DNA from: a virus
Virus record (IMG/VR): IMGVR_UViG_3300046616_000269
Location: 1-64,000 of that record
DNA: 64,000 nucleotides
Strand: one strand, 5' to 3'
A model generated the notes under the pieces. That model did no database searches and was not told where the DNA came from. It worked only from the letters and a program-made list of their open reading frames with translations. The translations under genes and the position numbers were made by a program. Shown one piece after another: positions 1 to 64,000 of the stretch; position 1 is the first letter of the stretch; every line of letters begins with the position of its first letter.

Positions 1-24
1 GCGGCCCCAGACATCCGGGGCCGC
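1..24 (-). terminator. Hairpin terminator candidate after the major capsid gene
   Basis: An 8-bp perfect stem (GCGGCCCC at 1-8 with GGGGCCGC at 17-24) lies 25 bases past the capsid stop. A second perfect palindrome, AAAACCCGCGGGTTTT at 35-50, overlaps the capsid stop codon. Read leftward, any U-tract after the GC stem would fall outside the window, so terminator function is inferred from position and stem strength only. Confidence 0.5.
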
Positions 25-48
25 TTTCATGGCTAAAACCCGCGGGTT

Positions 49-1239
49 TTAGATGCCGTCGCGATACGCGAAGGTTTCAGGGTAGACCACTTCCACCACG
101 CCCAGGCGCTGGTAGTACACCGTCTTGTGGTAGATGCTGTCGAACTGGGTTGGAGTCCGTTGCATCGTGGTCATCGGGAAGCGGACATATTGCATGTCCT
201 TGTTGTAGGCGACCATGCGGTCGACCGTGCCCGGCGTGCCGATCGTGCCACCGGCGCCAGCGCCCACCAGCCACTTCACAGGGGCGATGATGATGTTGCC
301 GTTGCCGCTGTTCTTGATCATGTTGTTTTCAAGAATGAAGCGCAGGATCGAGATGTTGCCGGCAGTGCTGACCGTGTTGGCGTTCAGGTAGCCGTACTGC
401 TCTGGCGGCATCAAGATCCGGTTCGGCAGGGTCGACCAGCCGCTGGCAGCCCAGGCGCTCATGATCAGGGCGTTGATGTCCGCCAGGATTTCGTTGGGCG
501 TCTTCAGGGCGAAGCGGGGCGAGCCACCGGCGCCATTGGGCACGTTGCTGACGTTGGTCACGGCCGGGTTGTTGACGAGGCCGCCGACGTTCAGGGTCGA
601 GTCGCCCACGTAGACCTGCTCGTCGATGTCCATGGCGTTCTTCAGCTTCAGGGCCTGGAACTTCTGGTCATCGATGGGGCGGCCCATCTTGGCTGCGCTT
701 TCCAGTTCGAGGATGGAGAACTTGATCTCCAGCGCCCACGGGGTCAGCGGATTGGCGACCTTGCCGGTATCCACGCCGACGCCACCGATCTGGTCGGTCG
801 CCTTGCCGATCCAGGCCTTGCCGTTGCGGATGCCGTTGCCGGTGCCCAGGTTGCCGGCGCTGCCGAAGGCGGTCAGCGTGAAGCTGGACACTTCATCGGC
901 GAGCGTGACGTCGGTACGCAGGTCGATGTCGCGGCTCCAGGTGACTGCCGACAGCGGCAGATGCAGCGTCTGGTCCAGGCGCTCGAGTTCGCCGATCAGG
1001 AAGGCGCCGGTGCTGTCCACGGTGCGCACGCCATCGTGCGTCTTGTAGGCATGGTCCAGGGTCTTGCCGCGCATGTTGCCCATGGCATCCAGGGGCGCCA
1101 CGCCCATCAGGGCGCTGTCGAAGGTCTGGTGGTCGCGGGTGCGTGCGCGGATGATGGCGGGCGCGTTCGCGGCGGCCGATGCGCCGGTGCCTGCCAGGAT
1201 GGCAAGGGCGAACTTGCTCAGAGATGGATTCTTGCTCAT
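49..1239 (-). CDS. Major capsid protein (DUF2184-like)
   Basis: Main shell protein of the head, 396 aa. It shows the layout of DUF2184 capsid proteins: an N-terminal region preceding FDSALMGVAPLD, a middle section beginning VTWSRDIDLRTD, and a C-terminal beta-rich part ending in YYQRLGVVEVVYPETFAYRDGI-type sequence. The first ~27 residues (MSKNPSLSKFALAILAGTGA...) are hydrophobic and look like a signal peptide; in a capsid protein this is more likely a cleaved or unusual N-arm. The start is supported by AGGA about 10 bases upstream in the recurring leader CTAGGAAC. It follows the cement-protein and DUF2213 genes, the usual head-gene order. Function is inferred from family resemblance and context. 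Confidence 0.8.
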   Translation of the reverse strand: MSKNPSLSKFALAILAGTGASAAANAPAIIRARTRDHQTFDSALMGVAPLDAMGNMRGKTLDHAYKTHDGVRTVDSTGAFLIGELERLDQTLHLPLSAVTWSRDIDLRTDVTLADEVSSFTLTAFGSAGNLGTGNGIRNGKAWIGKATDQIGGVGVDTGKVANPLTPWALEIKFSILELESAAKMGRPIDDQKFQALKLKNAMDIDEQVYVGDSTLNVGGLVNNPAVTNVSNVPNGAGGSPRFALKTPNEILADINALIMSAWAASGWSTLPNRILMPPEQYGYLNANTVSTAGNISILRFILENNMIKNSGNGNIIIAPVKWLVGAGAGGTIGTPGTVDRMVAYNKDMQYVRFPMTTMQRTPTQFDSIYHKTVYYQRLGVVEVVYPETFAYRDGI

Positions 1240-1285
1240 GGTATCGTGTTCCTAGTTGCTTGCAGTTGTTGGTTCGACGCCGGGC

Positions 1286-1891
1286 TTAGGCGCCAGGTGC
1301 CATGACTTCGATTTCCGTGATGCCGTTGCTGTCCGTCGGACCGCACCACTTGGCGTTGGTGATAGCCACCGTATTGGCGCCATCTGCCACCGAGCTGAAG
1401 CCGCCCTGGATCAGGGCGCCAGCAGTTGCAGCGACTCGCACGAACACGGCACCACCCATGGCAGGCTGCTGGGTGGCGAAGTTGTTGCAGCGCGCGATGA
1501 TGTAGCCTTCACGCAGGATGTCGACCACGGCGGGGCCATCGGGTGGCACGGCTGCGCCGATCGTGGCATTCATGCCGCCAGTCGTCTGCTGCACCGGGTA
1601 GGGGCGGACCAGGATGCCGTCGATCTTCGTGACCGCGGTGTCGCCTGCCAGGAAGCCGCGCACGGAGTTCGTGGCGGCGTCATAGACGACCGGGTCGCCA
1701 TACAGCCGCACCTTGCTGGCAAGGGTTGGTGTCATCAGGCGGGGCAGGACGCTGAAAGGGTGCGTGCGGTTCACGTCACCAGGGAAGCCGGCAGGCATAC
1801 GGAAACCGTAGGCGATGTCGCGGGTGCTGGCGCGGACCAGCTGTTCAGATGCCATGGCCGCGATGGCGAGGGCGATGAGAGTCTTCTTCAT
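1286..1891 (-). CDS. Capsid cement/decoration protein candidate
   Basis: A 201-aa protein between the DUF2213 gene and the major capsid gene, where phages of this type encode a head-stabilising cement protein (Gp24-like). The body is beta- and small-residue-rich with many prolines and glycines. The first 21 residues, MKKTLIALAIAAMASEQLVRA, read exactly like a Sec signal peptide, which is odd for a cytoplasmic virion protein. AGGAA lies 8 bases before the ATG. The cement assignment rests on position, size and general look, not on a diagnostic motif. Confidence 0.55.
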   Translation of the reverse strand: MKKTLIALAIAAMASEQLVRASTRDIAYGFRMPAGFPGDVNRTHPFSVLPRLMTPTLASKVRLYGDPVVYDAATNSVRGFLAGDTAVTKIDGILVRPYPVQQTTGGMNATIGAAVPPDGPAVVDILREGYIIARCNNFATQQPAMGGAVFVRVAATAGALIQGGFSSVADGANTVAITNAKWCGPTDSNGITEIEVMAPGA

Positions 1892-1948
1892 GTTGCGATT
1901 CCTAGAATGGATTGAGTTGGTTCAAGTTGGGAGGGTGATGTGGGGGGC

Positions 1949-3430
1949 TTATTTGACTAGCGTGGCCTCCCAGTACTTGGCGTTGCGTTCGTTGATCTCG
2001 GCGATGGTCAGCGGCGCCTTGATGCCGGCCACCGGCAGGGGAGTCGGCACCGTCTTGCTGTCGCGGGTAGCGGCGGCGTTGTTCAGCAGGGCCTTGGCGC
2101 CTGCTGCGGCTTTGAACAGGATGGCCTTGGCGGCGCAGTCCATGCTGACGGTATCGACTGGCTGGCCGCCGTTCAGGCCCTTCAGCAGGTCGGCGCCGGC
2201 CGGGTCGATGCTGAACTGGTCAAGCACCTTGCTGCGGACGTTGCACATGCGGTCGACCGTACTGGCGCGATTCATGGCGGCATCGAAGGTCGGAGCCTTG
2301 AAGCCCGGCACCAGGATCTCGGCCTGACTCAGCAGTTCCGTGTAGCTGGTCTGCAGGGCGGCGCTGTCGGCTGTCTTGCCGCGCGTTTCCTTGGCGCTAC
2401 GCAGCGTTTCCTTCTCGGCCTTGGTCTTGTCGTCGTCGCCTTCCTTCTCGGCCAGGTCTTCGTCGGCGCTGTCCAGGGTAAGGGCTGGCTTCTCGGCGGG
2501 CTTGGGTTCGCCGTCGTTGGTCTTGGCAGGCACCAGGGCAGCGATGGACTCCGTCAGGGCAGCCAAGGTAGCGGTGATGCCACCCAGGCCTGTCTCCAGC
2601 ACCGTGAAGCGGTCTTCGATGGCCTTGTCGACCGTCTTGGCGGGCTCGCCCACGTGGATGTGGATCGACTTGTCGTCGCCTTCATCTTCCTCGTCATCAT
2701 CGCCGGGGCCGCTGGCAGCCAGCAGGGCAGCGTTGGCTGCGTCCGCGGTCGCCTGCAGCGCGGCAAGGCCTGCTGCGTCGATGGTGCGGCGGCTGCCGCG
2801 AATCTTGACTCGTTTCATCTTCGTTTCCTTCGGTGGTGGTTGATATTCCTGGTCGCCAATTGCACAGCGCGGGCCACAGCGACCTTTATCGACCAACGCA
2901 ATGTGATTCGTACTCATGTTGAATTGCCTGCCGACCCCGGCACCGTCGTCGCGGTAGTCGGCGTCGTAGCCCCAGCTGACCTCGCGCTTGCCACTCAGCA
3001 CATCGGCGATAAGCGAGCGGTCTGTCAGCATCAGGTCGACCAGCACGACGTCGGCATCGTCTCCGGTACCGCGCCGCGCGTTCAGCGCAAAGCCACCTGC
3101 ATACTGCTTCCAGTTTTCAGGCGTTACGTCGACAGGCGGATGATTGTTCGTCACCGCCGCCGCGTTCAGGCTATTCAGGATGGAGTCGACGAACAAGGCG
3201 TCCGTCGTCCGCTCCACGTAGGCGATGCCGTTGGGTCCGGGTTTGACTGGCACCTCGCCGGGGCCATACAGCAGCCAGCCTGTTCGGGCGACCGGCACGT
3301 TCATGCAGAGCAAGTTGCCGTTGGGCAGCTTCTTCATGTTCGTGCTGATCTGCTCGGTGGCGTGGATCTGCATGCCTGCAGCAGCAGGGGCTTCCGGTGG
3401 TGCCCGGTCGATGGTGGTTGCGCGTTTCAT
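1949..3430 (-). CDS. DUF2213 head protein: protease/scaffold candidate
   Basis: 493 aa. Residues ~30-200 resemble DUF2213, a domain placed between portal and capsid genes and often taken as the head maturation protease (blocks around RTGWLLYGPGEVPVKPG, NNHPPVDVTPENW and VSWGYDADY). A glutamate/aspartate-rich stretch (GPGDDDEEDEGDD) and a long polar, Lys/Glu-rich region follow, as expected for a scaffold. The C-terminal ~130 residues are more ordered (TYTELLSQAEILVPGFKAP region). The architecture suggests a protease and internal scaffold in one chain. A strong site, AAAGGAGGCGAG, precedes the ATG. I cannot point to catalytic residues, so protease activity is inferred. Confidence 0.65.
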   Translation of the reverse strand: MKRATTIDRAPPEAPAAAGMQIHATEQISTNMKKLPNGNLLCMNVPVARTGWLLYGPGEVPVKPGPNGIAYVERTTDALFVDSILNSLNAAAVTNNHPPVDVTPENWKQYAGGFALNARRGTGDDADVVLVDLMLTDRSLIADVLSGKREVSWGYDADYRDDGAGVGRQFNMSTNHIALVDKGRCGPRCAIGDQEYQPPPKETKMKRVKIRGSRRTIDAAGLAALQATADAANAALLAASGPGDDDEEDEGDDKSIHIHVGEPAKTVDKAIEDRFTVLETGLGGITATLAALTESIAALVPAKTNDGEPKPAEKPALTLDSADEDLAEKEGDDDKTKAEKETLRSAKETRGKTADSAALQTSYTELLSQAEILVPGFKAPTFDAAMNRASTVDRMCNVRSKVLDQFSIDPAGADLLKGLNGGQPVDTVSMDCAAKAILFKAAAGAKALLNNAAATRDSKTVPTPLPVAGIKAPLTIAEINERNAKYWEATLVK

Positions 3431-3460
3431 ACTCGCCTCCTTTGGGTTGGGTGGTTGAAC

Positions 3461-4207
3461 CTAAAAATCTGGAAACACCGGCTCTGCGTAGCATCTGCAG
3501 TTGGGGCCGCAGCCGGCGTCGTAGGGGTCAAGGCCGGGGTCTGTCTTCGGCGGGTGACCCCACCTGACATACTTGCCGTTGACCTTCTGATGCGTGTCGC
3601 GGACATCCGGGTCTTCGCTGGTCCGCCAGAAGTAGCCGGGGCTGCCGGCTGCCTGGGCGCGTGCAGCAAGGAAGGCGAAGCTGGTGCGGCTTACCTCGGT
3701 CCTGGCTATCAGCCGCGCCCGCGACTCCGTCACCTTGCCACTCTGCAGGATTTCCTGCGCAATGGACTCGGCCCGCCTGCCCGTAAGCAAGGCTTCCTGC
3801 GTCAGCTGGTGGACCCGCCTGCCTGCCTTGATGGGCAGCGACTTGATAAGGCCGACCTGCTCGTCCAGCATCTCGCGGTAGACGATGCCCTGGCTGGCAT
3901 AGGTGATCTCAGCCCGCAGGCCCCGGCTTATCTCCTTGCCCACGCTGCGCCAGAGTTCCTCGTTGCGCCGCCTGACGTCGGCCACCATATAGGAGGCCAC
4001 CGATTCAGCCCAGGGCTCGATCAGCGTGCTGTAGCCTTCCAGCACGTTCAGCAGCTTCTGCATATCCTTCACCACGCCATCCGGGGCCAAGCCCTTGATG
4101 ATGTCGCCGACCTGTCTTGCCACAGATCGCAGGCGGCTGTTGTAGTTCGCCTCGGCGTTGCGTGATGTCGTCCAGTTCAGCCGCTTGCCGCTGCGGTCAA
4201 CCAGCAT
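3461..4207 (-). CDS. Minor head protein, Mu F / SPP1 gp7 type
   Basis: 248 aa. The C-terminal half carries the family signature: arginine-rich helices (TESRARLIARTEVSRT), then FWRTSEDPDVRDTHQKVNG and a CGPNCRCYAEP tail whose cysteines and histidine are typical of this group. Such proteins sit at the portal vertex and help head morphogenesis or enter the host with DNA. The start overlaps the end of the portal gene by 11 bases, so the two are probably translationally coupled. Confidence 0.85.
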   Translation of the reverse strand: MLVDRSGKRLNWTTSRNAEANYNSRLRSVARQVGDIIKGLAPDGVVKDMQKLLNVLEGYSTLIEPWAESVASYMVADVRRRNEELWRSVGKEISRGLRAEITYASQGIVYREMLDEQVGLIKSLPIKAGRRVHQLTQEALLTGRRAESIAQEILQSGKVTESRARLIARTEVSRTSFAFLAARAQAAGSPGYFWRTSEDPDVRDTHQKVNGKYVRWGHPPKTDPGLDPYDAGCGPNCRCYAEPVFPDF

Positions 4208-5759
4208 CGTCTATCTTCTTCCTGACGGGCTTCGGCTTCTTCACGGGGTCGACATCGGTCGGCAAGGACTTGTCGCCTTCTGCTGGTTCATCGTCTTCAA
4301 CGCCCAGCTTCAGCTTGGCAAGATCCAGGTCGCTGACTGGCGGCGTTACCTGGTCATCGGCTGCGTCAATGTCGGCCTGCGTGATGTTCGTGAAGACGCC
4401 GGTGTAGCGGCTGCTCTGGCGAAGCTCCAGCAGGGCAGTCTTGTCGCTGATGAAGCCCTTGTCCTTGGCGGCGCCCACCGTTTCCATGTTCGTCTTGGCG
4501 TTCGTCTGCTTCTCGGTATCGCTCATCTCCCAGAGGCTGCTGAAGTCGATGGCGAAGTCAGGGGGCAGGGGGATACCTTCGCTGGCAGCCGCCAGCCGGA
4601 AGATGGTGTCGCAGCCCGGACCCATGCCCGAGCGCTGTTCCTGCTTGATCTTGTCGTAGTAGGTGCGTAGCCCGCTTTCGTCATCCGTCGACAGGCCACC
4701 TGGTGCCTGCCCGAAGAGCCGGGTCATGGGCACCTGCAGGGCGCCACTCAGCTGCTGGCCGAGCTGGCTTACCACTGCATCGACACCAGACATCGTGCCG
4801 CTGCCGGCGCCCTGGACATCGAACTCATCTTCGCCGTCAAGCAGCGTCAGGCCTTCGATGCCCTGGAACCGGCGCATGACTTCTGTATAGGCGATAAGCC
4901 CAGACATCGGCGCGTTACCGGCTGCAATGATGTCGCGCAAGCCTGGAATCTTCAAGGTCCGCAGATGCGCCTTAAACACCAGCTGCGCGGCGCCCGTGGA
5001 TGCGCTGTCGAATGCAATCATGCGATCGTAGAGCCGCTCGAGTACGCTGATGCCCCAGAGGTTCTCCGTCAGCCGCTGCTGGTAGGGCAGCTGCACGCCT
5101 ACGTGGCGCTGCGCGATGCGGCTATAGTGGATGGCCTGCCCACGCAGGGCTGGCGCGTTCGCCATGACCTTGTAATACTTCGGCAGGCCCAGGTGCGGGC
5201 CGTAATCCTGCACGAGGTCGCTGAGGTCGGATTCCACCATCCAGCGGTCTAGCGTCAAGACGCCCTTGAACTGATTGCGGCCAACTGTCTCCAGGCGCAG
5301 CGGCGTCTTCGGGTCCTGGCCGTCCACCAGCATGACTGCGACGCTGCCACCGTAGAGCCTGCCCCAGCTGACGTTTTCCTTCAGAGCCTCCCAGGCACCC
5401 ATCGTCTGCACGGCTTTGTTCAGCTTGTCGATGTCCCTGGGGTCCATCTCGCAGAGCAGGTCGATGCCGGCGCGCGTCATATCGGCGGCCACCACATCGA
5501 TTGCCACGCCGGCAATCCAGCTGCCGCGGTACATGAACTCCAGCAGCTGCCTGTTGCGCGTGATGGGATTGTAGCCATAGGTGCCGCTGGTCAGCGGGTT
5601 ATCGGCGCCGACCCCCAGCTTGTGGGCGAAGTTGACAAAGCTGTCAAGGGTAGCCCCACCGATGCCTGCGCCCGTATGCAAGTCCCCTTTATCCTTCCGG
5701 GCAACTTTGTCCTCGGTCTTGGCCTGCCGCACGGCTGCCTTGATGCTTTGCTTTGTCAT
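4197..5759 (-). CDS. Portal protein (DUF1073 / Acb1-N-like)
   Basis: 520 aa, forming the dodecameric ring through which DNA enters and leaves the head. DUF1073 features include an N-terminal NPLTSGTYGYNPITRNRQLL region, AGVAIDVVAADMTRAGIDL, a helical wing and the LFGQAPGGLSTDDESGLR segment near residue 350. It lies between the terminase and head genes, as expected. Pfam describes the same N-terminal family under the anti-CBASS name Acb1-like; that naming reflects homology to the portal fold and there is no sign of a separate Acb1 nuclease here. Confidence 0.85.
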   Translation of the reverse strand: MTKQSIKAAVRQAKTEDKVARKDKGDLHTGAGIGGATLDSFVNFAHKLGVGADNPLTSGTYGYNPITRNRQLLEFMYRGSWIAGVAIDVVAADMTRAGIDLLCEMDPRDIDKLNKAVQTMGAWEALKENVSWGRLYGGSVAVMLVDGQDPKTPLRLETVGRNQFKGVLTLDRWMVESDLSDLVQDYGPHLGLPKYYKVMANAPALRGQAIHYSRIAQRHVGVQLPYQQRLTENLWGISVLERLYDRMIAFDSASTGAAQLVFKAHLRTLKIPGLRDIIAAGNAPMSGLIAYTEVMRRFQGIEGLTLLDGEDEFDVQGAGSGTMSGVDAVVSQLGQQLSGALQVPMTRLFGQAPGGLSTDDESGLRTYYDKIKQEQRSGMGPGCDTIFRLAAASEGIPLPPDFAIDFSSLWEMSDTEKQTNAKTNMETVGAAKDKGFISDKTALLELRQSSRYTGVFTNITQADIDAADDQVTPPVSDLDLAKLKLGVEDDEPAEGDKSLPTDVDPVKKPKPVRKKIDDAG

Positions 5760-5802
5760 GGTGTTCCTTCTCTGCTGGGCCTGGGTAGACCAGACAAAAG
5801 AA

Positions 5803-5822
5803 AAGCCCCGCTAGGGGGGCTT
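5803..5822 (-). terminator. Leftward intrinsic terminator upstream of the portal gene
   Basis: AAGCCCC (5803-5809) pairs with GGGGCTT (5816-5822) around a 6-base loop. On the minus strand the stem is followed by TTTTCTTTT. It would limit read-through from the small genes above into the portal gene. Confidence 0.6.
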
Positions 5823-5844
5823 GGTTGGTTGCTGCCGGTTGCGG

Positions 5845-6093
5845 CTACTTCTTGGCTTCGGCTTCTATCTCGGCCTGCAGGGCTTTGATCTCGGCGGCCA
5901 GCTTGACCTTGTCGCGCAGCGGGACCTTGGTCGTCATCTTGTCGTACTGGCCCTGCAGGACCTTCAGGCGCTGGGCCTTGGTGCCGGGGCCGCCACCACT
6001 GCCGAACTTGCCGTTATCGGCGCGCGGATGCTTGGACTCTTCCCAGGCAGCGTCTGTTGTTGGGCGGCGGTGGATGTGGATATGCAGGGCCAT
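5845..6093 (-). CDS. Small phage protein of unknown function
   Basis: 82 aa, highly polar. It begins MALHIHIHRR and contains SKHPRADNGKFGSGGGPG, a His/Gly-rich stretch often seen in small proteins near portal genes. The last ~35 residues are a predicted charged helix or coiled coil. No catalytic motif is visible. Confidence 0.6.
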   Translation of the reverse strand: MALHIHIHRRPTTDAAWEESKHPRADNGKFGSGGGPGTKAQRLKVLQGQYDKMTTKVPLRDKVKLAAEIKALQAEIEAEAKK

Positions 6094-6120
6094 GGCGGGT
6101 TCCTTGTGTTGTTCTAGATT

Positions 6121-6561
6121 CTATGCGACCGGCAGCTGCTGGGGCTCCTCGACAAAGTCGAGCAGATAGGCCTTACCGGGCTTGAAGAAGCCGGCTGCTT
6201 TGCGGCCGGGGTTGATCATCATCGTCAGCTGACCCTGCGGCGTGGCGTCTGCGAAGTCCTTGTTGCCGTCGCCCATGCCGTAGACCGCCTGCATGGACAC
6301 TTCGGTATGGCCGCCTGCAAGCTGGCTGATGCGCTGCGCCACAAAGCGGGCGCGGACGCTGGCCTCACTGCGGGCGACGATTGCATCACGGCGAGCGCTG
6401 CGTGCAGTGTCCAGGCTATCCAAGTGGGCGCCGATGGCTGACTTCAGCAGCGCGGCTTCGCTGACAGCAGCCGTCAGGGCAGGACTGGCGCCCAGGCTTT
6501 CGATTGTCTGCATCAGCTGGTAAGCCTGCATGAAGAGGGGGTGGCTGTCGAGTGTACGCAT
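6121..6561 (-). CDS. Hypothetical phage protein
   Basis: 146 aa starting MRTLDSHPLF. I chose this internal ATG because CTAGGAAC, the recurring ribosome-binding leader of this block, lies just upstream; the longer reading frame adds a low-complexity stretch that is a shadow of the neighbouring gene. The first ~90 residues are Ala-rich helix; the end (MINPGRKAAGFFKPGKAYLLDF) resembles a small beta domain. No family recognised. Confidence 0.65.
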   Translation of the reverse strand: MRTLDSHPLFMQAYQLMQTIESLGASPALTAAVSEAALLKSAIGAHLDSLDTARSARRDAIVARSEASVRARFVAQRISQLAGGHTEVSMQAVYGMGDGNKDFADATPQGQLTMMINPGRKAAGFFKPGKAYLLDFVEEPQQLPVA

Positions 6562-6568
6562 GATGTTC

Positions 6569-6895
6569 CTAGTTGAGTGGTGCCGGGCCGGTATGTGCCT
6601 GGACGTCGGCGAGTTCGATGAATTGCCAGCCGTCGTCGGCTGGATGGGCGAAGGGCAGCAGCTTGCCGGGGCCGCGCTTGGCGTATATCCGTTCGGCGCC
6701 ACGTTCGCGTAGCACAGCACAGAGGTCGCGCCAGTGCTGGCGGGTCATGTCTGCTTTCAGCCCGCGTATCTCGCAGTTCTTGGGATCGCGCCACACCACC
6801 ATGCCGCTGCCGATGTAGGGCGCCCCATACTCGGCACCTGGTGGGAAGATCCGCAGCTGGCCGATGACGTCTTCGTAATGCACTAGCTTCGCCAT
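6569..6895 (-). CDS. Hypothetical phage protein
   Basis: 108 aa, starting MAKLVHYEDV. It has a compact mixed composition with several Trp/His residues (MTRQHWRDLCAVLRERGAER; DDGWQFIEL) and no membrane segment. It sits in a row of small genes between terminase and portal. Function unknown. Confidence 0.65.
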   Translation of the reverse strand: MAKLVHYEDVIGQLRIFPPGAEYGAPYIGSGMVVWRDPKNCEIRGLKADMTRQHWRDLCAVLRERGAERIYAKRGPGKLLPFAHPADDGWQFIELADVQAHTGPAPLN

Positions 6896-6938
6896 GGCGT
6901 TTGTCTCCTGAAGGGTAAGGGCGTGTAGGCTCGTCGGC

Positions 6939-7244
6939 CTACTCTGGCCGCACCTGCTTACCCTGCAGATAGTCCAGGGCTTCGGCCAGATACTGGCGAA
7001 CGGGCGGGTTGATGTTGGGCGGCAGGACCTTCAGCGCGCCCAGGTTGGAGTAGGCGGTCTGCGCGACGTTGGGGTCGCGGCTGTAGGCTACCTGCTCCAG
7101 GGTCGAGCGCACCCGCGACACCAGGCTCTGGCTGGCCGTGTTGAACTCGCCCTGCGGCGCCTTCGGCATGGTCGTCCGGCTGGCGACAGGCTCTGGTGCC
7201 TGGGCTTCCGTGCTGACGTCTTCACCTGGTTGCTTCTTAGCCAT
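6939..7244 (-). CDS. Hypothetical phage protein
   Basis: 101 aa. The N-terminal 35 residues are polar and Pro/Ala-rich, followed by a helical section (FNTASQSLVSRVRSTLEQV; YLAEALDYLQGKQVRPE). It overlaps the previous gene's stop by 8 bases. Possibly virion-associated from position; no family recognised. Confidence 0.6.
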   Translation of the reverse strand: MAKKQPGEDVSTEAQAPEPVASRTTMPKAPQGEFNTASQSLVSRVRSTLEQVAYSRDPNVAQTAYSNLGALKVLPPNINPPVRQYLAEALDYLQGKQVRPE

Positions 7245-7425
7245 TGCGGCCTCCGTTGGTTGGGATGATGGGCTTGGTCAGCGCCCGCAGTTCGGCTTCA
7301 GCCTTCTCTGCACGTAGGCGCCAGTAGTCAGCTTCTTGCGTCAAGGACTTGGGCGTTGACCGCGGCTCCCCATAGGCGGGGTCGTAGATGCGCTGGCCGT
7401 CGATGGATCGATGCACGTCATCCAT
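7237..7425 (-). CDS. Small hypothetical protein
   Basis: 62 aa starting MDDVHRSIDGQR. I chose the internal ATG because it overlaps the upstream stop by 8 bases; longer in-frame starts would run deep into that gene. It ends in a charged helix (EADYWRLRAEKAEAELRAL). Function unknown. Confidence 0.6.
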   Translation of the reverse strand: MDDVHRSIDGQRIYDPAYGEPRSTPKSLTQEADYWRLRAEKAEAELRALTKPIIPTNGGRNG

Positions 7426-7657
7426 GGCTAGGCTCCCGTGCTTCATCGACCAGCACGTCATGTGCCTTGCCAACCAGCTCGCGCGGGTCGCCGTCGAAGT
7501 ACTTGATGACCTGCCGCCATACGCCGTCCAGGGTGCGACGGTGGATGTTGACCAGCGGGCGATGCTGCACCTGCTGCTTCCATTGCTCGACTGCCCAGGC
7601 CAGCCCGTTGGCCTGGTGGGCGTCCATGGCCGGGTCTACCTTGATGCTGTCACGCAT
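7418..7657 (-). CDS. Small hypothetical protein
   Basis: 79 aa, MRDSIKVDPAMDAHQ..., soluble, with a Trp/Gln-rich helix (GLAWAVEQWKQQVQHRPL). The ribosome site CTAGGAG is clear. It is the first gene after the large terminase on this strand. Function unknown. Confidence 0.65.
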   Translation of the reverse strand: MRDSIKVDPAMDAHQANGLAWAVEQWKQQVQHRPLVNIHRRTLDGVWRQVIKYFDGDPRELVGKAHDVLVDEAREPSHG

Positions 7658-7666
7658 ATCGTTCTC

Positions 7667-9091
7667 CTAGTTGGGTTGCTCTGCTGCGCCCAGGCGTGCC
7701 CAGACTCCAATGGTGCCGCCGCGCGTGATGTAGCCATCAAGTGCATACCTGATGGCATCCCAGCAGTGGTTGTGCTTATCCACGAGCTTCGGCAGCACCA
7801 GTGGCTGGCCCTGGCTGTCCACGACCTTCGGGTCCACCTGGTAGCGCCACAGGTAGGCTTCCTTAGCCGTTTCCTTGCAGCGCGTGTGGATGACGATCTT
7901 GTCGAAGCCCCGCAGGAAGGCGATGCCATCCTTTACGCTGCCGTCCCACTTCTGGGCGGCGCTGATGTTGAAGCCATGCCTGCGCTGCTTGCTGATGGTC
8001 TCGGGTCGCGCCGAGTCGGCCTTGATGGGCCAGTTCTCGGCATCCGGCACGCTGCGATAGAAGTCAGGCATGTCATCGAGTTCGACGCCCACACCATAAG
8101 CCTCGTACTCGATGTATAAGCGGTTCTTTTTGGCATCGGCAGGGCTGGGCAAGATGAAGCCGCGAATCAGCGTGTTAGGGTCCTGACTGAAGCCGAAGTC
8201 GGCGCCGAACAGAACCCGGTCTGCATCCTTCCAGAGGTCGTCTTCAAAATCCTCTACGATGTACTTGCCGTTCAGGACGATGGCGTTGCTGATCTTCAGC
8301 GGCATGCCAAGCCAGATGTGCTCGTACAGATGGTAGTCGTTTTCCTTGTCCGTCTCCATCTCTTCCCGCAGGCCTGCCGGGAAGTGCGGGTTGCTGTCGT
8401 AGTTGATCTTATGGACGATGCTGTTAGGCCTGGGGTTTACTACCAGGCGCTGATACGTGGCATCGTTCTCGTCAATCAAGTTGAAGGTCACCCAGATCTC
8501 GGCGCCATCCTTGCGGCGCACCGTAGCACTCAGTGACTGCCAGCTGCCTGCTGTCGTCGTCTGCGCTTCTTCGACCCACGTAATGTCGATGCCTTCTAGT
8601 GAGCGGATGCCCTGGTCGTTGCCGTGCAAGCCCATGAAGATGAACTCGGCGCCCACCCTGGACTTAATGCTGGTGTCAGTCACATCGAACCAGGACTGCA
8701 GGCCCAGGCGTTCAATGGTGTCCTTCAGCATCTTGTGCGAGCTGTGCTGGATCTTGTTCTGGAACTGCCGCGTGCAGAGGATACGCAAGGCGCTCTGGCT
8801 GGCTAGTCGGATAAGCGCTTCTGCGACTCCCCACGACTTCGCGCTGCCACGACCGCCCCAGTAGACTTTGTACGGCGCCCGCTTATAGTAGAGGTCGCTG
8901 AGTACGTGGTTCCTATCCAGTACCAGCGACGGCACTGCCAGGAACTGCGGACCCAAGCTAGTCGTCGTGGCGGATTCGGCGTTTACCAGTTGCTGGCGCT
9001 TCAGCTTCGTCCGTCTGGCCTTCTCCGCCAGTGCCAAGGCTAACGCCTGCTTCGGCGGCAGCGCCCGCAATGATTGCGTCGAGATCGGCAT
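7667..9091 (-). CDS. terL: Terminase large subunit
   Basis: 474 aa packaging motor with N-terminal ATPase and C-terminal nuclease. Walker A is GGRGSAKS near residue 80; the Walker B-like segment is DITWVEEAQ. An aspartate in LFGADFGFSQDP fits the first acidic residue of the RNase H-like nuclease, and further acidic residues lie in the C-terminal third. It most resembles the PBSX/P22-like family. The start is kept at MPISTQSL because GGAG lies 8 bases upstream, although this means a 134-base overlap with the preceding gene. Confidence 0.9.
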   Translation of the reverse strand: MPISTQSLRALPPKQALALALAEKARRTKLKRQQLVNAESATTTSLGPQFLAVPSLVLDRNHVLSDLYYKRAPYKVYWGGRGSAKSWGVAEALIRLASQSALRILCTRQFQNKIQHSSHKMLKDTIERLGLQSWFDVTDTSIKSRVGAEFIFMGLHGNDQGIRSLEGIDITWVEEAQTTTAGSWQSLSATVRRKDGAEIWVTFNLIDENDATYQRLVVNPRPNSIVHKINYDSNPHFPAGLREEMETDKENDYHLYEHIWLGMPLKISNAIVLNGKYIVEDFEDDLWKDADRVLFGADFGFSQDPNTLIRGFILPSPADAKKNRLYIEYEAYGVGVELDDMPDFYRSVPDAENWPIKADSARPETISKQRRHGFNISAAQKWDGSVKDGIAFLRGFDKIVIHTRCKETAKEAYLWRYQVDPKVVDSQGQPLVLPKLVDKHNHCWDAIRYALDGYITRGGTIGVWARLGAAEQPN

Positions 9092-9368
9092 CGCTTACTC
9101 CAGAGATGATTTCCACGGTACTAATCTTTGGCGCAAAGTAAGGTGCAGCCGCCTTGGCGGCATCCTTGCGCTGCTCTACGTCCAGGCTGACCCAGCGCTC
9201 GGTGACCTTGCCGTCCGCGTCTACCTTGAACTCTATCTGCGGCTCACCGCGTGCCATGGCAAGCAGGATCTCATGCGGCAGCATGCCGGTGGCCTGCGCC
9301 CTTTCTCTGGCTTCATGCGCCATCTTGTTGGCCGTTCCGGGTGGCCTGCCCCTTCCGCGTTTTTCCAT
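8958..9368 (-). CDS. terS: Terminase small subunit candidate
   Basis: 136 aa directly upstream of, and overlapping, the large terminase gene. It starts MEKRGRGRPPGTANKM, an AT-hook-like RGRPPG motif common in phage small terminases, followed by a helical region containing DVEQRKDAAKAAAPYFAPK, often seen in this protein group. The C-terminal tail is disordered. It should bind the packaging site and regulate the large subunit. Assigned from context, size and the RGRP motif. Confidence 0.65.
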   Translation of the reverse strand: MEKRGRGRPPGTANKMAHEARERAQATGMLPHEILLAMARGEPQIEFKVDADGKVTERWVSLDVEQRKDAAKAAAPYFAPKISTVEIISGVSDADLDAIIAGAAAEAGVSLGTGGEGQTDEAEAPATGKRRIRHDD

Positions 9369-9400
9369 AATTTAGTATTCCCGTGTTATCGTCTCGATGT

Positions 9401-9435
9401 CTTACGGTAAGGCTCTCGTGTAACTCTACCGTAAG
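9401..9435. promoter_or_regulatory. Inverted repeat upstream of the terminase operon
   Basis: CTTACGGTA (9401-9409) and TACCGTAAG (9427-9435) are perfect inverted copies 17 bases apart, between the terminator at 9446-9470 and the small terminase start at 9368. This could be an operator or leader hairpin for the packaging/head operon. Nothing else was found between 9369 and 9640 except a 9-codon frame behind a strong AGGAGG near 9560. Confidence 0.35.
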
Positions 9436-9445
9436 GCCACGAACA

Positions 9446-9470
9446 AAAGCCCAGGGGCTGCCTGGGCTTT
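9446..9470 (-). terminator. Intrinsic terminator upstream of terminase
   Basis: Perfect 10-bp stem, AAAGCCCAGG (9446-9455) with CCTGGGCTTT (9461-9470), loop of 5. On the minus strand the stem ends CTTTTGTTCG. It closes transcription of the fibre-locus genes before the terminase operon and could also act on the plus strand. Confidence 0.65.
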
Positions 9471-9640
9471 ATCTGCATGTTGATGAATCCTGAATAGTCT
9501 CACATGATTGGCTCCCTGCAGTTAGCCACCAGCTTCTGGTCGAGGTGGCATCGCCTCCTAGTGTTGCCGGTTACTCAATCCGCCGCCGTATCGCTTTCCC
9601 CAGGTCGTGCGTATGGGCGCCTGGGTTACGGCAGCATTCC

Positions 9641-10078
9641 TTATTGCCAGCGGCTGCGCTTGGGTCCCAGCACGTTGGCTACCAGCTCGCGCTTCTGCTG
9701 GCGTTCGTCAGGTTTCCTGGCCGGCAGGTTCCAGGGCACGGTAAACGATGGCAACTGCGTCATTGCTATCTTCGGCAGTGATCTCGGCTTCGTTCCTAGT
9801 TGCAGCCTGACTTCATCGGACGTAATGGTTACGTGGATGCCGTCTCCGAGAATCCAATGTGAGCGCTCCCAGGCTACCACCGGGGGCTGGCGGCCGTGTG
9901 CGTAGATTTCATCTTCAAGGGCTTGGTGGTCCCTGACCTTCGCCGCTTCTAGGCAGGCGTTGATGTCTGCCAGCACTTCTTCACTCGTCTTGGTCTTCCA
10001 CGCAGACGAACTGGGCGATGCCTGCGCAGCTGCCCACTCGGCGTCTGTCAGGCGGTGGATGAGATCTGAACCTTCCAA
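9641..10078 (-). CDS. Hypothetical protein in fibre locus
   Basis: 145 aa, likely initiated at TTG: AGGAG lies 8 bases upstream in the recurring leader CTAACTAGGAGC, and no ATG fits. The chain is soluble, with EVLADINACLEAAKVRDHQALED predicted helical and a basic C-terminus (RQQKRELVANVLGPKRSRWQ). It lies just downstream of the adhesion genes; a role as fibre assembly helper is possible but not shown. Confidence 0.6.
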   Translation of the reverse strand: MEGSDLIHRLTDAEWAAAQASPSSSAWKTKTSEEVLADINACLEAAKVRDHQALEDEIYAHGRQPPVVAWERSHWILGDGIHVTITSDEVRLQLGTKPRSLPKIAMTQLPSFTVPWNLPARKPDERQQKRELVANVLGPKRSRWQ

Positions 10079-10091
10079 TTGATGCTCCTAG

Positions 10092-10664
10092 TTAGCAGCA
10101 GGCGTGGGCGGCTTTCTTCGTCACGCCTACCGTGGCGGATGCCACGACTTTCCTGCCGCTGGTCAAGGTAGCTATACCGCGGATACCGTAGATGGTGCCA
10201 CGACCCCGTGCCTTGAAGCGCTGCAGGACGATTCTGCCGCCTGCATCCAGATAGAAGAGGCCGTCGACTATCTTGCCGACTGCATAGAGGCCGTCTGCCA
10301 GCAGCTGCGGAGTGACATCTGGATTTCCGGCGTCGACCATGACCTGGACCTGGAAGCCCGTGATGGTCTCGGTAGCCGCGATGCCGCTGAAGTCGAAAGG
10401 CACGTCGTCGATTTCCGCGATGTCAAGCGGTTCGAGTTCGTACTCACATCGGCTGGCACTGAGTTGCAGGCCAACGTCGTAATAAATGGCGCGGACTTCG
10501 CTGGGCGCCACAGAGCCCGGCTTGCCGCCACCGATGGCCGTGTAGAGGCCCAGCAGCAGCGAGCCGCCGCCCTGCCCGCTCACTGCGTACAGCTGGGGCC
10601 AGGGCGTGACTGCGGGCTGCGGCTGGATATCTGTCCACACCATGTCGTAAAGACTGAGTAGCAT
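10092..10664 (-). CDS. Hypothetical structural-type protein
   Basis: 190 aa, beta-rich with many Gly/Val residues and no charged clusters (GGGSLLLGLYTAIGGGKPG; GRIVLQRFKARGRGTIYGIRG), ending in AHACC. Its composition suggests a virion component of the fibre locus. AAGGAAG lies 6 bases before the ATG. No family recognised. Confidence 0.6.
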   Translation of the reverse strand: MLLSLYDMVWTDIQPQPAVTPWPQLYAVSGQGGGSLLLGLYTAIGGGKPGSVAPSEVRAIYYDVGLQLSASRCEYELEPLDIAEIDDVPFDFSGIAATETITGFQVQVMVDAGNPDVTPQLLADGLYAVGKIVDGLFYLDAGGRIVLQRFKARGRGTIYGIRGIATLTSGRKVVASATVGVTKKAAHACC

Positions 10665-10699
10665 CGGTTCTTCCTTTTACATGATGTGGGAGCAGACTT

Positions 10700-11434
10700 C
10701 TAGAACGGCGTCTTCGCCAAGCGCTTCAAGGCGTTTGCCATGAGTCGCATATTCACGCGGCCCCCCAGGGTGCTCAGGTGAATGTGCTGGCCGGCGTTAT
10801 CCGTCGTAGACCAGAGCACCAGCGGCGTGTTCGATGTCTCGAACGTAGCCGGTTCGTAATCGGGATAGTCGAAGGGTCCACCCTTATATCGAATATCCGT
10901 GTAGCCAACTGCGCCGGCATCCCTGAAGCCGTTGCGCATCAGCGCGTTGTACGCGTCGATGTTGGCGTTGCGCTGGTTGCGCTGCGCCGTATTGTCACCA
11001 GGCTGCAGCGCAGGCGTCGTCGTCATCAGAATGATGCGTAGCTCCGGATTGGCAGCGCGTCGGGCAAGGCAGTAGTCGCGGCAAGATGCCCAGACGTACT
11101 CCGCCGAGCCAGGTGCACCGGCGACAGAGGTGTTGCTGATGCTGTTCGTTCCTTCCAGCGCGAATAGGATGTTCGTCTTGGTTGGGTCGAAGGCACTATC
11201 AACGTCTGTCGCGCTGCCGCCGTCCAGGCCATTCATCATTCGCCACGTCTGACCATTAACGCCGCGCCACGCCAGTACAACGCCCTGGTTCATGGGCACC
11301 AGATTCGCAAGGCTTCCGCCCCCGTTATCTGATGCCATGTTGACCACCAACGAGTTACCGTCGACGATGACCTTTACCGCGCTACTGTACTGCTGCACAG
11401 GCTTGGTAAGGTTGTTCCAGCGGTTCAGGTTCAT
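10700..11434 (-). CDS. SGNH/GDSL hydrolase-like tail protein
   Basis: 244 aa from MNLNRWNN; this start overlaps the preceding fibre gene as ATGA, so translation is coupled. Family blocks are visible: KVIVDGNSLVVN fits block I (nucleophilic Ser, oxyanion Asn/Gly), FALEGTNSISN fits the GxN block, and HIHLSTLGGRVNMRL fits the C-terminal DxxH block, although the aspartate is replaced (AGQHIH). Such domains on phage tails usually deacetylate surface polysaccharide. Catalytic competence is uncertain because the terminal Asp is not obvious. Confidence 0.6.
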   Translation of the reverse strand: MNLNRWNNLTKPVQQYSSAVKVIVDGNSLVVNMASDNGGGSLANLVPMNQGVVLAWRGVNGQTWRMMNGLDGGSATDVDSAFDPTKTNILFALEGTNSISNTSVAGAPGSAEYVWASCRDYCLARRAANPELRIILMTTTPALQPGDNTAQRNQRNANIDAYNALMRNGFRDAGAVGYTDIRYKGGPFDYPDYEPATFETSNTPLVLWSTTDNAGQHIHLSTLGGRVNMRLMANALKRLAKTPF

Positions 11435-13404
11435 AGCAGGCCGGCCCCGCGCATGTTGCTGATGCCGCAGGTGTTGGTCATCTGCAGCAAGATAAACAGC
11501 TGGGCAGTGGTTGGGCCGCTGTAGTTGTGCAAGGTCGTCCAGGTGGCGCCGCCATCCGATGAAACGCGCGCACTCAGTTGACCGGCGCCGTCGCGGAAGA
11601 TGCCGTACTTGTCGCCGTTGGCGATGGCCCGGCTTGCGACCACGTTGCCGGCGATACCAACACCATTCTCCTTGATGTTGTAATTGCCGCTGCCATTCGA
11701 TGCGATCGTGCACAGCGTATTGGCGAAGATATCAGGCGCATTGACGGTGTCCATGCTGATGTTGGGAATCGCCTCCCCCGTCACATAGCCGACCAGTTGG
11801 CCGTGAACCTCTGCCGCCGCCCCAGCCGGGAAGGACTTGTTAGCCGTTCCCCACTGGTCAGCGATGTAGCTGCCGCCAACGCTACCGAAGTAGGTGCGGC
11901 CCAAGGTATCGTCGCCCTGCGAAGTCACGCCGCTGGTGTTGACCAGCACCGTCACAGGGTCGCCGCCACCCAGCACGTTGTTGCTGATGTAACGCGCGCT
12001 GAAGCTCGCCACAAAGTTCCCGGCAGCATCTTGCAGGCGGCCAGTCCCAGGCTGCGTGTAGGCCAGCGTGATCTGGGCATTTGCGGCATACGGTGTGTCC
12101 ACCGTAATTTCCAGGTTGCCGCCATTCAGCGCCACGCCCGTAATCGTCTTGCCAGCTGCCGTGAATGCCGAGATGGCCGGCACGCCAGTCACCAGCGGCT
12201 CGCTGAAGACCATGATGATCTTCGACGTATTCGCTGCTGCCACCTGGGCGCCCTGCGGCGTAGGCGGCGTCGTATCGGATGCCGATACGTTGTTCGTGAC
12301 GGCAAGGCTTGCAACGTTCGCCAGCAGATTCCCGGCCAGGTCCTTCAGGTTGCCGGTTCCAGGCTGCGTATATGCCAGCGTCCGCGCGGCTTCGCCATTG
12401 ACGAAAGCCGGAGTCACCGTCAGGTTGCAGGCGGTGGCGCTGGCAAAGGCGACGGCCGAGATCGTGTGCCCGGCGATTGCAAAGGCAGATGCAGCAGGAA
12501 TGCTGGTCTGGTCCATGGCTTCGCTGAACAGCAGATTGACGACTGTCGGCGATGCATCTGCAACTGTCGCACTGGTCAAGGTGGGTGGCGTTGCGTCGGC
12601 AGCAGCGATGTTGTTGGTCACGCTGGTCGAGAAGTTGGCGGTCTGGTTGCCTGCCACGTCTTGGATGACGGTGCCAGAGCCGGGCTTGGTGTAGCTGGCC
12701 GTGATGACATCACCGTTGGCGTATGGCGTATTGACCGTCAAGTTGATGACCGAGCCAGCATATGCCACGCCAGTCACGGTCTTGCCGCCACTGACAGCAA
12801 AGGCGCTTGCAGCTGGTGGGCTGCCGGCCAGCACTTCGCTCATCTGCAAGGCAATGACTGATCGCGCTGCGTTCGTGACTTGCGCCGACGAAACTGTTGG
12901 CGGTGCCGTATCTGGGGAACCAACGGCAACGGGCGCCAGAGACTGCATCCAGGCATAGTAGTACTGCAGGCCGTTGAAGCGCATGATCAGTTCATTGACG
13001 ATGCCCGCGCCGCTATTGAAGCCAGCGTTGTTGCCGTCTTGCAGGAAGCCAACATCGAACAGCGGCGTAACGACGCCGTTGCCGACAACCGTCATGGATG
13101 TCGTCGTGTTACGGCTGGCGCCGGTGGGGTTGATCGTGAACGTCAGAGGTCCGTCAAGGTACTTGATACCCATGTCCGCGTTGGCATACGTGAACGGGAT
13201 GGACGTATCGAACGGGATGACGGTGACGGCGCTGGTGTCCTGCCAGACAACGCCATCACAGCGATAGGTGGCAAAGGGCGCGGCGGCGCCGATAAGCGCG
13301 ATACGGCCCGCGTAGGCCAGACCGGGCGGGTAGCTGGCAATCAGCGCCGACAGCGTGGCGAACGGGCCAAGCACGCCGGAGGAAGAAGGGTTGTAGATAG
13401 GCAT
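11431..13404 (-). CDS. Tail fibre/adhesin with three SwmB-like repeats
   Basis: 657 aa. Residues ~165-470 contain three tandem ~100-aa Ig-like repeats, each beginning D-x-x-P-P-T, passing a FSE/MSE motif, then AASAFAV-type, a YTxPGxG block and an xxDxAGNxxAxF block, ending TNN; this matches the SwmB/Big-type adhesion repeat. The first ~160 residues (MPIYNPSSSGVLGPFATL) are the likely virion-binding part. The last ~185 are beta-rich (SFPAGAAAEVHGQLVGYV) and may be the receptor or carbohydrate domain. With the adjacent SGNH-like gene it forms a surface-recognition locus. Confidence 0.7.
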   Translation of the reverse strand: MPIYNPSSSGVLGPFATLSALIASYPPGLAYAGRIALIGAAAPFATYRCDGVVWQDTSAVTVIPFDTSIPFTYANADMGIKYLDGPLTFTINPTGASRNTTTSMTVVGNGVVTPLFDVGFLQDGNNAGFNSGAGIVNELIMRFNGLQYYYAWMQSLAPVAVGSPDTAPPTVSSAQVTNAARSVIALQMSEVLAGSPPAASAFAVSGGKTVTGVAYAGSVINLTVNTPYANGDVITASYTKPGSGTVIQDVAGNQTANFSTSVTNNIAAADATPPTLTSATVADASPTVVNLLFSEAMDQTSIPAASAFAIAGHTISAVAFASATACNLTVTPAFVNGEAARTLAYTQPGTGNLKDLAGNLLANVASLAVTNNVSASDTTPPTPQGAQVAAANTSKIIMVFSEPLVTGVPAISAFTAAGKTITGVALNGGNLEITVDTPYAANAQITLAYTQPGTGRLQDAAGNFVASFSARYISNNVLGGGDPVTVLVNTSGVTSQGDDTLGRTYFGSVGGSYIADQWGTANKSFPAGAAAEVHGQLVGYVTGEAIPNISMDTVNAPDIFANTLCTIASNGSGNYNIKENGVGIAGNVVASRAIANGDKYGIFRDGAGQLSARVSSDGGATWTTLHNYSGPTTAQLFILLQMTNTCGISNMRGAGLL

Positions 13405-13407
13405 GAC

Positions 13408-14184
13408 TTACCACTCCCGTGCCGAGAAAGCCTGACCAGCAGTTGCGCCGATGATGGATACCGCATCCGTGCCTCCGCCCCCAGCCGGGGTTTCGTAGAG
13501 GGCGCCGGGTGCAAGGCGGATGGAGGGCTGGTTCAGTGTCGCCTGGACGCCGAGCCCGTTGAAGCCCAGGTCACCCGTCGACAGATTCTGGATCGAGTAG
13601 CCGCGCCGCGTCGGGTTGGCAGCCATCAGCAGCTGTGACGTGCCGCCAGTCGTGATGGTGCCGCTGCGGTTTGCCAGCACAGAAGGCGCAGGCGCCGTTG
13701 CGAAGACGGCATCACTGGCGGGCGCCACGGACAGGCTGGCTGCCGCGGTCTTGATGCCCAGGCTGGCGGGCAGCTGGGAGATCATGGCCGTCAGGCGCTG
13801 GGCGATGCGCTGCAGGCGGCCATTCAGGCCAGACGATGCCGTATCGCTGGCGGGCGCGGTTTCCGTGACTGCGCCCAGCAGGGCACCGTTGGCAACGACG
13901 CCGTTCGCAATGGCGGCTTCCTGGGCGAGCTGCAGCAGCTGGTTGGCTGCGCTGGCATCACCAGAGCCGCCACCACCGCCACCGCCGCTGACGATGACCA
14001 CTGGCAAGGCCCCACCCTGCAGCGCCGGTTGCAGGGCCAGCAGCTGGGCCAGCAATGCATCGGTTTCAGGGGACTCGGTGCGCTGACGGTAGACGCTCAA
14101 GCCGCCTACTGTCAGCACTTCGCAATCGATCTTCTTGCCCCCGTTTTGCGAGTCATCGGGAAGAGTTTGGAAACCATCAGCCAT
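13408..14184 (-). CDS. Hypothetical virion protein, fibre locus
   Basis: 258 aa starting MADGFQTLPDDSQ; AGGA about 8 bases upstream supports this over the longer frame. The middle has an ALPVVIVSGGGGGGGSGD hinge and Ala/Gln helices; the C-terminus (SIQNLSTGDLGFNGLGVQAT...YETPAGGG) resembles small beta-sandwich domains found on phage decoration or fibre proteins. Likely part of the adhesion apparatus. Confidence 0.6.
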   Translation of the reverse strand: MADGFQTLPDDSQNGGKKIDCEVLTVGGLSVYRQRTESPETDALLAQLLALQPALQGGALPVVIVSGGGGGGGSGDASAANQLLQLAQEAAIANGVVANGALLGAVTETAPASDTASSGLNGRLQRIAQRLTAMISQLPASLGIKTAAASLSVAPASDAVFATAPAPSVLANRSGTITTGGTSQLLMAANPTRRGYSIQNLSTGDLGFNGLGVQATLNQPSIRLAPGALYETPAGGGGTDAVSIIGATAGQAFSAREW

Positions 14185-14195
14185 AGCGAGTCCTT

Positions 14196-14747
14196 TCAGT
14201 TTAAGTTGGGTTGGTCTGCTCTGCGCAGCGCGTCCCACATTCGCAGCCCGGCTAGACGTGCCAGATCGATGCACTCATGTGGTAGGAGTTTTTGTGCGTC
14301 TCGGTTGGGATGTGCGCGGCGGCGCAGATGCATGACATCGGTCGCACCTTGGCGGCCGAGCAGGATGACCCCGCTGGTGGCTGGCAGGAACTCCAGCAGC
14401 TCGGGCTTCCAGATGTCGACTGGCAGCGCGTAATAGTGTTTCCACACCCTGGGCGGCCAGTCACGGCGAACACCGCCAGGAACGGCGTTAGAACGACTCC
14501 ATGGCCTGTTCTGCCACCACTTGTCCTTCTTCAGATCCGCCTTCAGGTCGCTGCGGCTGATCTTGACCTCGACATCAATGATGCGCAGGCCCTTTTCCAC
14601 AACCAGCAGGTCGCACTCGTGGCCGGTCCAGCCGCAGCAGGGCACGGCAAGGACGGCGCGGTGGAAAAGGTCGCCGTGGACTATGGCGCGGCCGATGCGC
14701 GCTTCCGTCCACTTCTGGGGCGGCTCGATGACTCGTCTTGCAACCAT
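14196..14747 (-). CDS. PD-(D/E)XK nuclease-like protein
   Basis: 183 aa from MVARRVIEPPQKW. Longer starts exist (ATG at 14795, TTG at 14810), but a GGCGGGGTGG site precedes 14747. The block GHECDLLVVEKGLRIIDVEV followed by KIS gives D...(I)EVK, the core of the PD-(D/E)XK nuclease fold; the next helix (DLKADLKKDKWW) also fits. The chain ends with a Cys/His/Arg-rich tail. A DNA-processing or repair nuclease is the best guess. Confidence 0.5.
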   Translation of the reverse strand: MVARRVIEPPQKWTEARIGRAIVHGDLFHRAVLAVPCCGWTGHECDLLVVEKGLRIIDVEVKISRSDLKADLKKDKWWQNRPWSRSNAVPGGVRRDWPPRVWKHYYALPVDIWKPELLEFLPATSGVILLGRQGATDVMHLRRRAHPNRDAQKLLPHECIDLARLAGLRMWDALRRADQPNLN

Positions 14748-14889
14748 GCGCCACCCCGCCAAAAATAAGTTGACAGCTTCCCTGCCCTGCCGCATGAAGC
14801 AGCGTAGCAATGACCCAGTCGTTCCCGTTCAACACGTGCAGCGGCGCTAACCCGCTGCCAGGACCGGGAAGCCGTCGTAGGAGGACTCT

Positions 14890-15003
14890 ATGCAAGCGGG
14901 GCAAGCCCCCTTAGTCCACCGGGGCGTCCTGCGCCTGGGGAACTCTCACAAAGCCTTCCTACCACGACTCCCAAAGAAGAAAAGCCCCGGCGCCAATCCT
15001 TAG
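14890..15003 (+). CDS. Small ORF (37 aa) opposite to its neighbours
   Basis: ATG with a near-ideal AGGAGG at 14879-14884, spacing 5. The product starts MQAGQAPLVHRGVLRLG and ends in a basic tail (PRLPKKKSPGANP). It is the only plus-strand candidate in the first 23.9 kb and overlaps the leftward terminator at 14984-15012, so it may be chance. Confidence 0.3.
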   Translation: MQAGQAPLVHRGVLRLGNSHKAFLPRLPKKKSPGANP

Positions 15004-15012
15004 CGTCGGGGC
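14984..15012 (-). terminator. Leftward intrinsic terminator
   Basis: GCCCCGGCGC (14984-14993) pairs with GCGTCGGGGC (15003-15012) with one mismatch; read leftward the stem is followed by TTTTCTTC. It ends the structured intergenic transcript. Confidence 0.6.
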
Positions 15013-15013
15013 A

Positions 15014-15136
15014 CTGGGCTGAATAAAGCGGGCCGTGCAATCCCCTACTTCCCCACGACCTCGGGGCCAGAAGGCCGGGAGACTTGCGTCCCTCTGGCCC
15101 TGCAAACTCCGTCCCGCCCTTCCTGGCTAAGCCCAG
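15014..15136. ncRNA. Candidate structured RNA
   Basis: Nested complementary segments: CTGGGCT (15014-15020) with AGCCCAG (15130-15136); GCGGG (15028-15032) with CCCGC (15113-15117); TGCA (15036-15039) with TGCA (15101-15104); GGGCCAGA (15064-15071) with TCTGGCCC (15093-15100); GGGA (15077-15080) with TCCC (15089-15092). Together they fold into a closed multi-stem element flanked by leftward terminators. The strand is undecided; the terminators favour minus. No known RNA family was recognised. Confidence 0.35.
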
Positions 15137-15163
15137 CGGCTCACCATGAAATCGACATGAAAA

Positions 15164-15185
15164 AACCCGCCTATTTCAGCGGGTT
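15164..15185 (-). terminator. Leftward intrinsic terminator
   Basis: AACCCGC (15164-15170) with GCGGGTT (15179-15185), loop of 8; on the minus strand the stem runs into TTTTTT. It ends the transcription unit of the genes at 15276-17006. Confidence 0.65.
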
Positions 15186-15234
15186 CGTTAGCTGGCCGGG
15201 TATACCAGCAATATCTAATGGATACGTAATATAG

Positions 15235-15256
15235 GTGAAAAATACAAATTTTTCAC
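15235..15256. promoter_or_regulatory. AT-rich perfect inverted repeat
   Basis: GTGAAAAAT (15235-15243) and ATTTTTCAC (15248-15256) around ACAA. It resembles the TGAAAAATATTTTT core of the promoter elements at 19.9 and 22.55 kb, so it may bind the same regulator or act as an UP-like element. Confidence 0.35.
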
Positions 15257-15275
15257 TTTGGCCTGAAAATAATTT

Positions 15276-15545
15276 TTACAGGAAGGCCCATATAAGGGCG
15301 CCGCAGCCCCCAGCCAGGACTAGGCCCAGGGTCCACCACATCTGACGCTTTTCTGCCCTGGCTGCTTCCTGCAGCTGGTTCTCGACGATGTCGCGGCCGT
15401 CGATGATCTGGATAGATAGCTGCAGGCTGCTGATGTGGGCTTCCAGGTCAGCCGGCACGGCCTTGCCCTGGGCCATGAGCCCGTGGCGTTCGGCCAGCAG
15501 GCCATTCAGCTGGGCCTTGATGCCACGCAGGTCATTGTTGGTCAT
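15276..15545 (-). CDS. Tail-anchored small membrane protein
   Basis: 89 aa. Residues 1-65 are a charged heptad-like helix (coiled coil, with AQLNGLLAERHGLMAQGKAV); residues ~70-89 form a single hydrophobic segment (WWTLGLVLAGGCGALIWAFL) at the extreme C-terminus. The topology is N-in tail anchor. Its start overlaps the previous gene by 4 bases. It could be a holin-like or superinfection-exclusion factor; no family recognised. Confidence 0.6.
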   Translation of the reverse strand: MTNNDLRGIKAQLNGLLAERHGLMAQGKAVPADLEAHISSLQLSIQIIDGRDIVENQLQEAARAEKRQMWWTLGLVLAGGCGALIWAFL

Positions 15546-16270
15546 GCGTCTACTCCTTCATGGCTGCCAACGATGCCGACTGCATCGAAGTGGGCGTCGG
15601 CTTCCTGCCAAGCCTCGTCTATCACCTGGTCCATCAGTTCGACGATCCAGGCCCGGTGCTTGGCTGCCGTGACTAGGCTGACCTCCGCCAGGGCGGCCAG
15701 GTCGGTCATGGTCAGGGCCTTGCCGCTGAATATCTGCTCAACGACCGCCTTGCGCAAGACTGGTACCGTGCTGAAGCCCCGCTTACCGGGTTCCCGCTGG
15801 TCTTCGCCGCTGTCCTTCAGCATCAGGCAGGTAGCCGTTACGGCTGCCGACCACTTGGAATTCTCCGACCAGCCGCTGCAGCAAGGCCTGCGGCAGGCGC
15901 AGGGCGTGTGGGAACGCGTCAGGATGCCCGTCAGCACGACTTGATGGATCGGCTTGAGCTTGGCGAACTCCTGCAGGATAAAACCCGCCTGGGCGCTTCT
16001 TTCCATGGCCGTCAGCTTCAGCTGGCCGGGGCGGAAGGCGGCGCGGACGAGTTCGGCGTACTGGCGCCGTTCTTCCTCCAGCGGATCTTCGGCCTGCAGC
16101 AGCTTGTCGATCTCGGCACCGTAGCTCTTCTTCTTCGGCTTGCGCTTCTTGCGGATGCCTTCGGCCATGGCCTTACTCATGAACGGCGCCGGCATCTTCA
16201 CGTCACCGCTGATGTTCAGGGCGAACACCAGGGCGCCCCTGGTGCTGTCGAATATGGGGGCGTCAGCCAT
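15542..16270 (-). CDS. Putative DNA-binding regulator with Cys cluster
   Basis: 242 aa. A basic nuclear-type stretch, RKKRKPKKK, lies near residue 42. CACRRPCCSGW (residues ~135-145) is a candidate zinc cluster. The C-terminal half has a helix-turn-helix-like segment, ALTMTDLAALAEVSLVTAAK. This combination (Zn cluster plus HTH) resembles phage antiterminator or late-regulator proteins, but no specific family could be confirmed. TAAGG precedes the ATG. Confidence 0.45.
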   Translation of the reverse strand: MADAPIFDSTRGALVFALNISGDVKMPAPFMSKAMAEGIRKKRKPKKKSYGAEIDKLLQAEDPLEEERRQYAELVRAAFRPGQLKLTAMERSAQAGFILQEFAKLKPIHQVVLTGILTRSHTPCACRRPCCSGWSENSKWSAAVTATCLMLKDSGEDQREPGKRGFSTVPVLRKAVVEQIFSGKALTMTDLAALAEVSLVTAAKHRAWIVELMDQVIDEAWQEADAHFDAVGIVGSHEGVDA

Positions 16271-16274
16271 CGCC

Positions 16275-17006
16275 TTACCGGGCTTCGATGAAGTAGTCGA
16301 CCGCGGCTTGGCTCCAGCCTTCCAGGCGCGAGTAGATAGCGGGCTGCTGCAGCTGATCCAGGGTCAGCCATTGCGCGGACTCGATGACGCCGGTTTCCAG
16401 GGTCAGTTCGGTGGCATGGGCGCCCAGCGTCGTCAAGATGCCCATGTGCACGCGGCCGACTGCGTTGGTGGGGTCGCTTATCAGCGCCACCATGTTCAGG
16501 TCATCGTTCAGGATCTTGAACATGCCGACTTCCTCTTCCAGCTCGCGGCGGGCTTCATCCTTCAGCCAGGACTCCAGGCCCTGGCCGAAAGGCGGCTCGG
16601 CGTCGACGTGGCCGCCGAGTCCGATGCTCAGGGCGCCATGCAGCCGGGCTTCGGCACCACCCTTGCCCCGGCTATAGCAGAACAAACGGTCTGTGGCATC
16701 GACAAGGACGATGTACGGCAGCAGCTGCAAGGTCGTTTCATCGGTTTCACAGTCTTCTCGCTCTGCCAGATAAACAGGAGTTGCCCAGAAGCTCTGATGC
16801 AGGGTGATGGCGCGGGGCCGGGTCTTGTTGGCGAGATAGTTGTAGGGCGCGTCGGCCCGGTCGATGCATAGCGCCGGCCTGACCCAGGTCTGCGCCGGCA
16901 GCTTGGCCGGTCGGGTCCAGAAGGCGAAAGCCACTACGATGGCGATGAGCGTCAAGGTCATCAGAATGAAGGCGACCGTATGGGCGTTGGTACTGAAAAT
17001 GTTCAT
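16275..17006 (-). CDS. Membrane-anchored Nudix hydrolase
   Basis: 243 aa. Residues ~10-30 (TVAFILMTLTLIAIVVAFAF) are one N-terminal membrane helix. The Nudix box is complete: GHVD followed after an insert by REL-EEEVG (ARRELEEEVGMFKI), giving the metal-binding glutamates near residues 155-165. Nudix enzymes cleave nucleoside diphosphates linked to another group (dNTPs, ADP-ribose, NAD). It sits next to QueD, so a role in nucleotide pool or modified-base handling is possible. The membrane anchor is unusual. Confidence 0.75.
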   Translation of the reverse strand: MNIFSTNAHTVAFILMTLTLIAIVVAFAFWTRPAKLPAQTWVRPALCIDRADAPYNYLANKTRPRAITLHQSFWATPVYLAEREDCETDETTLQLLPYIVLVDATDRLFCYSRGKGGAEARLHGALSIGLGGHVDAEPPFGQGLESWLKDEARRELEEEVGMFKILNDDLNMVALISDPTNAVGRVHMGILTTLGAHATELTLETGVIESAQWLTLDQLQQPAIYSRLEGWSQAAVDYFIEAR

Positions 17007-17030
17007 GGGGTTCTCCGGGAGTTGCTGGGG

Positions 17031-17507
17031 CTAGTCTTGGAAGACCGTGGCAGAGTTGCCGTCGTGCTCGGCCACGAGGACCTGGGCGACGACCAGATTC
17101 AGTGGCGGCGTGATGCCGATTTCCAGCAGGTCGCCAACATAAAGCGGCAACCAGCCCTGCAGCTTCTCGAAGATCATCTGTGCAAAGGCTTCGCAGCCGG
17201 TCGCCCTGACGATGCGCATGTCGATGACTCCCGCCAGATGCAGCTTGGTCAGCTCGGCGCGTTCTGGGTCGTCCTGGGCGACCACGGTCGTGTGATCGAA
17301 CTGTTCCTGCAGCCATGCCTTCATCTGCTTCAAGGCGCCGAAGTCGACTACCCAGTTGCGGCTATCAAGGGCATCGGCCTCGAAGACGATTGTGATGGCA
17401 AGGGCGTAGCCGTGCAGCTTGCTGCAGTGACTCTTCGCCCGCCATTGACGGAAGCAGCAGGAAAGCCCCTGCTCGTGGCCGTAGCGCTTGATTGATTGAA
17501 ATTTCAT
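17031..17507 (-). CDS. queD: QueD-like 6-carboxytetrahydropterin synthase
   Basis: 158 aa, starting MKFQSIKRYGHEQG. It converts dihydroneopterin triphosphate to 6-carboxytetrahydropterin, the second step to preQ0. Matching features are SHCSKLHGYAL (catalytic Cys, one zinc His), NWVVDFGALK, the catalytic pair in FDHTTVV and the Glu in ATGCEAFAQMIFE. Two zinc ligands of the E. coli enzyme differ: the first (AAH) is replaced by a CCF context and HGH becomes HGY. This looks like a divergent phage subfamily. It lies 6.5 kb from queE and 16 kb from queC/folE, on the opposite strand. Confidence 0.8.
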   Translation of the reverse strand: MKFQSIKRYGHEQGLSCCFRQWRAKSHCSKLHGYALAITIVFEADALDSRNWVVDFGALKQMKAWLQEQFDHTTVVAQDDPERAELTKLHLAGVIDMRIVRATGCEAFAQMIFEKLQGWLPLYVGDLLEIGITPPLNLVVAQVLVAEHDGNSATVFQD

Positions 17508-17526
17508 AGGGATGGGCCTCAAAAGA

Positions 17527-17552
17527 AAAGGGTGCCAGGATAGGCACCCTTT
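17527..17552 (-). terminator. Leftward intrinsic terminator between DUF932 gene and queD
   Basis: Perfect 10-bp stem AAAGGGTGCC (17527-17536) / GGCACCCTTT (17543-17552); leftward it is followed by TCTTTTG. It separates the DUF932 unit from queD, so queD may depend on read-through or its own start site. Confidence 0.7.
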
Positions 17553-17575
17553 ATCTATACGGCTGCGCCTGGGAA

Positions 17576-18607
17576 TTAGACGACTAGCGCTTCAAAGGCC
17601 TGCCGCTTGAAGGCATCACCGCGGCCGAACCATGCCGAGTCCAGGCGCGTGTCATCGGTGCGGCCCATGCTGTGGTCCACGTGCTCCGTGACGGCGTTCA
17701 GCAGGCCCCAGCGCGTGCCCTTGGCGGTCTTCATGTTGGCGCCCATGCCGCCGCCATCGAATAGGTCAAGGATGGTCGCCACGATGCGGTTATCGGGGTC
17801 GTCGACTGGCTTGCCCAGATCCATCAGGCCGCCCATCCATGACAGGTCGGGTTTCTTCACATCCTTCTCCTTCGGCGGCGCGAAGATGGCGGCCAGCAGG
17901 ACGCGGGCTTCTTCCATGTTGATGGGGGTGTCCGCCATTTCCCGCGCCCGTTCGACGTAGGCAGCAAAGCTGTTCTGTGCCACGCCCAGGGTCCGCTTGA
18001 CGGCTTCGGGGTCGAACACCGAGCGATGGCTGATACGCAGCGCCTTCTCGTTATCTTCCAGCGCGTAGGCCAGGGTATTGGCGCAGACAACGCGGATGGC
18101 CGTAGGGGCGGCTACCGTGCGCATGCTGCCGTCCAGGCTGGTGGCAAGCAGCAGGTTCTGCATGACTTCATCCTTGCCGCCGATCTTGGCGGACTCGCCA
18201 TTACTTGCCATGGCCCAGAGCTTGCGGCCGCCACGCAGCGTGCCAGCCGTGTGGATATGCCAGCCGCCTTGCTCGGTCAGGTCGCGGAAGAACTCAAGGA
18301 CTTCGCGCGGCTGGACCTTCTGGTAGTTGGCGCCGACGATGGCGAGTGGCTTCAGGTTATCGCTGCGCCAGATGGCCTGGTGGTCTTCGTACTCGATCAG
18401 CTGGGGCTTGCCGCGCACGCTGTCGACGGCCGGAATGAAGACCTGCGGCACGCCGCTTTCTGCCGTCCAGTCCATGCCTGCTTCCTTTGCCCAGACGCCG
18501 ATGCTGGCGCCCTTGGTGATCTGCTGGCCGAGTCCATGCCAAGGGGTCTCGCCAACAAACGCCATTTCGGCGCGGCCGTTCGCGCGGAGAGTTAATTCAT
18601 GTGCCAT
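17576..18607 (-). CDS. DUF932 phage/plasmid protein
   Basis: 343 aa matching the DUF932 layout: GETPWHGLGQQITKGASI at the N-terminus, IANYQKVQP-like AIVGANYQKVQPREVLEFF, TLRGGRKLWAMAS, VCANTLAYAL, and C-terminal TRWGLLNAVTEHVDH. The family is widespread on phages and plasmids; its biochemical role is unknown. AGGAG precedes the ATG. It is the last gene before the terminator at 17527-17552. Confidence 0.85.
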   Translation of the reverse strand: MAHELTLRANGRAEMAFVGETPWHGLGQQITKGASIGVWAKEAGMDWTAESGVPQVFIPAVDSVRGKPQLIEYEDHQAIWRSDNLKPLAIVGANYQKVQPREVLEFFRDLTEQGGWHIHTAGTLRGGRKLWAMASNGESAKIGGKDEVMQNLLLATSLDGSMRTVAAPTAIRVVCANTLAYALEDNEKALRISHRSVFDPEAVKRTLGVAQNSFAAYVERAREMADTPINMEEARVLLAAIFAPPKEKDVKKPDLSWMGGLMDLGKPVDDPDNRIVATILDLFDGGGMGANMKTAKGTRWGLLNAVTEHVDHSMGRTDDTRLDSAWFGRGDAFKRQAFEALVV

Positions 18608-18627
18608 TTTCTAAGCTCCTAGAGGTG

Positions 18628-19056
18628 TTAAAGGACACGAGTCCATTGACGGCGCGCAGCATCTGCGAGCTTGCGCCGGGTTTCTTCACTGACTTTGCGG
18701 CCCTTGCGAACCGCGCTCAATTTTGCCCGCGTCTCTTCTGAGAGCGGGCCTTTCTTGCGGCCTAGGTGATAGGCCGCCTGCTTGGCGCGAACTTCTGCTG
18801 TCGCGCTTTTGCCCCGGAACCCCGTGGACGAGGTTTGATTCTTGTTGAATGGTGGTGCATGGTAGATGATGGCTTCCAGCTCGCGTGCCGAAGCGGATTC
18901 AAAATCCGCGTAGTCCTCCGTTGCCATCCGCGCCACGATGCGGCCATACTTGCGGATGAATGCCGTTTTTCTTTTCTCTGGTTGGTCACTGCGGCCAACG
19001 TAGAGCAGCGCGTCATCTTCCCCGTAGAGGAAGTAGACCGACCAGACAGGTGCCAT
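18628..19056 (-). CDS. GIY-YIG homing endonuclease with NUMOD3 repeats
   Basis: 142 aa. The N-terminal nuclease has VYFLYGEDDALLYVGRS (GIY-YIG variant YFL...LYVG), then FNKNQTSSTGF. The C-terminal part carries two NUMOD3 DNA-binding repeats (SEETRAKLSAVRKGRKV and SEETRRKLADAARR). It is free-standing between DUF932 and a frameshifted gene, so it is a selfish mobile gene rather than a phage function. A related copy occurs at 25460. Confidence 0.85.
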   Translation of the reverse strand: MAPVWSVYFLYGEDDALLYVGRSDQPEKRKTAFIRKYGRIVARMATEDYADFESASARELEAIIYHAPPFNKNQTSSTGFRGKSATAEVRAKQAAYHLGRKKGPLSEETRAKLSAVRKGRKVSEETRRKLADAARRQWTRVL

Positions 19057-19123
19057 TTTGATTTCCTTCAGTTATGGGCGACGTTGCCCCGCAAGCCCTG
19101 CACGCAAGGCTTGAAGAGTTGGG

Positions 19124-19422
19124 TCATTTTTTCTTGCGTGGCACCGGGACCCAGCGCCCCGACTTTTGCCAGCCGTGCAGGCCTTCATCAGCGCGGTCGA
19201 TGCTGGCCGCTGCGCCGCGTGGCTGGACCTTGGCAGCTTTTGGAATGAAGGCTTCGGCTTCATCAAGCGTTGCGAAGGTGTAGGCGCGCGAAACATAGCG
19301 TCCAGAGTAGCCGCCGCGGTTGGCCCAGAACGTGACCCGGAAAGGCCAGGTCTTTGGATTCCAAGGGGGTGCATGGCGGCCTTGATAAGCTGGCCGACGT
19401 CTTCCGTTGCCGTTGCGTTCAT
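19124..19422 (-). pseudogene. Small gene interrupted by an apparent -1 frameshift
   Basis: ATG at 19422 with AAGGA upstream starts a frame MNATATEDVGQLIKAAMHP. At a run of five G (19365-19369; C5 on the coding strand) the protein-like signal jumps frame: downstream coding (WPFRVTFWANRGGYSGRYVS, then YTFATLDEAEAFIPKAAK, ending VPRKKK, stop at 19124) is in the -1 frame, which has no start codon of its own. The original frame continues as Arg/Pro/Ser-rich junk to 19072. A missing base (assembly or real) or programmed slippage would explain it. The intact product would be ~99 aa of unknown function. Confidence 0.5.
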
Positions 19423-19450
19423 TTTCTTGCTTCCTTTGGATTGGTGGGAA

Positions 19451-19813
19451 TCAGCCTTGGTAGGCGCGGGCGTAATCTTCGCGGTCATCATCGCTGTCGC
19501 GGTCATCGTCCAGGTCGCCTTCTTCTTCCAGTGCTTGCATGGCGCGGGCTTCGTCGTCGCGCGGCGCGTACGTAACTGGTTCGCCGTTGTTGCAGATGTC
19601 TTCGCAGAGGTCGTTCATGCAGCCTTCTTCAAGTTCTTCCAGCATGCCGGGCAGCATGTCGAGTTCTTCCTGCAGGTCGGCGGCGCGGATGCTGATCAGC
19701 GGGCCGTGCGTTGCGGCATCCAGCAGGTCCAGCTTGCGGATGGCGGCGGCCAGCAGATGCGCCTGAACTCCGGTCAGCTTGATTTCGTAGGCCTTCTTGA
19801 TGTCTGTGTTCAT
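19451..19813 (-). CDS. Acidic hypothetical early protein
   Basis: 120 aa. The N-terminal part is a helical, hydrophilic domain (YEIKLTGVQAHLLAAAIRKL); the last ~50 residues are strongly acidic (LEEEGDLDDDRDSDDDRED). It is the first gene after the promoter-like element at 19844-19907 and so heads an early leftward unit. Acidic small early proteins are often host-takeover factors or DNA mimics, but this is not demonstrated. Confidence 0.65.
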   Translation of the reverse strand: MNTDIKKAYEIKLTGVQAHLLAAAIRKLDLLDAATHGPLISIRAADLQEELDMLPGMLEELEEGCMNDLCEDICNNGEPVTYAPRDDEARAMQALEEEGDLDDDRDSDDDREDYARAYQG

Positions 19814-19843
19814 GGTTTGCTTTCAGGATTTAATTGCGTTGAT

Positions 19844-19907
19844 GAATTCTAACCTGTCTTTATAAAGATTCCCAGCGTCTTCCAGCTGAAAGTAAAAATA
19901 TTTTTCA
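19844..19907 (-). promoter_or_regulatory. Early promoter/operator element, copy 1
   Basis: Shares three blocks with 22497-22562: GAATTCTAACC (19844-19854), the palindrome TCTTTATAAAGA (19857-19868), and a 25-base block from CAGCTGAAAG to ATTTTTCA (19883-19907). Read leftward it lies 31-94 bases before the gene at 19813. The AT-rich block may be an UP element; TCTTTATAAAGA is a possible -10 or operator. Confidence 0.55.
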
Positions 19908-19916
19908 CAACAAAAA

Positions 19917-19935
19917 AGCCGCTCTACGGCGGCTT
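19917..19935 (-). terminator. Leftward terminator overlapping the stop of the zinc-finger gene
   Basis: AAGCCGC (19917-19923) with GCGGCTT (19929-19935); on the minus strand followed by TTTTG. The stop codon at 19924-19926 lies in the loop. It insulates the promoter at 19844-19907 from upstream transcription. Confidence 0.65.
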
Positions 19936-20070
19936 GGCGGGTGGCTTCTTCTTGGCGTCTGGATGCAGGCAGGCGTAAAGCGTGCCGCAGACCGGGCAGC
20001 GCTGCCCTGCTGGGGGCTCTGGGCAGGGCTGGTGGTAACGCTTGCTGCGGTGGTCCTGCCGCTTCTTCAC
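19924..20070 (-). CDS. Small zinc-finger-like protein
   Basis: 48 aa, GTG start inside the stop of the previous gene (GTGA overlap), with GGGGG upstream. The sequence CPEPPAGQRCPVCGTLYACLH gives C-x8-C-x2-C-x5-C plus His, a plausible single zinc site; the tail is basic (PDAKKKPPAKPP). Too short for routine gene calling but well supported by coupling and the adjacent terminator. Confidence 0.55.
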   Translation of the reverse strand: MKKRQDHRSKRYHQPCPEPPAGQRCPVCGTLYACLHPDAKKKPPAKPP

Positions 20071-20495
20071 TTCTGCCCCCAGCTGGTAGAAGCAGCGACC
20101 TCGCGTCGTACCATCTCATCAAGGAACTCGTTGGCATCTTCCCGGCTCCAGCGCGATACACCGGTCAGGAACGGCAGGATGGCGCCGCCGCACATGCTGC
20201 GTACGAAATCCCGTACGGCTGCATCATCGCGTTCGCCCTGCCTGCGGATGGCGGTCGTGGCGTCGAACATGCAGACCTTCGTGCGACCGAGTATGCGCAG
20301 CAGCTCGCGGCGTTCGGCGGCCAGCTGGGGGTTGTAGGTTCGGGGGTCGGGCGAATCGACCTGCTCGATGTTCGCGGTCTTGGCGCCAGCCGGGTCGGCC
20401 ATCACAGCCAGAAGGATGGCAAGGAGGATTGCAGCGCGCAGCAGGATTCCGTTCATGAAGCGCGAGATAGCTGCGATGGCAGGTGGTTTGATCAT
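20067..20495 (-). CDS. Exported or membrane-anchored small protein
   Basis: 142 aa from MIKPPAIAAISRF. Residues ~14-38 (MNGILLRAAILLAILLAVMA) form a hydrophobic signal peptide or anchor followed by ADPAGAKT, a plausible cleavage area. The mature part is charged and helical (AAERRELLRILGRTKVCMF; RDDAAVRDFVRSMCGG). A periplasmic role is inferred. No family recognised. Confidence 0.6.
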   Translation of the reverse strand: MIKPPAIAAISRFMNGILLRAAILLAILLAVMADPAGAKTANIEQVDSPDPRTYNPQLAAERRELLRILGRTKVCMFDATTAIRRQGERDDAAVRDFVRSMCGGAILPFLTGVSRWSREDANEFLDEMVRREVAASTSWGQK

Positions 20496-20496
20496 T

Positions 20497-20727
20497 TCAG
20501 TCCTTCGAGTTGAGATCGTAGTGGGCGACATCGATAACGATGCACAGGCGGTGCGGATACGTGCTCTGCAGAACGATGCCGCGGTTCAGCTCCTGGGGCG
20601 CATTGCTGACGGTCAAGAGGGCTTCCAGGGCGGTTCCCAGCATCTGGTGTAGGCGCTGGGCTTCTTCCAGGCCCAGGCGTACCTCTGCCTCCGTTGGCTT
20701 CGTCCGGGGCTCGCTGTTGATGCGCAT
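20497..20727 (-). CDS. Small hypothetical protein
   Basis: 76 aa, MRINSEPRTKPTEAEV.... One amphipathic helix (EEAQRLHQMLGTALEALL) and a beta-like end (GIVLQSTYPHRLCIVIDVAHYDL). Packed tightly between its neighbours; function unknown. Confidence 0.6.
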   Translation of the reverse strand: MRINSEPRTKPTEAEVRLGLEEAQRLHQMLGTALEALLTVSNAPQELNRGIVLQSTYPHRLCIVIDVAHYDLNSKD

Positions 20728-20728
20728 G

Positions 20729-21028
20729 TCAGTCTTTCTTGAATGGTGATGGCGTGAATTCCAGGTCCTTCCAACCCAGGCCTTTGTAGTTGCTGCGACA
20801 GCTCTTGCAGTCATGCCCGACGATGACGTGGTCCTTCAGCTCGTAGCAGCCGCCCAGGGTGTCGCCAAGCTGTTCCTGGCAGCGGGCGCAGTTAATGTAG
20901 CCGAAGCAGGATGTCACGATCTTGCTGTGCCCTATCAGGGCGCAGACGATCTTGTTGCGCTGATCGTCTGGCAGAGCACCAAGGGCCTTCAGCTTCTTGG
21001 CTAGTTGCTTTTGCGAGATGTCTGGCAT
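20729..21028 (-). CDS. Small Cys-rich (zinc-binding candidate) protein
   Basis: 99 aa. The N-terminal 35 residues are a helical, Lys/Gln-rich segment; the C-terminal half has cysteines in INCARCQEQ and HDCKSCRSNYKG, a likely zinc ribbon. It follows the ParB-like gene by 3 bases. Function unknown. Confidence 0.6.
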   Translation of the reverse strand: MPDISQKQLAKKLKALGALPDDQRNKIVCALIGHSKIVTSCFGYINCARCQEQLGDTLGGCYELKDHVIVGHDCKSCRSNYKGLGWKDLEFTPSPFKKD

Positions 21029-21031
21029 GGC

Positions 21032-22009
21032 TTAGAACTTCAAGTCGATCTTCAGGCCGGCTGCTGCCTTCAAGGCTTCCAGGGCGCCGAAGGTTGCAGC
21101 GAGTGCCAGCTTGTCGTCTTCCTGCACCCACTTACGCACATCGAAGTCCAGGGGCTTCTTGGCATCCGTCAGGCACTTCGCCATGGCTTCGGCAAGGGTC
21201 TTGCCGAGTTCGGAAAGCTCGGCATCCGACAGCGCGCGCATCTTCAGCGTCTTGCCCTTCTTGGCGGCCTTGGCGCGGCGTTCCGTGTCCAGTGCCTTCT
21301 TGATGTCGGCTTTCTGGCCGCGCCCTGCGCCTGCCTTGGCCTGTTGGACAAGTTCAGCCTGCTTGCTGGCGTCGCCCTTGGCGTGCGTGGCAATCTGCTT
21401 TGCCATGGTCTTCCCGATGCTGCCATCAGCGACCGCGGCCTTGACGCTGTCATCGGCGGCCATCAGATTCAGGATCTCCGTTACATGCATGGATTTCCGG
21501 CCAACGGCTGCGCAGATCTGCTTGATGGTCATGCCGGCTTCCTTCATCTTGCTGTAAGCCATGGCTTCTTCCAGCGGCATGAAGGGCTTGCCGTCGTTCG
21601 CCACAAACATCTGAATCAGGCTGGTTACTTCATCCTGCGCCTTATCCACGATGATGGCTGGCACGCCTTCGGGAAACTCGTGGCCGGCTTTCAGCAGCTT
21701 CTCGATGGCCGTTAGGCGGCGGTCGCCGTCCACCAGCTCGAACAGCTTGCCTTCCGGCGTGGCAGCGATGCGCTTGACGCGGATGGGGTTCAGCATGCCG
21801 TTCGCCTTGATGCTGGCGGCAAGGCCTTCGATGTCGCCGAAGTCGAAGCGCGGGTTAAAGCCATCCTTTCGGGTGATGGCGTGGGGGTCAAGGAAGAAGG
21901 CGCTGCTGCGCTTGGCGATGCCCGCCGCTTCCTTGCGGGCTGGGGCCGCCTTGGCGGATTCCTGGGCGCTGGCGATGGCTTCGGCTGCTTGCTTGGATGC
22001 GTCGGTCAT
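21032..22009 (-). CDS. ParB-like DNA-binding protein
   Basis: 325 aa from MTDASKQAAEAIAS (GGAGATTAC upstream supports this ATG). The ParB/Srx-like core is visible: NPRFDFGDIEGLAASIKANG, PIRVKRI and ELVDGDRRLTAIEKLL, followed by an HTH segment (MTIKQICAAVGRKSMHVTEIL). The C-terminus is Lys/Ala-rich with a final helical domain. Virulent phages carry such proteins as site-specific DNA binders or nucleases; no ParA partner is seen, so plasmid-style partitioning is unlikely. Confidence 0.75.
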   Translation of the reverse strand: MTDASKQAAEAIASAQESAKAAPARKEAAGIAKRSSAFFLDPHAITRKDGFNPRFDFGDIEGLAASIKANGMLNPIRVKRIAATPEGKLFELVDGDRRLTAIEKLLKAGHEFPEGVPAIIVDKAQDEVTSLIQMFVANDGKPFMPLEEAMAYSKMKEAGMTIKQICAAVGRKSMHVTEILNLMAADDSVKAAVADGSIGKTMAKQIATHAKGDASKQAELVQQAKAGAGRGQKADIKKALDTERRAKAAKKGKTLKMRALSDAELSELGKTLAEAMAKCLTDAKKPLDFDVRKWVQEDDKLALAATFGALEALKAAAGLKIDLKF

Positions 22010-22052
22010 TTTGTAATCTCCGTTGGGTTTGCTGTGCCGGGAAAATCCCCGT

Positions 22053-22072
22053 CTAAGCCCGCCTGGGCTTAG
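22053..22072 (-). other. Hairpin between two genes
   Basis: Perfect 8-bp stem CTAAGCCC (22053-22060) / GGGCTTAG (22065-22072) with a 4-base loop, but no immediate U-tract. It may attenuate expression of the ParB-like gene. Confidence 0.35.
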
Positions 22073-22082
22073 GCTGGAACTT

Positions 22083-22463
22083 TCAGATTTCAACCGGATA
22101 CGTTGCGCGGTGGTTGCCCTGCAGATTCCAGAGCTGGCCGGGGCCGAAGTAGCCAGCTTCGATGTGGCCGCTGAGCCATTTGCCCATGTTGGCAACAACT
22201 TCGTTAGGGCCTGCCAGCAAGGGCTGGTTGCGGATTTCCACGATTTCAAAGCGGGCGCCGTGGTTGCAAACGACATCCCCAATTTTCAGTTCCGTGGCTT
22301 TCTTCATCTGGGTGGGGGCGATAACTTCGCCCCGGGTCGTTACGCGCCAGCCTGCTTTGATGGCCTTGGCGAGCAGCTTCTTGGCGCAATCCAGCTTGGT
22401 GGCGCTAGTTGCTTCGTTGCCGTAGATCGTGGCGGCTGCTGCTTGGATAGTTGCGTATTTCAT
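22083..22463 (-). CDS. Hypothetical early protein
   Basis: 126 aa, basic. MKYATIQAAAATIYGNEATS opens a helix-rich N-terminus; ELKIGDVVCNHGARFEIVEIRNQ in the middle looks like a small SH3/KOW-like beta fold. First gene after promoter-like element copy 2 (22497-22562). Function unknown. Confidence 0.65.
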   Translation of the reverse strand: MKYATIQAAAATIYGNEATSATKLDCAKKLLAKAIKAGWRVTTRGEVIAPTQMKKATELKIGDVVCNHGARFEIVEIRNQPLLAGPNEVVANMGKWLSGHIEAGYFGPGQLWNLQGNHRATYPVEI

Positions 22464-22496
22464 GGAAGGCCTTTCAGGTTAATTGCTGCGGTGATT

Positions 22497-22562
22497 GAAT
22501 TCTAACCGTCTTTATAAAGACTTGTCACCACCAATTTCAGCTGAAAGTAAAAATATTTTTCA
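22497..22562 (-). promoter_or_regulatory. Early promoter/operator element, copy 2
   Basis: GAATTCTAACC (22497-22507), perfect palindrome GTCTTTATAAAGAC (22508-22521), and the 25-base CAGCTGAAAG...ATTTTTCA block (22538-22562), identical to copy 1 apart from the spacer (16 instead of 14). It lies 34-99 bases upstream of the gene starting at 22463. Confidence 0.55.
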
Positions 22563-22805
22563 GTGCAGGCTGCCGAGCTGGGGTTCGACCCGCGCCACGT
22601 GGCAGGCTTCCCCTTCTTCCGTGCTGACGGCCACATCCGACGCCAGAACGTACTTCGCCCTTATTAGCACGCCTGCAGCGGCTTCGCGCTGGAAGGGCGC
22701 CCAGGGCACGCCTGGGCTGCTAATAAGGGCTTCCAGCCACTCCAGGGCCTGCGCTATGGGCCGGGTGCCGTCCGTGGTATCGACATCGAAGTCAGCGAGC
22801 TTCAT
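22560..22805 (-). CDS. Small hypothetical protein
   Basis: 81 aa, MKLADFDVDTTDGTRP..., starting 14 bases before the end of the previous gene. Acidic and soluble. The longer frame is a shadow of the neighbour. Function unknown. Confidence 0.6.
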   Translation of the reverse strand: MKLADFDVDTTDGTRPIAQALEWLEALISSPGVPWAPFQREAAAGVLIRAKYVLASDVAVSTEEGEACHVARVEPQLGSLH

Positions 22806-23487
22806 TGTCGGCCTCCGGTGGCTGGTAGCCGCTGACGATGCGCTTGGCAACAACCGCGGCGAGTCCCGATGCAAGGTAGCCAGGGAATTCGGCGTCGAAG
22901 AGTTCGGCCACATGCTGGGCCTGCCCTGCTACCAGCTTCGGCGACAGCGGGGCTTTCGTGTAATGGCAGACCTCGCGGCTGCGCTTGATGACAAGACGTG
23001 CCAGGAACTTGTAGATGGCTTGCCGCTCCGTCACGGTCATGGTCCCCAGCTTTGACGCCGTCATGAAATCGTCCACGGGGCGCCAACAGTTTATGGCCGT
23101 TAGTGCGCGTTTGACAAGCATGGGGGCTAAGCTGCCCCTATCCCCTGCCCCGATCACCGTTTGTAGGCCGTCGTAGACAGCCGTTGCCCACATGTCCTTG
23201 TCACGGGAACCTGTGCTGGCGTCCATCTGGGCGTCTAGTGCCAGCTTTGCCAGCAGTTCGCGGCGCTGGCTTACGGTAAGGTCAGCAGCCAGGTCAAGGA
23301 CTGCGCCTACCTTATCTATTTTCTCTGGCGGCCCGACCTCAGGTAAAGAGCCCCCTATTACTATCCCCCCTTTAGAGGGGGGTAATAGGGGGGCTTTTGT
23401 TCGGGAGTTTTTTTCCTTAACACTAGCCACGTAAGCATTGGTCTCCGTGGCCTTGCGTGGGGGTCGGGTCAGGACAACTTTCTTCAT
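22792..23487 (-). CDS. Hypothetical protein with an internal hairpin
   Basis: 231 aa. A basic start (MKKVVLTRPPRKATETN), then SKGGIVIGGSLPE encoded by a strong GC-rich hairpin (23351-23392), then a mainly helical body (LTVSQRRELLAKLALDA; VIKRSREVCHYTKAPLS; LAAVVAKRIVSGYQPPEA). It might bind nucleic acid. No family recognised. Confidence 0.6.
   Translation of the reverse strand: MKKVVLTRPPRKATETNAYVASVKEKNSRTKAPLLPPSKGGIVIGGSLPEVGPPEKIDKVGAVLDLAADLTVSQRRELLAKLALDAQMDASTGSRDKDMWATAVYDGLQTVIGAGDRGSLAPMLVKRALTAINCWRPVDDFMTASKLGTMTVTERQAIYKFLARLVIKRSREVCHYTKAPLSPKLVAGQAQHVAELFDAEFPGYLASGLAAVVAKRIVSGYQPPEADNEAR
23351..23392. repeat. Long GC-rich inverted repeat inside a gene
   Basis: CCCCCTATTAC (23351-23361) pairs perfectly with GTAATAGGGGG (23382-23392); inside, CCCCCC (23365-23370) pairs with the G-run at 23377-23381, loop TTTAGA. 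A T-rich stretch (CTTTTG) follows on the plus strand. The hairpin lies in codons ~38-52 of the gene at 22792. Confidence 0.6.
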
Positions 23488-23514
23488 GGCGGATTTCCTC
23501 GTGTAAGGCAGGCG

Positions 23515-23901
23515 TTATGCCGCGGTACGGCGTCGTTCTTGGCCCCGTGTGGGCGAGAGTCGTTCAGCCAACTTGCGGCCGAAGTCGGGCTTGGCTTTCG
23601 TCATGGTCTTCTTACCGCTACTAGCAGCTGGTGCATCCTTTTTCTTGGCGGCTACCGTGGGCTTGGGTCCGGGCGTGCTGGCGCCAACGGCCTGGGCGGC
23701 GGCTACGCTGAACTTCAGGCCGTGTTCTTTTGCCCAGGCTTTGATGACGGCCGGATCGAAGCGGACGCCGTAGCCAGGATGCTCGGCAACAGGCAGTGCT
23801 GTCTTGCCGGGGGTGCCCTTGCGCCAGTTGCTGATGGTCACGGCGCTGACGCCGAAGCCCGCGCAGAGTTGCTTGGTGGACAGGAAATTTTGCTTGGTCA
23901 T
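23515..23901 (-). CDS. Helix-turn-helix DNA-binding protein at the divergence point
   Basis: 128 aa. Residues 6-30 form an HTH (FLSTKQLCAGFGVSAVTISN then WRKG), with a second helix FDPAVIKAWAKEH; this Nu1/MerR-like fold is usual for small phage DNA binders. The C-terminal half is Lys/Ala/Pro-rich and disordered. It is the first leftward gene from the divergent region facing queE, where an early regulator would sit. Alternative: a second small-terminase-like protein. Confidence 0.65.
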   Translation of the reverse strand: MTKQNFLSTKQLCAGFGVSAVTISNWRKGTPGKTALPVAEHPGYGVRFDPAVIKAWAKEHGLKFSVAAAQAVGASTPGPKPTVAAKKKDAPAASSGKKTMTKAKPDFGRKLAERLSPTRGQERRRTAA

Positions 23902-23933
23902 TTTGACGCTCCGGTTGAGTTGATCGAATTTGA

Positions 23934-23947
23934 ATTATATAAAGATT
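23934..23947 (-). promoter_or_regulatory. Leftward promoter with shared 14-mer
   Basis: Read leftward the sequence is AATCTTTATATAAT, containing a perfect TATAAT about 33 bases before the HTH gene. The same 14-mer occurs on the plus strand at 30217-30230. No good -35 was seen. Confidence 0.55.
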
Positions 23948-23975
23948 CGACCAATTTTGGCGGCCTTCGTATAGA
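23946..23975 (+). promoter_or_regulatory. Candidate promoter for the rightward block (queE)
   Basis: TTCGAC (23946-23951), 18-base spacer, TATAGA (23970-23975), about 30 bases before the queE ATG. It overlaps the leftward promoter, so the two directions may compete or share a regulator. Confidence 0.4.
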
Positions 23976-24005
23976 TGACCATCAAAGTTGATAAAGGAAC
24001 TCCCG

Positions 24006-24731
24006 ATGTTTGGTCAGAATCCCATCCGTGCTGTCGAGCGCAATGCCGCCCAGCTGGCCGTCGAAGATATCTTCTACACGATTCAAGGCGAGGGGCCATT
24101 CGCTGGCTGCCCGGCGCTCTTCATCCGCTTGGCCGGCTGCAATCTGGCCTGCCACTTCTGCGACACCCAGTTCGAGACCATGGCTGATATGCCTGGGGAT
24201 ACGGCCGAGCTGCTGGGCACCATCCTGAACGTCTACCCCGCCAGCCAGCGCAAGCTGGTGGTCATCACCGGCGGCGAGCCGATGCGCCAGAACTTCTCGG
24301 CCCTGGCAGCCGGTCTGCTGGCAGCCGGAACTGAAACGATCCAGATCGAAACCGCGGGCACAGTCTGGCAACCGGACCTTGCGGACATGATCAAGGGCGG
24401 CAGCATCGTCCTCGTTTGCAGCCCAAAGACGCCGCGCGTCCACGCCAACATCGTTGAGTACTGTGACCATTGGAAGTACATTATTCGCGGCGGCGAGGTC
24501 GGCACCGATGGCTTGCCGAACGTGAGCACCCAGAAAAAGGGCGTCCCCCAGATCCTCTATCGGCCCTGGCAAAACCGGGCACTGACCACCGCGGAAACCA
24601 TCTGGCTCAGCCCTTGCGACGATTACGATGCCGTCCTGAATAAGGTCAACCAGGACCTGGCCCGCGACCTCTGCCTGAAGCATGGCTACCGGCTCAGCCT
24701 GCAGATGCACAAGCTGGTAGACGTCAAATGA
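24006..24731 (+). CDS. queE: QueE, 7-carboxy-7-deazaguanine synthase
   Basis: 241 aa radical SAM enzyme forming the 7-deazaguanine ring from 6-carboxytetrahydropterin. The [4Fe-4S] motif CNLACHFC gives C45, C49, C52; QGEG (27-30) is the substrate-side motif; VVITGGEP is the SAM-binding GGE motif. All key residues are present. The ATG at 24006 is preceded by AAAGGAACTCC; a TTG at 23988 is less likely. It is the first gene of the rightward block, so modified-base synthesis is probably expressed early. Confidence 0.92.
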   Translation: MFGQNPIRAVERNAAQLAVEDIFYTIQGEGPFAGCPALFIRLAGCNLACHFCDTQFETMADMPGDTAELLGTILNVYPASQRKLVVITGGEPMRQNFSALAAGLLAAGTETIQIETAGTVWQPDLADMIKGGSIVLVCSPKTPRVHANIVEYCDHWKYIIRGGEVGTDGLPNVSTQKKGVPQILYRPWQNRALTTAETIWLSPCDDYDAVLNKVNQDLARDLCLKHGYRLSLQMHKLVDVK

Positions 24732-25048
24732 AGCCCATCGAAGCCGGCGAGATCTGCGTCATCATCAAGGAGACAGAGGCCTTTCGTGAAAACGTTGGGG
24801 CCTTCGTCACCGTTGTCGAATATGTGGAGTCGACGGGTGGCTGGATGTGGACGTTCAAGGATGCCAGCCGCCCTATCTTGGTCGGCATCAACCTCCTACT
24901 GCATAAATTCTACGTGTCCAGTAGTCAAGAGTGTATCGACCGGTGGGGTCCGGAACCAGGATTCAATAGCGGCTGTCTTATCCCCATCCGCGACCCAGGC
25001 CCCGAGGTCGAAGAGCGAATCGAACTCGACCAGCCGGCGTTTGCATGA
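24728..25048 (+). CDS. Hypothetical protein following queE
   Basis: 106 aa, ATGA overlap with queE and with the next gene. A beta-rich domain (EICVIIKETEAFRENVGAF; GGWMWTFKDASRPILVG) resembling small SH3-like phage proteins. It could be involved in preQ0 metabolism by coupling only; function unknown. Confidence 0.65.
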   Translation: MKPIEAGEICVIIKETEAFRENVGAFVTVVEYVESTGGWMWTFKDASRPILVGINLLLHKFYVSSSQECIDRWGPEPGFNSGCLIPIRDPGPEVEERIELDQPAFA

Positions 25049-25500
25049 AGCCCCGCTATGACGTCGGGATTATTGCCTGCACGCGGGGCAAGAATCCGAC
25101 TGGCTTGACGCCGCTGACGCTCTATAAGGGCACGCCGTTCGTCGTCGCCATGCGGCACGCCCAGCAGCGCTGCGGGACCATCTTGATACTCAGCGCCAAG
25201 TATGGGCTGCTGCGGACGGATGACCCTGTCAGCTACTACGACGCCTACATTCCCGACCTGGATGCCCAGGGCAGGCAGGCGCTTGTCGACCGCATCCGCG
25301 CCGAACCCTGGGTCGAACTCTACGCCGGCAAGCGCATCCTGTCATACCTGCCAGAAGCCTATTTCAAGCTGCTGGCCGAAGCCAAGCCGGCCCTGGCAGC
25401 CACCATTAGCCGGCCCTACAGGGGCCTGAACATGCTGGCACTCGCACGAACCCTTTCCAATGAGCAAAAAGGCTATGGCATCTACCCGCAACGAAGATAG
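25045..25500 (+). CDS. DUF6884-like protein
   Basis: 151 aa. It has the family pattern: an N-terminal strand with IIACTRGKNP, a tyrosine in TLYKGTPF, then LILSAKYGLLRTDDPVSYYD in the centre and RPYRGLNMLAL at the end. This resembles DUF6884/YaaA-like domains of unknown activity. It sits in a coupled string with queE, so a link to deazaguanine metabolism is plausible but not shown. Confidence 0.7.
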   Translation: MKPRYDVGIIACTRGKNPTGLTPLTLYKGTPFVVAMRHAQQRCGTILILSAKYGLLRTDDPVSYYDAYIPDLDAQGRQALVDRIRAEPWVELYAGKRILSYLPEAYFKLLAEAKPALAATISRPYRGLNMLALARTLSNEQKGYGIYPQRR

Positions 25501-26062
25501 AGTCCTGCTCTGCGTCCATTACGTCTACTACTTGGTCGATCCGGCATCGAACGAGCTGCTCTATGTCGGGCGCTCTACCAGCCCCAAGGTTCGACTGGCC
25601 CATCACGAACGTAGGCTGGGCTGCGCGCTGGCAATCGATTACCTGCAGCGCTTCACGGACTTAGCGGCTGCTTGCTGTGCTGAACGCGATGCGATACGGG
25701 AACTTAAACCACGCTTCAACCTGCGCGTAGCGTCCAGCCCTGGGCATCTTGGTTTCAAGGGAACTCAGCGCTCTAGAGATGCGGTAAGCGCCCGCATGCA
25801 GCAGCACTGGTCCGACCCGGCAAACAGGGCTGCCGTCAGCATTCAGTTCAAAGGAGTCCCAAAAACCAAACAGCATGCCGAGAAGATCAGCGCAGCTCTG
25901 AAGGGTAGGACCTACTCGGCGGAGCGTCGGGCAAACATCGCAAAAGGACTGAAGGGGAAATTACTGGGAGTCCCAAAAAGCCCAGAACATCGCGCCAAGC
26001 TGGCCGAAGCCCTAGCGCGAGGCCGCGAAACTATCAAGAGGAACCGCCATGCAGCAGGATAG
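25460..26062 (+). CDS. GIY-YIG homing endonuclease with NUMOD3 repeats
   Basis: 200 aa (a second ATG at 25475 is also possible). The nuclease core has VYYLVDPASNELLYVGRS and a catalytic-type Glu in AERDAIRELKPRFN; the C-terminus has NUMOD3 repeats (KQHAEKISAALKGRTYS; SPEHRAKLAEALARGRE). Free-standing, overlapping both neighbours by 41 and 14 bases, it is inserted between the DUF6884 gene and the exonuclease without disrupting them. Confidence 0.85.
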   Translation: MSKKAMASTRNEDRVLLCVHYVYYLVDPASNELLYVGRSTSPKVRLAHHERRLGCALAIDYLQRFTDLAAACCAERDAIRELKPRFNLRVASSPGHLGFKGTQRSRDAVSARMQQHWSDPANRAAVSIQFKGVPKTKQHAEKISAALKGRTYSAERRANIAKGLKGKLLGVPKSPEHRAKLAEALARGRETIKRNRHAAG

Positions 26063-26894
26063 AGTTTTATTGCTTTGCGATTTATCGTACCAGTGTTACC
26101 GCGCCAGCGCCGCCAATCCGCATCTGACCAGCCGCCGCGTTTTCACTGGCGGCCTCTACGGCTTCCTGATGACGCTGGGCAAGATGGTCCGCGAAACCCG
26201 CGCCACCGATGTCGCCTTCTGCCAAGACATCAAGCCCTATCTGCGCAGCAAGACCTATCCAGAATACAAGCAGCTGCGCAAGTCGACCGCCGACCAGGAT
26301 CTGATGGAGCGCCACAAGGCATCCATGCCGCTGATACTCGAGGCCCTGGAGGTCTGCGGTGTCAAGCCCTGGGGCGTTCCGGGCTTTGAGAGTGACGACC
26401 TCATCGGCTTGGCCGCCACGCGGCATCGTGGGCGGTTTACGCGCATCTACGCGGGCTCCAATGACAGCGACCTCTATCAGCTGCTGGTCTTCCCGAACTT
26501 CGCCGTCTATAAGGACAGCATCGCTACCGTGGTCACCGCGGCCACTCTGCTGAAGACCAGCGGCCTGACCCCGCAGCAATACATGCTGGCAACGGCCCTG
26601 CAGGGCACCCACAACGACATCGCAGGCATCCCCAGGGTGGGCGAGACCACGGCCAAGAAGGCGGTGCTAGACGCAGGCCTGCTGCGCAAGCTGCGCGCCG
26701 ACTGGGCTGCCGTCATCGACCGCAACCTTGGCCTTATCAAGCTGCCGCATGCCGACCTGCCGGCTGCGACCACCCTGCCCGTTCATGACGTCGGCTTTGA
26801 TGTCAGGCGCCTGTATAGATACCTCAACAAGTACGACATCGACTGCACGCTTGCCATGGAAAACGCCTTTAACCAATTCCTTCATAAGAGATAG
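26049..26894 (+). CDS. 5'-3' exonuclease / flap endonuclease
   Basis: 281 aa, FEN-family. Acidic metal ligands appear in order: LLCDLSYQCYRAS, VAFCQDIKPYLRSKTYPEYK, GVPGFESDDLIGLAA, YAGSNDSDLYQLL. The helix-hairpin-helix region is GTHNDIAGIPRVGETTAKKA. It would remove RNA primers and flaps during replication, complementing the family A polymerase at 38416, which lacks its own 5' nuclease. Confidence 0.88.
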   Translation: MQQDRVLLLCDLSYQCYRASAANPHLTSRRVFTGGLYGFLMTLGKMVRETRATDVAFCQDIKPYLRSKTYPEYKQLRKSTADQDLMERHKASMPLILEALEVCGVKPWGVPGFESDDLIGLAATRHRGRFTRIYAGSNDSDLYQLLVFPNFAVYKDSIATVVTAATLLKTSGLTPQQYMLATALQGTHNDIAGIPRVGETTAKKAVLDAGLLRKLRADWAAVIDRNLGLIKLPHADLPAATTLPVHDVGFDVRRLYRYLNKYDIDCTLAMENAFNQFLHKR

Positions 26895-26896
26895 CC

Positions 26897-27187
26897 ATGA
26901 ACAATGTGATCTACAAGTACCCGCTGCGCATTCACGACCAGCAGACCTTGCTGCTGCCCAGCATGGCCCAGCCCCTGACGATTCAGCTGCAGGACAAGGA
27001 AAAGTCCTGTGGAGTTGCGCAGCCATGCCTGTGGGCCAGGGTCGACCCCACCAACCCGCAGAAGCTGCCCTACTCGGTCTGGATGGTCGGCACCGGGCAT
27101 CAGTTCGACCTGCCGGGAGTCGCCATCTATCTGGGCACGGTCCAGCATCCCAGCGGCTTGGTTCTGCATTGCTTTGGTGGCTTCTAA
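26897..27187 (+). CDS. DUF7352-like small phage protein
   Basis: 96 aa. MNNVIYKYPLRIHDQQTLLL opens the chain; CLWARVDP, VWMVGTGHQFD and YLGTVQHPSGLVLHCFGGF are the repeating blocks of a small beta-sandwich family common in phages (I recognise it as DUF7352-like). Function unknown. Confidence 0.65.
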   Translation: MNNVIYKYPLRIHDQQTLLLPSMAQPLTIQLQDKEKSCGVAQPCLWARVDPTNPQKLPYSVWMVGTGHQFDLPGVAIYLGTVQHPSGLVLHCFGGF

Positions 27188-27189
27188 AC

Positions 27190-28644
27190 ATGCAAACAGA
27201 TGAACGGATGAGTGGGGCGCTGGCCGAGAACATCCTTACCCTGCTCTGCTTCGACGACAAGAACTGCAAGCTGGTCCGCGCCGTTCTGACGCCCCAGCTG
27301 TTCGAGTCGGCGGTCAGCCGCGAGGTGGCGGGCCACGCCATCGACTTTATTGACCAGTACGGCGAGACCATCAAGGAGCACTTGCCCGACCATCTTGAAG
27401 GCGTGCTGAACGGCGACGACAAGCGCAAAGCCGAGATGTATAAGCGCCTGCTGGATAACCTCTACCAGAGCCGCGACAGCGTCAATAGCGACTACGTGCT
27501 GCAGAGCCTGCATAAGTTCGTGCGCATGCAGAAGCTGAAGTCGGCCATCGTTGCCGCGGTCGAGCACGTGGGCAACGGCAACATCGATGCCGCCGAAGTC
27601 GAACTGAATAAGGGCCTGAACAGCACCGCCGTTTCCTTTGAAGCCGGGCTGTCACTCAGCAGCGCCGAAGACATTGGCAACCTGCTGGACGAACCCGAGG
27701 AAGAAGGCTTCGAGCTGGGCATTCCCGAACTCGACCAGAACGGCAACTATCCGCGCCGCAAGGAGTTGACGCTATTCCTGGCAGCGCGCGGCAGGGGCAA
27801 GTCGTGGTTCATCACGCACTGCGCCAAGCAGGCCCTGCTGCAGCGCTGGAGCGTGCTTATCGTAACGCTGGAGATGGGCGAAAAGAGCTACGCCCGCCGC
27901 TTCCTGCAATCGTTCTTCTCTATCAGCAAGCGCGAGGCCATAGTCAAGGTCACGCGCTTCACCAAGTCCCGCGACGGTGCACTCGAAGACCTGGTCATGG
28001 AAGAAGTCGAACGCATGACTATGCGCGATGACGACATCAGGACCAAGCTGATCAGCAAGGCCAAGCGCGAGTTCACGCGGCGCCGTCCTTTCCGCATCAA
28101 GGCCTTCCCCACCGGGCAGCTGACCATGGACGGACTGAAGGCCTATCTGGAAGGACTCGAGCGCTTCGAGAAGTTCACGCCGGACTTGATCTGCGTCGAC
28201 TACCCCGACCTGTTCCAGATCGACAGCCAGAACCTGCGCATTGAAGTCGGCAAGGTGGTCGAGAACCTGCGCGGTATCGCCGTCCAGCGCAACTGCGCCA
28301 TGGTCACGGTCAGCCAGGGCAACCGGACCTCTGAATCGGCGACGACCGTCACCGGCGACATGGCGGCCGAAGACATCAGCAAGCTCGCAACCGCTGACTT
28401 GGCCTTCACTTATAGCCAGACGCCGGGCGAATACTCACTGGGTCTGGCCCGCCTGCTGGTCGAGAAGGCGCGGAACGAAAGCGCCAAGTTCTCGGTGCTG
28501 ATGACCCAGGCCTACGCCATCGGTCAGTTCTGCCTGGACAGCGTCAAGCTGGTCAGCGACTACTGGCAGCTGATGGAGGAACGCGGCGACCGCGAAGAGC
28601 GCAAGCGGCCCCGCCGCAAGACCAGGGACGGCGATGAAGATTAG
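27190..28644 (+). CDS. dnaB: Replicative DNA helicase, DnaB family
   Basis: 484 aa from ATG 27190 (a longer frame upstream is a shadow). The N-terminal helical domain (~1-170) is followed by the RecA-like motor: Walker A AARGRGKSW, LIVTLEMGEKSYARR (motif H1a/H2 region), DLICVDYPDLFQID (Walker B/H2) and VTVSQGNR (H3). It unwinds DNA at the fork and should work with the primase at 30499. No separate loader was recognised. Confidence 0.88.
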   Translation: MQTDERMSGALAENILTLLCFDDKNCKLVRAVLTPQLFESAVSREVAGHAIDFIDQYGETIKEHLPDHLEGVLNGDDKRKAEMYKRLLDNLYQSRDSVNSDYVLQSLHKFVRMQKLKSAIVAAVEHVGNGNIDAAEVELNKGLNSTAVSFEAGLSLSSAEDIGNLLDEPEEEGFELGIPELDQNGNYPRRKELTLFLAARGRGKSWFITHCAKQALLQRWSVLIVTLEMGEKSYARRFLQSFFSISKREAIVKVTRFTKSRDGALEDLVMEEVERMTMRDDDIRTKLISKAKREFTRRRPFRIKAFPTGQLTMDGLKAYLEGLERFEKFTPDLICVDYPDLFQIDSQNLRIEVGKVVENLRGIAVQRNCAMVTVSQGNRTSESATTVTGDMAAEDISKLATADLAFTYSQTPGEYSLGLARLLVEKARNESAKFSVLMTQAYAIGQFCLDSVKLVSDYWQLMEERGDREERKRPRRKTRDGDED

Positions 28645-30199
28645 CCGGCAAGCGGTCCGCGAGTTCGTGCGGCGGCCCTTCGACGACTTCAACTGGATGA
28701 AGGCGCTGCCGCGTGACAAGATCCTGGCCGAGCTGCGCCAGCTGAAGGTCCGCCCCGTTTTCAAGACCCAGCCCTGGGAGCACCAGCTGGTCTGCTTCTA
28801 CATCGGCATGTTCTACCCGCGGTTCCTGTTCCTGCTGGACATGGGCCTGGGCAAGTCGAAGATCCTGGCCGACCTCATCACCCAGGCCATGCGCGAGAAG
28901 CGCATCAAGCACGCGCTGATAAGCGTGCCGCGCCTCATCAATATCGACAGCTGGACTGATGACCTGGACCGGCACAGCGACCTGGAGCCCTGGGGTATCG
29001 GCATCCCAGACATCGAGGAAAAGCGTGACCGACTGCTTAATCCCAAAGGCGAGGTCACGCTTATCGACTACCAGGGCCTGCAATGGGCTCTGTGCCGCAA
29101 GGAACGCATCAGCGGCAAGAAGACGGTGCTAGTTCGCGACGACAAGCTGGTGCGCCGCGCCCGCCAGCTGTATGGCTTCATCGGCATCGACGAAAGCCAT
29201 AAGCTCAGCAACACCGAAAGCCTCTGGTACGGGATCATGAAGCAGCTCAGCAAGAACGCCGAGATGGTCTTCGCCACAACCGGCACCCTTTTCGGCAGCC
29301 AGGTCGAGGACCTCTGGGGCCAGTTCCAGCTGGTCGACCAGGGCGAGACCTTCGGCGAAACCCTGGGCCTGTTCCGCGCCGCGCTTTTCAAGGAAGAAAC
29401 CCAGGCCTGGAGTGGCTACCCCAAGTACGTCTTCGATAAGGCCAACGACAAGCTGCTGCACAAGATGCTGCAGCACCGCAGCATTCGGTACGATGAGACC
29501 GAGGTCCTGGACCTGCCTAAGCGCGTATACCGCACTCAAATGTGTGAGATGGGGGAAGAGCAGCGGAATCACTATTTACGCGCCCTGGAAGGCCTTATCA
29601 ATGCCGGCGGCCAGCTTTCCGAACTCGACTCACAGTGGCTGCGCATGCGGCAGATCATCAGCGGCTACCTTGCCTGGGCCGATGAAAGCGGCAAGCATGT
29701 CATCAGGTTCAAGCAGAACCCGAAGCTGGACCATCTGGAGCGGCTGATGGCCGAGATGGGCGACAGCAAGATTGTCATCTGCTATGACTACACGGAGACG
29801 GGCAGCATGATCGTCGACCGGGTCAAGGCCATGGGGCTGGGCTACGAATGGTTCTATGGCGGCACCAAGGACAAGAGCGCCAGCCGCACGCGCTTCATGA
29901 CCGACCCCAGCTGCAAGGTCTTTGTCATGAACAGCGAAGCCGGTGGCACCGGCAACGATGGCCTGCAGAAGGTCGCGCGTTACATGGTCTTCTACGAAAC
30001 GCCGACGCCGCCCAACGTCCGCAAGCAGACCGAGAAGCGCATTCACAGGCCCGGCCAGGACAAGCGCGTGTTCATCTGGGACCTCGTCATGGCGCGCAGC
30101 CTGGACCGCGGAATCCTTGATGGCATTGCCGAAGGCATCGACATCCATGCCCGCGTCGTAAACGGGAAGGCAGACAACAAAAATCTTTTTTTACGGTAG
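28634..30199 (+). CDS. SNF2-type DEAD/H helicase
   Basis: 521 aa, overlapping the helicase gene by 11 bases. SF2 motifs: Walker A LLDMGLGKSK, motif Ia ISVPRLINID, motif II IDESHKLSN, motif III FATTGTLFG, motif V NSEAGGTGNDGLQ and motif VI KRIHRPGQDKR. The QxxR motif in the RPGQ context is typical of SNF2 enzymes. In phages such proteins remodel protein-DNA complexes or forks. AT-rich DNA with a promoter follows the stop. Confidence 0.88.
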   Translation: MKISRQAVREFVRRPFDDFNWMKALPRDKILAELRQLKVRPVFKTQPWEHQLVCFYIGMFYPRFLFLLDMGLGKSKILADLITQAMREKRIKHALISVPRLINIDSWTDDLDRHSDLEPWGIGIPDIEEKRDRLLNPKGEVTLIDYQGLQWALCRKERISGKKTVLVRDDKLVRRARQLYGFIGIDESHKLSNTESLWYGIMKQLSKNAEMVFATTGTLFGSQVEDLWGQFQLVDQGETFGETLGLFRAALFKEETQAWSGYPKYVFDKANDKLLHKMLQHRSIRYDETEVLDLPKRVYRTQMCEMGEEQRNHYLRALEGLINAGGQLSELDSQWLRMRQIISGYLAWADESGKHVIRFKQNPKLDHLERLMAEMGDSKIVICYDYTETGSMIVDRVKAMGLGYEWFYGGTKDKSASRTRFMTDPSCKVFVMNSEAGGTGNDGLQKVARYMVFYETPTPPNVRKQTEKRIHRPGQDKRVFIWDLVMARSLDRGILDGIAEGIDIHARVVNGKADNKNLFLR

Positions 30200-30216
30200 C
30201 TGGACCATAAGCCCAA

Positions 30217-30230
30217 AATCTTTATATAAT
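30217..30230 (+). promoter_or_regulatory. Rightward promoter with shared 14-mer
   Basis: AATCTTTATATAAT, identical to the leftward 23934-23947 element. TATAAT ends at 30230, only 9 bases before the ATG at 30240, so transcription would start within a few bases of that codon. Confidence 0.6.
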
Positions 30231-30239
30231 TTCCCCAAC

Positions 30240-30491
30240 ATGCAGGACAAAACTTTACCAACCAAGCCACCGCCGGCTTCCCCAACTGGGAGGGCACCGA
30301 CGGATTACGTCCCGCCCTTTCACAACTTCCCGCACCCTGGCAGAACTGCCAGGGTCAGCTGGGTCAGACCCCCAGGCAAGAGCTTTTACAACGCCTATGT
30401 AAGGCATTTTTGGGAAGCGCAAGAAGCGCGCCACCAGGGCCAGCTTGCCATCAGGGCAGCCATAAAAACACTCTTCCAGCGACAGCGCTAG
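30240..30491 (+). CDS. Small hypothetical protein, possibly leaderless
   Basis: 83 aa, Pro-rich N-terminus (LPTKPPPASPTGRAPTDYVPP), then FYNAYVRHFWEAQEARHQ and a basic end. No Shine-Dalgarno is visible (TTTCCCCAAC before the ATG), and the adjacent TATAAT makes a leaderless mRNA likely. It ends 8 bases before the primase. Function unknown. Confidence 0.55.
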   Translation: MQDKTLPTKPPPASPTGRAPTDYVPPFHNFPHPGRTARVSWVRPPGKSFYNAYVRHFWEAQEARHQGQLAIRAAIKTLFQRQR

Positions 30492-30498
30492 ACGGCCC

Positions 30499-31518
30499 AT
30501 GCGAGTCATCGACTGGGAAAGGCTCTTACGGGAGCAGAGGATACCTTTTGCCGAATCTGGCCCGAACATCAAGCGGGGCGAGATTGGAATACGCTGCCCG
30601 TTCTGCGGCAGCGCCGATCCCAGCATGCATATGGGCCTAAGCCGCGAGACGGGCTGGTGGTCCTGCTGGCGTAATCGGGCACAGCATAGCGGCAAGAGCC
30701 CGCTGCGCCTGCTGATGCGCCTGCTGGGGGTTCCCTACGGGGTCGCCCGCGAGCTGGCAGGGCTTGGCGATGACTACATCGACCCGGAAGGCTTCGACGC
30801 CCTGGCTGCCAAGCTGATGCGCCGCGATGACACGACTGGACGCCCAGAAGAAACGCAGCGCAGGCGCCTGGACCTTGACGGCGACTTTGTGCCCATCGAA
30901 CCGCGGGGCCGGACGCGGCACCACTTCGATTATCTGGTCGACAGTCGCGGCTTCGATGCCGATGACATCAAGGCCCTGGGGCGGCTTTACGGCGTCTGCG
31001 CTGGCGTTAGCGGCCCCTTCTCTGGCCGCGTCGTGCTGCCCTACTACCAGGACGGCGACCTGGTTACCTGGACGGGCCGCGCCATAGGCCCCGCCAAGAT
31101 CCGCTACAGGGACCTGGAAATCGCAGACTCCCTGCTGCCGCCGAAGCTGACCCTTTTCAATCACGATTGCATGCTGGCAGGCGGAAACGTCCTGGTGCTG
31201 CAGGAAGGCCCGATGGATGCATTAAAAGTCGACTTCTATGGCCGCCGCTATGGCATCCGCAGCACAGCACTTTCCACGAACAGCATCCAAGACGCGCAGG
31301 CCTATCTGCTGCAGACGGCCATCAACAAATTCAAGCGCGTCCTGGTCATGCTGGACAACGCATCCATCCTTGGCATCGTCGACAGTATGCGGATGCGCCA
31401 AGAGCTTTCATTCCTTCCCAACGTCGCCACAGCCAAGGTCCCATACGGGGCCAAGGACGGCGCCGATCTAACGCCTTCAAAAATCCGCCGCTGGTCCCAG
31501 CAGCTTCTTCTGGAGTAA
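30499..31518 (+). CDS. DNA primase, DnaG type
   Basis: 339 aa. The N-terminal zinc finger uses CPFCGSADPSMHMG...WWSCWRN. The TOPRIM-type core holds the conserved Glu in VLVLQEGPMDALK and an acidic residue in VLVMLDNASIL. It makes RNA primers for the replisome. It is short compared with bacterial DnaG (~600 aa) and lacks an obvious C-terminal helicase-binding domain, as in several phages. Confidence 0.85.
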   Translation: MRVIDWERLLREQRIPFAESGPNIKRGEIGIRCPFCGSADPSMHMGLSRETGWWSCWRNRAQHSGKSPLRLLMRLLGVPYGVARELAGLGDDYIDPEGFDALAAKLMRRDDTTGRPEETQRRRLDLDGDFVPIEPRGRTRHHFDYLVDSRGFDADDIKALGRLYGVCAGVSGPFSGRVVLPYYQDGDLVTWTGRAIGPAKIRYRDLEIADSLLPPKLTLFNHDCMLAGGNVLVLQEGPMDALKVDFYGRRYGIRSTALSTNSIQDAQAYLLQTAINKFKRVLVMLDNASILGIVDSMRMRQELSFLPNVATAKVPYGAKDGADLTPSKIRRWSQQLLLE

Positions 31519-31524
31519 CTTCCC

Positions 31525-31917
31525 ATGTCTGATTTCAAACGCCACATGAACAGTGGCTACGCCGGGTGCCGTCTTTTGGCCTATGCACGCGATAACCACC
31601 GTAATCGCGACGTCAAGATTTTCCAGATTCCACACGAATGGGAAGCCGTTGGAGTCAGCGACGGCGTCGACAGCTGGATTGCGCCAGTCATCGCCGATCC
31701 GTTCAGCGTGAACATCAAGCGGCTGATGGCTGACCTGCAGGCAGGCAAGCCATTACCGACGCCAGTGCCACCAGACAAGGCCCAGACGGCGCCGCCACAG
31801 CTGAAGAAGGCCAGGGTGGCACTACTGGAAGAAAACGCCCCAAAACGCGTCAGGGTTCGGATTGAAGAAGCCGAGCCCGCTGCGCCAGCCAAACCCGCCC
31901 GTAAACGCATCAACTAA
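31525..31917 (+). CDS. Hypothetical protein
   Basis: 130 aa, GGAG 11 bases before the ATG. A compact N-terminal part (KRHMNSGYAGCRLLAYARDN; VKIFQIPHEWEAVGVSDG) and a charged, Pro/Lys/Arg-rich C-terminal tail (KARVALLEENAPKRVRVRIE). Function unknown. Confidence 0.6.
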   Translation: MSDFKRHMNSGYAGCRLLAYARDNHRNRDVKIFQIPHEWEAVGVSDGVDSWIAPVIADPFSVNIKRLMADLQAGKPLPTPVPPDKAQTAPPQLKKARVALLEENAPKRVRVRIEEAEPAAPAKPARKRIN

Positions 31918-31928
31918 AGGAACGCGCC

Positions 31929-32483
31929 ATGCATACCCCAGTCTATGACGGCCCCATCGCAGGCTACGTGGTCAACTTCATCCGCAAGAACCAATGGCGG
32001 ACGGCGCGGACCCATGAGTTCGATGACCTGAAGCAGGAAGCCTACATTGTCTTCATGCGGGTCGCCGAGAAGTACCCCGACATGGACACGCCGCAGCACT
32101 TCATGGCGCTGTTCAAGATGGCCTGGACGAACCACTTCACGGACTTGGCGAATAAGCACACCAACCAGAGCTTCCAAGTCCAGATGCCGGTCTACCGCGG
32201 TGAAGACGGCGAAGAGGCCATGGAGATGGATATGGCCGGCGACCTGAATAACGACGGCGAGCTGGCAGTCCTGCTGAACGAGGCCCCCAGCGAGGTCGTG
32301 GCCGTCTTGAATCTTTTTTTGTCCGCACCACAGGAAATCTTGGATATGGCGCTGGCATCGTGGCGGGGCCGCGATAAAAGGTGCAAAACCGGCGGCAGCA
32401 GCAAGATCTGCCGGCTGCTGGGCCTGCCCCAAGACTGCGACGTGATGCAGAAGGTCCACGACTATTTTGGAGGTCGCCACTAA
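31929..32483 (+). CDS. Sigma-70 region 2-like transcription factor
   Basis: 184 aa. Residues ~15-75 match sigma region 2: HEFDDLKQEAYIVFMRVAEK with YPDMDTPQHFMALFKMAWTN, i.e. the E-F-D-D-L-x-Q-E core helix and the aromatic -10 binding helix. The C-terminal half has an acidic linker and a helical end but no clear region 4. It could direct host RNA polymerase to phage middle/late promoters. AAGGA precedes the ATG. Assignment rests on pattern resemblance. Confidence 0.55.
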   Translation: MHTPVYDGPIAGYVVNFIRKNQWRTARTHEFDDLKQEAYIVFMRVAEKYPDMDTPQHFMALFKMAWTNHFTDLANKHTNQSFQVQMPVYRGEDGEEAMEMDMAGDLNNDGELAVLLNEAPSEVVAVLNLFLSAPQEILDMALASWRGRDKRCKTGGSSKICRLLGLPQDCDVMQKVHDYFGGRH

Positions 32484-32556
32484 ATACCAGAACCCCCGTA
32501 TAGCTTCCCCAGCCAAACCGGCTACTACTCAACAAACCCCTGGAGCTACTAAGCAC

Positions 32557-33546
32557 ATGAACAGCAAAATCGAAGCGAAACTGGCCAAATTCCTGGACTT
32601 CAAACCAAAGCGTGGCGCCAGCCGCCAAGAAGTTCTGTCCGCCATGGTCTTGGCCGTGGGCGCGCTGTCCGACAAGGACTGGAACGAACTCGACGAAGAC
32701 GCCATGGAATGGTTCAACGCCTGCGCCGACGCCAAGAACGCGAAGAAGAAGGAACTGCCTGACTTCCCAGATGTCGAAGCCGCCGAAGAAGAAAAGGAAG
32801 AAGCCAAGCCAACCCGCCGCCGCGCAGCCGCTGCTGACGAAGATGATGCGCCTGCCAAGGCCAAGCCAGCACGTGATGCCAAGGTCGGCGATGTCGTTAC
32901 CGTGACTAACAAGCGCGGCAAGGAAACGACCGGCGAAGTCGTGGAAATCGACAAGGATGTCATCGTCTTGCTGGTCGGCAGCGAAGAGGTCGAGTTCGGC
33001 CGCGACCGCGTCGAGAAGATCGTGCTGGCCGAAGCTGAACCTGCGGCCGATGATGAACCCGCTGGCGCCCCAGAGCTGAAGGTCGGCGACAAGGCCACGG
33101 CCACCAACAAGCGCGGCAAGACCGTCACCGGCAAGATCATCGAGATGGATGACGAGCTGGTGGTCATCGACGACGGCAAGGACGAGCACGAGTTCCCGCG
33201 TGACCGCCTCGAGTCCCTGGTGCCAGTCGGCGGCAAGCCTGCCCGCGCCGCCAAGGAAGAAGCCGCCGAAGAAGAAAAGCCGGCCCGCCGCGGTCGCACG
33301 GCAGCTGCCGATGACAAGGACGCCGAAGAAAAGCCGAAGAGCACGCGCGTCAGCAATGGCGAGGTCAGCATCGGGCAGGCCATCCGCGAAGCCATCCTCG
33401 ACGACCTCGACGCCAAGGAAGAAGACATCGCCAAGGTCCTGAAGAAGCGCGGCCTGGAGTTCAAGGAAAACACCCTGAACCTGAACTACAAGGAAGCGCA
33501 CAAGTTCTTGGATCTGCTGAAGTCCCGCAAGATGCTGAAGGCATAA
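32557..33546 (+). CDS. Charged protein with two KOW/SH3-like repeats
   Basis: 329 aa. Helical N-terminus (~1-75), acid/base-mixed linker, then two ~45-residue copies: KVGDVVTVTNKRGKETTGEV and KVGDKATATNKRGKTVTGKI, each followed by EVEFGRDRVE- or EHEFPRDRLE-like ends, typical of SH3/KOW beta barrels. A third helical C-terminal domain follows (IREAILDDLDAKEEDIAKVL). It may bind nucleic acid or RNA polymerase. The ATG at 32557 has GGAG upstream. Function unknown. Confidence 0.7.
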   Translation: MNSKIEAKLAKFLDFKPKRGASRQEVLSAMVLAVGALSDKDWNELDEDAMEWFNACADAKNAKKKELPDFPDVEAAEEEKEEAKPTRRRAAAADEDDAPAKAKPARDAKVGDVVTVTNKRGKETTGEVVEIDKDVIVLLVGSEEVEFGRDRVEKIVLAEAEPAADDEPAGAPELKVGDKATATNKRGKTVTGKIIEMDDELVVIDDGKDEHEFPRDRLESLVPVGGKPARAAKEEAAEEEKPARRGRTAAADDKDAEEKPKSTRVSNGEVSIGQAIREAILDDLDAKEEDIAKVLKKRGLEFKENTLNLNYKEAHKFLDLLKSRKMLKA

Positions 33547-33575
33547 GCCCAGGGGCTTGCCGCAACTGCGATAGC

Positions 33576-33609
33576 AAAGCCCGGAGCCGAAAAGCTGCCG
33601 GGCTTTTTT
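33576..33609 (+). terminator. Rightward intrinsic terminator
   Basis: AAAGCCCGG (33576-33584) pairs with CCGGGCTTT at 33598-33606, with an inner AGC/GCT pair, followed by a six-T run. It ends the primase-sigma unit; queC therefore needs its own promoter or read-through. Confidence 0.75.
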
Positions 33610-33629
33610 CAACTCAACCGGAGATAGAT

Positions 33630-34532
33630 ATGAAGAAAGCACTTGTCGTCCTGAGTGGCGGCCAGGATTCGACGACCTGCCTTGCCATCTGCATGGCGCT
33701 GCTGACCAAGGGCAGCATCGATGCCATTGCCGCCGTTACCTTCGACTACGGCCAGCGCCACGTCCGCGAACTGCAGGCAGCCAAGGACATCGCCGAACTC
33801 TGCGGCGTGACCGAGCACGAGATTGTCCAGGTCGGCCCCATCCTGGCAGGCACCAGCCCGCTGACTGACCCCAACCAGCCGCTGGAGCAATACAAGGACT
33901 TCGCCAGCATGGACGCCATCATCGGCGACCGCGTCGAGAAGACGTTCGTGCCGATGCGCAACGCGCTGTTCCTAACTCTGGCCGCCAACCGCGCCGTCTG
34001 CATGGGCGCCACGATGATCGTCACCGGTGTCTGCGAGGCCGACAACGCCAACTACCCCGACTGCCGCCAGGACTTCATCTACTCACAAGAGCGGACCATC
34101 AACGAAGCACTGGGCTTCGACCGCGGCGATGAGCGCTACATCCACATCTGGACTCCGCTTATGACGTCCAGCAAGGCTAAGTCCATCGATATGCTGATGG
34201 AACTCGGCGTCAACGCATTCGCGCTGCTGGCCTTCTCGCATACGGCCTACGATGGCGCCTACCCGCCGGTCGGCAACGATCACGCCACACTGCTGCGCGC
34301 CGAAGGCTTCCGGCAGGCCGGCGTTGCCGATCCGCTGATCGTCCGCGCCGCCATGGACGGTTTGATGCCTTACCCAGGCACCGAGAACTACGACGCCTAC
34401 CATGCCCGTCAGCAGCTGGGGGTTAAAGACAGCGAGCTGCAGTTTGCCATCAAGGCCCATCAGGCGCGTCTGCAGGCAGGCGCCATCCGCCGTCACAACG
34501 CAGCCGTCGACTTCAGCAAGGCGGTGCAGTGA
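33630..34532 (+). CDS. queC: QueC-like preQ0 synthase lacking the zinc cysteines
   Basis: 300 aa (usual ~230). Converts 7-carboxy-7-deazaguanine through an amide to preQ0 using ATP and ammonia. The PP-loop SGGQDS is intact (residues 9-14), as are FDYGQRH and FVPMRNALFLTLAA. The C-terminal zinc block of classic QueC (T-C-Y-N-G...C-G-x-C-P-x-C) reads TAYDGAYPPVGNDHATLLRA, so all four Cys are replaced (A, V, D, T). The trailing AGVADP-type motif is retained. A ~50-aa C-terminal extension is extra. Overlaps folE. Confidence 0.88.
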   Translation: MKKALVVLSGGQDSTTCLAICMALLTKGSIDAIAAVTFDYGQRHVRELQAAKDIAELCGVTEHEIVQVGPILAGTSPLTDPNQPLEQYKDFASMDAIIGDRVEKTFVPMRNALFLTLAANRAVCMGATMIVTGVCEADNANYPDCRQDFIYSQERTINEALGFDRGDERYIHIWTPLMTSSKAKSIDMLMELGVNAFALLAFSHTAYDGAYPPVGNDHATLLRAEGFRQAGVADPLIVRAAMDGLMPYPGTENYDAYHARQQLGVKDSELQFAIKAHQARLQAGAIRRHNAAVDFSKAVQ

Positions 34533-35134
34533 TGCCTAATACGCAACAGCCCTACCTCTTCTTGGAAGAAGAAAAGGCACAGCAGGCGGATGCGAAGATC
34601 GCCATTCAGACCTTGCTGCGGTTCGTTGGCGAAGATCCAGCGCGTGAAGGCCTGCTGGAGACTCCGGCGCGCGTCGTCAAGGCCTGGAAGGAGTGGTGCG
34701 ACGGCTACGCGCAGGACCCGGCTGCTGTCCTGAAGACCTTTGGTGATGGCGCCGAAGGCGTGGACGAGATGGTCATCGTCAAGGACATCGAGCTATATAG
34801 CCATTGCGAGCATCACATGGCTCCGTTTTTTGGCGTGGCGCACGTGGCCTATATCCCCAGCAAGCGCATCGTTGGCCTGTCGAAGATTGCGCGGCTGGTG
34901 GATATCTTCGCGCATCGCCTGCAGGTTCAGGAACGGCTGACCAACCAGATTGCCGATGCCATGCAAGAAGTCTTGGAACCCATCGGCATCGGCGTCGTCA
35001 TCCAGGCCAAGCACTTTTGCATGTGCAGCCGCGGTGTGGGCAAGCAGGGCAGCACGACCATTACGTCGGCGCTGCGCGGCGCCATCAAGGACAAGCCGGA
35101 AGCCCGCGCCGAGTTCATGGCCTTCCTCAAATGA
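34532..35134 (+). CDS. folE: GTP cyclohydrolase I
   Basis: 200 aa. Makes 7,8-dihydroneopterin triphosphate from GTP, the first step to preQ0. It contains the full zinc/active-site set: YSHCEHHMAPFFG and FCMCSRGVGKQ, plus SKIARLVDIFAHRLQ and the Q-E-R-L-T motif. ATG at 34532 overlaps the queC stop (TGATG). The phage copy would lift the supply of deazaguanine precursor during infection. Confidence 0.93.
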   Translation: MPNTQQPYLFLEEEKAQQADAKIAIQTLLRFVGEDPAREGLLETPARVVKAWKEWCDGYAQDPAAVLKTFGDGAEGVDEMVIVKDIELYSHCEHHMAPFFGVAHVAYIPSKRIVGLSKIARLVDIFAHRLQVQERLTNQIADAMQEVLEPIGIGVVIQAKHFCMCSRGVGKQGSTTITSALRGAIKDKPEARAEFMAFLK

Positions 35135-36069
35135 AAGTGTGGATGGCTGGGGCAGACGCCGGGAAAGTAGCCAACGCATATCTGGACGCGCAGCGTGGCA
35201 TCTACCCACCAAGCCTCCAGTCATTCCATTACATCAGAGTAAAAATGATAAAACCATCCGCCTTTCAATTTTTTCTGGATTCCGGGGCCTACTCTGCGTG
35301 GTCCAGAGGAACCGCCATCGACATAGACGAATACATCGCCTTCATCAAGGCGAACATCGAGCACATCGAGGTCTACGCCTGCCTGGACTCCATACCGGGC
35401 GAGATCGGCAAGGCGGCTACCGAGCGCCAGCGCCGCGAAGCCGCCGAGCTGACCTGGGAGAACTATCTGTACATGAAGGCGGAAGGCCTGGACCCGCTGC
35501 CCGTCTATCACTATGGCGAAGACTTCAAGTATCTGGACCGCATGCTTGACTACGGCTGCGATTACATCGGCATCGGTGGCCTTGTCCGGGTGCCGGGTCC
35601 CATGCGCAGACACTGGTTGGATCGCCTGTTCAAGCGCATCACGAATGACGCCGGCGAGCCGCTCATCAAGACGCACGGCTTCGGCATGACGGCGGTGCCG
35701 CTGGTCTTCCGCTATCCCTGGTACAGCATCGACTCGACCACCTGGATTCAGATTACCGCCAACGGCGCCGTATATCTGCCTGCCATGGTGGACGGCGAAT
35801 TTGTCTTCGACCGGGTGCCAGCCACGGTGACGGTCAGCAACAAGAACCCCAAGCAGGGGCAGGGCGGCAAGGCAGCGAACACGATGAGCCCAGCCATGCG
35901 GGGCATCTTGGATCGCTGGCTGGCTGTCTGCGGCAAGACCTATGACGAAGTAGTCGACCACTACTATCACCGGGCCTGCGTCAACGTGACTTTCTTCAAG
36001 ATGGTGAGCGAGGCCAAGGCCGCCCACGTCTTCCGGCCTGACGGCATCAGGAAACAATCGCTTTGGTAA
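35131..36069 (+). CDS. dpdA: DpdA-like DNA deazaguanine transglycosylase
   Basis: 312 aa; ATGA overlap with folE. A TIM-barrel TGT relative that swaps guanine in DNA for a 7-deazaguanine base. Typical segments: FFLDSGAYSAWSRGT, VYACLDSIPGEI, HYGEDFKYL and DYIGIGGLV, and a C-terminal HGFGMTAVPLVFRYPWYSID block with catalytic-type Asp residues. Tied with FolE and QueC in one operon, it identifies the phage DNA as the acceptor, not tRNA. Which base is inserted is not readable from sequence. Confidence 0.85.
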   Translation: MKVWMAGADAGKVANAYLDAQRGIYPPSLQSFHYIRVKMIKPSAFQFFLDSGAYSAWSRGTAIDIDEYIAFIKANIEHIEVYACLDSIPGEIGKAATERQRREAAELTWENYLYMKAEGLDPLPVYHYGEDFKYLDRMLDYGCDYIGIGGLVRVPGPMRRHWLDRLFKRITNDAGEPLIKTHGFGMTAVPLVFRYPWYSIDSTTWIQITANGAVYLPAMVDGEFVFDRVPATVTVSNKNPKQGQGGKAANTMSPAMRGILDRWLAVCGKTYDEVVDHYYHRACVNVTFFKMVSEAKAAHVFRPDGIRKQSLW

Positions 36070-36083
36070 AAGGAGAATCAAAA

Positions 36084-36491
36084 ATGGGAACCGCAACAAA
36101 GACCGCCGCCGACTATTTCAGCCAGGGCGTTATCGACGCCCGCCAGGGCAAGCCCATGCTGGCCCGCGCCGCCAGCTGGCAGGGTAAGGCCTACTGCGCA
36201 GGCTACAAGGAAGAAAGCGACCGCATCACCGCGGACCGGCTGAAGGAAGCCACCAAGCCAGCCAATCGTAAGCCCATCTTCTCGCCAGATCCGCTGCCCA
36301 CCTTTTTCCTGGGTGCCAACGACATGTCGTACTGGCCCGAGGGTGCCCGAGAACACGCGATCCAGCTGCGGCAGGCCCTGGGCAAGGAACAGACGCAGAA
36401 ACGCGCCCAGCGCCTCGTTAGGAGCCTGGAGCGCATGGTGGCGCGGCACAGCATCACGCCGCTGTCCACGGCACGCCGCGCGGCAGCATGA
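36084..36491 (+). CDS. Hypothetical protein next to dpdA
   Basis: 135 aa, with AAAGGAGAATC before the ATG. Starts MGTATKTAADYFSQGVIDAR; mostly helical with Arg/Lys-rich C-terminus (RAQRLVRSLERMVARHSI). Function unknown. Confidence 0.6.
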   Translation: MGTATKTAADYFSQGVIDARQGKPMLARAASWQGKAYCAGYKEESDRITADRLKEATKPANRKPIFSPDPLPTFFLGANDMSYWPEGAREHAIQLRQALGKEQTQKRAQRLVRSLERMVARHSITPLSTARRAAA

Positions 36492-36748
36492 AGATCTACC
36501 TGGTCTGCAGCACGGCCAAGAACTGGATGGCGACCGGCTACGGCGGCGCGCTGGTCCATGGTGACGCCGACCGGCTGCTGGTCAGCTTTGTCGAGTTCGT
36601 CAAGAACCCCGCCCAGCAGCTGGCCGTGACGGATATGCCCAGCCCCTACGTTCCCAGCCAGAAGAAGGTCCTGGCAGAACTGCCCGTTGCCATCGGTTCG
36701 ATGGTCACCAATCACATGGAAGAAATCTTCGGAGATGCAGATGAATAA
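36488..36748 (+). CDS. Small hypothetical protein
   Basis: 86 aa with an ATGA overlap. MKIYLVCSTAKNWMATGYGG opens it; HGDADRLLVSFVEFVKNP resembles the small gene at 37172, so the two may be distant duplicates. Function unknown. Confidence 0.6.
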   Translation: MKIYLVCSTAKNWMATGYGGALVHGDADRLLVSFVEFVKNPAQQLAVTDMPSPYVPSQKKVLAELPVAIGSMVTNHMEEIFGDADE

Positions 36749-37175
36749 CAAGCTGATCTATCTGGCCGGCGCCATCGCTGGCCGCAGTGATGCCGACTGC
36801 AATACGTGGCGCCAGACCGTTACGCGCCTGTGGGGCGGCCAGACCCTGGACCCGATGCGGCGTGACGGCAGGGGCCGCGAACTGCAGGAAGGCAGCACCA
36901 AGGAAATCGTGGAAGGCGATAAGGCCGACATCATGGCTTGCGATGCCGTCCTGGTCTGGTACGAGGCCCCCAGCGTTGGGACGTCGATGGAAATCCTGTT
37001 CGCCTGGGAGCAGCACAAGCCCCTGGTCTTGATGAACATCAGCGGCCAGCCCGACCACATGCTGAGTTACTGGATACGCTACCACTGCGAGCCCTACATT
37101 CGCCCAGACATCCCTAGTGCCATCTGGCTGTTGCATGACCTGCTGGATCTCGACCCGCCAGACCACAACGAATGA
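36741..37175 (+). CDS. Nucleoside 2-deoxyribosyltransferase-like protein
   Basis: 144 aa from MNNKLIYLAGAIAG, GGAG upstream. Rossmann-type pattern: LIYLAG, VLVWYEAPSVGTSMEILFAWEQHKPLVL, where the Glu after GTSM fits the catalytic nucleophile of this family. Such enzymes move the deoxyribose between bases, which would suit making or salvaging a modified deoxynucleoside. Its position beside dpdA is suggestive, but the exact substrate is unknown. Confidence 0.65.
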   Translation: MNNKLIYLAGAIAGRSDADCNTWRQTVTRLWGGQTLDPMRRDGRGRELQEGSTKEIVEGDKADIMACDAVLVWYEAPSVGTSMEILFAWEQHKPLVLMNISGQPDHMLSYWIRYHCEPYIRPDIPSAIWLLHDLLDLDPPDHNE

Positions 37176-37327
37176 AGATCTATCCGGTCCTGGGTGGCGA
37201 CGATCCCTTCTGGCCTGGGCGCTGCTGTATAGATAGCGATGTCAGCGCCGTCCTGATCAGCTTCGCCAACTACCCCAAAGTCTTCACCTCTCTCTCAACT
37301 GAACCAAGCCATCAAGGAAAAACATGA
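37172..37327 (+). CDS. Small hypothetical protein (51 aa)
   Basis: ATGA overlaps at both ends (with the previous gene and with the clamp). MKIYPVLGGDDPFWPGRCC, then DVSAVLISFANYP; similar in order to the gene at 36488. The sequence GTATAGAT at 37226 is coding here and not a promoter. Function unknown. Confidence 0.5.
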   Translation: MKIYPVLGGDDPFWPGRCCIDSDVSAVLISFANYPKVFTSLSTEPSHQGKT

Positions 37328-38409
37328 ACGAAAAATCAACGACCAATCGGCTGGCACTCGCCAAGGTGGCGGCGCTGGTGCGGCCAGCCCTGGCAACGCA
37401 GGACTACATCAAGGCGCTGACGCACATCAAGTTCGACGGCGAATACGCGACCAGCCATAACGACATCAGCGCCATCAGCATTCGTTGCCAGGTGGCAGTC
37501 GACCGCTGCATTCCCGGCGAATTGCTCATCAAGGCCCTGGGCAGCTTCGGCGCCGAGCAGATCATGTTCCAAGACGGCAAGAACGGCGCCCTGGTGCTGA
37601 GTAGTGGCCGCAGTAAGCTGACGCTGCCCACCCTGGCCGCCAAGGACTTCCCGTTCGACTGGCCCAGTGATGAAGACGGCACCGAGGTCGACCTGGACCA
37701 TGCCATCCTGAAGGGTATCGAGCGCTGCCTGCTCAGCGTCGGCACAGACCCCACGCATGCATCCCAGATGGGAGTTACCCTGGACGCCGACGACCGCGGC
37801 CATGCAGTGCTGTTCAGCACCGATAACTTCAGCATGAGCCGCTACCAGACCAAGACCAAGGTCAAGCTGCCCGGCGACGTGCCAGTCATCCTGCCGCGCT
37901 TCTTCTGCGAGCAGCTAGTCAGCCTGTCCAAGGCCTACCCGGATGACGACATGGTCCTGGTGCTGCACGACGGCGCCCTGCTGGTCGAGTTCGGCAAGGC
38001 CGCCAAGCTGTTCACCAAGACCCCAGTCGACCTGCAGCCGCTCGACTTCCCATCCATGTTCCTGAAGTACGTCAAGCTGGACGGCATCAAGAACAAGCTG
38101 TCCGTGATTCCCGACAGCTTCGATGCAGCTTTCGGCCGCGCCTTGCTGGTGTTGAGTGGCGAAGTCGATAAGGCCACCAAGGTCACCGTGGACGGCGACA
38201 GCATCAAACTCAGCAGTACATCCAGCCTGGGTGACAGCGATGACAGCATGAGCTTCGACGGCAGCGAACTCGACGCCTTCCATACGGACCCCGTCATGAT
38301 CGCCCGCGCCGTTAAGGCCTGCGCATTGCTGGGCTTCACGCCGAAGGTCACCATCCTGGCCGACGCCGACGCAAATTTTGTCCACCTTGTCGCCCACTGC
38401 GCCGCCTAA
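37324..38409 (+). CDS. dnaN: DNA polymerase sliding clamp (DnaN-like)
   Basis: 361 aa, the length of a bacterial beta clamp (~366). Three-domain layout is apparent, with repeating beta-rich blocks such as LIKALGSFGAEQIMFQDG, KLTLPTLAAKDFPF, SRYQTKTKVKLPGDVPVILP and LDFPSMFLKYVKLDG. It rings DNA and tethers the polymerase encoded next. AAGGA precedes the ATG. Remote similarity; confirmed mainly by layout and neighbours (polymerase and loader). Confidence 0.7.
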   Translation: MNEKSTTNRLALAKVAALVRPALATQDYIKALTHIKFDGEYATSHNDISAISIRCQVAVDRCIPGELLIKALGSFGAEQIMFQDGKNGALVLSSGRSKLTLPTLAAKDFPFDWPSDEDGTEVDLDHAILKGIERCLLSVGTDPTHASQMGVTLDADDRGHAVLFSTDNFSMSRYQTKTKVKLPGDVPVILPRFFCEQLVSLSKAYPDDDMVLVLHDGALLVEFGKAAKLFTKTPVDLQPLDFPSMFLKYVKLDGIKNKLSVIPDSFDAAFGRALLVLSGEVDKATKVTVDGDSIKLSSTSSLGDSDDSMSFDGSELDAFHTDPVMIARAVKACALLGFTPKVTILADADANFVHLVAHCAA

Positions 38410-38415
38410 GCTGTC

Positions 38416-41031
38416 ATGGCCTTTTTCTTCAATGAGTCCAAGAAGGAGGCCGCCAAGCCGAAGGCTAAAGCGGTCACCAAGCGCAGCAACGCAGTCGTCC
38501 CCATTGCAAGCCTGCAGAAGATGGGCTGCGCGGCTTGCCCGCGCGATAAGGACGACTCCTTGCTGAGTCCGAAGATGGAGCCCAGCGGCAAGAAGGGCGC
38601 CCCAGTCTACCTGCTGGGCGGCAACCCCAGCAAGGCCGAAGACGAAGACAACATGCACTGGACGGACAAGGCCGGGCAGATGATCGCCAGCAAGTTCGGC
38701 GGCAAGTTCATGAAGTCCGAAGTCCGGTCTAACTTCATCACGCAATGCAGGGGCGCCGACACCGAAGTGGAAATCGAGTGCTGCCGCAACCGCATCGTGG
38801 CCGACATCGAAGCCGCGCAGCCGCTGGTCATCGTCACGATAGGCGATGCCGCCATGCGCTGGGCGGTCAAGTTCGGAACGCCAAGCAAGCACAGCGCCCT
38901 GAATCACCGCGGCGCGCTATTCGTCGTCAAGATCGGCCGCCACGTCTGCTACCTGATGCCGCTGCTGTTCCCTAACTTTGTCTTCAAGAAGAGCTTCAAG
39001 AAGTCGGAGTACGAGTTCACCCTGGAACACGACATCAAGCGCATCAAGGCCCTGGTTCAGCGCGATGACCTGCCGCCTGCCCACGTCTATGAAAAGCCAT
39101 ATGACGCTGGCGTCGAACTCATTACCGGCAACGAGCCCGGTGACATGCAGCGGCTGCAGCTGGCCCTGCAAGATCTGGCAGCCGAGCCAGACGTCGGCCT
39201 GGATCTGGAAACCAATGGCCTGCGGCCTTACTTCCTGAAGGACCCGAAGATCTGGATGATTGCCATCGGCACGTTCGAGCGCACCATCGTCTTCCCGCTG
39301 GATCATCCCGAAGGCTGGGGGACGGAAGGCAGGCGCCGGCAGGTCTGGTCGCTGGTGGGGGAGTTCCTGATGAACAGTGGCCGCAAGCAGGCCCACAACC
39401 TCGCCATGGAGATGGAGTGGCTGTCCTACTTCTTCGGCCCCGCGATTTTGCGCAAGACCGAGTGGGAAGACACCATGGCAATGGCGCATACGCTGAACGA
39501 GCAGCCCGGCACCAAGGCGCTGGGAACGCAGACCGTCATGCACTTCGGCTTCGATGTCAAGGCGCAATCCAATATCGACGTCAAGCGCATCCTCGAGTAC
39601 CCGCTGCGCGACACGCTGCGCTATTGCGGCATGGACACCAAGTGGACCAATAAGCTGGCGCGGACTCTGATGCCACTGGTGCGGGCTGAGAACCTGGCCG
39701 AGTACGAACGCAAGGTCCGGCTGGCGTCGACTCTGATTCTGACGGAGGCGAAAGGCATGCCCGTCGACTTCAAGTACGTCGATGACCTGCGCGAAACGAC
39801 CGAGACCACGCTGAAGGACATCGAAGGCAGGCTGCGCAGGACGCCTGAGATCAAGGAGTACTCGTCGCGCTTCGGCACCTTCAGCCCCACGGCACCTGCG
39901 CACGTTCTGAAGCTGCTGCGCGACGTCTGCAAGCGGACCGAGATCGTCGTAGAAGATCGCGACGGCAGGCGCGAGACGACGGGCGAAGAAGAACTGTCGA
40001 AGATACCGGCGGCCGAAGTGCCCAGCGTCCCGCTTATCTTGGAACACCGCGCCATGTCCAAGATTCTGGGCACCTACATCCTGCCCCTGCATAACCGCGA
40101 GATCGTCTGCCCAGATGGCAGGGTGCGCAGCAAGTACAGCAGCATGACCGCCGTCACCGGGCGCCTTGCCAGTGAAGACCCCAACGTGCAGAACTTCCCG
40201 AAGCGTAAGCACAAGGAAGTGCGTGGCGCCATCTACGCGCCGCCTGGGTGGTGGATAGCGGCCCTAGATTACGGCCAGATCGAGTTCCGGGTCGTCGGCA
40301 TGGCATCGGGTGACCCTGCCATCGTCGAGGCCTGCTGGACCGGTTATGACGTGCACAAATTCTGGGCCGAGCGCATCGTCGCACTCTACCCAGGCGCAAA
40401 GGACTGGATTGTCGAAACCTTCGGCGTCGACTGGGATGAGAAGGGCCTGAAGACGCTGCGGCAGGAAGCCAAGAACAAGTGGGTCTTCCCCCAGCTGTTC
40501 GGCGCCTCTGCCAAGAGTTGCGCGGAATCCCTGCATCTGCCCGACGATGTGACAGAGGACCTGGTGGGGGAGTTCTGGGACACCTTCAAGGTCGCCCGCA
40601 AGTGGCAGGAAAAGCTGCTGGCCGGCTACGAAAAGAATCTGTACGTGGAATGCCTGGGTGGCCGCAAGCGGCGCGGCCCCATGACGAAGGAGCAGGTCAT
40701 CAACGCGCCCATCCAGGGGACCGCCTTGGATATTGTTGCAGAGGGTATGAATGCAGTAAGCGAGCGCGCCGAAGCCGAAGACGATGCCGACCTGCAGCCG
40801 AACCTGAACGTGCACGATGACCTTTCCTTCTGGATTCCAGACCACTGCCTGACCCAGAAGATCGACATCATTGCCACCGAGATGTGCAAGCCGCGGTTCG
40901 ACTACATCAACGTGCCGCTGATCGTCGAAGCAAGCGTTGGAAGCCGCTGGCATGACCTGCACGAAATCAAGGTCTACCGCAGCAACGAACTCTTCGGCAC
41001 CCCCAACCCTTATGCGAAAGGCAAGCGATGA
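38416..41031 (+). CDS. polA: Family A DNA polymerase with N-terminal UDG-like domain
   Basis: 871 aa. Residues ~35-195: a UDG family 4/5-like domain with MGCAACPRD (C38, C41), LGGNPSKAEDEDNMH and an NFITQCR segment, but the HP(A/S) catalytic motif is altered (LFPNFVFK), so glycosylase activity is doubtful. Residues ~255-440: 3'-5' exonuclease (DVGLDLETNGLRP). Residues ~440-871: polymerase with motif A LDYGQIEFR, motif B RQEAKNKWVFPQLFG and motif C LNVHDDLSF. There is no 5' nuclease domain. Confidence 0.9.
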   Translation: MAFFFNESKKEAAKPKAKAVTKRSNAVVPIASLQKMGCAACPRDKDDSLLSPKMEPSGKKGAPVYLLGGNPSKAEDEDNMHWTDKAGQMIASKFGGKFMKSEVRSNFITQCRGADTEVEIECCRNRIVADIEAAQPLVIVTIGDAAMRWAVKFGTPSKHSALNHRGALFVVKIGRHVCYLMPLLFPNFVFKKSFKKSEYEFTLEHDIKRIKALVQRDDLPPAHVYEKPYDAGVELITGNEPGDMQRLQLALQDLAAEPDVGLDLETNGLRPYFLKDPKIWMIAIGTFERTIVFPLDHPEGWGTEGRRRQVWSLVGEFLMNSGRKQAHNLAMEMEWLSYFFGPAILRKTEWEDTMAMAHTLNEQPGTKALGTQTVMHFGFDVKAQSNIDVKRILEYPLRDTLRYCGMDTKWTNKLARTLMPLVRAENLAEYERKVRLASTLILTEAKGMPVDFKYVDDLRETTETTLKDIEGRLRRTPEIKEYSSRFGTFSPTAPAHVLKLLRDVCKRTEIVVEDRDGRRETTGEEELSKIPAAEVPSVPLILEHRAMSKILGTYILPLHNREIVCPDGRVRSKYSSMTAVTGRLASEDPNVQNFPKRKHKEVRGAIYAPPGWWIAALDYGQIEFRVVGMASGDPAIVEACWTGYDVHKFWAERIVALYPGAKDWIVETFGVDWDEKGLKTLRQEAKNKWVFPQLFGASAKSCAESLHLPDDVTEDLVGEFWDTFKVARKWQEKLLAGYEKNLYVECLGGRKRRGPMTKEQVINAPIQGTALDIVAEGMNAVSERAEAEDDADLQPNLNVHDDLSFWIPDHCLTQKIDIIATEMCKPRFDYINVPLIVEASVGSRWHDLHEIKVYRSNELFGTPNPYAKGKR

Positions 41032-41321
41032 AGATGGTTTACTGGGAGATACCGCTGAAGCGGGACTGGTCCTTGTATGGGGGCGCCACCAGCATTCCCA
41101 TCATTCAGAAGGCCAACAAGAAGGTCGTGCTGCGGACGGTCAGCCGAACCGATACCGATCTGAACCATGCCAGGTCAATCGTCAAGCTGCACAACCAGCA
41201 CGTCAAAGCCCAACTCGAAACTCAGAAAGTAAAAAATGGCAACAAGGAAATCCCTGGACGACTCCCAACCCTCCACGAAGTCGTCGCCAACGCCGCCATC
41301 AATCTCGGCAGAAACAACTGA
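41028..41321 (+). CDS. Small hypothetical protein
   Basis: 97 aa, ATGA overlap with the polymerase and 86-base overlap with the clamp loader. Basic, with MVYWEIPLKRDWSLYGGATS at the start and RSIVKLHNQHVKAQLETQK helix. It may be a replisome accessory factor. Function unknown. Confidence 0.5.
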   Translation: MKMVYWEIPLKRDWSLYGGATSIPIIQKANKKVVLRTVSRTDTDLNHARSIVKLHNQHVKAQLETQKVKNGNKEIPGRLPTLHEVVANAAINLGRNN

Positions 41322-42249
41322 ACCCATCCACCTGAAGTACCGGCCCCAGGCGCTGCGCGACGTCCTGGGGCAGGCGGCGGTAGTCAAGAGCCTGGAAGCC
41401 GTGCTGAAGGCCAAGAGCCGCCCGCACACGTTCCTGTTCACCGGCCCGCCTGGAACTGGCAAGACGACGCTGGCGCGCATCGTCGCCAGGGCCTTCGACT
41501 GCGACGTCGCAAACATGCTGGAGGTCGATGCAGCCAGCAATAGCGGCATCGATGACATGCGCAAGGTCACGTCGACGCTGCGGTATAACGGCTTCGGCTC
41601 GACCCCCAACAAGGCCATCATCATCGACGAGTGCCAGGGGCTGAGTAAGCAGGCCTGGGACAGCTTGCTGAAGTCGACGGAGGAACCGCCGCCGCACGTC
41701 TTCTTCTTCTTCTGCAGCACGAACCCCGGCAAGATTCCAGCAGCTCTGACGACCCGCGCCCTGGCGTATTCGCTGAACCCGGTGAAGTATGCCGACATCA
41801 TGGACCTACTCGAGGAAGTCTGTGACGCCGAGCTGTTCGACACCCCGGGCAAGCACCTTGCCATGGTGGCCCAGGCCTGCGAGGGAAGCCCCAGGCAGGC
41901 ACTGACGATGCTGGCGAAGGTCCATGACTGCGAACACGAAGATGAAGTCGCCATACTGCTGCGGACGGCCCTGGACAATGCCGAGGTCATCGATCTGTGC
42001 CGGATGCTCATCAAGGGTGACCTGACTTGGCCGAAGCTGACGTCGACCTTGGCTGCCATGGAAGATGTGCAGGCCGAAACCATCCGCATCGTTGTCACCA
42101 ATTATCTGAACAGCTGCCTGATGAAGGCCCGCAGCGATAAGGAAGCGATACGGATGCTGGACATGCTGGCCTGCTTCACCAAGCCCTGCAATCCATCCGA
42201 CAAGCTGGCACCCATCCTGCTGGCCTTCGGCGACTTCATATTCGCCTGA
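41236..42249 (+). CDS. Clamp loader ATPase (DnaX/RFC-small-like)
   Basis: 337 aa AAA+ protein. LKYRPQALRDVLGQ is the hallmark clamp-loader start; Walker A is FTGPPGTGKTTLAR; Walker B IIIDECQGLSKQAW; an SRC-like block follows. The C-terminal collar (NYLNSCLMKARSDKEAIRM) is present. It would load the clamp at 37324. No separate large/small pair was found, so it may form a homo-pentamer. Confidence 0.88.
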   Translation: MATRKSLDDSQPSTKSSPTPPSISAETTEPIHLKYRPQALRDVLGQAAVVKSLEAVLKAKSRPHTFLFTGPPGTGKTTLARIVARAFDCDVANMLEVDAASNSGIDDMRKVTSTLRYNGFGSTPNKAIIIDECQGLSKQAWDSLLKSTEEPPPHVFFFFCSTNPGKIPAALTTRALAYSLNPVKYADIMDLLEEVCDAELFDTPGKHLAMVAQACEGSPRQALTMLAKVHDCEHEDEVAILLRTALDNAEVIDLCRMLIKGDLTWPKLTSTLAAMEDVQAETIRIVVTNYLNSCLMKARSDKEAIRMLDMLACFTKPCNPSDKLAPILLAFGDFIFA

Positions 42250-42283
42250 CCGCCTGTATAGATGGGCCAGGAAAGGGCATCGA

Positions 42284-42856
42284 ATGAACATCAAAGACTA
42301 CCGCGGCATGCTGATGATCAGCAAGCACCGCCTGGACGATGAACTGGAAATCCAGGCCGAGATTCAGGATCGCATCGCCACCCAGAAGGCACTTGCGAAC
42401 ACCAAGCAGCTGGAAGCCAAGGACCTGCTGATGCGCAAGGAAGGCCGGCTGGCCGAAGACCTGCGCGATGACGAACCGAAGTTGACCGTGGGCGCCATCA
42501 ACGCCAAGGTTGCACGGGACCCCGAACGGATGAAGGCCTGGGACCACTACCAAGCCATGCGCGCCGAGCACGAAGCCTGGGAAGGCCTGCACGAGGCCTG
42601 GAAGAGCCGGGGCTACAACCTGAAGGCCATGGCGGACCTCTGGCAAGCCGGCTACTGGACCAGCGACAGCTACAGCCCAGCCGGGCCACGTGGCAAGCAG
42701 GAAGACCGCCAGGACCAGCGCCGCGCCGATATGCGCAAGGCCCACCCGGAGCGGACCCGCGACGTGGCAGCAGAAGGCGCTGCAGCTGGCCGCCGCCAAC
42801 GCACCCTGGTCGATGAAGACGAACCGGAGATTAAGCCGCGTCGGAGGATCGAATGA
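42284..42856 (+). CDS. Hypothetical protein preceding SSB
   Basis: 190 aa, helical and highly charged (RLDDELEIQAEIQDRIATQ; HEAWEGLHEAWKSRGYNLK), with a basic Arg/Glu tail (GRRQRTLVDEDEPEIKPRRR). AGGAAAGGG precedes the ATG. Its place before SSB and RecA-like genes makes a recombination-mediator (UvsY-like) role a reasonable guess, not evidence. Confidence 0.55.
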   Translation: MNIKDYRGMLMISKHRLDDELEIQAEIQDRIATQKALANTKQLEAKDLLMRKEGRLAEDLRDDEPKLTVGAINAKVARDPERMKAWDHYQAMRAEHEAWEGLHEAWKSRGYNLKAMADLWQAGYWTSDSYSPAGPRGKQEDRQDQRRADMRKAHPERTRDVAAEGAAAGRRQRTLVDEDEPEIKPRRRIE

Positions 42857-42990
42857 CATTTTTCGAGTTCTTGGGTTGGGGGTTGCTCGCCCTCGTCCTG
42901 ATCTACCTTGCCGCACGCCTTGGGTCGGCGGCTTGGTATAAGAGCAAAAGAGAGCATGACAGTATCGCAACCAAAAGGAAACAAGCATGA
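42853..42990 (+). CDS. Small membrane protein (45 aa)
   Basis: ATGA overlap at both ends. A single hydrophobic helix (FFEFLGWGLLALVLIYLAA) and a basic cytoplasmic tail (WYKSKREHDS). A coupled micro-gene next to SSB; function unknown. Confidence 0.5.
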   Translation: MTFFEFLGWGLLALVLIYLAARLGSAAWYKSKREHDSIATKRKQA

Positions 42991-44195
42991 GCCGCAACCG
43001 TGATGACGAACGCCCAGCGCGCCGCAGCCGCGACGAAGAAGATGAACCCCGCCGCCGCCCAGCGCGTGACGACGAAGACGAACCCCGCAGCCGCACCAGC
43101 CGCAGCCGTGATGACGAAGACGAGGCCCCACGCCGTGGCGGCCGCAGCGGGGGCGCCAGCGGCTATACCTACCGCGAACGCAGCAGCGAAAGCGTTGCCA
43201 AGCGCGCCCAGGGCGGCGGCGACTTCGACAAGATCCTGAAAGACGGCATCAAGATGTGGAAGCCGAACGACGGCGACAACAACATCCGCATCTTGCCGCC
43301 AACCTGGAAGGATGCCGAGCACTTCGGCCTGGACCTCTATGTCAACTATGGCATCGGCGCCGACAAGGCAACCTACCTGTCGCTGTCGAAGATGAAGGGC
43401 GAAGACGACCCCATCGAAGAAGAGCGCCGCAAGGCCCAGCAGGACGGCGACGAAGAGTATGCCAAGGAACTGGCGCCGAAGAAGCGCGTTCTGGTCTGGC
43501 TCATCGACCGCGACCACGAACGCGATGGCGTGCAGGCCTGGGCAATGCCGCAGGGCCTGGACCGCGACATCGTCAAGGTCAGCGTGGATAAGAAGAGCGG
43601 CGAGGTGCTGCAGATCGATCACCCCGAAGACGGCTACGATGTCAGCTTCGAGAAGAACGGCACCGGCATGAAGACCAAGTACGAGGCCGCCAGCATCGCA
43701 CGTCGGTCATCGCCGCTTGGCAAGGATGCATGGCTGCAATTCGCCATCGACAATCCGCTGCCCGACCAGCTGAACTACTTCGACTACGACCACATCGCCC
43801 GCGCCTTTGGCGGCAAGTCGGCGTCCAAGCGCCGCGACCGCGACGAAGACGACCGCGACGATGACCGCGGCAGCAGCCGCAAGGGCCGCGACGACGACGA
43901 TGCACCGCGCAGCCGTGGTGGACGCGATGAAGAACCGACGCGAGGCCGCAAGAAGGCCAGTGACGAGCCCAGCTGGGAATCCGTGCACGAGATGACGCGC
44001 ACCGAGCTGGAAGACCTCATCGAAGCCGAAGACCTCGACATCCGCGCCAAGGATGCCAAGGACGACGAAGACCTGGCCGACTGGATCTGCGAAGACATGA
44101 AGCTGAAGAAGGTCGAAACGTCAAGCCGCCGCCGCGTTGTCGAAGACGACGAAGACGACAAGCTGGCCGACATCCGCAAGCGTCGGAGGGATTAA
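42987..44195 (+). CDS. ssb: Single-stranded DNA-binding protein with charged tails
   Basis: 402 aa. Residues 1-75 are Arg/Asp/Glu blocks (SRDEEDEPRRRPARDDEDE). The core (~80-270) is a gp32-like OB domain: KILKDGIKMWKPNDGDNN then IRILPPTW. The C-terminal 130 residues again alternate acidic and basic blocks (RDRDEDDRDDDRGSS) and end in an acid-plus-basic tail. It coats ssDNA during replication and recombination and may phase-separate because of the mixed-charge tails. AAAGGAAAC precedes the ATG. Confidence 0.7.
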   Translation: MSRNRDDERPARRSRDEEDEPRRRPARDDEDEPRSRTSRSRDDEDEAPRRGGRSGGASGYTYRERSSESVAKRAQGGGDFDKILKDGIKMWKPNDGDNNIRILPPTWKDAEHFGLDLYVNYGIGADKATYLSLSKMKGEDDPIEEERRKAQQDGDEEYAKELAPKKRVLVWLIDRDHERDGVQAWAMPQGLDRDIVKVSVDKKSGEVLQIDHPEDGYDVSFEKNGTGMKTKYEAASIARRSSPLGKDAWLQFAIDNPLPDQLNYFDYDHIARAFGGKSASKRRDRDEDDRDDDRGSSRKGRDDDDAPRSRGGRDEEPTRGRKKASDEPSWESVHEMTRTELEDLIEAEDLDIRAKDAKDDEDLADWICEDMKLKKVETSSRRRVVEDDEDDKLADIRKRRRD

Positions 44196-44198
44196 GCC

Positions 44199-45350
44199 AT
44201 GGCGACTACTGCTAAGAAGAAAGTAGTCGCCCGCCGTGCAATCGCGGATAAGCCCGCGGTCGCACGTCGCGCAACTAAGGCCAGTCCCACGACTGGCTCT
44301 ACTCGCGTCCGAGTCGTCATCGAAGACGATGGCGGCGAAGAGCTGGCACACGGCGGCGGCGTAGCCAGCGATTACTTCGCCAAGGTCGATAAGGAAGGCG
44401 TCGACTTCATCAGCAGCGGCTGCGTGGGCCTGGATGCAGCGCTGGGCGGCGGCTGGCCTAGTGGCCGCGTCGTCAACATCGTTGGTGACCGCAGCGCCGG
44501 CAAGACCCTGCTGGCAATCGAAGCCTGCGCGAACTTCCATCGCAAGTTCCCAGTCTGCCACATCCGATACGCAGAAGCCGAAGCCGCCTTTGACGTGCTC
44601 TACGCCGAAGCCCTTGGCATGCCGGTCGATGCAGTCGAATACGATAGCGGCAGGCCGCTGCGTACCATCGAAGATTGGCAGAAGGACTTGACCGAAGTCC
44701 TGAAGGCGAACAAGGGCAAGCCAATCCTCTACGTGCTGGATAGCCTGGATGCACTCAGCGATGAAGCCGAAGCCGAGCGCGACATCGACAAGGCCAGCTT
44801 CGGCGCCAGCAAGGCCAAGAAGATGGGCGAACTCTTCCGGCGCATGGTGGCGGAAATCGAAGACGCTAACTGCACGCTGATCGTCATCAGCCAGCTACGC
44901 GACAAGATCGGCGTTACCTTCGGTGAAAAGCAGACCCGCAGCGGTGGCCGCGCCCTGGACTTCTATGCCACGCATATCGTCTGGCTGTCGGAGATCGGGA
45001 AGATCAAGAAGACCATCGACAAGGTCGAGCGCGTCGTCGGAACCAACGTCAAAGCCCGCATCAAGAAGAACAAGGTGGGGCTGCCGTTCCGCGAGTTTGC
45101 CTACCCCATCATCTTCGGCTACGGCATCGACGACTTGACATCTAGCGTCGAATGGCTGCTGGAGGTCGGATGCGATGACCGGCTAAAGGAAGTCGGCATG
45201 AGTGCAGCCGGCTACAAGGTCCGCATCGGCAACCTGCGCAACAAGGGCGGCGCCGAAGTGAAGGATATCCGCGAAAAGCTGAACGTCATCGTCCGCGATG
45301 AGTGGCAGCGGATCGAGATGAAGTTCTTACCACGCTCACGCAAATACTAA
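44199..45350 (+). CDS. uvsX: RecA/UvsX-type recombinase
   Basis: 383 aa. Walker A VGDRSAGKTLLAIEA, the substrate-binding EAEAAFDVLYAEALG block, Walker B ILYVLDSLDALSDEAE and the loop ISQLRDKIGV are intact. It catalyses strand exchange for phage recombination-dependent replication and repair. The N-terminal 60 residues are basic and variable. GGAGGG precedes the ATG. With the SSB upstream it forms the recombination core. Confidence 0.9.
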   Translation: MATTAKKKVVARRAIADKPAVARRATKASPTTGSTRVRVVIEDDGGEELAHGGGVASDYFAKVDKEGVDFISSGCVGLDAALGGGWPSGRVVNIVGDRSAGKTLLAIEACANFHRKFPVCHIRYAEAEAAFDVLYAEALGMPVDAVEYDSGRPLRTIEDWQKDLTEVLKANKGKPILYVLDSLDALSDEAEAERDIDKASFGASKAKKMGELFRRMVAEIEDANCTLIVISQLRDKIGVTFGEKQTRSGGRALDFYATHIVWLSEIGKIKKTIDKVERVVGTNVKARIKKNKVGLPFREFAYPIIFGYGIDDLTSSVEWLLEVGCDDRLKEVGMSAAGYKVRIGNLRNKGGAEVKDIREKLNVIVRDEWQRIEMKFLPRSRKY

Positions 45351-45360
45351 GGAGAAGGCC

Positions 45361-45636
45361 ATGGCCGGGAAACTCGACATCAAACTGGGTCAGCGCTGGG
45401 TGACCCGCAGCGGGGCCATCGTCACGGTGGTCGTTGACCGATACGAAAGGTTCCCGGCCAACGGCTGGCGCTGGGCGCTGACAAACGACCAGATCGCCGA
45501 TGAAGCTGGCCGCGTCAGCATGGCAGGCCTGCCGCACGACAGCGACCTGATGACGCTGTACAGTGAGCCCGATGTGGTGAAGCTCAGCAACGCCAGCATC
45601 CAAGGCATGGATTCAACAATGGGGAGTTTGGAATGA
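45361..45636 (+). CDS. Small hypothetical protein
   Basis: 91 aa; strong ribosome site TAAGGAGAAGGCC. An SH3-like beta domain: IKLGQRWVTRSGAIVTVVVD and WALTNDQIADEAG, a pattern frequent in small phage proteins. Function unknown. Confidence 0.6.
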   Translation: MAGKLDIKLGQRWVTRSGAIVTVVVDRYERFPANGWRWALTNDQIADEAGRVSMAGLPHDSDLMTLYSEPDVVKLSNASIQGMDSTMGSLE

Positions 45637-45860
45637 ACGAAGAAACGCAAAACCTACGAGCTGGGCTTGAACAAGGCCGGGTCAAGTTGCCAGAAACCAA
45701 AGAAGAAGCCAAGGGTATGGCACTTCTGGGCATTGCATGGTTAAAGGCGTATGCGCCCGAAGAACTTATCTCGCATCCCGAAAAGCCGGGGCTGCTGACG
45801 GTGCCGACGCAGACCTTCTGGCAGGTCGTTCAACCCCAAGATCATGAGCAAACCAAATGA
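45633..45860 (+). CDS. Small hypothetical protein
   Basis: 75 aa, overlapping the previous gene by 4. Helical, with KETKEEAKGMALLGIAWLKA and a Pro/Thr-rich end. Composition is less GC-biased than its neighbours. Function unknown. Confidence 0.5.
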   Translation: MNEETQNLRAGLEQGRVKLPETKEEAKGMALLGIAWLKAYAPEELISHPEKPGLLTVPTQTFWQVVQPQDHEQTK

Positions 45861-46882
45861 GTGAAAAACTGGAAGACATCGTCAAGGACATGCGAGACCG
45901 TCAGCGCGACATCTACGCAAATCACCTGGAGACCTTTGCTGACAGGCTGGAAGCTGCAGCGCAGAGGCTCTTGCAGCTTCCAGAAGTCCCAGGACTCGAC
46001 CCCTGGGTGGTCAGGCAAGCCGCAGCTGGCGGCCATGGAATCATTGTCCGCTTGATCGATGAAGGCCCCATCTTCAACCAGGACTATCGCAAGGATTCGA
46101 TGGGCTGGAATGTGGAGATGAATGACGGCACCATTAAATGCTTCTCTGGCAATGGCCTGGGCGGCTTCATCGTTTTGGACAGCTGGCGTAAGCCCGGGTC
46201 GCAGAATGTGCCCTCATTTAACTCGCCCGAGAAGTCACGCATAGCCGAAGCCTTCTCGCAGCCATTAAAACATGCAGACGGCTACACGACCGGCGCAGCC
46301 GTGGGGTTTATGTCGCCAGACACCAAACCAGAAGACGCAAAACTGATAGGGTTGGCAGTCGATCCAAAGGACGGCTTCTTGTCCCCTCTATGGGAAGGCA
46401 AGATGCTGCCCCGCAATGGCGCCAACGTTCCCGCTCTTAGCCAAGGGTGGACCTGGAAATTTGAATGGGATGAGGATGCCGTGCGCTGGCTTGTGTCACC
46501 AGATCGTGACATGTGGACGCTCATTCATTCCAAACGCCACGATCCAAAACGCGCCTTCACGATCAACATCGGTGGCACGACGCAGCAATATGCAGGTGAG
46601 ATTGATCCCGAAGACCCCTGCACCGTCGTCTTCAATTTGACGCCTGAGCAAGCTGCAGCGCTGGAGTCACCCGTTAACCAGCCCGGTGACCATGTGCACT
46701 TGACGGAGGCTGGTTCCCTTGCTTCAGCCCAGGCCGTCGTCGATGCCATACACCCCACATCATGGGCAAGTTATGAATGCGGGCCGGGCAGGGTTCAACT
46801 CGATGGTGAATTTACTCTTGAAGAGCTGGAAGCCATCATCAAAGTCAGACGCGAAACGCCTGACGAGGACTTGCCAGAATGA
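45857..46882 (+). CDS. Hypothetical protein of unusual codon use
   Basis: 341 aa. N-terminal helix (DIVKDMRDRQRDIYANHLET), a beta-rich centre and an acidic C-terminus (EFTLEELEAIIKVRRETPDE). It uses more A/T-ending codons than its neighbours, which suggests recent acquisition. No catalytic motif seen. Confidence 0.6.
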   Translation: MSEKLEDIVKDMRDRQRDIYANHLETFADRLEAAAQRLLQLPEVPGLDPWVVRQAAAGGHGIIVRLIDEGPIFNQDYRKDSMGWNVEMNDGTIKCFSGNGLGGFIVLDSWRKPGSQNVPSFNSPEKSRIAEAFSQPLKHADGYTTGAAVGFMSPDTKPEDAKLIGLAVDPKDGFLSPLWEGKMLPRNGANVPALSQGWTWKFEWDEDAVRWLVSPDRDMWTLIHSKRHDPKRAFTINIGGTTQQYAGEIDPEDPCTVVFNLTPEQAAALESPVNQPGDHVHLTEAGSLASAQAVVDAIHPTSWASYECGPGRVQLDGEFTLEELEAIIKVRRETPDEDLPE

Positions 46883-47151
46883 ACCCCGCCGCACAGGCGC
46901 TGGTCGCTAAGTTCAGAGCTAACCAACCCGTTAAGCCCGAGTTTGACTGCATCGGTGCCTTCCCCGTTCAGCTTGACGGCTACTTTTCAGTAGCGTTTGC
47001 CGAACCCGATAAATTGACGGCAATCGGCCACAGCGGCGGTCGCATGGCAGTTACGTGGGTGGATGGCGACCGCGGCGGCTACCAGGTTCTGCAGCGCCCC
47101 GTCCCACCACGCCCGACTTTCTGGCAACGACTTTTCAGGTGGTTCAAATGA
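46879..47151 (+). CDS. Small hypothetical protein with amphipathic end
   Basis: 90 aa, with ATGA overlaps at both ends. A beta-like body (CIGAFPVQLDGYFSVAFAEP; HSGGRMAVTWVDGD) and a C-terminal WQRLFRWFK stretch that could touch membrane. Function unknown. Confidence 0.55.
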   Translation: MNPAAQALVAKFRANQPVKPEFDCIGAFPVQLDGYFSVAFAEPDKLTAIGHSGGRMAVTWVDGDRGGYQVLQRPVPPRPTFWQRLFRWFK

Positions 47152-47900
47152 AACTTTTCAGCCGCAGCCCCAGCAAGCGCCGGGTCATCATCCGCAGTGG
47201 CTTGGCCGGTCTGCTACTAGGTGGTGCCTTGGCGCTGGCAGCCTGGGGCCTGCACGAAGAGGCCGCGCCCAACTACTACGGCGAATACAAGGAGTCCGTG
47301 AAAGCTGCAGCCGCCACGCTCGATGTCAGGGACAACTGCAAAATCGGCAAGTTTGGTGTGGCGCCCTGGCGTAAGCAGGCCGAACCGAAGGATGCCGCCT
47401 GGGAGGCCCATACTCGACTCGCGCTGTCCGCCATGGCCCTGACGCCAGCTGCCGTCGATAAGGCGGTCGTGGCCCTGCGCAGGGCACCAGATACGGCTGC
47501 AGTCCTGGGCAACCGCTACGGCATGCCGATAAACAGCGGCTCCTACTATCTGCCGGTCTTCGAGACGACCTTCAGGCGCAGCGATGGCGTCTACACGATC
47601 TGCCATGCCAGCACCACCGACTTCGCCGATGACCAGCAGATGGAAGGCGCGACTGTGCACGTCATCCAAGACGGCGCCATGACCTACCACATCGGCGAAT
47701 TCCTGGCTTGCGGCAATATCTCGCGCTTCCTGCCGGCGCCACCGGGCTGGCTGCCCTATGGCATGCAGCGACCCAAGGCCGCGGTGCCAGCACCAGGTGC
47801 CAGCGGCGCGGCGGGCGCCGGCAATCAGATCCCAGAGCCTTCCAGTCTGGCCCTGGGCTGGCTGGCGCTGGCGTTGGCCTTTTTCTTCGGAGCTTCCTAA
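47148..47900 (+). CDS. Exported protein with PEP-CTERM-like tail
   Basis: 250 aa from MKLFSRSPSKRR, ATGA overlap. Basic start followed by a hydrophobic segment (GLAGLLLGGALALAAWGLH) as signal peptide. The C-terminus reads IPEPSSLALGWLALALAFFF then GAS, a close match to the PEP-CTERM pattern (PEP, TM helix), though the expected basic cluster after the helix is missing. PEP-CTERM proteins are processed by host exosortase in Gram-negatives. The mature part has cysteines and no known enzymatic motif. Confidence 0.55.
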   Translation: MKLFSRSPSKRRVIIRSGLAGLLLGGALALAAWGLHEEAAPNYYGEYKESVKAAAATLDVRDNCKIGKFGVAPWRKQAEPKDAAWEAHTRLALSAMALTPAAVDKAVVALRRAPDTAAVLGNRYGMPINSGSYYLPVFETTFRRSDGVYTICHASTTDFADDQQMEGATVHVIQDGAMTYHIGEFLACGNISRFLPAPPGWLPYGMQRPKAAVPAPGASGAAGAGNQIPEPSSLALGWLALALAFFFGAS

Positions 47901-48238
47901 TGCTACCCACCAAAATGACCACACTAGAAGAAGACAGCATCATTGCTGCACTGCATGAGCAGCCCATGACCTACGTCGAGCTTTGCAAGGCAACGCAGAT
48001 GTCCATGACCCGGCTACGAAACCGCATCGGCCTGCTGATCAATGCCGGCAAAGTCCAGCGCGCAGGCAAGCGCAAGTCTAAGAATGGGCTGATGGCGGAA
48101 GTCTTGGCCCTGGCATCCGCGAAGGGTTTGATCGAGCAGGTGGTAGTGCCGCCCCGGCCCTGGGTCACGCCGCGCTTTAAGTCTATTTTTGCCGGCGGTA
48201 TAAATCCCTGGCACATCTACGAAAACCAACAACAATGA
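47900..48238 (+). CDS. Winged-HTH-like regulator
   Basis: 112 aa, start TAATG inside the previous stop. LEEDSIIAALHEQPMTYVEL then MTRLRNRIGLLINAGKVQRA is a winged-helix layout (recognition helix plus wing), followed by a basic, flexible C-terminus. Could act on late transcription. It overlaps the resolvase start. Confidence 0.55.
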   Translation: MLPTKMTTLEEDSIIAALHEQPMTYVELCKATQMSMTRLRNRIGLLINAGKVQRAGKRKSKNGLMAEVLALASAKGLIEQVVVPPRPWVTPRFKSIFAGGINPWHIYENQQQ

Positions 48239-48894
48239 ACATCATCGCAGTGGGAATTGACGCGGCCTTCGCCAACATGGGCTTTGCGCGCGTCCGCATA
48301 ACTGGCAGCAGCCTGCAGACGCTGCAGGTCCAATGCCTGGGGCTCAGCCTCACGCAGACGGAAGGCGATGGCAAGCGCCGCGTCGTGCGCAAGAGCAGCG
48401 AAGAACTGCTGCGCGCCCGCCAGCTGCACGCCGCCATGCATGAAGCCTGCCGGGGCGCCACCTTTGCCTTTGTCGAAGTGCCCAGCGGCAGCCAGTCGGC
48501 GGCAGCGGCGCGAAGCCTGGGCATTGCGGTCGGTGTCCTGGCTGGCTGCCCCATCGCCATCATCGAAGTCAGCCCCATGGAGGTCAAGGCCGCGGTTGCC
48601 GGCAAGCGGGTTGTCAAGGGCGCCAGCAAGGCCGACATCATCGCCTGGGCTGCCGCCAAGTGGCCGGATGCACCATGGCAGCGGGCGCCACACAAGGCCA
48701 CGGTGATGAACAAGAAGACTGGGCAGCGCATCAGCCTTCCAGCTGGCCGCCTGCTGGCTGACAACGAGCACTGCGCCGACGCCATGGCTTCGGTCATGGC
48801 CGGTATCGCCACGCCAGAGTTCCAGCGCCTGCTTGCCATGCAAGCGGCTTTCCCACCCCCAGTCAGGCGGCGTGTCGTGCTGCTGGACCAGTAA
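48235..48894 (+). CDS. RuvC-like Holliday junction resolvase
   Basis: 219 aa. RNase H-like core with acidic residues in the usual order: IAVGIDAAFANMGFA (first Asp), FVEVPSGSQSAAAARSLG (Glu), IEVSPMEVKAAVAGK and DNEHCADAMA (C-terminal Asp). It would cut branch points from recombination and replication before packaging. ATGA overlap with the regulator upstream. Confidence 0.85.
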   Translation: MNIIAVGIDAAFANMGFARVRITGSSLQTLQVQCLGLSLTQTEGDGKRRVVRKSSEELLRARQLHAAMHEACRGATFAFVEVPSGSQSAAAARSLGIAVGVLAGCPIAIIEVSPMEVKAAVAGKRVVKGASKADIIAWAAAKWPDAPWQRAPHKATVMNKKTGQRISLPAGRLLADNEHCADAMASVMAGIATPEFQRLLAMQAAFPPPVRRRVVLLDQ

Positions 48895-48930
48895 CCCATC
48901 CCCTTGCCGGGCACATCCTGAAAGACCATC

Positions 48931-49275
48931 ATGCAAATGGACAGAAACCTCAACCCGGACGGCATGGGCAAATACGCCATCCTCAACCTGCGCAAGCTGA
49001 TCGACCCCACCGCGCACCCAGGCGACCTATCCCGCTTCTCGCCGGAAGTGCTGGACGCGTTGGCGACGCTGGAAAAGGCGGGCGGGCTCGAATGGGGCAT
49101 CACCGGCAAGCCCGACGAGTTTTTTCTGATCAAGCTGAAGGATTTCTACGCCATGCCAGCGCTGAATGCCTACGCTGGCGCCATTGAGCCTGACGACGCG
49201 CAATTTGCCGCCGAGGTCCGCGAGATGGCCCAACGCAGTGGAGTGCGCAGTCCTCACTGCAAGCGCCCGGATTGA
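48931..49275 (+). CDS. Hypothetical phage protein
   Basis: 114 aa. Helical with GMGKYAILNLRKLID and DEFFLIKLKDFYAMPALNA; weak ribosome site. Function unknown. Confidence 0.55.
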   Translation: MQMDRNLNPDGMGKYAILNLRKLIDPTAHPGDLSRFSPEVLDALATLEKAGGLEWGITGKPDEFFLIKLKDFYAMPALNAYAGAIEPDDAQFAAEVREMAQRSGVRSPHCKRPD

Positions 49276-49311
49276 ACCCCATCCTCTGCCCGAGCAAATT
49301 GGAGAAACAGA

Positions 49312-49578
49312 ATGATCAGAGCACGATTCAAAGTCAACGGCGCGGACTACCGGCCTGTGATGTGGCCCATCCCCCACCCCTACTGGTGCAGCGGCTACAG
49401 CGCAGACGGTAAAGCCATCATCGTCGCCTACGCAGCCGGCGAGCCGCAAATTCTTCGCCTATGGCCGGACGCAGAGGACATCGACGTGATGGAAACAGAG
49501 CTGACGCAATACACCTTCACTGAACGGTTTCAGCGCCCTGAATGGTTCGCTCAGGCCGATATCCAACCCCCTGTCTGA
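49312..49578 (+). CDS. Small hypothetical protein
   Basis: 88 aa, GGAG 8 bases before the ATG. Beta-rich: FKVNGADYRPVMWPIPHPYW, CSGYSADGKAIIVAYA and TQYTFTERFQRPEWF. Function unknown. Confidence 0.55.
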   Translation: MIRARFKVNGADYRPVMWPIPHPYWCSGYSADGKAIIVAYAAGEPQILRLWPDAEDIDVMETELTQYTFTERFQRPEWFAQADIQPPV

Positions 49579-49585
49579 GAAGACC

Positions 49586-50575
49586 ATGAAACTGCCTGCA
49601 CTTATAACAAGCGACCTGCACTTGGTCAGCAATGAATCAGCGGCTTACCGCTGGGACCTGTTTCCGTGGCTGAATGAAACCATCGCAGAGGAACGAGTCA
49701 AGACCTTGCTGATACTCGGCGACATCACGGATGCCAAGGATCAGCACCGCGCCGAACTCGTCAATAAGATCGTGGCGGCAATCGCCAGCCTGAAGGTGCC
49801 GGAAATCATCATCCTGTCCGGCAACCACGACTGGTTGCAGCAGGGCCACGAGTTCTTCAAGTTCCTGAACATGCTGCCCAACGTGCAGTTCATCACCCAG
49901 CCGCGCGAAGACCTGGACGTCAAAGGCGAGTCGGCCTTCTACCTGCCCTACAGCAAGCAGCCGGCCAAGGACTGGGCGGGCTTCGACCTGAGTCACTACC
50001 GCTGGGTCTTCATGCACCAGACCATCAAGGGCAGCATATCCAGCAACGGCCAGGAGATGGAAGGCGAGGACCTGCCGGATCTGACGGGCGCCGGGAAGAT
50101 CTACAGCGGCGACATTCACGTTCCCCAGGTCATCGGCCCCATCGAATACTGCGGCAGCCCCTACCATGTCCACTTCGGCGATAAGTTCAAGCCGCGCTGC
50201 GTGCTGCTCGAACGCAATGGCAATGCCGTCGACCTGCACTTCAACACCATCAGCCGCGTAACGGTGGCGGTCGGCAGCATCAAGGAACTCCGGCGCCAGA
50301 AGTTCAGGGCCGGCGACCAGGTCAAGCTGCGGGTGCAGCTGGCCGAAAGCGAAAAGCATGAGTGGTCGCGCATCAAGCGTGAAGCCCAGGCCGTGCTTGC
50401 CGACCAGGGCGTCCAGATACATGGCATCGAACTCGTGGTCGGCAAGTCAGATGCGCGGCTGCGCGCCGTCAAGTCGGCGACCAGCTACTCGCCTGAAGAT
50501 TCCATCCTGCGCTTTGTCGAACAAGAAGACTTGACGGCAAGCGCGTATGAAGCAGCCATGGAGATACTCGAGTGA
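49586..50575 (+). CDS. SbcD/Mre11-like nuclease subunit
   Basis: 329 aa metallophosphoesterase. Motifs: I DLHLVSNES, II LGDITDAKDQHR, III LSGNHDW, IV VFMHQTIKG, V SGDIHVPQ (usual GHxH changed to GDIH). T4 gp47 equivalent; pairs with the Rad50-like gene two positions downstream for end resection and branch processing. A C-terminal capping part follows. GTGA overlap with the small gene between them. Confidence 0.88.
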   Translation: MKLPALITSDLHLVSNESAAYRWDLFPWLNETIAEERVKTLLILGDITDAKDQHRAELVNKIVAAIASLKVPEIIILSGNHDWLQQGHEFFKFLNMLPNVQFITQPREDLDVKGESAFYLPYSKQPAKDWAGFDLSHYRWVFMHQTIKGSISSNGQEMEGEDLPDLTGAGKIYSGDIHVPQVIGPIEYCGSPYHVHFGDKFKPRCVLLERNGNAVDLHFNTISRVTVAVGSIKELRRQKFRAGDQVKLRVQLAESEKHEWSRIKREAQAVLADQGVQIHGIELVVGKSDARLRAVKSATSYSPEDSILRFVEQEDLTASAYEAAMEILE

Positions 50576-50781
50576 GCAGCAACTATCCAAGTACGGAGCC
50601 CTTCAATGCCAAGGGTTGGCGGCCGACCATCTTCTTCTACAGGCGCTGGTGGCGCATCAGGCAGAATTACGTCTGGAAGCGCCTGGATGACAAGCAGAAG
50701 ACCGAGCTGCTGAAGACCTATCAGCACGTGGCTTTCCTGAATGCCTGCCCCGACCGCCTTGAGCATGCGAGGCCCGCATGA
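50572..50781 (+). CDS. Small protein between Mre11 and Rad50 genes
   Basis: 69 aa, GTG start (GTGA overlap). Aromatic- and Arg-rich: TIFFYRRWWRIRQNYVWKRL. T4 and relatives often hold a small gene here; function unknown. It overlaps the Rad50 gene by 4 bases. Confidence 0.55.
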   Translation: MSSNYPSTEPFNAKGWRPTIFFYRRWWRIRQNYVWKRLDDKQKTELLKTYQHVAFLNACPDRLEHARPA

Positions 50782-52640
50782 TCTTCACTGAACTGCGCAT
50801 CCAGAACTTCCGCAGCTTCGGCAAGACCCAAACGTTTGTCTTCCCCCAAGAACCCGGCCTCTACTTCATGAGTGGCCGCAACGAAGCCGAACCGCGGCTG
50901 GATGCCAACGGCGCCGGCAAGTCGACCATCTGGGATGCGCTTACCTGGTGCATCTTCGGCAAGACCCCGAAGGGCCTGAAAGCCGGCGACGTCAACAACT
51001 GGGAAGCCGGGAAGAACACCCGGGTAGAGCTGGACTTCACATCACCCAGCGGCGAAGACTGCACGATGGTCCGCAGCTGGAAGCCCAACACCTGGACTCT
51101 GCAGGCCAGGGGTGGCGTCGGCCCGGTCGATGACCTTACGAAGTCCGCCGACAACTTCTTTCTGGGCTGGCTGGGCCTGGACTTCGCGCCATTCCTGAAT
51201 GCCGTGCTGATGGCGCAGGGCCAGCCGATGTTCTTGGACATGAAGGCCGAGCCCCAGGCGGCGCTTTTTTCTGAAGTCATGGGCCTGGACCGCTGGATGG
51301 AAGCATCTGGCAAGGCCAGTAAGAAGGCCAGTGACCAGGACCGCGTCAGCCGCGCACTAGAACGGACCCAGGCGGCCATCCGCGGTGAACTCGAGGGCCT
51401 GGGTAGGGAAGACCTGAAAAGCAGCCTGCAGCGTTGGGAGGAAGAACGGTCGGCCCGCCTGCATAAGATCGACGCAACAATCGTCGGCTACGAGATGCAC
51501 AGCAGCGCGCTCGAAGATGTCGAACACTTCGGCGCCGTCGAACTCGAGCGACGCGCCGAGCTGGATGCGGCCGAGCTGCCGCTTGCAGGCCTGGACCAAG
51601 CCAGGGCAGAGGCCCAGGCGCTGGAGTCGAAGCTGCGCCGCGAACTAGATCTGCTGAAGCGGGACCTGGAGCATGAAGACGAACACTTCGACGCCCTGGA
51701 AAGCGGCGAGCCCTGCCCGAAGTGCGGCCACAAGCTGTCAGCCCGCGAACTCGACGAGGCCCTGGACAAGCAGGTCAGGCGTCTGGAGAAGCTGAAGAAG
51801 GAAACGACCGCGGCGATGACCGCCTACCAGGAAGCCAGGACCGCAGTCCAGGCCGCCAACAAGGCCCTGGATGAGCACGACGCCGTCCGCGATGTCTGCG
51901 TCAAGCGCCTGCGCAAGGCAGAAGATGAAGCCGCCAGGGCGCGGCAGGCCCTGCAGCAGGAAGAGCGCGACATCAAGCGGCTTAACAAGGAGTTCGATGA
52001 CGTCCAGGCCGAAACGAACCCCTATGCGGCCATGGAAAAGCGGGCGCGGCAGAACCTGGAGCGGCTGAACGAAGAACTGGCGGCGACCGAACGGCAACTG
52101 GACGCCAGCAACTCGAAGATGGGGCTTTACAGCTACTGGGTACGCGGCTTCAAGGAACTGCGCTTGCAGCAGATAGCCGAAGCCCTTACGGAACTCGAGA
52201 TAGAGGTCAACAGCAGCGTCGAAGCCCTGGGTCTGGTCGGCTGGCAGCTGAACTTCCAGGTAGACCGCGAAACCAAAGGCGGCAGCATCCAGCGTGGGTT
52301 CAGCGTAGCCGTTAGATCACCGCATAACAGCTTGGCGGTGCCCTGGGAGGCCTGGAGTGGCGGCGAGGCCCAGCGGTTGCGTCTGGCCGCGAATATGGGG
52401 CTTTCCGACCTCATACGCAGCCGCACCGGTGCCAGCCTGCCGCTGGAGGTATGGGACGAGCCTACGGAAGGCTTAAGCCATCAGGGGATTCAGGATCTAC
52501 TCGAGACCCTGGAAACACGGGCCAGAGTCGAGCAGCGGCAGATCTGGGTTGTCGACCACAGAGCCCATGCCTTCGGTGGCTTTGCAGGCGGCGCCGAGAT
52601 CATCAAGACCAACAGCGGCAGCCGCATCCGGCAAAGCTGA
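50778..52640 (+). CDS. SbcC/Rad50-like ATPase
   Basis: 620 aa. Walker A DANGAGKSTIWDALTW near residue 40; long coiled coils; zinc hook CPKCGH near residue 315; ABC signature WSGGEAQRLRLA; Walker B LEVWDEPTEGL. T4 gp46 equivalent. With the Mre11-like subunit it prepares DNA ends for RecA-like strand exchange. Confidence 0.92.
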   Translation: MIFTELRIQNFRSFGKTQTFVFPQEPGLYFMSGRNEAEPRLDANGAGKSTIWDALTWCIFGKTPKGLKAGDVNNWEAGKNTRVELDFTSPSGEDCTMVRSWKPNTWTLQARGGVGPVDDLTKSADNFFLGWLGLDFAPFLNAVLMAQGQPMFLDMKAEPQAALFSEVMGLDRWMEASGKASKKASDQDRVSRALERTQAAIRGELEGLGREDLKSSLQRWEEERSARLHKIDATIVGYEMHSSALEDVEHFGAVELERRAELDAAELPLAGLDQARAEAQALESKLRRELDLLKRDLEHEDEHFDALESGEPCPKCGHKLSARELDEALDKQVRRLEKLKKETTAAMTAYQEARTAVQAANKALDEHDAVRDVCVKRLRKAEDEAARARQALQQEERDIKRLNKEFDDVQAETNPYAAMEKRARQNLERLNEELAATERQLDASNSKMGLYSYWVRGFKELRLQQIAEALTELEIEVNSSVEALGLVGWQLNFQVDRETKGGSIQRGFSVAVRSPHNSLAVPWEAWSGGEAQRLRLAANMGLSDLIRSRTGASLPLEVWDEPTEGLSHQGIQDLLETLETRARVEQRQIWVVDHRAHAFGGFAGGAEIIKTNSGSRIRQS

Positions 52641-52669
52641 CGTATATCTATTCAACAAGGAGGACCACC

Positions 52670-52918
52670 ATGAAAGCACTTATTGAACCACCAGCAAAAA
52701 GCAAAGCAGTACCAGCTTTCCCACAGCTGTTCCAACACAAAAGTAAGAAGGGCTGCATTCTGCTGGTCTTGTCTAGAGCCATGACTAACGGCGGGTGGGT
52801 CTATGACGGCGCCATCGTTTCAACCGTTCCTGGTGCCAACGAACTCGGTGCCGTCGAAGATCTGAATGCTGACCTCTGGGAAAAGTTTGACGGCAGAGTC
52901 ACGCTTTCAAACGACTAG
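52670..52918 (+). CDS. Small hypothetical protein
   Basis: 82 aa with a strong AAGGAGGACCACC before the ATG. KSKAVPAFPQLFQHKSKKG, then beta-rich CILLVLSRAMTNGGWVYDG. Function unknown. Confidence 0.6.
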   Translation: MKALIEPPAKSKAVPAFPQLFQHKSKKGCILLVLSRAMTNGGWVYDGAIVSTVPGANELGAVEDLNADLWEKFDGRVTLSND

Positions 52919-52920
52919 CC

Positions 52921-53448
52921 ATGGCACTCAGTAGCTACAAGGTCGGTCTGGTCGTCGGCACCATGGGCATCAATCAGGCCCAGGTCGACTATCTGGCCGC
53001 CGCCATCAAAATGATTGGCGCCCAGCTGGAACCCGGCGCCGTCATCACCATGCTGGCCTCTGCCAGCAATCTGCGCAAGCCCACCGAGGGCCTACCGGCG
53101 CAGGTAAAGGCACTCGCTTACAAGGGCAGGGTGCACGTGCAAGAACTGGACGCCATGGATGCCGGGACGCCTGTGGCTGCCTTCCTCTATGCGCAGCTGA
53201 AGGATTGCGACGAAATCTGGTGCTGTCCGGGTCCCGGCCAGAACAATCACAGCAAGGCCAGGGCTTGCGCGCTCTACCAATACGCGCAGAACCGGGCCGG
53301 CGAGATGCGGGACTGGTACTACTCCCCAGCTGATGGTCACGATGCCAAGCGGACGGCGCTGCGCTTCAAGATGGTCTCCCCCTGGGTCGAAGTGCAGGCG
53401 GCTGCCAAGCCCTTGGAGCCACGTCAGAAACTGAAAGGAAAACGATAA
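52921..53448 (+). CDS. Hypothetical protein, possible Rossmann-like fold
   Basis: 175 aa. Alternating strands and helices (YKVGLVVGTMGINQAQVDYL; VITMLASASNLRKP; DEIWCCPGPGQNNHSKA) suggest a Rossmann/SLOG-like nucleotide-binding fold, but no catalytic signature was matched. Overlaps the next start as TAATG. Confidence 0.5.
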   Translation: MALSSYKVGLVVGTMGINQAQVDYLAAAIKMIGAQLEPGAVITMLASASNLRKPTEGLPAQVKALAYKGRVHVQELDAMDAGTPVAAFLYAQLKDCDEIWCCPGPGQNNHSKARACALYQYAQNRAGEMRDWYYSPADGHDAKRTALRFKMVSPWVEVQAAAKPLEPRQKLKGKR

Positions 53449-53891
53449 TGGAACGGAAGAAGATTTTGGATGCGCCGCGCGTGATGCGCAGGGCTATTGT
53501 GGCCGATGCCGATAACTCGGTGGCCGCGGTCGCTGGGGACCAATTGGTGCTGCCCGGCATTCATCCGTTTGGCTACGGATACTCGGCCTGGGCGATTGCG
53601 CTGACTGGCTGGGTGCTGGGGCCTTGCCCACCATGCTCTGGGATCTGGGAATACCGGATTGACGGCAACCCCGATGAACTCGGCCGCCTCTGGTTCGAGC
53701 GCGCCGCCGATAAGGAAGACGGCCGCTGGTTCGGCATCAACCTCGACACGGGGCGCCGCAACGAGCAGTGCCTGAGCTGGCATTCCACGGTGGCGGGAAC
53801 TACCTGGTGGCGGGGCCTAAGCGAACCCTGCCCAGATGGCTACAAGCACAAGGTGCCGGGCGCCAGCATGTACCGGGTGCCATTGCTATGA
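53448..53891 (+). CDS. Hypothetical protein rich in Trp/Gly
   Basis: 147 aa. Beta-rich with many tryptophans (YSAWAIALTGWVLGPCPPCS; GLWF-type blocks; STVAGTTWWRGL). Possibly a binding protein; function unknown. Confidence 0.55.
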   Translation: MERKKILDAPRVMRRAIVADADNSVAAVAGDQLVLPGIHPFGYGYSAWAIALTGWVLGPCPPCSGIWEYRIDGNPDELGRLWFERAADKEDGRWFGINLDTGRRNEQCLSWHSTVAGTTWWRGLSEPCPDGYKHKVPGASMYRVPLL

Positions 53892-54226
53892 AGAAGCTCA
53901 AGTGGTGGCAGCGCATGCTGATGACACCTGTCGGTCAGCATCTTTTCTACCTGCTACAGCAGCCCGACTGGGTCTTCAACAAGCTGCAGACGCTGAGCAC
54001 GGACATGACCATCACGGCGCGCGGTGAACTGGTCTATGGCGACCGTGCAATCGTTTTGGACCTGGCCGCAGGCTTCCGTTATGAGCACATCAAGACGCTG
54101 CCAACAGACGTCTTGAACGCCTGCGACAAGCACGTTCTGCGGGGGCTTGTCGCTGCATCCTGGCATAAGGAGCGCTACGAGAAGGAAGAAGCAGTTCGTG
54201 CCGCAATCATGGCGACCAAACTATGA
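53888..54226 (+). CDS. Hypothetical protein
   Basis: 112 aa, ATGA overlap. KWWQRMLMTPVGQHLFYLL, then a helical charged body (KHVLRGLVAASWHKERYEKE). Function unknown. Confidence 0.55.
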   Translation: MKKLKWWQRMLMTPVGQHLFYLLQQPDWVFNKLQTLSTDMTITARGELVYGDRAIVLDLAAGFRYEHIKTLPTDVLNACDKHVLRGLVAASWHKERYEKEEAVRAAIMATKL

Positions 54227-54441
54227 ATACCTGCGAAGCCGCGAACTGGCTGACTCTGATACTGCTTGGCATGATCGGCACCGCAGGTATCGCTGTCATG
54301 GTAGGGGCCGCTTACGTGACCAAGCGGTTTCGCCAGATGATGCGGGACCCTGGCCTAGGTGGGCTCTATACGGCGGCCCCGACGCTTCCACCCACAGGAA
54401 GCTCCATCGTCCGAGGGGTAGCGGAGGATATGAACGCATGA
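54223..54441 (+). CDS. Small single-pass membrane protein
   Basis: 72 aa, ATGA overlap. Residues 9-31 (LTLILLGMIGTAGIAVMVGA) form one membrane helix; the rest is a basic/Pro-rich tail. No family recognised. Confidence 0.6.
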   Translation: MNTCEAANWLTLILLGMIGTAGIAVMVGAAYVTKRFRQMMRDPGLGGLYTAAPTLPPTGSSIVRGVAEDMNA

Positions 54442-54653
54442 GCGCCCGCAAACGCAAAAAGGCGCCCCGCTCCCTGACTGTGAACAGGGGCGGGGCATGG
54501 GGTCACGTGCGCTATCTGCGAAAGCGTGCCTACTGCTACGGGCATCACTGCCCCGCTGATGCGCTAGGAATCGAGCGCACGGCAATGCTGACGGCATTCA
54601 TGCAGCGCGAATTGCGCGCCATCAATTTTTACAACGAAGGCAGAACCTTATGA
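54438..54653 (+). CDS. Small basic hypothetical protein
   Basis: 71 aa, ATGA overlap. Lys/Arg-rich N-terminus (SARKRKKAPRSLTVNRGG) with YCYGHHCPADALG containing Cys/His; nucleic-acid binding plausible. Confidence 0.55.
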   Translation: MSARKRKKAPRSLTVNRGGAWGHVRYLRKRAYCYGHHCPADALGIERTAMLTAFMQRELRAINFYNEGRTL

Positions 54654-54994
54654 ACTCCCAACCACAAGACTTCGATGAGTGCCCAGCCAGCGGCCAATCC
54701 TGCAGCTACGTCGACAACTACGGCCCCAACGGCGAGCGCGGCTGCCAGTACTGCGGATCGGCCCCGATTGCACCGGTACAGCCACCACGCAGGTCGCCGG
54801 AAGAAGTCGCCGAGAACAACCGCAAGGCCCAGGCAGCGACCATCGCCTTCTATGAGCATGAGTTTCGGCAGCTGATCGCAGCCGCCGGTATGGCTGGCAT
54901 GAATGTCGAGATAGCGCGTCAAAGCTACCCGCCGCTGAAGCAGGGCAACACCGTTGCGGTAGTCACGGTTTGGCCGCGCCTGCCGAGCCGTTGA
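54650..54994 (+). CDS. Last gene of the rightward block; Cys-rich small protein
   Basis: 114 aa. CPASGQSC and CQYCGSAP give several cysteines, possibly a zinc site; the C-terminal half is helical. It overlaps the spanin gene on the other strand by 32 bases, a convergent junction with no space for a terminator. Confidence 0.6.
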   Translation: MNSQPQDFDECPASGQSCSYVDNYGPNGERGCQYCGSAPIAPVQPPRRSPEEVAENNRKAQAATIAFYEHEFRQLIAAAGMAGMNVEIARQSYPPLKQGNTVAVVTVWPRLPSR

Positions 54995-55487
54995 TGCGGT
55001 TCAAGGTGTCGCGGGCTTCCCCGTAGCGCCGGTAGCAGGCGTCCCGCTGATCGGCAACGGTTCGGGCGCTGGCAGCGAGCCGGATAAGAACCTCTGCATC
55101 TCCGCGATATAGTCCGGCGCCGGTACAGCTGGGTCCAGGGCCGGCAGCACCGGGCAGATCTGCTGCACCAGGGCCGGGCCTTTCGGGCCGGTCGCGCAGC
55201 CCGTTAAGAGCAATAGTAAGGCTGCGCTGGGCAGCAGCATATTTTTCAGCACTGGTTTTCCTTTCGGCATCGGCGGCATCCTGCAACGCCCGGGTTTCGG
55301 CTTCATTCTTGCGGATCAACTTCTTGTTCTCTTCCGCCCTGGCCTGGGACTCTGCATCCCAGGCCGTCTGCACGCTGTTGGCGCCGTTTTCATGGCCCCG
55401 GCTATAGGCAGACAGCCCCACGCCTGTCAAGAGCGCCAGAAGGCCCAGAATCAGCCAGGGGTTCGGCAGCAGCCCCAACAGCTTCAT
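54963..55487 (-). CDS. Rz: Rz-like inner-membrane spanin
   Basis: 174 aa from MKLLGLLPNPWLI. Residues 9-28 (PWLILGLLALLTGVGLSAYS) are the anchor helix; residues ~60-115 form a charged coiled coil (AWDAESQARAEENKKLIRKN). It joins with the Rz1 lipoprotein to fuse inner and outer membranes. The start overlaps the endolysin stop (TGATG). The Rz1 gene is embedded in it in another frame. Confidence 0.85.
   Translation of the reverse strand: MKLLGLLPNPWLILGLLALLTGVGLSAYSRGHENGANSVQTAWDAESQARAEENKKLIRKNEAETRALQDAADAERKTSAEKYAAAQRSLTIALNGLRDRPERPGPGAADLPGAAGPGPSCTGAGLYRGDAEVLIRLAASARTVADQRDACYRRYGEARDTLNRINGSAGAAKP
55001..55252 (-). CDS. Rz1: Rz1-like outer-membrane spanin lipoprotein
   Basis: 83 aa, GTG start at 55252 with AAGGA 7 bases upstream (longer ATG starts exist up to 55306). 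A hydrophobic leader and lipobox, LLLLLTGC, then a Pro-rich periplasmic part (PALDPAVPAPDYIAEMQ). It is entirely embedded in the Rz gene in a different frame, the classic lambda-like layout. Acylated Cys is residue 19. Confidence 0.8.
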   Translation of the reverse strand: MLKNMLLPSAALLLLLTGCATGPKGPALVQQICPVLPALDPAVPAPDYIAEMQRFLSGSLPAPEPLPISGTPATGATGKPATP

Positions 55488-56131
55488 CACGTCAGCACCT
55501 TCTGGACTTTCGTCTTCATCGCCTGGACCTCGGCCAGCCCGAAGACGCCGCCATTGACGATCTTCCGCAGCCGCACGGTATCGCCAAGGATGGAGTCGGG
55601 AATCTTGCCTTCCCACCAGTCGATGGCGAACTGAAGCGCGAAGTGCGGCTGCTCGGCCAGCTGGGGATTCTCGACCAGGTCCTGGCCGCTGTAGGCTCCC
55701 TGCCAAGCGTAGTTCGACTTGCCCGTCAGCATGATCAGCCCCCTGCCGCGGTACTTGCTGCCATCGCCTGGGATGTTGTTCCCCATGCGGCCACCGTAGC
55801 AGGCCTCGAAGAAGGCGTCTTCATTGTTGGCGATGCTTTCGGCGATGGACCCCATGCTGCGCCAGCGAGTGTTCAGGCCGCTGGCCGCCGCCAGCTGGCG
55901 GATGCGCGGGGCGCTGTAGCGGCCGTCTTCCACCAGACGTTCGAGCTTCGCGCTTTCCACAAGGATGGTCGGCAGGAAGTCCACCAGATCGGCTTCGCCA
56001 CGGCTGAAGACGTAGGGGCGCAGGACAGCGGCAAAGACCGGCCCCCACTTCTCGGCCGTTGTCGGCTTGACGCCGCAGCCCAGCAGTATCAGGGACCAGT
56101 CTTGCGCAGTGCGCGGTTTGAGTTCATTCAT
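55487..56131 (-). CDS. Endolysin, GH19 chitinase-like muramidase
   Basis: 214 aa. The glycoside hydrolase 19 fold is visible: FLPTILVESAKLERLVEDGR (catalytic Glu), RYSAPRI, YGGRMGNN, YRGRGLIMLTGKSNY and the substrate-cleft W-W motif. No signal peptide, so holin-dependent release is expected. AAAGGCCC precedes the ATG; it overlaps the previous gene by 8 bases. Confidence 0.88.
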   Translation of the reverse strand: MNELKPRTAQDWSLILLGCGVKPTTAEKWGPVFAAVLRPYVFSRGEADLVDFLPTILVESAKLERLVEDGRYSAPRIRQLAAASGLNTRWRSMGSIAESIANNEDAFFEACYGGRMGNNIPGDGSKYRGRGLIMLTGKSNYAWQGAYSGQDLVENPQLAEQPHFALQFAIDWWEGKIPDSILGDTVRLRKIVNGGVFGLAEVQAMKTKVQKVLT

Positions 56132-56570
56132 TTCGTTGGGCCTTTCGCATATCTGTCAAGGGCATCAGGCCACTGTCGGTCAGCGCCTTGGACGACGAAA
56201 CAACCACCGGCCGCATGCGCTCGAACTCGCGGCGCAGGTAGCCGAGTTCTGACTCCAGGGTGGCGATACGCGCAGCATCTGCATTGCGTACGCTCCAGGC
56301 CTCGTTTGCTGACTTCATCAGCCGCTCGTTTTCTTCGATGAGCGACTTATTCACCTTCATCAGGGCATCGACCATGCCGCCTTCGGCGCGGTCCTTGGCG
56401 GTCTCGAGTCCGTCGCGGCTGATGCGTCGGCGCAGCCACATGATGGCAAGGCCCACGATCAGCGTACCGGCCCCCACGCCGGTCGCAGTTTCGCCAGTGA
56501 TGGGAAGCGCTGGGATGGGATTCACCAGCTGCTGCTGCGTCGTCTGCTGCGCTATTGGCAGATAGGTCAC
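56124..56570 (-). CDS. Single-pass membrane protein with coiled coil
   Basis: 148 aa, GTG start (GTGA overlap with the previous gene). Residues ~25-50 (ATGVGAGTLIVGLAIMWLRR) form one membrane helix after a Pro-rich start; then a charged coiled coil (EENERLMKSANEAWSVRNAD). It could be a pinholin, antiholin or i-spanin-like regulator in the lysis cassette. Confidence 0.55.
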   Translation of the reverse strand: MTYLPIAQQTTQQQLVNPIPALPITGETATGVGAGTLIVGLAIMWLRRRISRDGLETAKDRAEGGMVDALMKVNKSLIEENERLMKSANEAWSVRNADAARIATLESELGYLRREFERMRPVVVSSSKALTDSGLMPLTDMRKAQRNE

Positions 56571-57034
56571 GCCGTCACCATTTCCCGCCGTAAACCCGTG
56601 CGGTACAGGGCCCAGCCACTTGCCACTATCAGCACCCATTCGGTTGAAGAAGTGGGTAGGAGCAGACCAAGGCTGAGATTGATGGAAAGGGTCGAGTAAA
56701 ACCATATCACGAACCCGTAGAAGTTGACCAGAATCCCAGCCCATACCCGCTCCTTTGGATCTAAGATCCTCCAATGAACACCAACCCAATGCAGGGTAAA
56801 AATAAAGACCCAAAGCCACTCACCGCGCAACGAGCCGATGTGGACGAGGTCCATCAGCGCGTAGGCGGGGCGGTCGAACAGCAGGTTGCCCTGCCATGTG
56901 TTTATGCCCAGCGTCATGGCGTAGACGCCGGATGACCATGCCAGCAGCAGCCGGACGGGTGCCGTGTCACCGGCGGCCCAGATAGTGCGGGCGACGATGA
57001 TGCACCAGCGCCGGCGCAAGGCCTCCAGAGTCAT
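56567..57034 (-). CDS. Multi-pass membrane protein, holin candidate
   Basis: 155 aa with at least three hydrophobic segments (LLLAWSSGVYAMTLGINTW; LWVFIFTLHWVGVHW; VNFYGFVIWFYSTLSINLSL). Aromatic-rich. Position before endolysin and membrane count suggest a holin or lysis-timing protein. ATGA overlap. Confidence 0.5.
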   Translation of the reverse strand: MTLEALRRRWCIIVARTIWAAGDTAPVRLLLAWSSGVYAMTLGINTWQGNLLFDRPAYALMDLVHIGSLRGEWLWVFIFTLHWVGVHWRILDPKERVWAGILVNFYGFVIWFYSTLSINLSLGLLLPTSSTEWVLIVASGWALYRTGLRREMVTA

Positions 57035-57387
57035 AGCGCCGACTCCGTGCCTTCAGGCTTGCCGGCCTGCGGCCAGGGCTCCCCAGGGGCGGGCGTAGTC
57101 ACGATGACCGGCACTTCGACGACAGCAGGCGGCATGCTCTTCTGCTTCAGTGGCCTGACGAAGAAGATGATGCCGTGCGCCACCAGCAGCACCAAGCTCT
57201 TCAGGGCAGGGGGCAAGCTGGGTAGCCCCGTCTGAATCAGGTCGGCGTGTTCGAGGACGAAGGTCGCGGCGTCGGGTCCGTAGGCGATAAGCAGAGAGGC
57301 CACGCTGGTCAGCCACGCCCAGGACTTGTAGAAGCCCTTAACGATATGCGCGTTGTACCAGGCCCAGTATTTTTCCTTCAGCGTCAT
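57031..57387 (-). CDS. Small membrane protein, holin candidate
   Basis: 118 aa. A Trp-rich start (EKYWAWYNAHIVKGFYKSWAW), two hydrophobic stretches (LTSVASLLIAYGPDAATFVL; LKSLVLLVAHGIIFFV), and a Pro-rich tail. First gene of the lysis group; class II-type holin is possible. GGAG precedes the ATG. Confidence 0.5.
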   Translation of the reverse strand: MTLKEKYWAWYNAHIVKGFYKSWAWLTSVASLLIAYGPDAATFVLEHADLIQTGLPSLPPALKSLVLLVAHGIIFFVRPLKQKSMPPAVVEVPVIVTTPAPGEPWPQAGKPEGTESAL

Positions 57388-57411
57388 GATGTGCTCCAGT
57401 AGTTGATGAAA

Positions 57412-57885
57412 TCAGCCCGGCAGATCGAAGTCAGGCAGGGTGGCGATGAGTTCTGCAGCCGTGGGCTCGTCTGCTTCACCGGCGCGGTAGCGCTCCAGCA
57501 AGTCGTAGCAAGCCGCCCAGACAAGCGAGCGCCATGCACGCAGGGCTCGGCCTTCATTCTGGAAGCGGGCGACTGCTGGTTCGTCTGCATAGCCGACCGC
57601 GGCAGCAATGCTGTCATAGCCGAAGCTCTGCGCCTTCACGTCGAGATGTCTCTGAACTGCCGCTGACAGCTTGCCGATGCGCTCATCGACGCTGATAGGC
57701 GGGGGCGGGGGCGGCTCAGCAAGCACGGGGTTGCCGTCGCTGTTGGGAACGATGACCTTGCCAGCCGACTGACCGGCCAGGAGTTCGGCATGTGCTTGTT
57801 CCGTGATTTCCACCACGTCGCCGGGCACGTTTCCGCCGTGAACTTCAGGCGTGTAAAAACCGTTTGTTGATGCGCTGTAGAACAT
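57412..57885 (-). CDS. Tail fibre assembly chaperone (Tfa-like)
   Basis: 157 aa starting MFYSASTNGFYTPEVHGG, the stereotyped opening of fibre chaperones. A Pro-rich hinge (AEPPPPPPISVDERI), then a helical C-terminal domain. It sits directly after the fibre gene at 57888, as in many phages, and should help fold or attach it. Confidence 0.7.
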   Translation of the reverse strand: MFYSASTNGFYTPEVHGGNVPGDVVEITEQAHAELLAGQSAGKVIVPNSDGNPVLAEPPPPPPISVDERIGKLSAAVQRHLDVKAQSFGYDSIAAAVGYADEPAVARFQNEGRALRAWRSLVWAACYDLLERYRAGEADEPTAAELIATLPDFDLPG

Positions 57886-57887
57886 GA

Positions 57888-58844
57888 TTAGTACCCGATT
57901 GCGATTGCGGTGTATGCCGCGTTGGAAGTTGACCCGCTGATATTTTCAAATGTCCCGATGTTCACGCCGGACGTGCTTTTGCCATTGAATGACGCAAGGT
58001 ACGCGGCGGGGTTGTCGCACATCGCTGTGACGGCGATACATGCCGTGGGGAATGCGATCGGGAAAACACGACTAACAAAAGGTGAACCGGCAGAGGCGCT
58101 GCCGTTGCCGGTAAAGAATTGAATAATCAATCCGCTTGGTAGGCGCTGCCAGCCATTGGCGCTAAGGCTTCGCCCATAGTCACCTTGACTGCCACGGGCC
58201 GATGCGGTGCCACCAGTGATAGCCCAAAATCCGCCAATCTTGGTAAACACGGCAGAATCGCCGTTGTTGAGCGTAACGGTACTGAGCGCCGCGCTGCCGC
58301 TCAAAAATTGGTCTGCGCCATTTCCGTCAATCACCACACCATCAACGGTCGCCATCATGGAAAACGACGATCCGAAGTTTACGGCCGACAATGCGGGCAA
58401 ACCATAGGTGCCCGCAGCTTGGATGTAGAACGCGCCACCAACGTCCGTCACGGCAAAGTTACCAACAATGCTAATGGGCTGGCCGAATTGGTAATTGCCG
58501 ATTGCGCGCTGCACAAATGCCGTAGTAGCAGGCAACGTGGTGGCGTTAAACTGCGGAGCCGTGGCGAAGATATTGGCAGCACTCAATGTCGCCTTAAAGA
58601 TAGTCGCAATCTGCGCCGGCGTCAGCGTATCGACCAGGTCCGTGCCCTGGCTGTCCGCCATCAGCTGCGACAGACCTGCTGCAATGAGTGATGCCTGCCG
58701 CAGGGCCTTGTTGACTAGCTTGCTGCGTGCCGTACCGGGTTGGTTGCCGTTCGTTCGCTGGCTGTCGGCGGCGTACTCGGTGTCCGTCAGCAAGTTGGTG
58801 CCGATGTCAGTCGGCGAGAAGGTGAGAATCTTATTGGCTGCCAT
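57888..58844 (-). CDS. Tail fibre protein (gp53-like C-terminus)
   Basis: 318 aa. The N-terminus (KILTFSPTDIGTNLLTDTEY) is an attachment domain; the centre is a small-residue-rich shaft; the last ~80 residues (QRLPSGLIIQFFTGNGSASA, then FPIAFPTACIAVTA) match the gp53-like C-terminal domain of fibres. Codon use is AT-richer than in neighbours, typical of exchanged host-range genes. Binds the primary receptor, by inference. Confidence 0.75.
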   Translation of the reverse strand: MAANKILTFSPTDIGTNLLTDTEYAADSQRTNGNQPGTARSKLVNKALRQASLIAAGLSQLMADSQGTDLVDTLTPAQIATIFKATLSAANIFATAPQFNATTLPATTAFVQRAIGNYQFGQPISIVGNFAVTDVGGAFYIQAAGTYGLPALSAVNFGSSFSMMATVDGVVIDGNGADQFLSGSAALSTVTLNNGDSAVFTKIGGFWAITGGTASARGSQGDYGRSLSANGWQRLPSGLIIQFFTGNGSASAGSPFVSRVFPIAFPTACIAVTAMCDNPAAYLASFNGKSTSGVNIGTFENISGSTSNAAYTAIAIGY

Positions 58845-58859
58845 GATGTCTTTCAGTGG

Positions 58860-59522
58860 TTAAATTTCAACTGCCCAGCGCCCGATGTCCCAGCCCTGCA
58901 GCGTCACGCTGTCAGAGTCCCAGGCGAAGAGAGTGCCAACAGTTGGTGGATAGTTGTAGAAGGCAATGCGAACTCCTTCCGGCTTCAGCGGGAAGAAGCC
59001 AGATGTGAGCAGAGCGATCTGGATAGCCGTTAGCGATGGCCCCGTGAAGTTGATCGCCATACTCATGTCCTGGTTGTCCTGGACCACGATGTTCTGGCCG
59101 GTGTCGGCAAACACTATATTCCATACGCGCTCGGCATCAGCGATGGTTCCGTCCCAGCTGTTGGCGGCGATCTTGGCAAGGATGATCTGCCGGTAGGCAT
59201 CATCTGGTAAGACGCTGATGCCCGTGTCTGGATCAAACTCGCCTTTCCAAGTGCCTGAATCCCAGCCGACCAGATCGGTGCTGTCCCAGGCGAAGTAGAC
59301 GCCGGTCAGCTCGACGTTCAGGCGCCTGCCGATGCCCACCCACAGGCCTATGGCGTCCAGCTGCACGCCAACAGCCTGTGACAGATCGAAGTTGTCGGAT
59401 AGCGCGGCCACTGCGTTCCCAGTCTGGGCGACGGCGTCCGTCAGGGTCCGGACGGTTTCGACGAAAAGGGGCTTGTCGGCGTGCTGGCTGGTGATGAGTA
59501 AGATGTAGTCATCTGCTGTCAT
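58860..59522 (-). CDS. DUF2612 baseplate-associated protein
   Basis: 220 aa. Blocks include GVQLDAIGLWVGIGRRL, FAWDSTDLVGWDSGTWKGEF and LFAWDSDSVTLQGWDIG, giving repeated Trp-Asp motifs typical of DUF2612. Located between baseplate J and the fibre; it likely joins fibre to baseplate. Overlaps gpJ by 4 bases. Confidence 0.8.
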   Translation of the reverse strand: MTADDYILLITSQHADKPLFVETVRTLTDAVAQTGNAVAALSDNFDLSQAVGVQLDAIGLWVGIGRRLNVELTGVYFAWDSTDLVGWDSGTWKGEFDPDTGISVLPDDAYRQIILAKIAANSWDGTIADAERVWNIVFADTGQNIVVQDNQDMSMAINFTGPSLTAIQIALLTSGFFPLKPEGVRIAFYNYPPTVGTLFAWDSDSVTLQGWDIGRWAVEI

Positions 59523-60706
59523 GGCGCCGCCGTCAGAGCAATGTTTGCCACCAAGCTGGTCGCCATCTCATTGAAGGCGATGGGTACATCAGCGCTTGCG
59601 ACTGCAGCAGGGTTGATGCTGATCTGCAGGACGTTGACTTCAAAGGTCTCCGAACCAATGGCGCCGAAGAACTGAGCCGGCATGTAGAGCCTGCCAAGGT
59701 CGACCCGCTTGCCGATTCCCAGCGCGTTGATGTAGGCTGCCACAGATGCCTTGATCTGCTCGCCGATGGCGGTCGTATAGCCTGGGTAGGTCTTGACCGT
59801 GATGGCTACCTTGATCGGCACAAACGTCGGGATGAAGTAGCGGATGCTGTAATTGATGCCGCCGCTACCCACGACTGTGACGACCGTCGTCCCATGCGTG
59901 TAGGCGCCCGGCGTCTTCTTCGGCAGGATGGTGTCGCCGATCTGCTGGCTGTCACCGCCAAGGACCACCAAGGCGATGCTGTGCTCTGGCAGGCCATTGG
60001 AATCCGTCGCGTTGGTATCGTTCTCGTAGGCCTTGACCTGCGTCACGCCGGGAAGGGCTGCAACGGCCCCCACAATCCCATCCAAGACCGTCCGGCTGGG
60101 CAGGGCCGTGCTAAACGTCTGGCGGCGCCGTAGGGTGGCGTCTGACTCGACTGGCGCGCCCGGCGCCGCTGCGCTGATATTCGTCGTCGTCTGCCAGCCC
60201 TGCTGCGGATTGGCGATCGTTGTCAAGGTCCCGATGCCTGCGGTGATGGCGCCATCCTTTTCGGCGGTCGCCGTGACGTCGACTTGGCCGGCGCCTGGGA
60301 TGGTGACTGCAGCAGGCAGCAGCCAGCGGTTGCCCTGGGCGTCTGCGACGATGCCGTTCATGATCGTCGTCCCGATGACCCCAACGACGCGCTGCAGCAC
60401 CGAACCGCGGCTGGCGATGGCGCGGCTGATGCCGTTCAGCTTGACGTTGTTGCTGAGTGCGCGGCCCGTTGATGTGGCCGGGCTGAAGCTGTTGTAGACG
60501 GCGATGGCAACGTCATTGCTGTCACTGATGGCCTTGGCAAAGACGGCAAGCAGCTGGCCGTCCTGGCTATCGGGCTCGATGTAGGCATCGCTGCCGTAGA
60601 TGGATTGAAAGCTGGCCTGCAGTGACTGCAGGATGTCGGAGTAGGGCGGCGCCGTGATGCCGTTGGCGTCGACGGTGGCGGCCAGGGTTGCAAGTGGGAA
60701 TGGCAT
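59519..60706 (-). CDS. Baseplate J-like protein
   Basis: 395 aa. The J/gp6 family layout is present: start ITAPPYSDILQSLQASFQSI, YGSDAYIEPDSQDGQLLAVF, GTGRALSNNVKLNGI-type middle, GNRWLLPAAVTIPGAGQVDV and LPSRTVLDGIVGAVAALPG. It builds the wedge ring of contractile baseplates. Confidence 0.9.
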   Translation of the reverse strand: MPFPLATLAATVDANGITAPPYSDILQSLQASFQSIYGSDAYIEPDSQDGQLLAVFAKAISDSNDVAIAVYNSFSPATSTGRALSNNVKLNGISRAIASRGSVLQRVVGVIGTTIMNGIVADAQGNRWLLPAAVTIPGAGQVDVTATAEKDGAITAGIGTLTTIANPQQGWQTTTNISAAAPGAPVESDATLRRRQTFSTALPSRTVLDGIVGAVAALPGVTQVKAYENDTNATDSNGLPEHSIALVVLGGDSQQIGDTILPKKTPGAYTHGTTVVTVVGSGGINYSIRYFIPTFVPIKVAITVKTYPGYTTAIGEQIKASVAAYINALGIGKRVDLGRLYMPAQFFGAIGSETFEVNVLQISINPAAVASADVPIAFNEMATSLVANIALTAAP

Positions 60707-60707
60707 G

Positions 60708-61049
60708 TCAAAGGGCCTCGTTTATTTCCGCGATTCCGTAGATGGTGTCAATGCGAGCGCTGACGTTGAAGGCGCGGTCTGTTATGGTGCTGACGTAGGA
60801 AACCAAGGACTTGACCCCCAGCGTCTGCAGGATGCGGCGCTGGATCTCGCGGTCGCGGGTCGGCGCCGTTCCGTAGCCCAGAATCTTGTCCTTGTCCAGG
60901 CCCAGGCGACTGTCTAGGAACCACTCGCCGCGGTAGAGCCGCAGCCGCGTTAGCACGGCCTGGGCGACCGTCTCGGGTGAGTTGGATAGGAAGGCGCTGG
61001 ACCCGTTGAATTGGTAGTCGCCTTCCGGCGTCATCTTGCGGTATCTCAT
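60708..61049 (-). CDS. Baseplate wedge protein, gp25/W-like
   Basis: 113 aa. LRLYRGEWFLDSRLGLDKDK with the E-W-F motif and RDREIQRRILQTLGVKSL are typical of gp25/W-like proteins that initiate sheath assembly. Short but complete; contractile tail inferred from it together with J. Confidence 0.8.
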   Translation of the reverse strand: MRYRKMTPEGDYQFNGSSAFLSNSPETVAQAVLTRLRLYRGEWFLDSRLGLDKDKILGYGTAPTRDREIQRRILQTLGVKSLVSYVSTITDRAFNVSARIDTIYGIAEINEAL

Positions 61050-61684
61050 GGAAGGCCCCCGGTGTTGGCGCCGCCTGTCTGGACGCCGGTGTGGACGTGC
61101 GTCGCATAAGGGATGCCGTTGATGATCAGCGTGCCGGTGATGCGGACAATAGGCGCCGCTACGGTCACTTCTGCGGCTGCCGTCAGATTCACGTTGCCGG
61201 CAGGCGTCACTTCGACCTTGGTCGTGCCCGCGGTTGTCCGCAGCTGGGCGCCGGCGTTGCTGAGCCCAGGCATGACGCGCGGCAGGCTGGCGATACCGAC
61301 AAGGGCAAAGCCGTCGCTTAGGTCATGCATGCGCAGGTCCGGCTGCTCTTGGATGCCGCCCATCTTCCACCAGTTGTCGATGCAGCGGTCAGCGAACATG
61401 ACAAGGGCTTCATCACCCTTGACGACCGGGAAGGTCAGGGCGACGCCGCCGCCGGCTGGGAAGATGACGGGGCAGTCAACGAGTAGCGGCAGTTCGACCC
61501 AGCTGAAGGCCCCGCGCTGGCTCTGAACCCTGGCCTTGATGGCGGGCTTGATGCTGCAAGTCTGCTTGGTCGAGTCGTAGGATTCGATGATGCCGGGCAG
61601 CGTCGTCCAAAGGGTTGACGCCAGTTCCTGCTGAACCGCCCGCATGGCTGTTTGCGGGTCGCCTGCCCGTTCGCGTCTATCCAT
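61046..61684 (-). CDS. Baseplate spike, gp138-N-like
   Basis: 212 aa. DSTKQTCSIKPAIKARVQSQ and LVDCPVIFPAGGGVALTFP are the OB-fold spike signature; a C-terminal beta segment (TKVEVTPAGNVNLTAAAEVT) ends with a Thr/Gly-rich tip. It forms the membrane-piercing spike. ATGA overlap with the gp25-like gene. Confidence 0.8.
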   Translation of the reverse strand: MDRRERAGDPQTAMRAVQQELASTLWTTLPGIIESYDSTKQTCSIKPAIKARVQSQRGAFSWVELPLLVDCPVIFPAGGGVALTFPVVKGDEALVMFADRCIDNWWKMGGIQEQPDLRMHDLSDGFALVGIASLPRVMPGLSNAGAQLRTTAGTTKVEVTPAGNVNLTAAAEVTVAAPIVRITGTLIINGIPYATHVHTGVQTGGANTGGLP

Positions 61685-62627
61685 AGGGTTTGACCTTCAT
61701 TGTGACCGGGTCGACTGCCAAGCAGATCAGGTCGGTGTAGTATTCGACGCCGCGCGTATCGCCGGTATGCTCGGCGACATAGACGCGGTAGAGGCCGTCA
61801 GCGGTTATGGTCGCCAGCATCTGCACGCCGGCGTAGCGGTCGTAGGCCAGCTGGGCGCCTTCGATCTCAGAGCCGCGAGCCGCCACCGTCTGGTTGATGC
61901 TCTTGTTATCGATCTTGACAAGGCCACCAACGACGATCTTCGGGTTGATAAGGACCCGCGCCCGCAGCCCGGCTTCCGTCTGCTCGGCGCGGCCTATCAG
62001 CCCGGTCTCGGCTGTCAGGACGACGGCTTCACCAGGTAGGTAATCTTCCAGCGGCACGATGTTGACCTTGCCACCCGTGATGGTCCATGTGGCGCCGGCT
62101 GCATTCGACTCAGCGCGTAGGGCAGCACGGGCCAGCCCGAACAGCACCTTACCACGTGGCAGCACGCCGCCTGTCGGCGGAATCAGGTTCTTGCCAGCCG
62201 TAACGCCGTTGGGATTCATGGCCTTGATCGCGGCGGCTAGGCGCTCGGTTCGAGTGCTGCCGGCTGCCAGGGTCTGGTTGACCATGGACCAGTTGTAGGC
62301 GATGTCGCCATCAGCTGCCAGGATGTCAAGGTAGCTGTTGATGCCGTCCGGCTCCTTGCCGATCCGATACTGCTTGACGGTGCCGCTGAAGATGACGCCG
62401 AAGGCCGAGCCGTCGTAGCCAGCCTGCAGGACCACCTTGCTGAACTCGCCGCGGATTTTCTTCACCGTGTCTTCGGCAAGATTCCATACGCGGATGGCGC
62501 AGTTGTCGGGCGACTCTTCATCCGACTGCTGGCTGCGGAATCGAAAGTGCATGGCACTCAGGTCCAGCGCCTTTTCGCCTTCCACCAGCAGCAGCGATAC
62601 GCGGCGGCCGAACTGCTTGTTTTCCAT
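61677..62627 (-). CDS. Baseplate hub protein
   Basis: 316 aa. Starts MENKQFGRRVSLLLVEG; repeated strands such as ISLDILAADGDIAYNW-type and QYRIGKEPDGINSYL. Typical gpD/gp27-like hub between tape measure side and spike. Assigned from layout and neighbours. Confidence 0.7.
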   Translation of the reverse strand: MENKQFGRRVSLLLVEGEKALDLSAMHFRFRSQQSDEESPDNCAIRVWNLAEDTVKKIRGEFSKVVLQAGYDGSAFGVIFSGTVKQYRIGKEPDGINSYLDILAADGDIAYNWSMVNQTLAAGSTRTERLAAAIKAMNPNGVTAGKNLIPPTGGVLPRGKVLFGLARAALRAESNAAGATWTITGGKVNIVPLEDYLPGEAVVLTAETGLIGRAEQTEAGLRARVLINPKIVVGGLVKIDNKSINQTVAARGSEIEGAQLAYDRYAGVQMLATITADGLYRVYVAEHTGDTRGVEYYTDLICLAVDPVTMKVKPYG

Positions 62628-62628
62628 G

Positions 62629-62940
62629 TTAGGGCTCCGTTACGAAATACAGGCGGCCGGTGATGCCCAGGTTGTCGAAGGTCGGCACGGCATCGGCATC
62701 GAAGTCCGTCTGCACCAGAAGGGCGCCTGTGAAGCCCAGATGCGCGTAGGGCTCCAGCAGGTCCAGGCCCGTCACCAGGGGGATGCCGTTGACGATGGGC
62801 AGCCGGTCTTCATCGGCGATGTCCAGCACCCAGCAGGCGCTCGCGCGGTTCCAGGCCAGGGTCATGTAGTAGTCGATGCCACCCAGCTGAATCGTGAAGC
62901 TCTGGGGCTCTGGCGTCAGCGGAATCTCATACGGCGTCAT
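62629..62940 (-). CDS. Baseplate plug protein (DUF6983-like)
   Basis: 103 aa. IPLTPEPQSFTIQLGGIDYY and NRASACWVLDIADEDRLPIV are characteristic of the small beta-sandwich plug between Dit-like and hub proteins. The position agrees. ATGA overlap with the next upstream gene. Confidence 0.75.
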   Translation of the reverse strand: MTPYEIPLTPEPQSFTIQLGGIDYYMTLAWNRASACWVLDIADEDRLPIVNGIPLVTGLDLLEPYAHLGFTGALLVQTDFDADAVPTFDNLGITGRLYFVTEP

Positions 62941-63620
62941 AGCGGCACCCCGACGAGCTTGGTGAGCGCCTTAACAGGGAAGCTCTGCGCGCCCGCGATG
63001 GCGTTGAAGACCGGCGCAGGAATCAGGCTCTTGACGCCCTTGCTGACTGGCGACTGAGTGGCAGCCGGGTCGGCTTGACTGGCGGCAGGGGCAGCCACAG
63101 TTGCGATCTGCACGCTGACCATCAGCACTTCGCGGCAGACCGCCGTCACGGCCAAGGTGTTCTCGTTCTCCTTGTCCGTCACGATGCGCAGGCTCTGCAC
63201 CAGCATGTTGCTGTAGATACGCTTGCCGGTCTGGATCTCGAACGGGATGCGCGAGCGTTGCAGGTCCAGCAGGCTCTTATACATGGCCTGCACCTGGCTT
63301 TCGCTGTTGCCGCTGAATAGCGACGTGATGCCGTTGATGGTGCCGGTCACGGCGCCCAGCAGGCCGGCCACCAGCCCCGATGCGGTGGGGCTATTGCTCC
63401 AGCCGCATCGAATCGTGACCTCGGACGGCTTCATGTAGGCGTGGTCGCTGATGCGCGCCCCGGTCTCGACTGGGTGGTCGGTGATGACCAGCTCATCGAC
63501 ATGGGTCTCTTCAAACACGACCTGTGCCGTGAAGCCGCCGATAGAGCGTTGCGGCCGAACCTGGATGGACTGCAGGCCCAGCTGCAAGGCTGCGGTTACG
63601 TATCCAGAGAATGCTGACAT
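62937..63620 (-). CDS. Dit-like/baseplate protein
   Basis: 227 aa. QSIQVRPQRSIGGFTAQVVF and ETHVDELVITDHPVE match the N-terminal domain of Dit-like tail proteins (FAM-type); the C-terminus is Ala/Val-rich and poorly conserved. It connects tube and baseplate. It follows the tape measure by zero bases (TAA-ATG). Confidence 0.7.
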   Translation of the reverse strand: MSAFSGYVTAALQLGLQSIQVRPQRSIGGFTAQVVFEETHVDELVITDHPVETGARISDHAYMKPSEVTIRCGWSNSPTASGLVAGLLGAVTGTINGITSLFSGNSESQVQAMYKSLLDLQRSRIPFEIQTGKRIYSNMLVQSLRIVTDKENENTLAVTAVCREVLMVSVQIATVAAPAASQADPAATQSPVSKGVKSLIPAPVFNAIAGAQSFPVKALTKLVGVPL

Positions 63621-64000
63621 TTATTGCACCTTTGGCGTGAAGTTGCGGATGGCGTCGGCGTTGACGTCTTCCATGGCCGACTGAACGGCGCGGGCTGATT
63701 CCTGCGGCTGCGCGGCGCCGGTGACCGTGATGTTGTTCGTCTGGTTCAGCTGGGGCGGCGCCACCTTCTCGATGTACTTCCGCGTTTCCTCTGGCGCCGC
63801 GCCAAGCCCGTAGCGGTCCAAGTTGCCGGGTCCCCAGTTGAAGGCGGCTGCAGCCTTGGCGGCGTCACCGTCATACTTCTTCAGCAGGTCGGCGTAATAC
63901 TTGGCCGCGCCTTCCGCAGACTGGGCCAAGTCGTTGGGGTCCTTCACCCCATACTGCTTGGCGGTAGGGTCCATGAACTGGAAGTGGCCTTTGGCACCGG
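63621..64000 (-). CDS. Tape measure protein, C-terminal end (partial)
   Basis: At least 126 aa, open at the right edge. GAKGHFQFMDPTAKQYGV, YYADLLKKYDGDAAKAA and AFNWGPGNLDRYG match the C-terminal part of a soluble lytic transglycosylase (SLT) domain found at the end of phage tape measures; the catalytic Glu would be outside the window. The last residues (VQSAMEDVNADAIRNFTPKV) are helical. It helps cell-wall penetration. Transcription continues leftward into the baseplate genes. Confidence 0.8.
   Translation of the reverse strand, partial: GAKGHFQFMDPTAKQYGVKDPNDLAQSAEGAAKYYADLLKKYDGDAAKAAAAFNWGPGNLDRYGLGAAPEETRKYIEKVAPPQLNQTNNITVTGAAQPQESARAVQSAMEDVNADAIRNFTPKVQ

Follow-up and report, generated by a model that had tools for sequence, protein, structure and literature searches.

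Paired promoter/operator-like elements upstream of the ParB-like and DUF932 operons of a 70.6-kb phage genome suggest joint control by one phage protein

Two similar segments of intergenic DNA stand just upstream of two unrelated leftward genes in the virus represented by IMG/VR record IMGVR_UViG_3300046616_000269, raising the question of whether both genes are controlled together, and by which protein. The stretch analyzed here, referred to as the window, comprises positions 1 to 64,000 of this 70,616-base record, 6.6 kb of which lie outside it. A direct terminal repeat of about 126 nt is found at window positions 1-126 and record positions 70491-70616 (L032). Such repeats were also seen in relatives (127 nt in G007, about 170 nt in G002) and probably arose where the assembly of a complete circular or permuted genome overlaps itself. 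The phage has genes for a polymerase and a clamp of its own, for helicases and for a UvsX-like recombinase, as well as queuosine-type genes (names taken from an annotated relative). A family A DNA polymerase with an N-terminal uracil-DNA-glycosylase-like domain (residues 58-196) is encoded at 38416-41031.

Copy A (19844-19907, minus strand, 64 bp) precedes an operon running leftward from 19813 to 17576, and copy B (22497-22562, minus strand, 66 bp) precedes another running leftward from 22463 to about 19940. The first gene of operon A (19451-19813, minus strand, 120 aa) has no family match, and a DUF932 protein is encoded further downstream (17576-18607, minus strand). Operon B opens with a gene for 126 aa (22083-22463, minus strand) that is not related to its counterpart in operon A, and contains the gene of a ParB-like protein with ParB_N and HTH_ParB domains (21032-22012, minus strand). 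The elements lie 30-40 bp upstream of the respective open reading frame starts, 19813 and 22463. Immediately upstream of copy A is a rho-independent terminator-like hairpin followed by a T run (19916-19935, minus strand). Read in the direction of the genes, on the minus strand, copy A is TGAAAAATATTTTTACTTTCAGCTGGAAGACGCTGGGAATCTTTATAAAGACAGGTTAGAATTC and copy B is TGAAAAATATTTTTACTTTCAGCTGAAATTGGTGGTGACAAGTCTTTATAAAGACGGTTAGAATTC; GAATTCTAACC begins at 19844 and at 22497. An earlier, sequence-only reading had given the same coordinates, a shared palindrome, an identical 25-base block and the location ahead of unrelated leftward genes, all of which were recovered. Its description of the elements as near-identical was right as to similarity but slightly strong in wording, since 57 of 67 aligned gapped columns are identical. 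It had also proposed a search for more copies, which was run on the whole record, including the 6.6 kb beyond the window, and returned exactly two full copies and no others.

Relatives of the phage were found by several routes. Edwardsiella phage vB_EpM_ZHS (ZHS) was identified by nucleotide and protein searches, the 70-kb genome G001 with the ParB-like protein as query, and G002 and G003 by a pattern scan of a viral collection. The ParB-like proteins of ZHS and G001 are 57-61% identical to that of the window. Together with the window phage, these genomes gave a set of ten copies, two in each of five genomes. In all four diverged relatives, the pair occupies homologous positions, with copy B upstream of the ParB-like operon and copy A after a terminator (a similar hairpin was seen by eye in each) and upstream of the DUF932 operon. 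Which genes come first in these operons varies from phage to phage. The near-invariant blocks of the ten-row alignment are CTTTATAAAG and TTAGAAT; G003 has a degenerate second copy (CTATGTAAAG). Judged from this comparison, copies A and B are a real and conserved pair, and likely co-regulated promoter/operators, as the sequence-only reading had suggested from repetition. Since the pair recurs at the same places in the relatives, both gene sets are probably under the joint control of a single viral protein.

Several parts of the elements resemble those of sigma-70-type promoters. The -10 hexamer TAGAAT is located at 19846-19851 in copy A and 22499-22504 in copy B (both minus strand), and is present, within an invariant TTAGAAT, in 10 of 10 copies. 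Comparison with TTGACA at a distance of 16-18 nt gave a -35-like GTGACA in copy B (22523-22528, minus strand; 5 of 6 positions, 18-nt spacer), but 3 of 6 at best in copy A, where the -35 is unrecognizable. In three relatives the hexamer is TTGCRC or TTGCAT, again with an 18-nt spacer, and the spacer is 18 nt in most copies. The differences between A and B cluster in a stretch of 14-17 nt which, on the transcribed strand, is the place of the -35 region. Further upstream, both elements carry the identical 25-base AT-rich block (19883-19907 and 22538-22562, both minus strand), which contains AAAAATATTTTT and could be UP-element-like or bent DNA. No such shared 25-mer was expected by chance (0 expected), and the 70.6-kb record contains no longer exact repeat, apart from the terminal one. 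Copy B is among the two best sigma-70 matches between 15 and 31 kb.

Other kinds of promoter were considered and set aside. A rightward TTGATG-N16-TATAAA can be read by eye on the other strand of copy A, but it is not conserved in copy B or in the relatives, and no rightward gene follows. Promoters for a phage RNA polymerase are not indicated, as no RNA polymerase was found among the window proteins searched and there are only two copies. Elsewhere in the window, an inverted repeat at 15229-15278 (GTGAAAAAT..ATTTTTCAC) is very rich in A and T, similar to the AT block of the twin elements; it gives a weak match to a leftward promoter and is possibly a late promoter ahead of structural genes.

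The proposed operator is the palindrome CTTTATAAAG, located at 19858-19867 in copy A and 22510-22519 in copy B. It lies within a perfect 12-bp palindrome, TCTTTATAAAGA, in copy A (19857-19868) and within a perfect 14-bp palindrome, GTCTTTATAAAGAC, in copy B. TCTTTATAAAGA also occurs at 22509-22520, against a chance expectation of 0.24, and allowing two mismatches yielded no other match. Because the near-invariant TTAGAAT follows 4-7 nt downstream, a distance that varies by 3 nt among copies, the palindrome falls in the spacer between -35 and -10, the place of a MerR-type operator. CTTTATAAAG is present in 9 of the 10 copies. No other 10-bp palindrome occurs in all five genomes and twice in four of them, and a whole-genome scan of the five detected no CTTTATAAAG outside these elements. 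A scan of the collection for CTTTATAAAG..TTAGAAT returned, beyond this phage group, only apparently chance matches in unrelated AT-rich contigs. When palindromes of any sequence directly ahead of a -10 box were counted in all genomes, their number (8, versus a shuffle mean of 4.9) did not exceed the shuffles, and the case for the operator therefore rests on homologous position and conservation.

The two copies show concerted evolution. Upstream of the palindrome, copies of one genome are 0.69-1.00 identical, while between genomes the identity of this segment averages 0.58 for orthologous and 0.59 for non-orthologous copies. The leaders are 0.65 identical to their orthologues versus 0.52 to copies at the other position. 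The exact repeats shared by A and B (65 bp in G002, 50 bp in ZHS, 25 bp in the window phage) are the longest internal repeats of their genomes, terminal repeats aside. This pattern would follow from recombination between the copies or from selection that one regulator imposes on both, and the homogenization of two promoters within genomes is a clean case of concerted evolution in regulatory DNA.

More distant genomes were reached with a conserved protein of unknown function (31929-32483; phrog_35491) as query, which has relatives in 21 viral loci, the closest 44-57% identical. By eye this protein looks like region 2 of a sigma factor, and it may be a phage sigma factor, but no member had a Pfam match, there was no PDB sequence match, and the model had a pLDDT of 48. 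A ParB-like match was found in five of the further genomes. In G006 and G007 the next gene after the ParB-like one is that of DUF932; in G009 and G011 the DUF932 gene is a short way downstream. G006 contains four sites of CTTTRYAAAG type (AATCTTTGTAAAGATT twice, ACTTTACAAAGAC and AATCTTTACAAAGATT), each 6-8 nt before TATAAT or TATACT, in the promoters of the ParB-like gene, of a small second gene, of the gene for the helix-turn-helix (HTH) protein discussed below, and of the gene that follows the helicase (the replication promoter). In G009, TTGAAA and TAGAAT are separated by a 19-nt spacer, and the palindrome AGTCTATGTATAGACT, which overlaps the last A of TTGAAA, has arms altered symmetrically to AGTCTAT..ATAGACT; a second promoter of this genome has the same leader. 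By eye, TTAACCTTAGGTTAA lies between TTGCAG and TAAAAT in G011, and G007 showed no clear palindrome. The absence of the same operator sequence from G007 and G011 counts against the explanation favored below.

Two regulators had been put forward for the pair, and the comparison prefers one of them. The gene of a small HTH protein (23515-23901, minus strand) lies upstream of copy B, divergent from queE, and was present in 9 of 9 genomes examined (G000 to G003, ZHS, G006, G007, G009 and G011). The model of its N-terminal domain is a winged helix of MerR/Xis/Nu1-like fold that ranks closest to gpNu1, RacA, CarH, SoxR, BldC and Xis proteins, at E-values that are not significant. The best profile and model matches (1j9i, 7lwr, 8dgl, 4j2n, 6ama) are all weak, the mean pLDDT is 61, no Foldseek match falls below E 0.2, and the part beyond the winged helix is disordered. 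Of the winged helix, dimerization helix and effector domain that make up a MerR regulator, only the first is seen, and the protein is therefore not assigned to the MerR family. Its own promoter carries the operator in G006, consistent with autoregulation by the HTH protein, as would be expected; in the window phage and most relatives there is a half-site only. The half-site with -10 (AATCTTTATATAATT) is found in the window at 23933-23947 (minus strand), in the HTH gene promoter, and at 30217-30231 (plus strand), downstream of the helicase gene, where the homologous G006 promoter has the near-palindrome AATCTTTACAAAGATT. These two window sites and positions 34279 and 50106 of ZHS form a second class of conserved promoters, TCTTTATATAATC, lacking a clear -35; the ZHS promoter at 34279 has the initial transcribed sequence CATCGCAAC in common with promoter copy A.

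The main competitor is the ParB-like protein, which, acting like KorB or Noc, might bind the palindrome or the upstream TTTCAGCTGAAA and repress both operons including its own, the pair being parS/O_B-like sites flanking the parB operon. In the five genomes its gene always lies between copies B and A, its domains are recognized (HTH_ParB, 4e-10; ParB_N, 1.6e-6), and it has a GDRR/GERR box. TTTCAGCTGAAA, a perfect palindrome at 22535-22546 in copy B, has the TTTC-N4-GAAA form that we take to be that of parS and ParB/Noc sites, but it carries one mismatch in copy A and is missing from the relatives. KorB is a transcriptional repressor of the ParB family (PMC11790492). The recognition helices were compared, in a small sample. 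That of the ParB-like protein is most altered in G006 (QVHVSGML), which retains the operator core, and is near the common form in G009 (AHPHVTEML), whose operator is changed, so that site and helix do not co-vary. That of the HTH protein reads VSH in relatives with CTTT..AAAG operators, VSA in the window phage and VTP in G009 with its different operator; its difference between the window phage and ZHS despite the same operator counts against the HTH protein. Overall, the helix comparison, small as the sample is, modestly favors the HTH protein, and the inclusion of the HTH gene's own promoter in the G006 regulon also speaks against ParB. We consider control by the ParB-like protein unlikely, and the HTH protein of 23515-23901 the favored but still tentative candidate.

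Explanations that dispense with a phage regulator are less probable still. The elements might be strong constitutive early promoters for the host sigma-70 polymerase, whose palindrome merely reflects promoter shape, for example an overlapping TATAAA -10; a good -10, the AT-rich block, -35-like hexamers in several copies and first genes that vary like early host-takeover genes would all suit this. But ordinary spacers do not show such strict conservation, the palindrome stays the same although the -35 changes from copy to copy, it lies at distances from the -10 that differ by 3 nt, and in G009 one arm has changed along with the other, making this explanation improbable. Regulation by host proteins is common in phages, and a host transcription factor might use the palindrome; yet the operator is limited to this phage group and diverges along with it, and we know of no host regulator site of this sequence, so we regard this as quite improbable. 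Finally, the repeats could mainly serve recombination, or be duplications that homologous recombination maintains and that play no regulatory part, which would agree with the homogenized copies and the UvsX/RecA-like recombinase of the phage. Conservation, however, ends at the promoter boundaries, and palindrome and -10 are retained in orthologues with diverged flanks, which leaves this the least credible of the alternatives.

The best explanation as a whole, to which we assign a probability of roughly 60%, is that of sigma-70 promoters with a spacer operator for one phage-encoded DNA-binding protein. Read from the sequences, copies A and B would serve as leftward promoters for host RNA polymerase, with their -10 TAGAAT, AT-rich upstream block and, where a -35 is recognizable, 18-nt spacer. 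The 10-14 bp spacer palindrome would be the operator through which the phage protein jointly controls the ParB-like and DUF932 operons, and the HTH protein may also regulate its own promoter and the replication-gene promoter via related sites. Given an operator between -35 and -10, and a -35 that is weak and differs among copies, the protein would act at the spacer, either in MerR fashion or as a polymerase-blocking repressor. A spacer-bound repressor and a MerR-like activator both fit, with the variable -35 leaning slightly to activation. A bolder version, which we think rather unlikely, makes a small MerR-superfamily winged helix without sensor or dimerization domains the master regulator of the whole phage lineage, acting via spacer palindromes that drift with the protein, at targets kept identical in each genome by recombination.

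In the literature searched, this regulon appears to be undescribed. Phage vB_EpM_ZHS was mentioned once, in a review of aquaculture phage therapy, and nothing on its promoters was found; little is published on this group of 65-73 kb phages. The defined operator, the short list of candidate regulators and the conserved target promoters make the regulation testable by one gel shift.

Although the mechanism is a known, ordinary kind of regulation, none of the systems compared matches it throughout. Vibrio phage SSP002 (Mardecavirus; L048) also has near-identical AT-rich promoter-like copies with a palindrome, ACCCGGACCGGGT, in the early region downstream of its ParB-like gene, but the sequence is unrelated and the palindrome differently placed. 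These copies are at 11841, 12213, 14477 and 15967, some running into ACCCGGACCGGGT or into a divergent version of this palindrome, and the motif TTAGTAA is repeated all through the SSP002 early region. As in KorB or ParB autoregulation (RK2 O_B, plasmid par operons), a ParB-like gene stands beside palindromic promoter sites and autoregulation is possible; here, in contrast, no ParA was found in the searches made, changes in the recognition helix do not track those of the operator, and the operator does not, to our knowledge, resemble O_B. Phage Xis, lambda gpNu1 and BldC, the small winged-helix proteins that the HTH protein best, if weakly, matches, bind direct repeats for recombination, packaging or development, whereas the conserved site here is a palindrome in promoters. 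MerR-family promoters carry an operator dyad between -35 and -10 in a 19-20 bp spacer, and activation proceeds by DNA twisting. The model of the HTH candidate differs from MerR proteins in lacking a recognizable effector domain or long dimerization helix, and the spacer, where a -35 is recognizable, measures 18-19 nt (19 nt in G009), but the twin elements share with MerR promoters the spacer palindrome, the weak or variable -35, and a candidate regulator with a MerR-superfamily-like winged helix.
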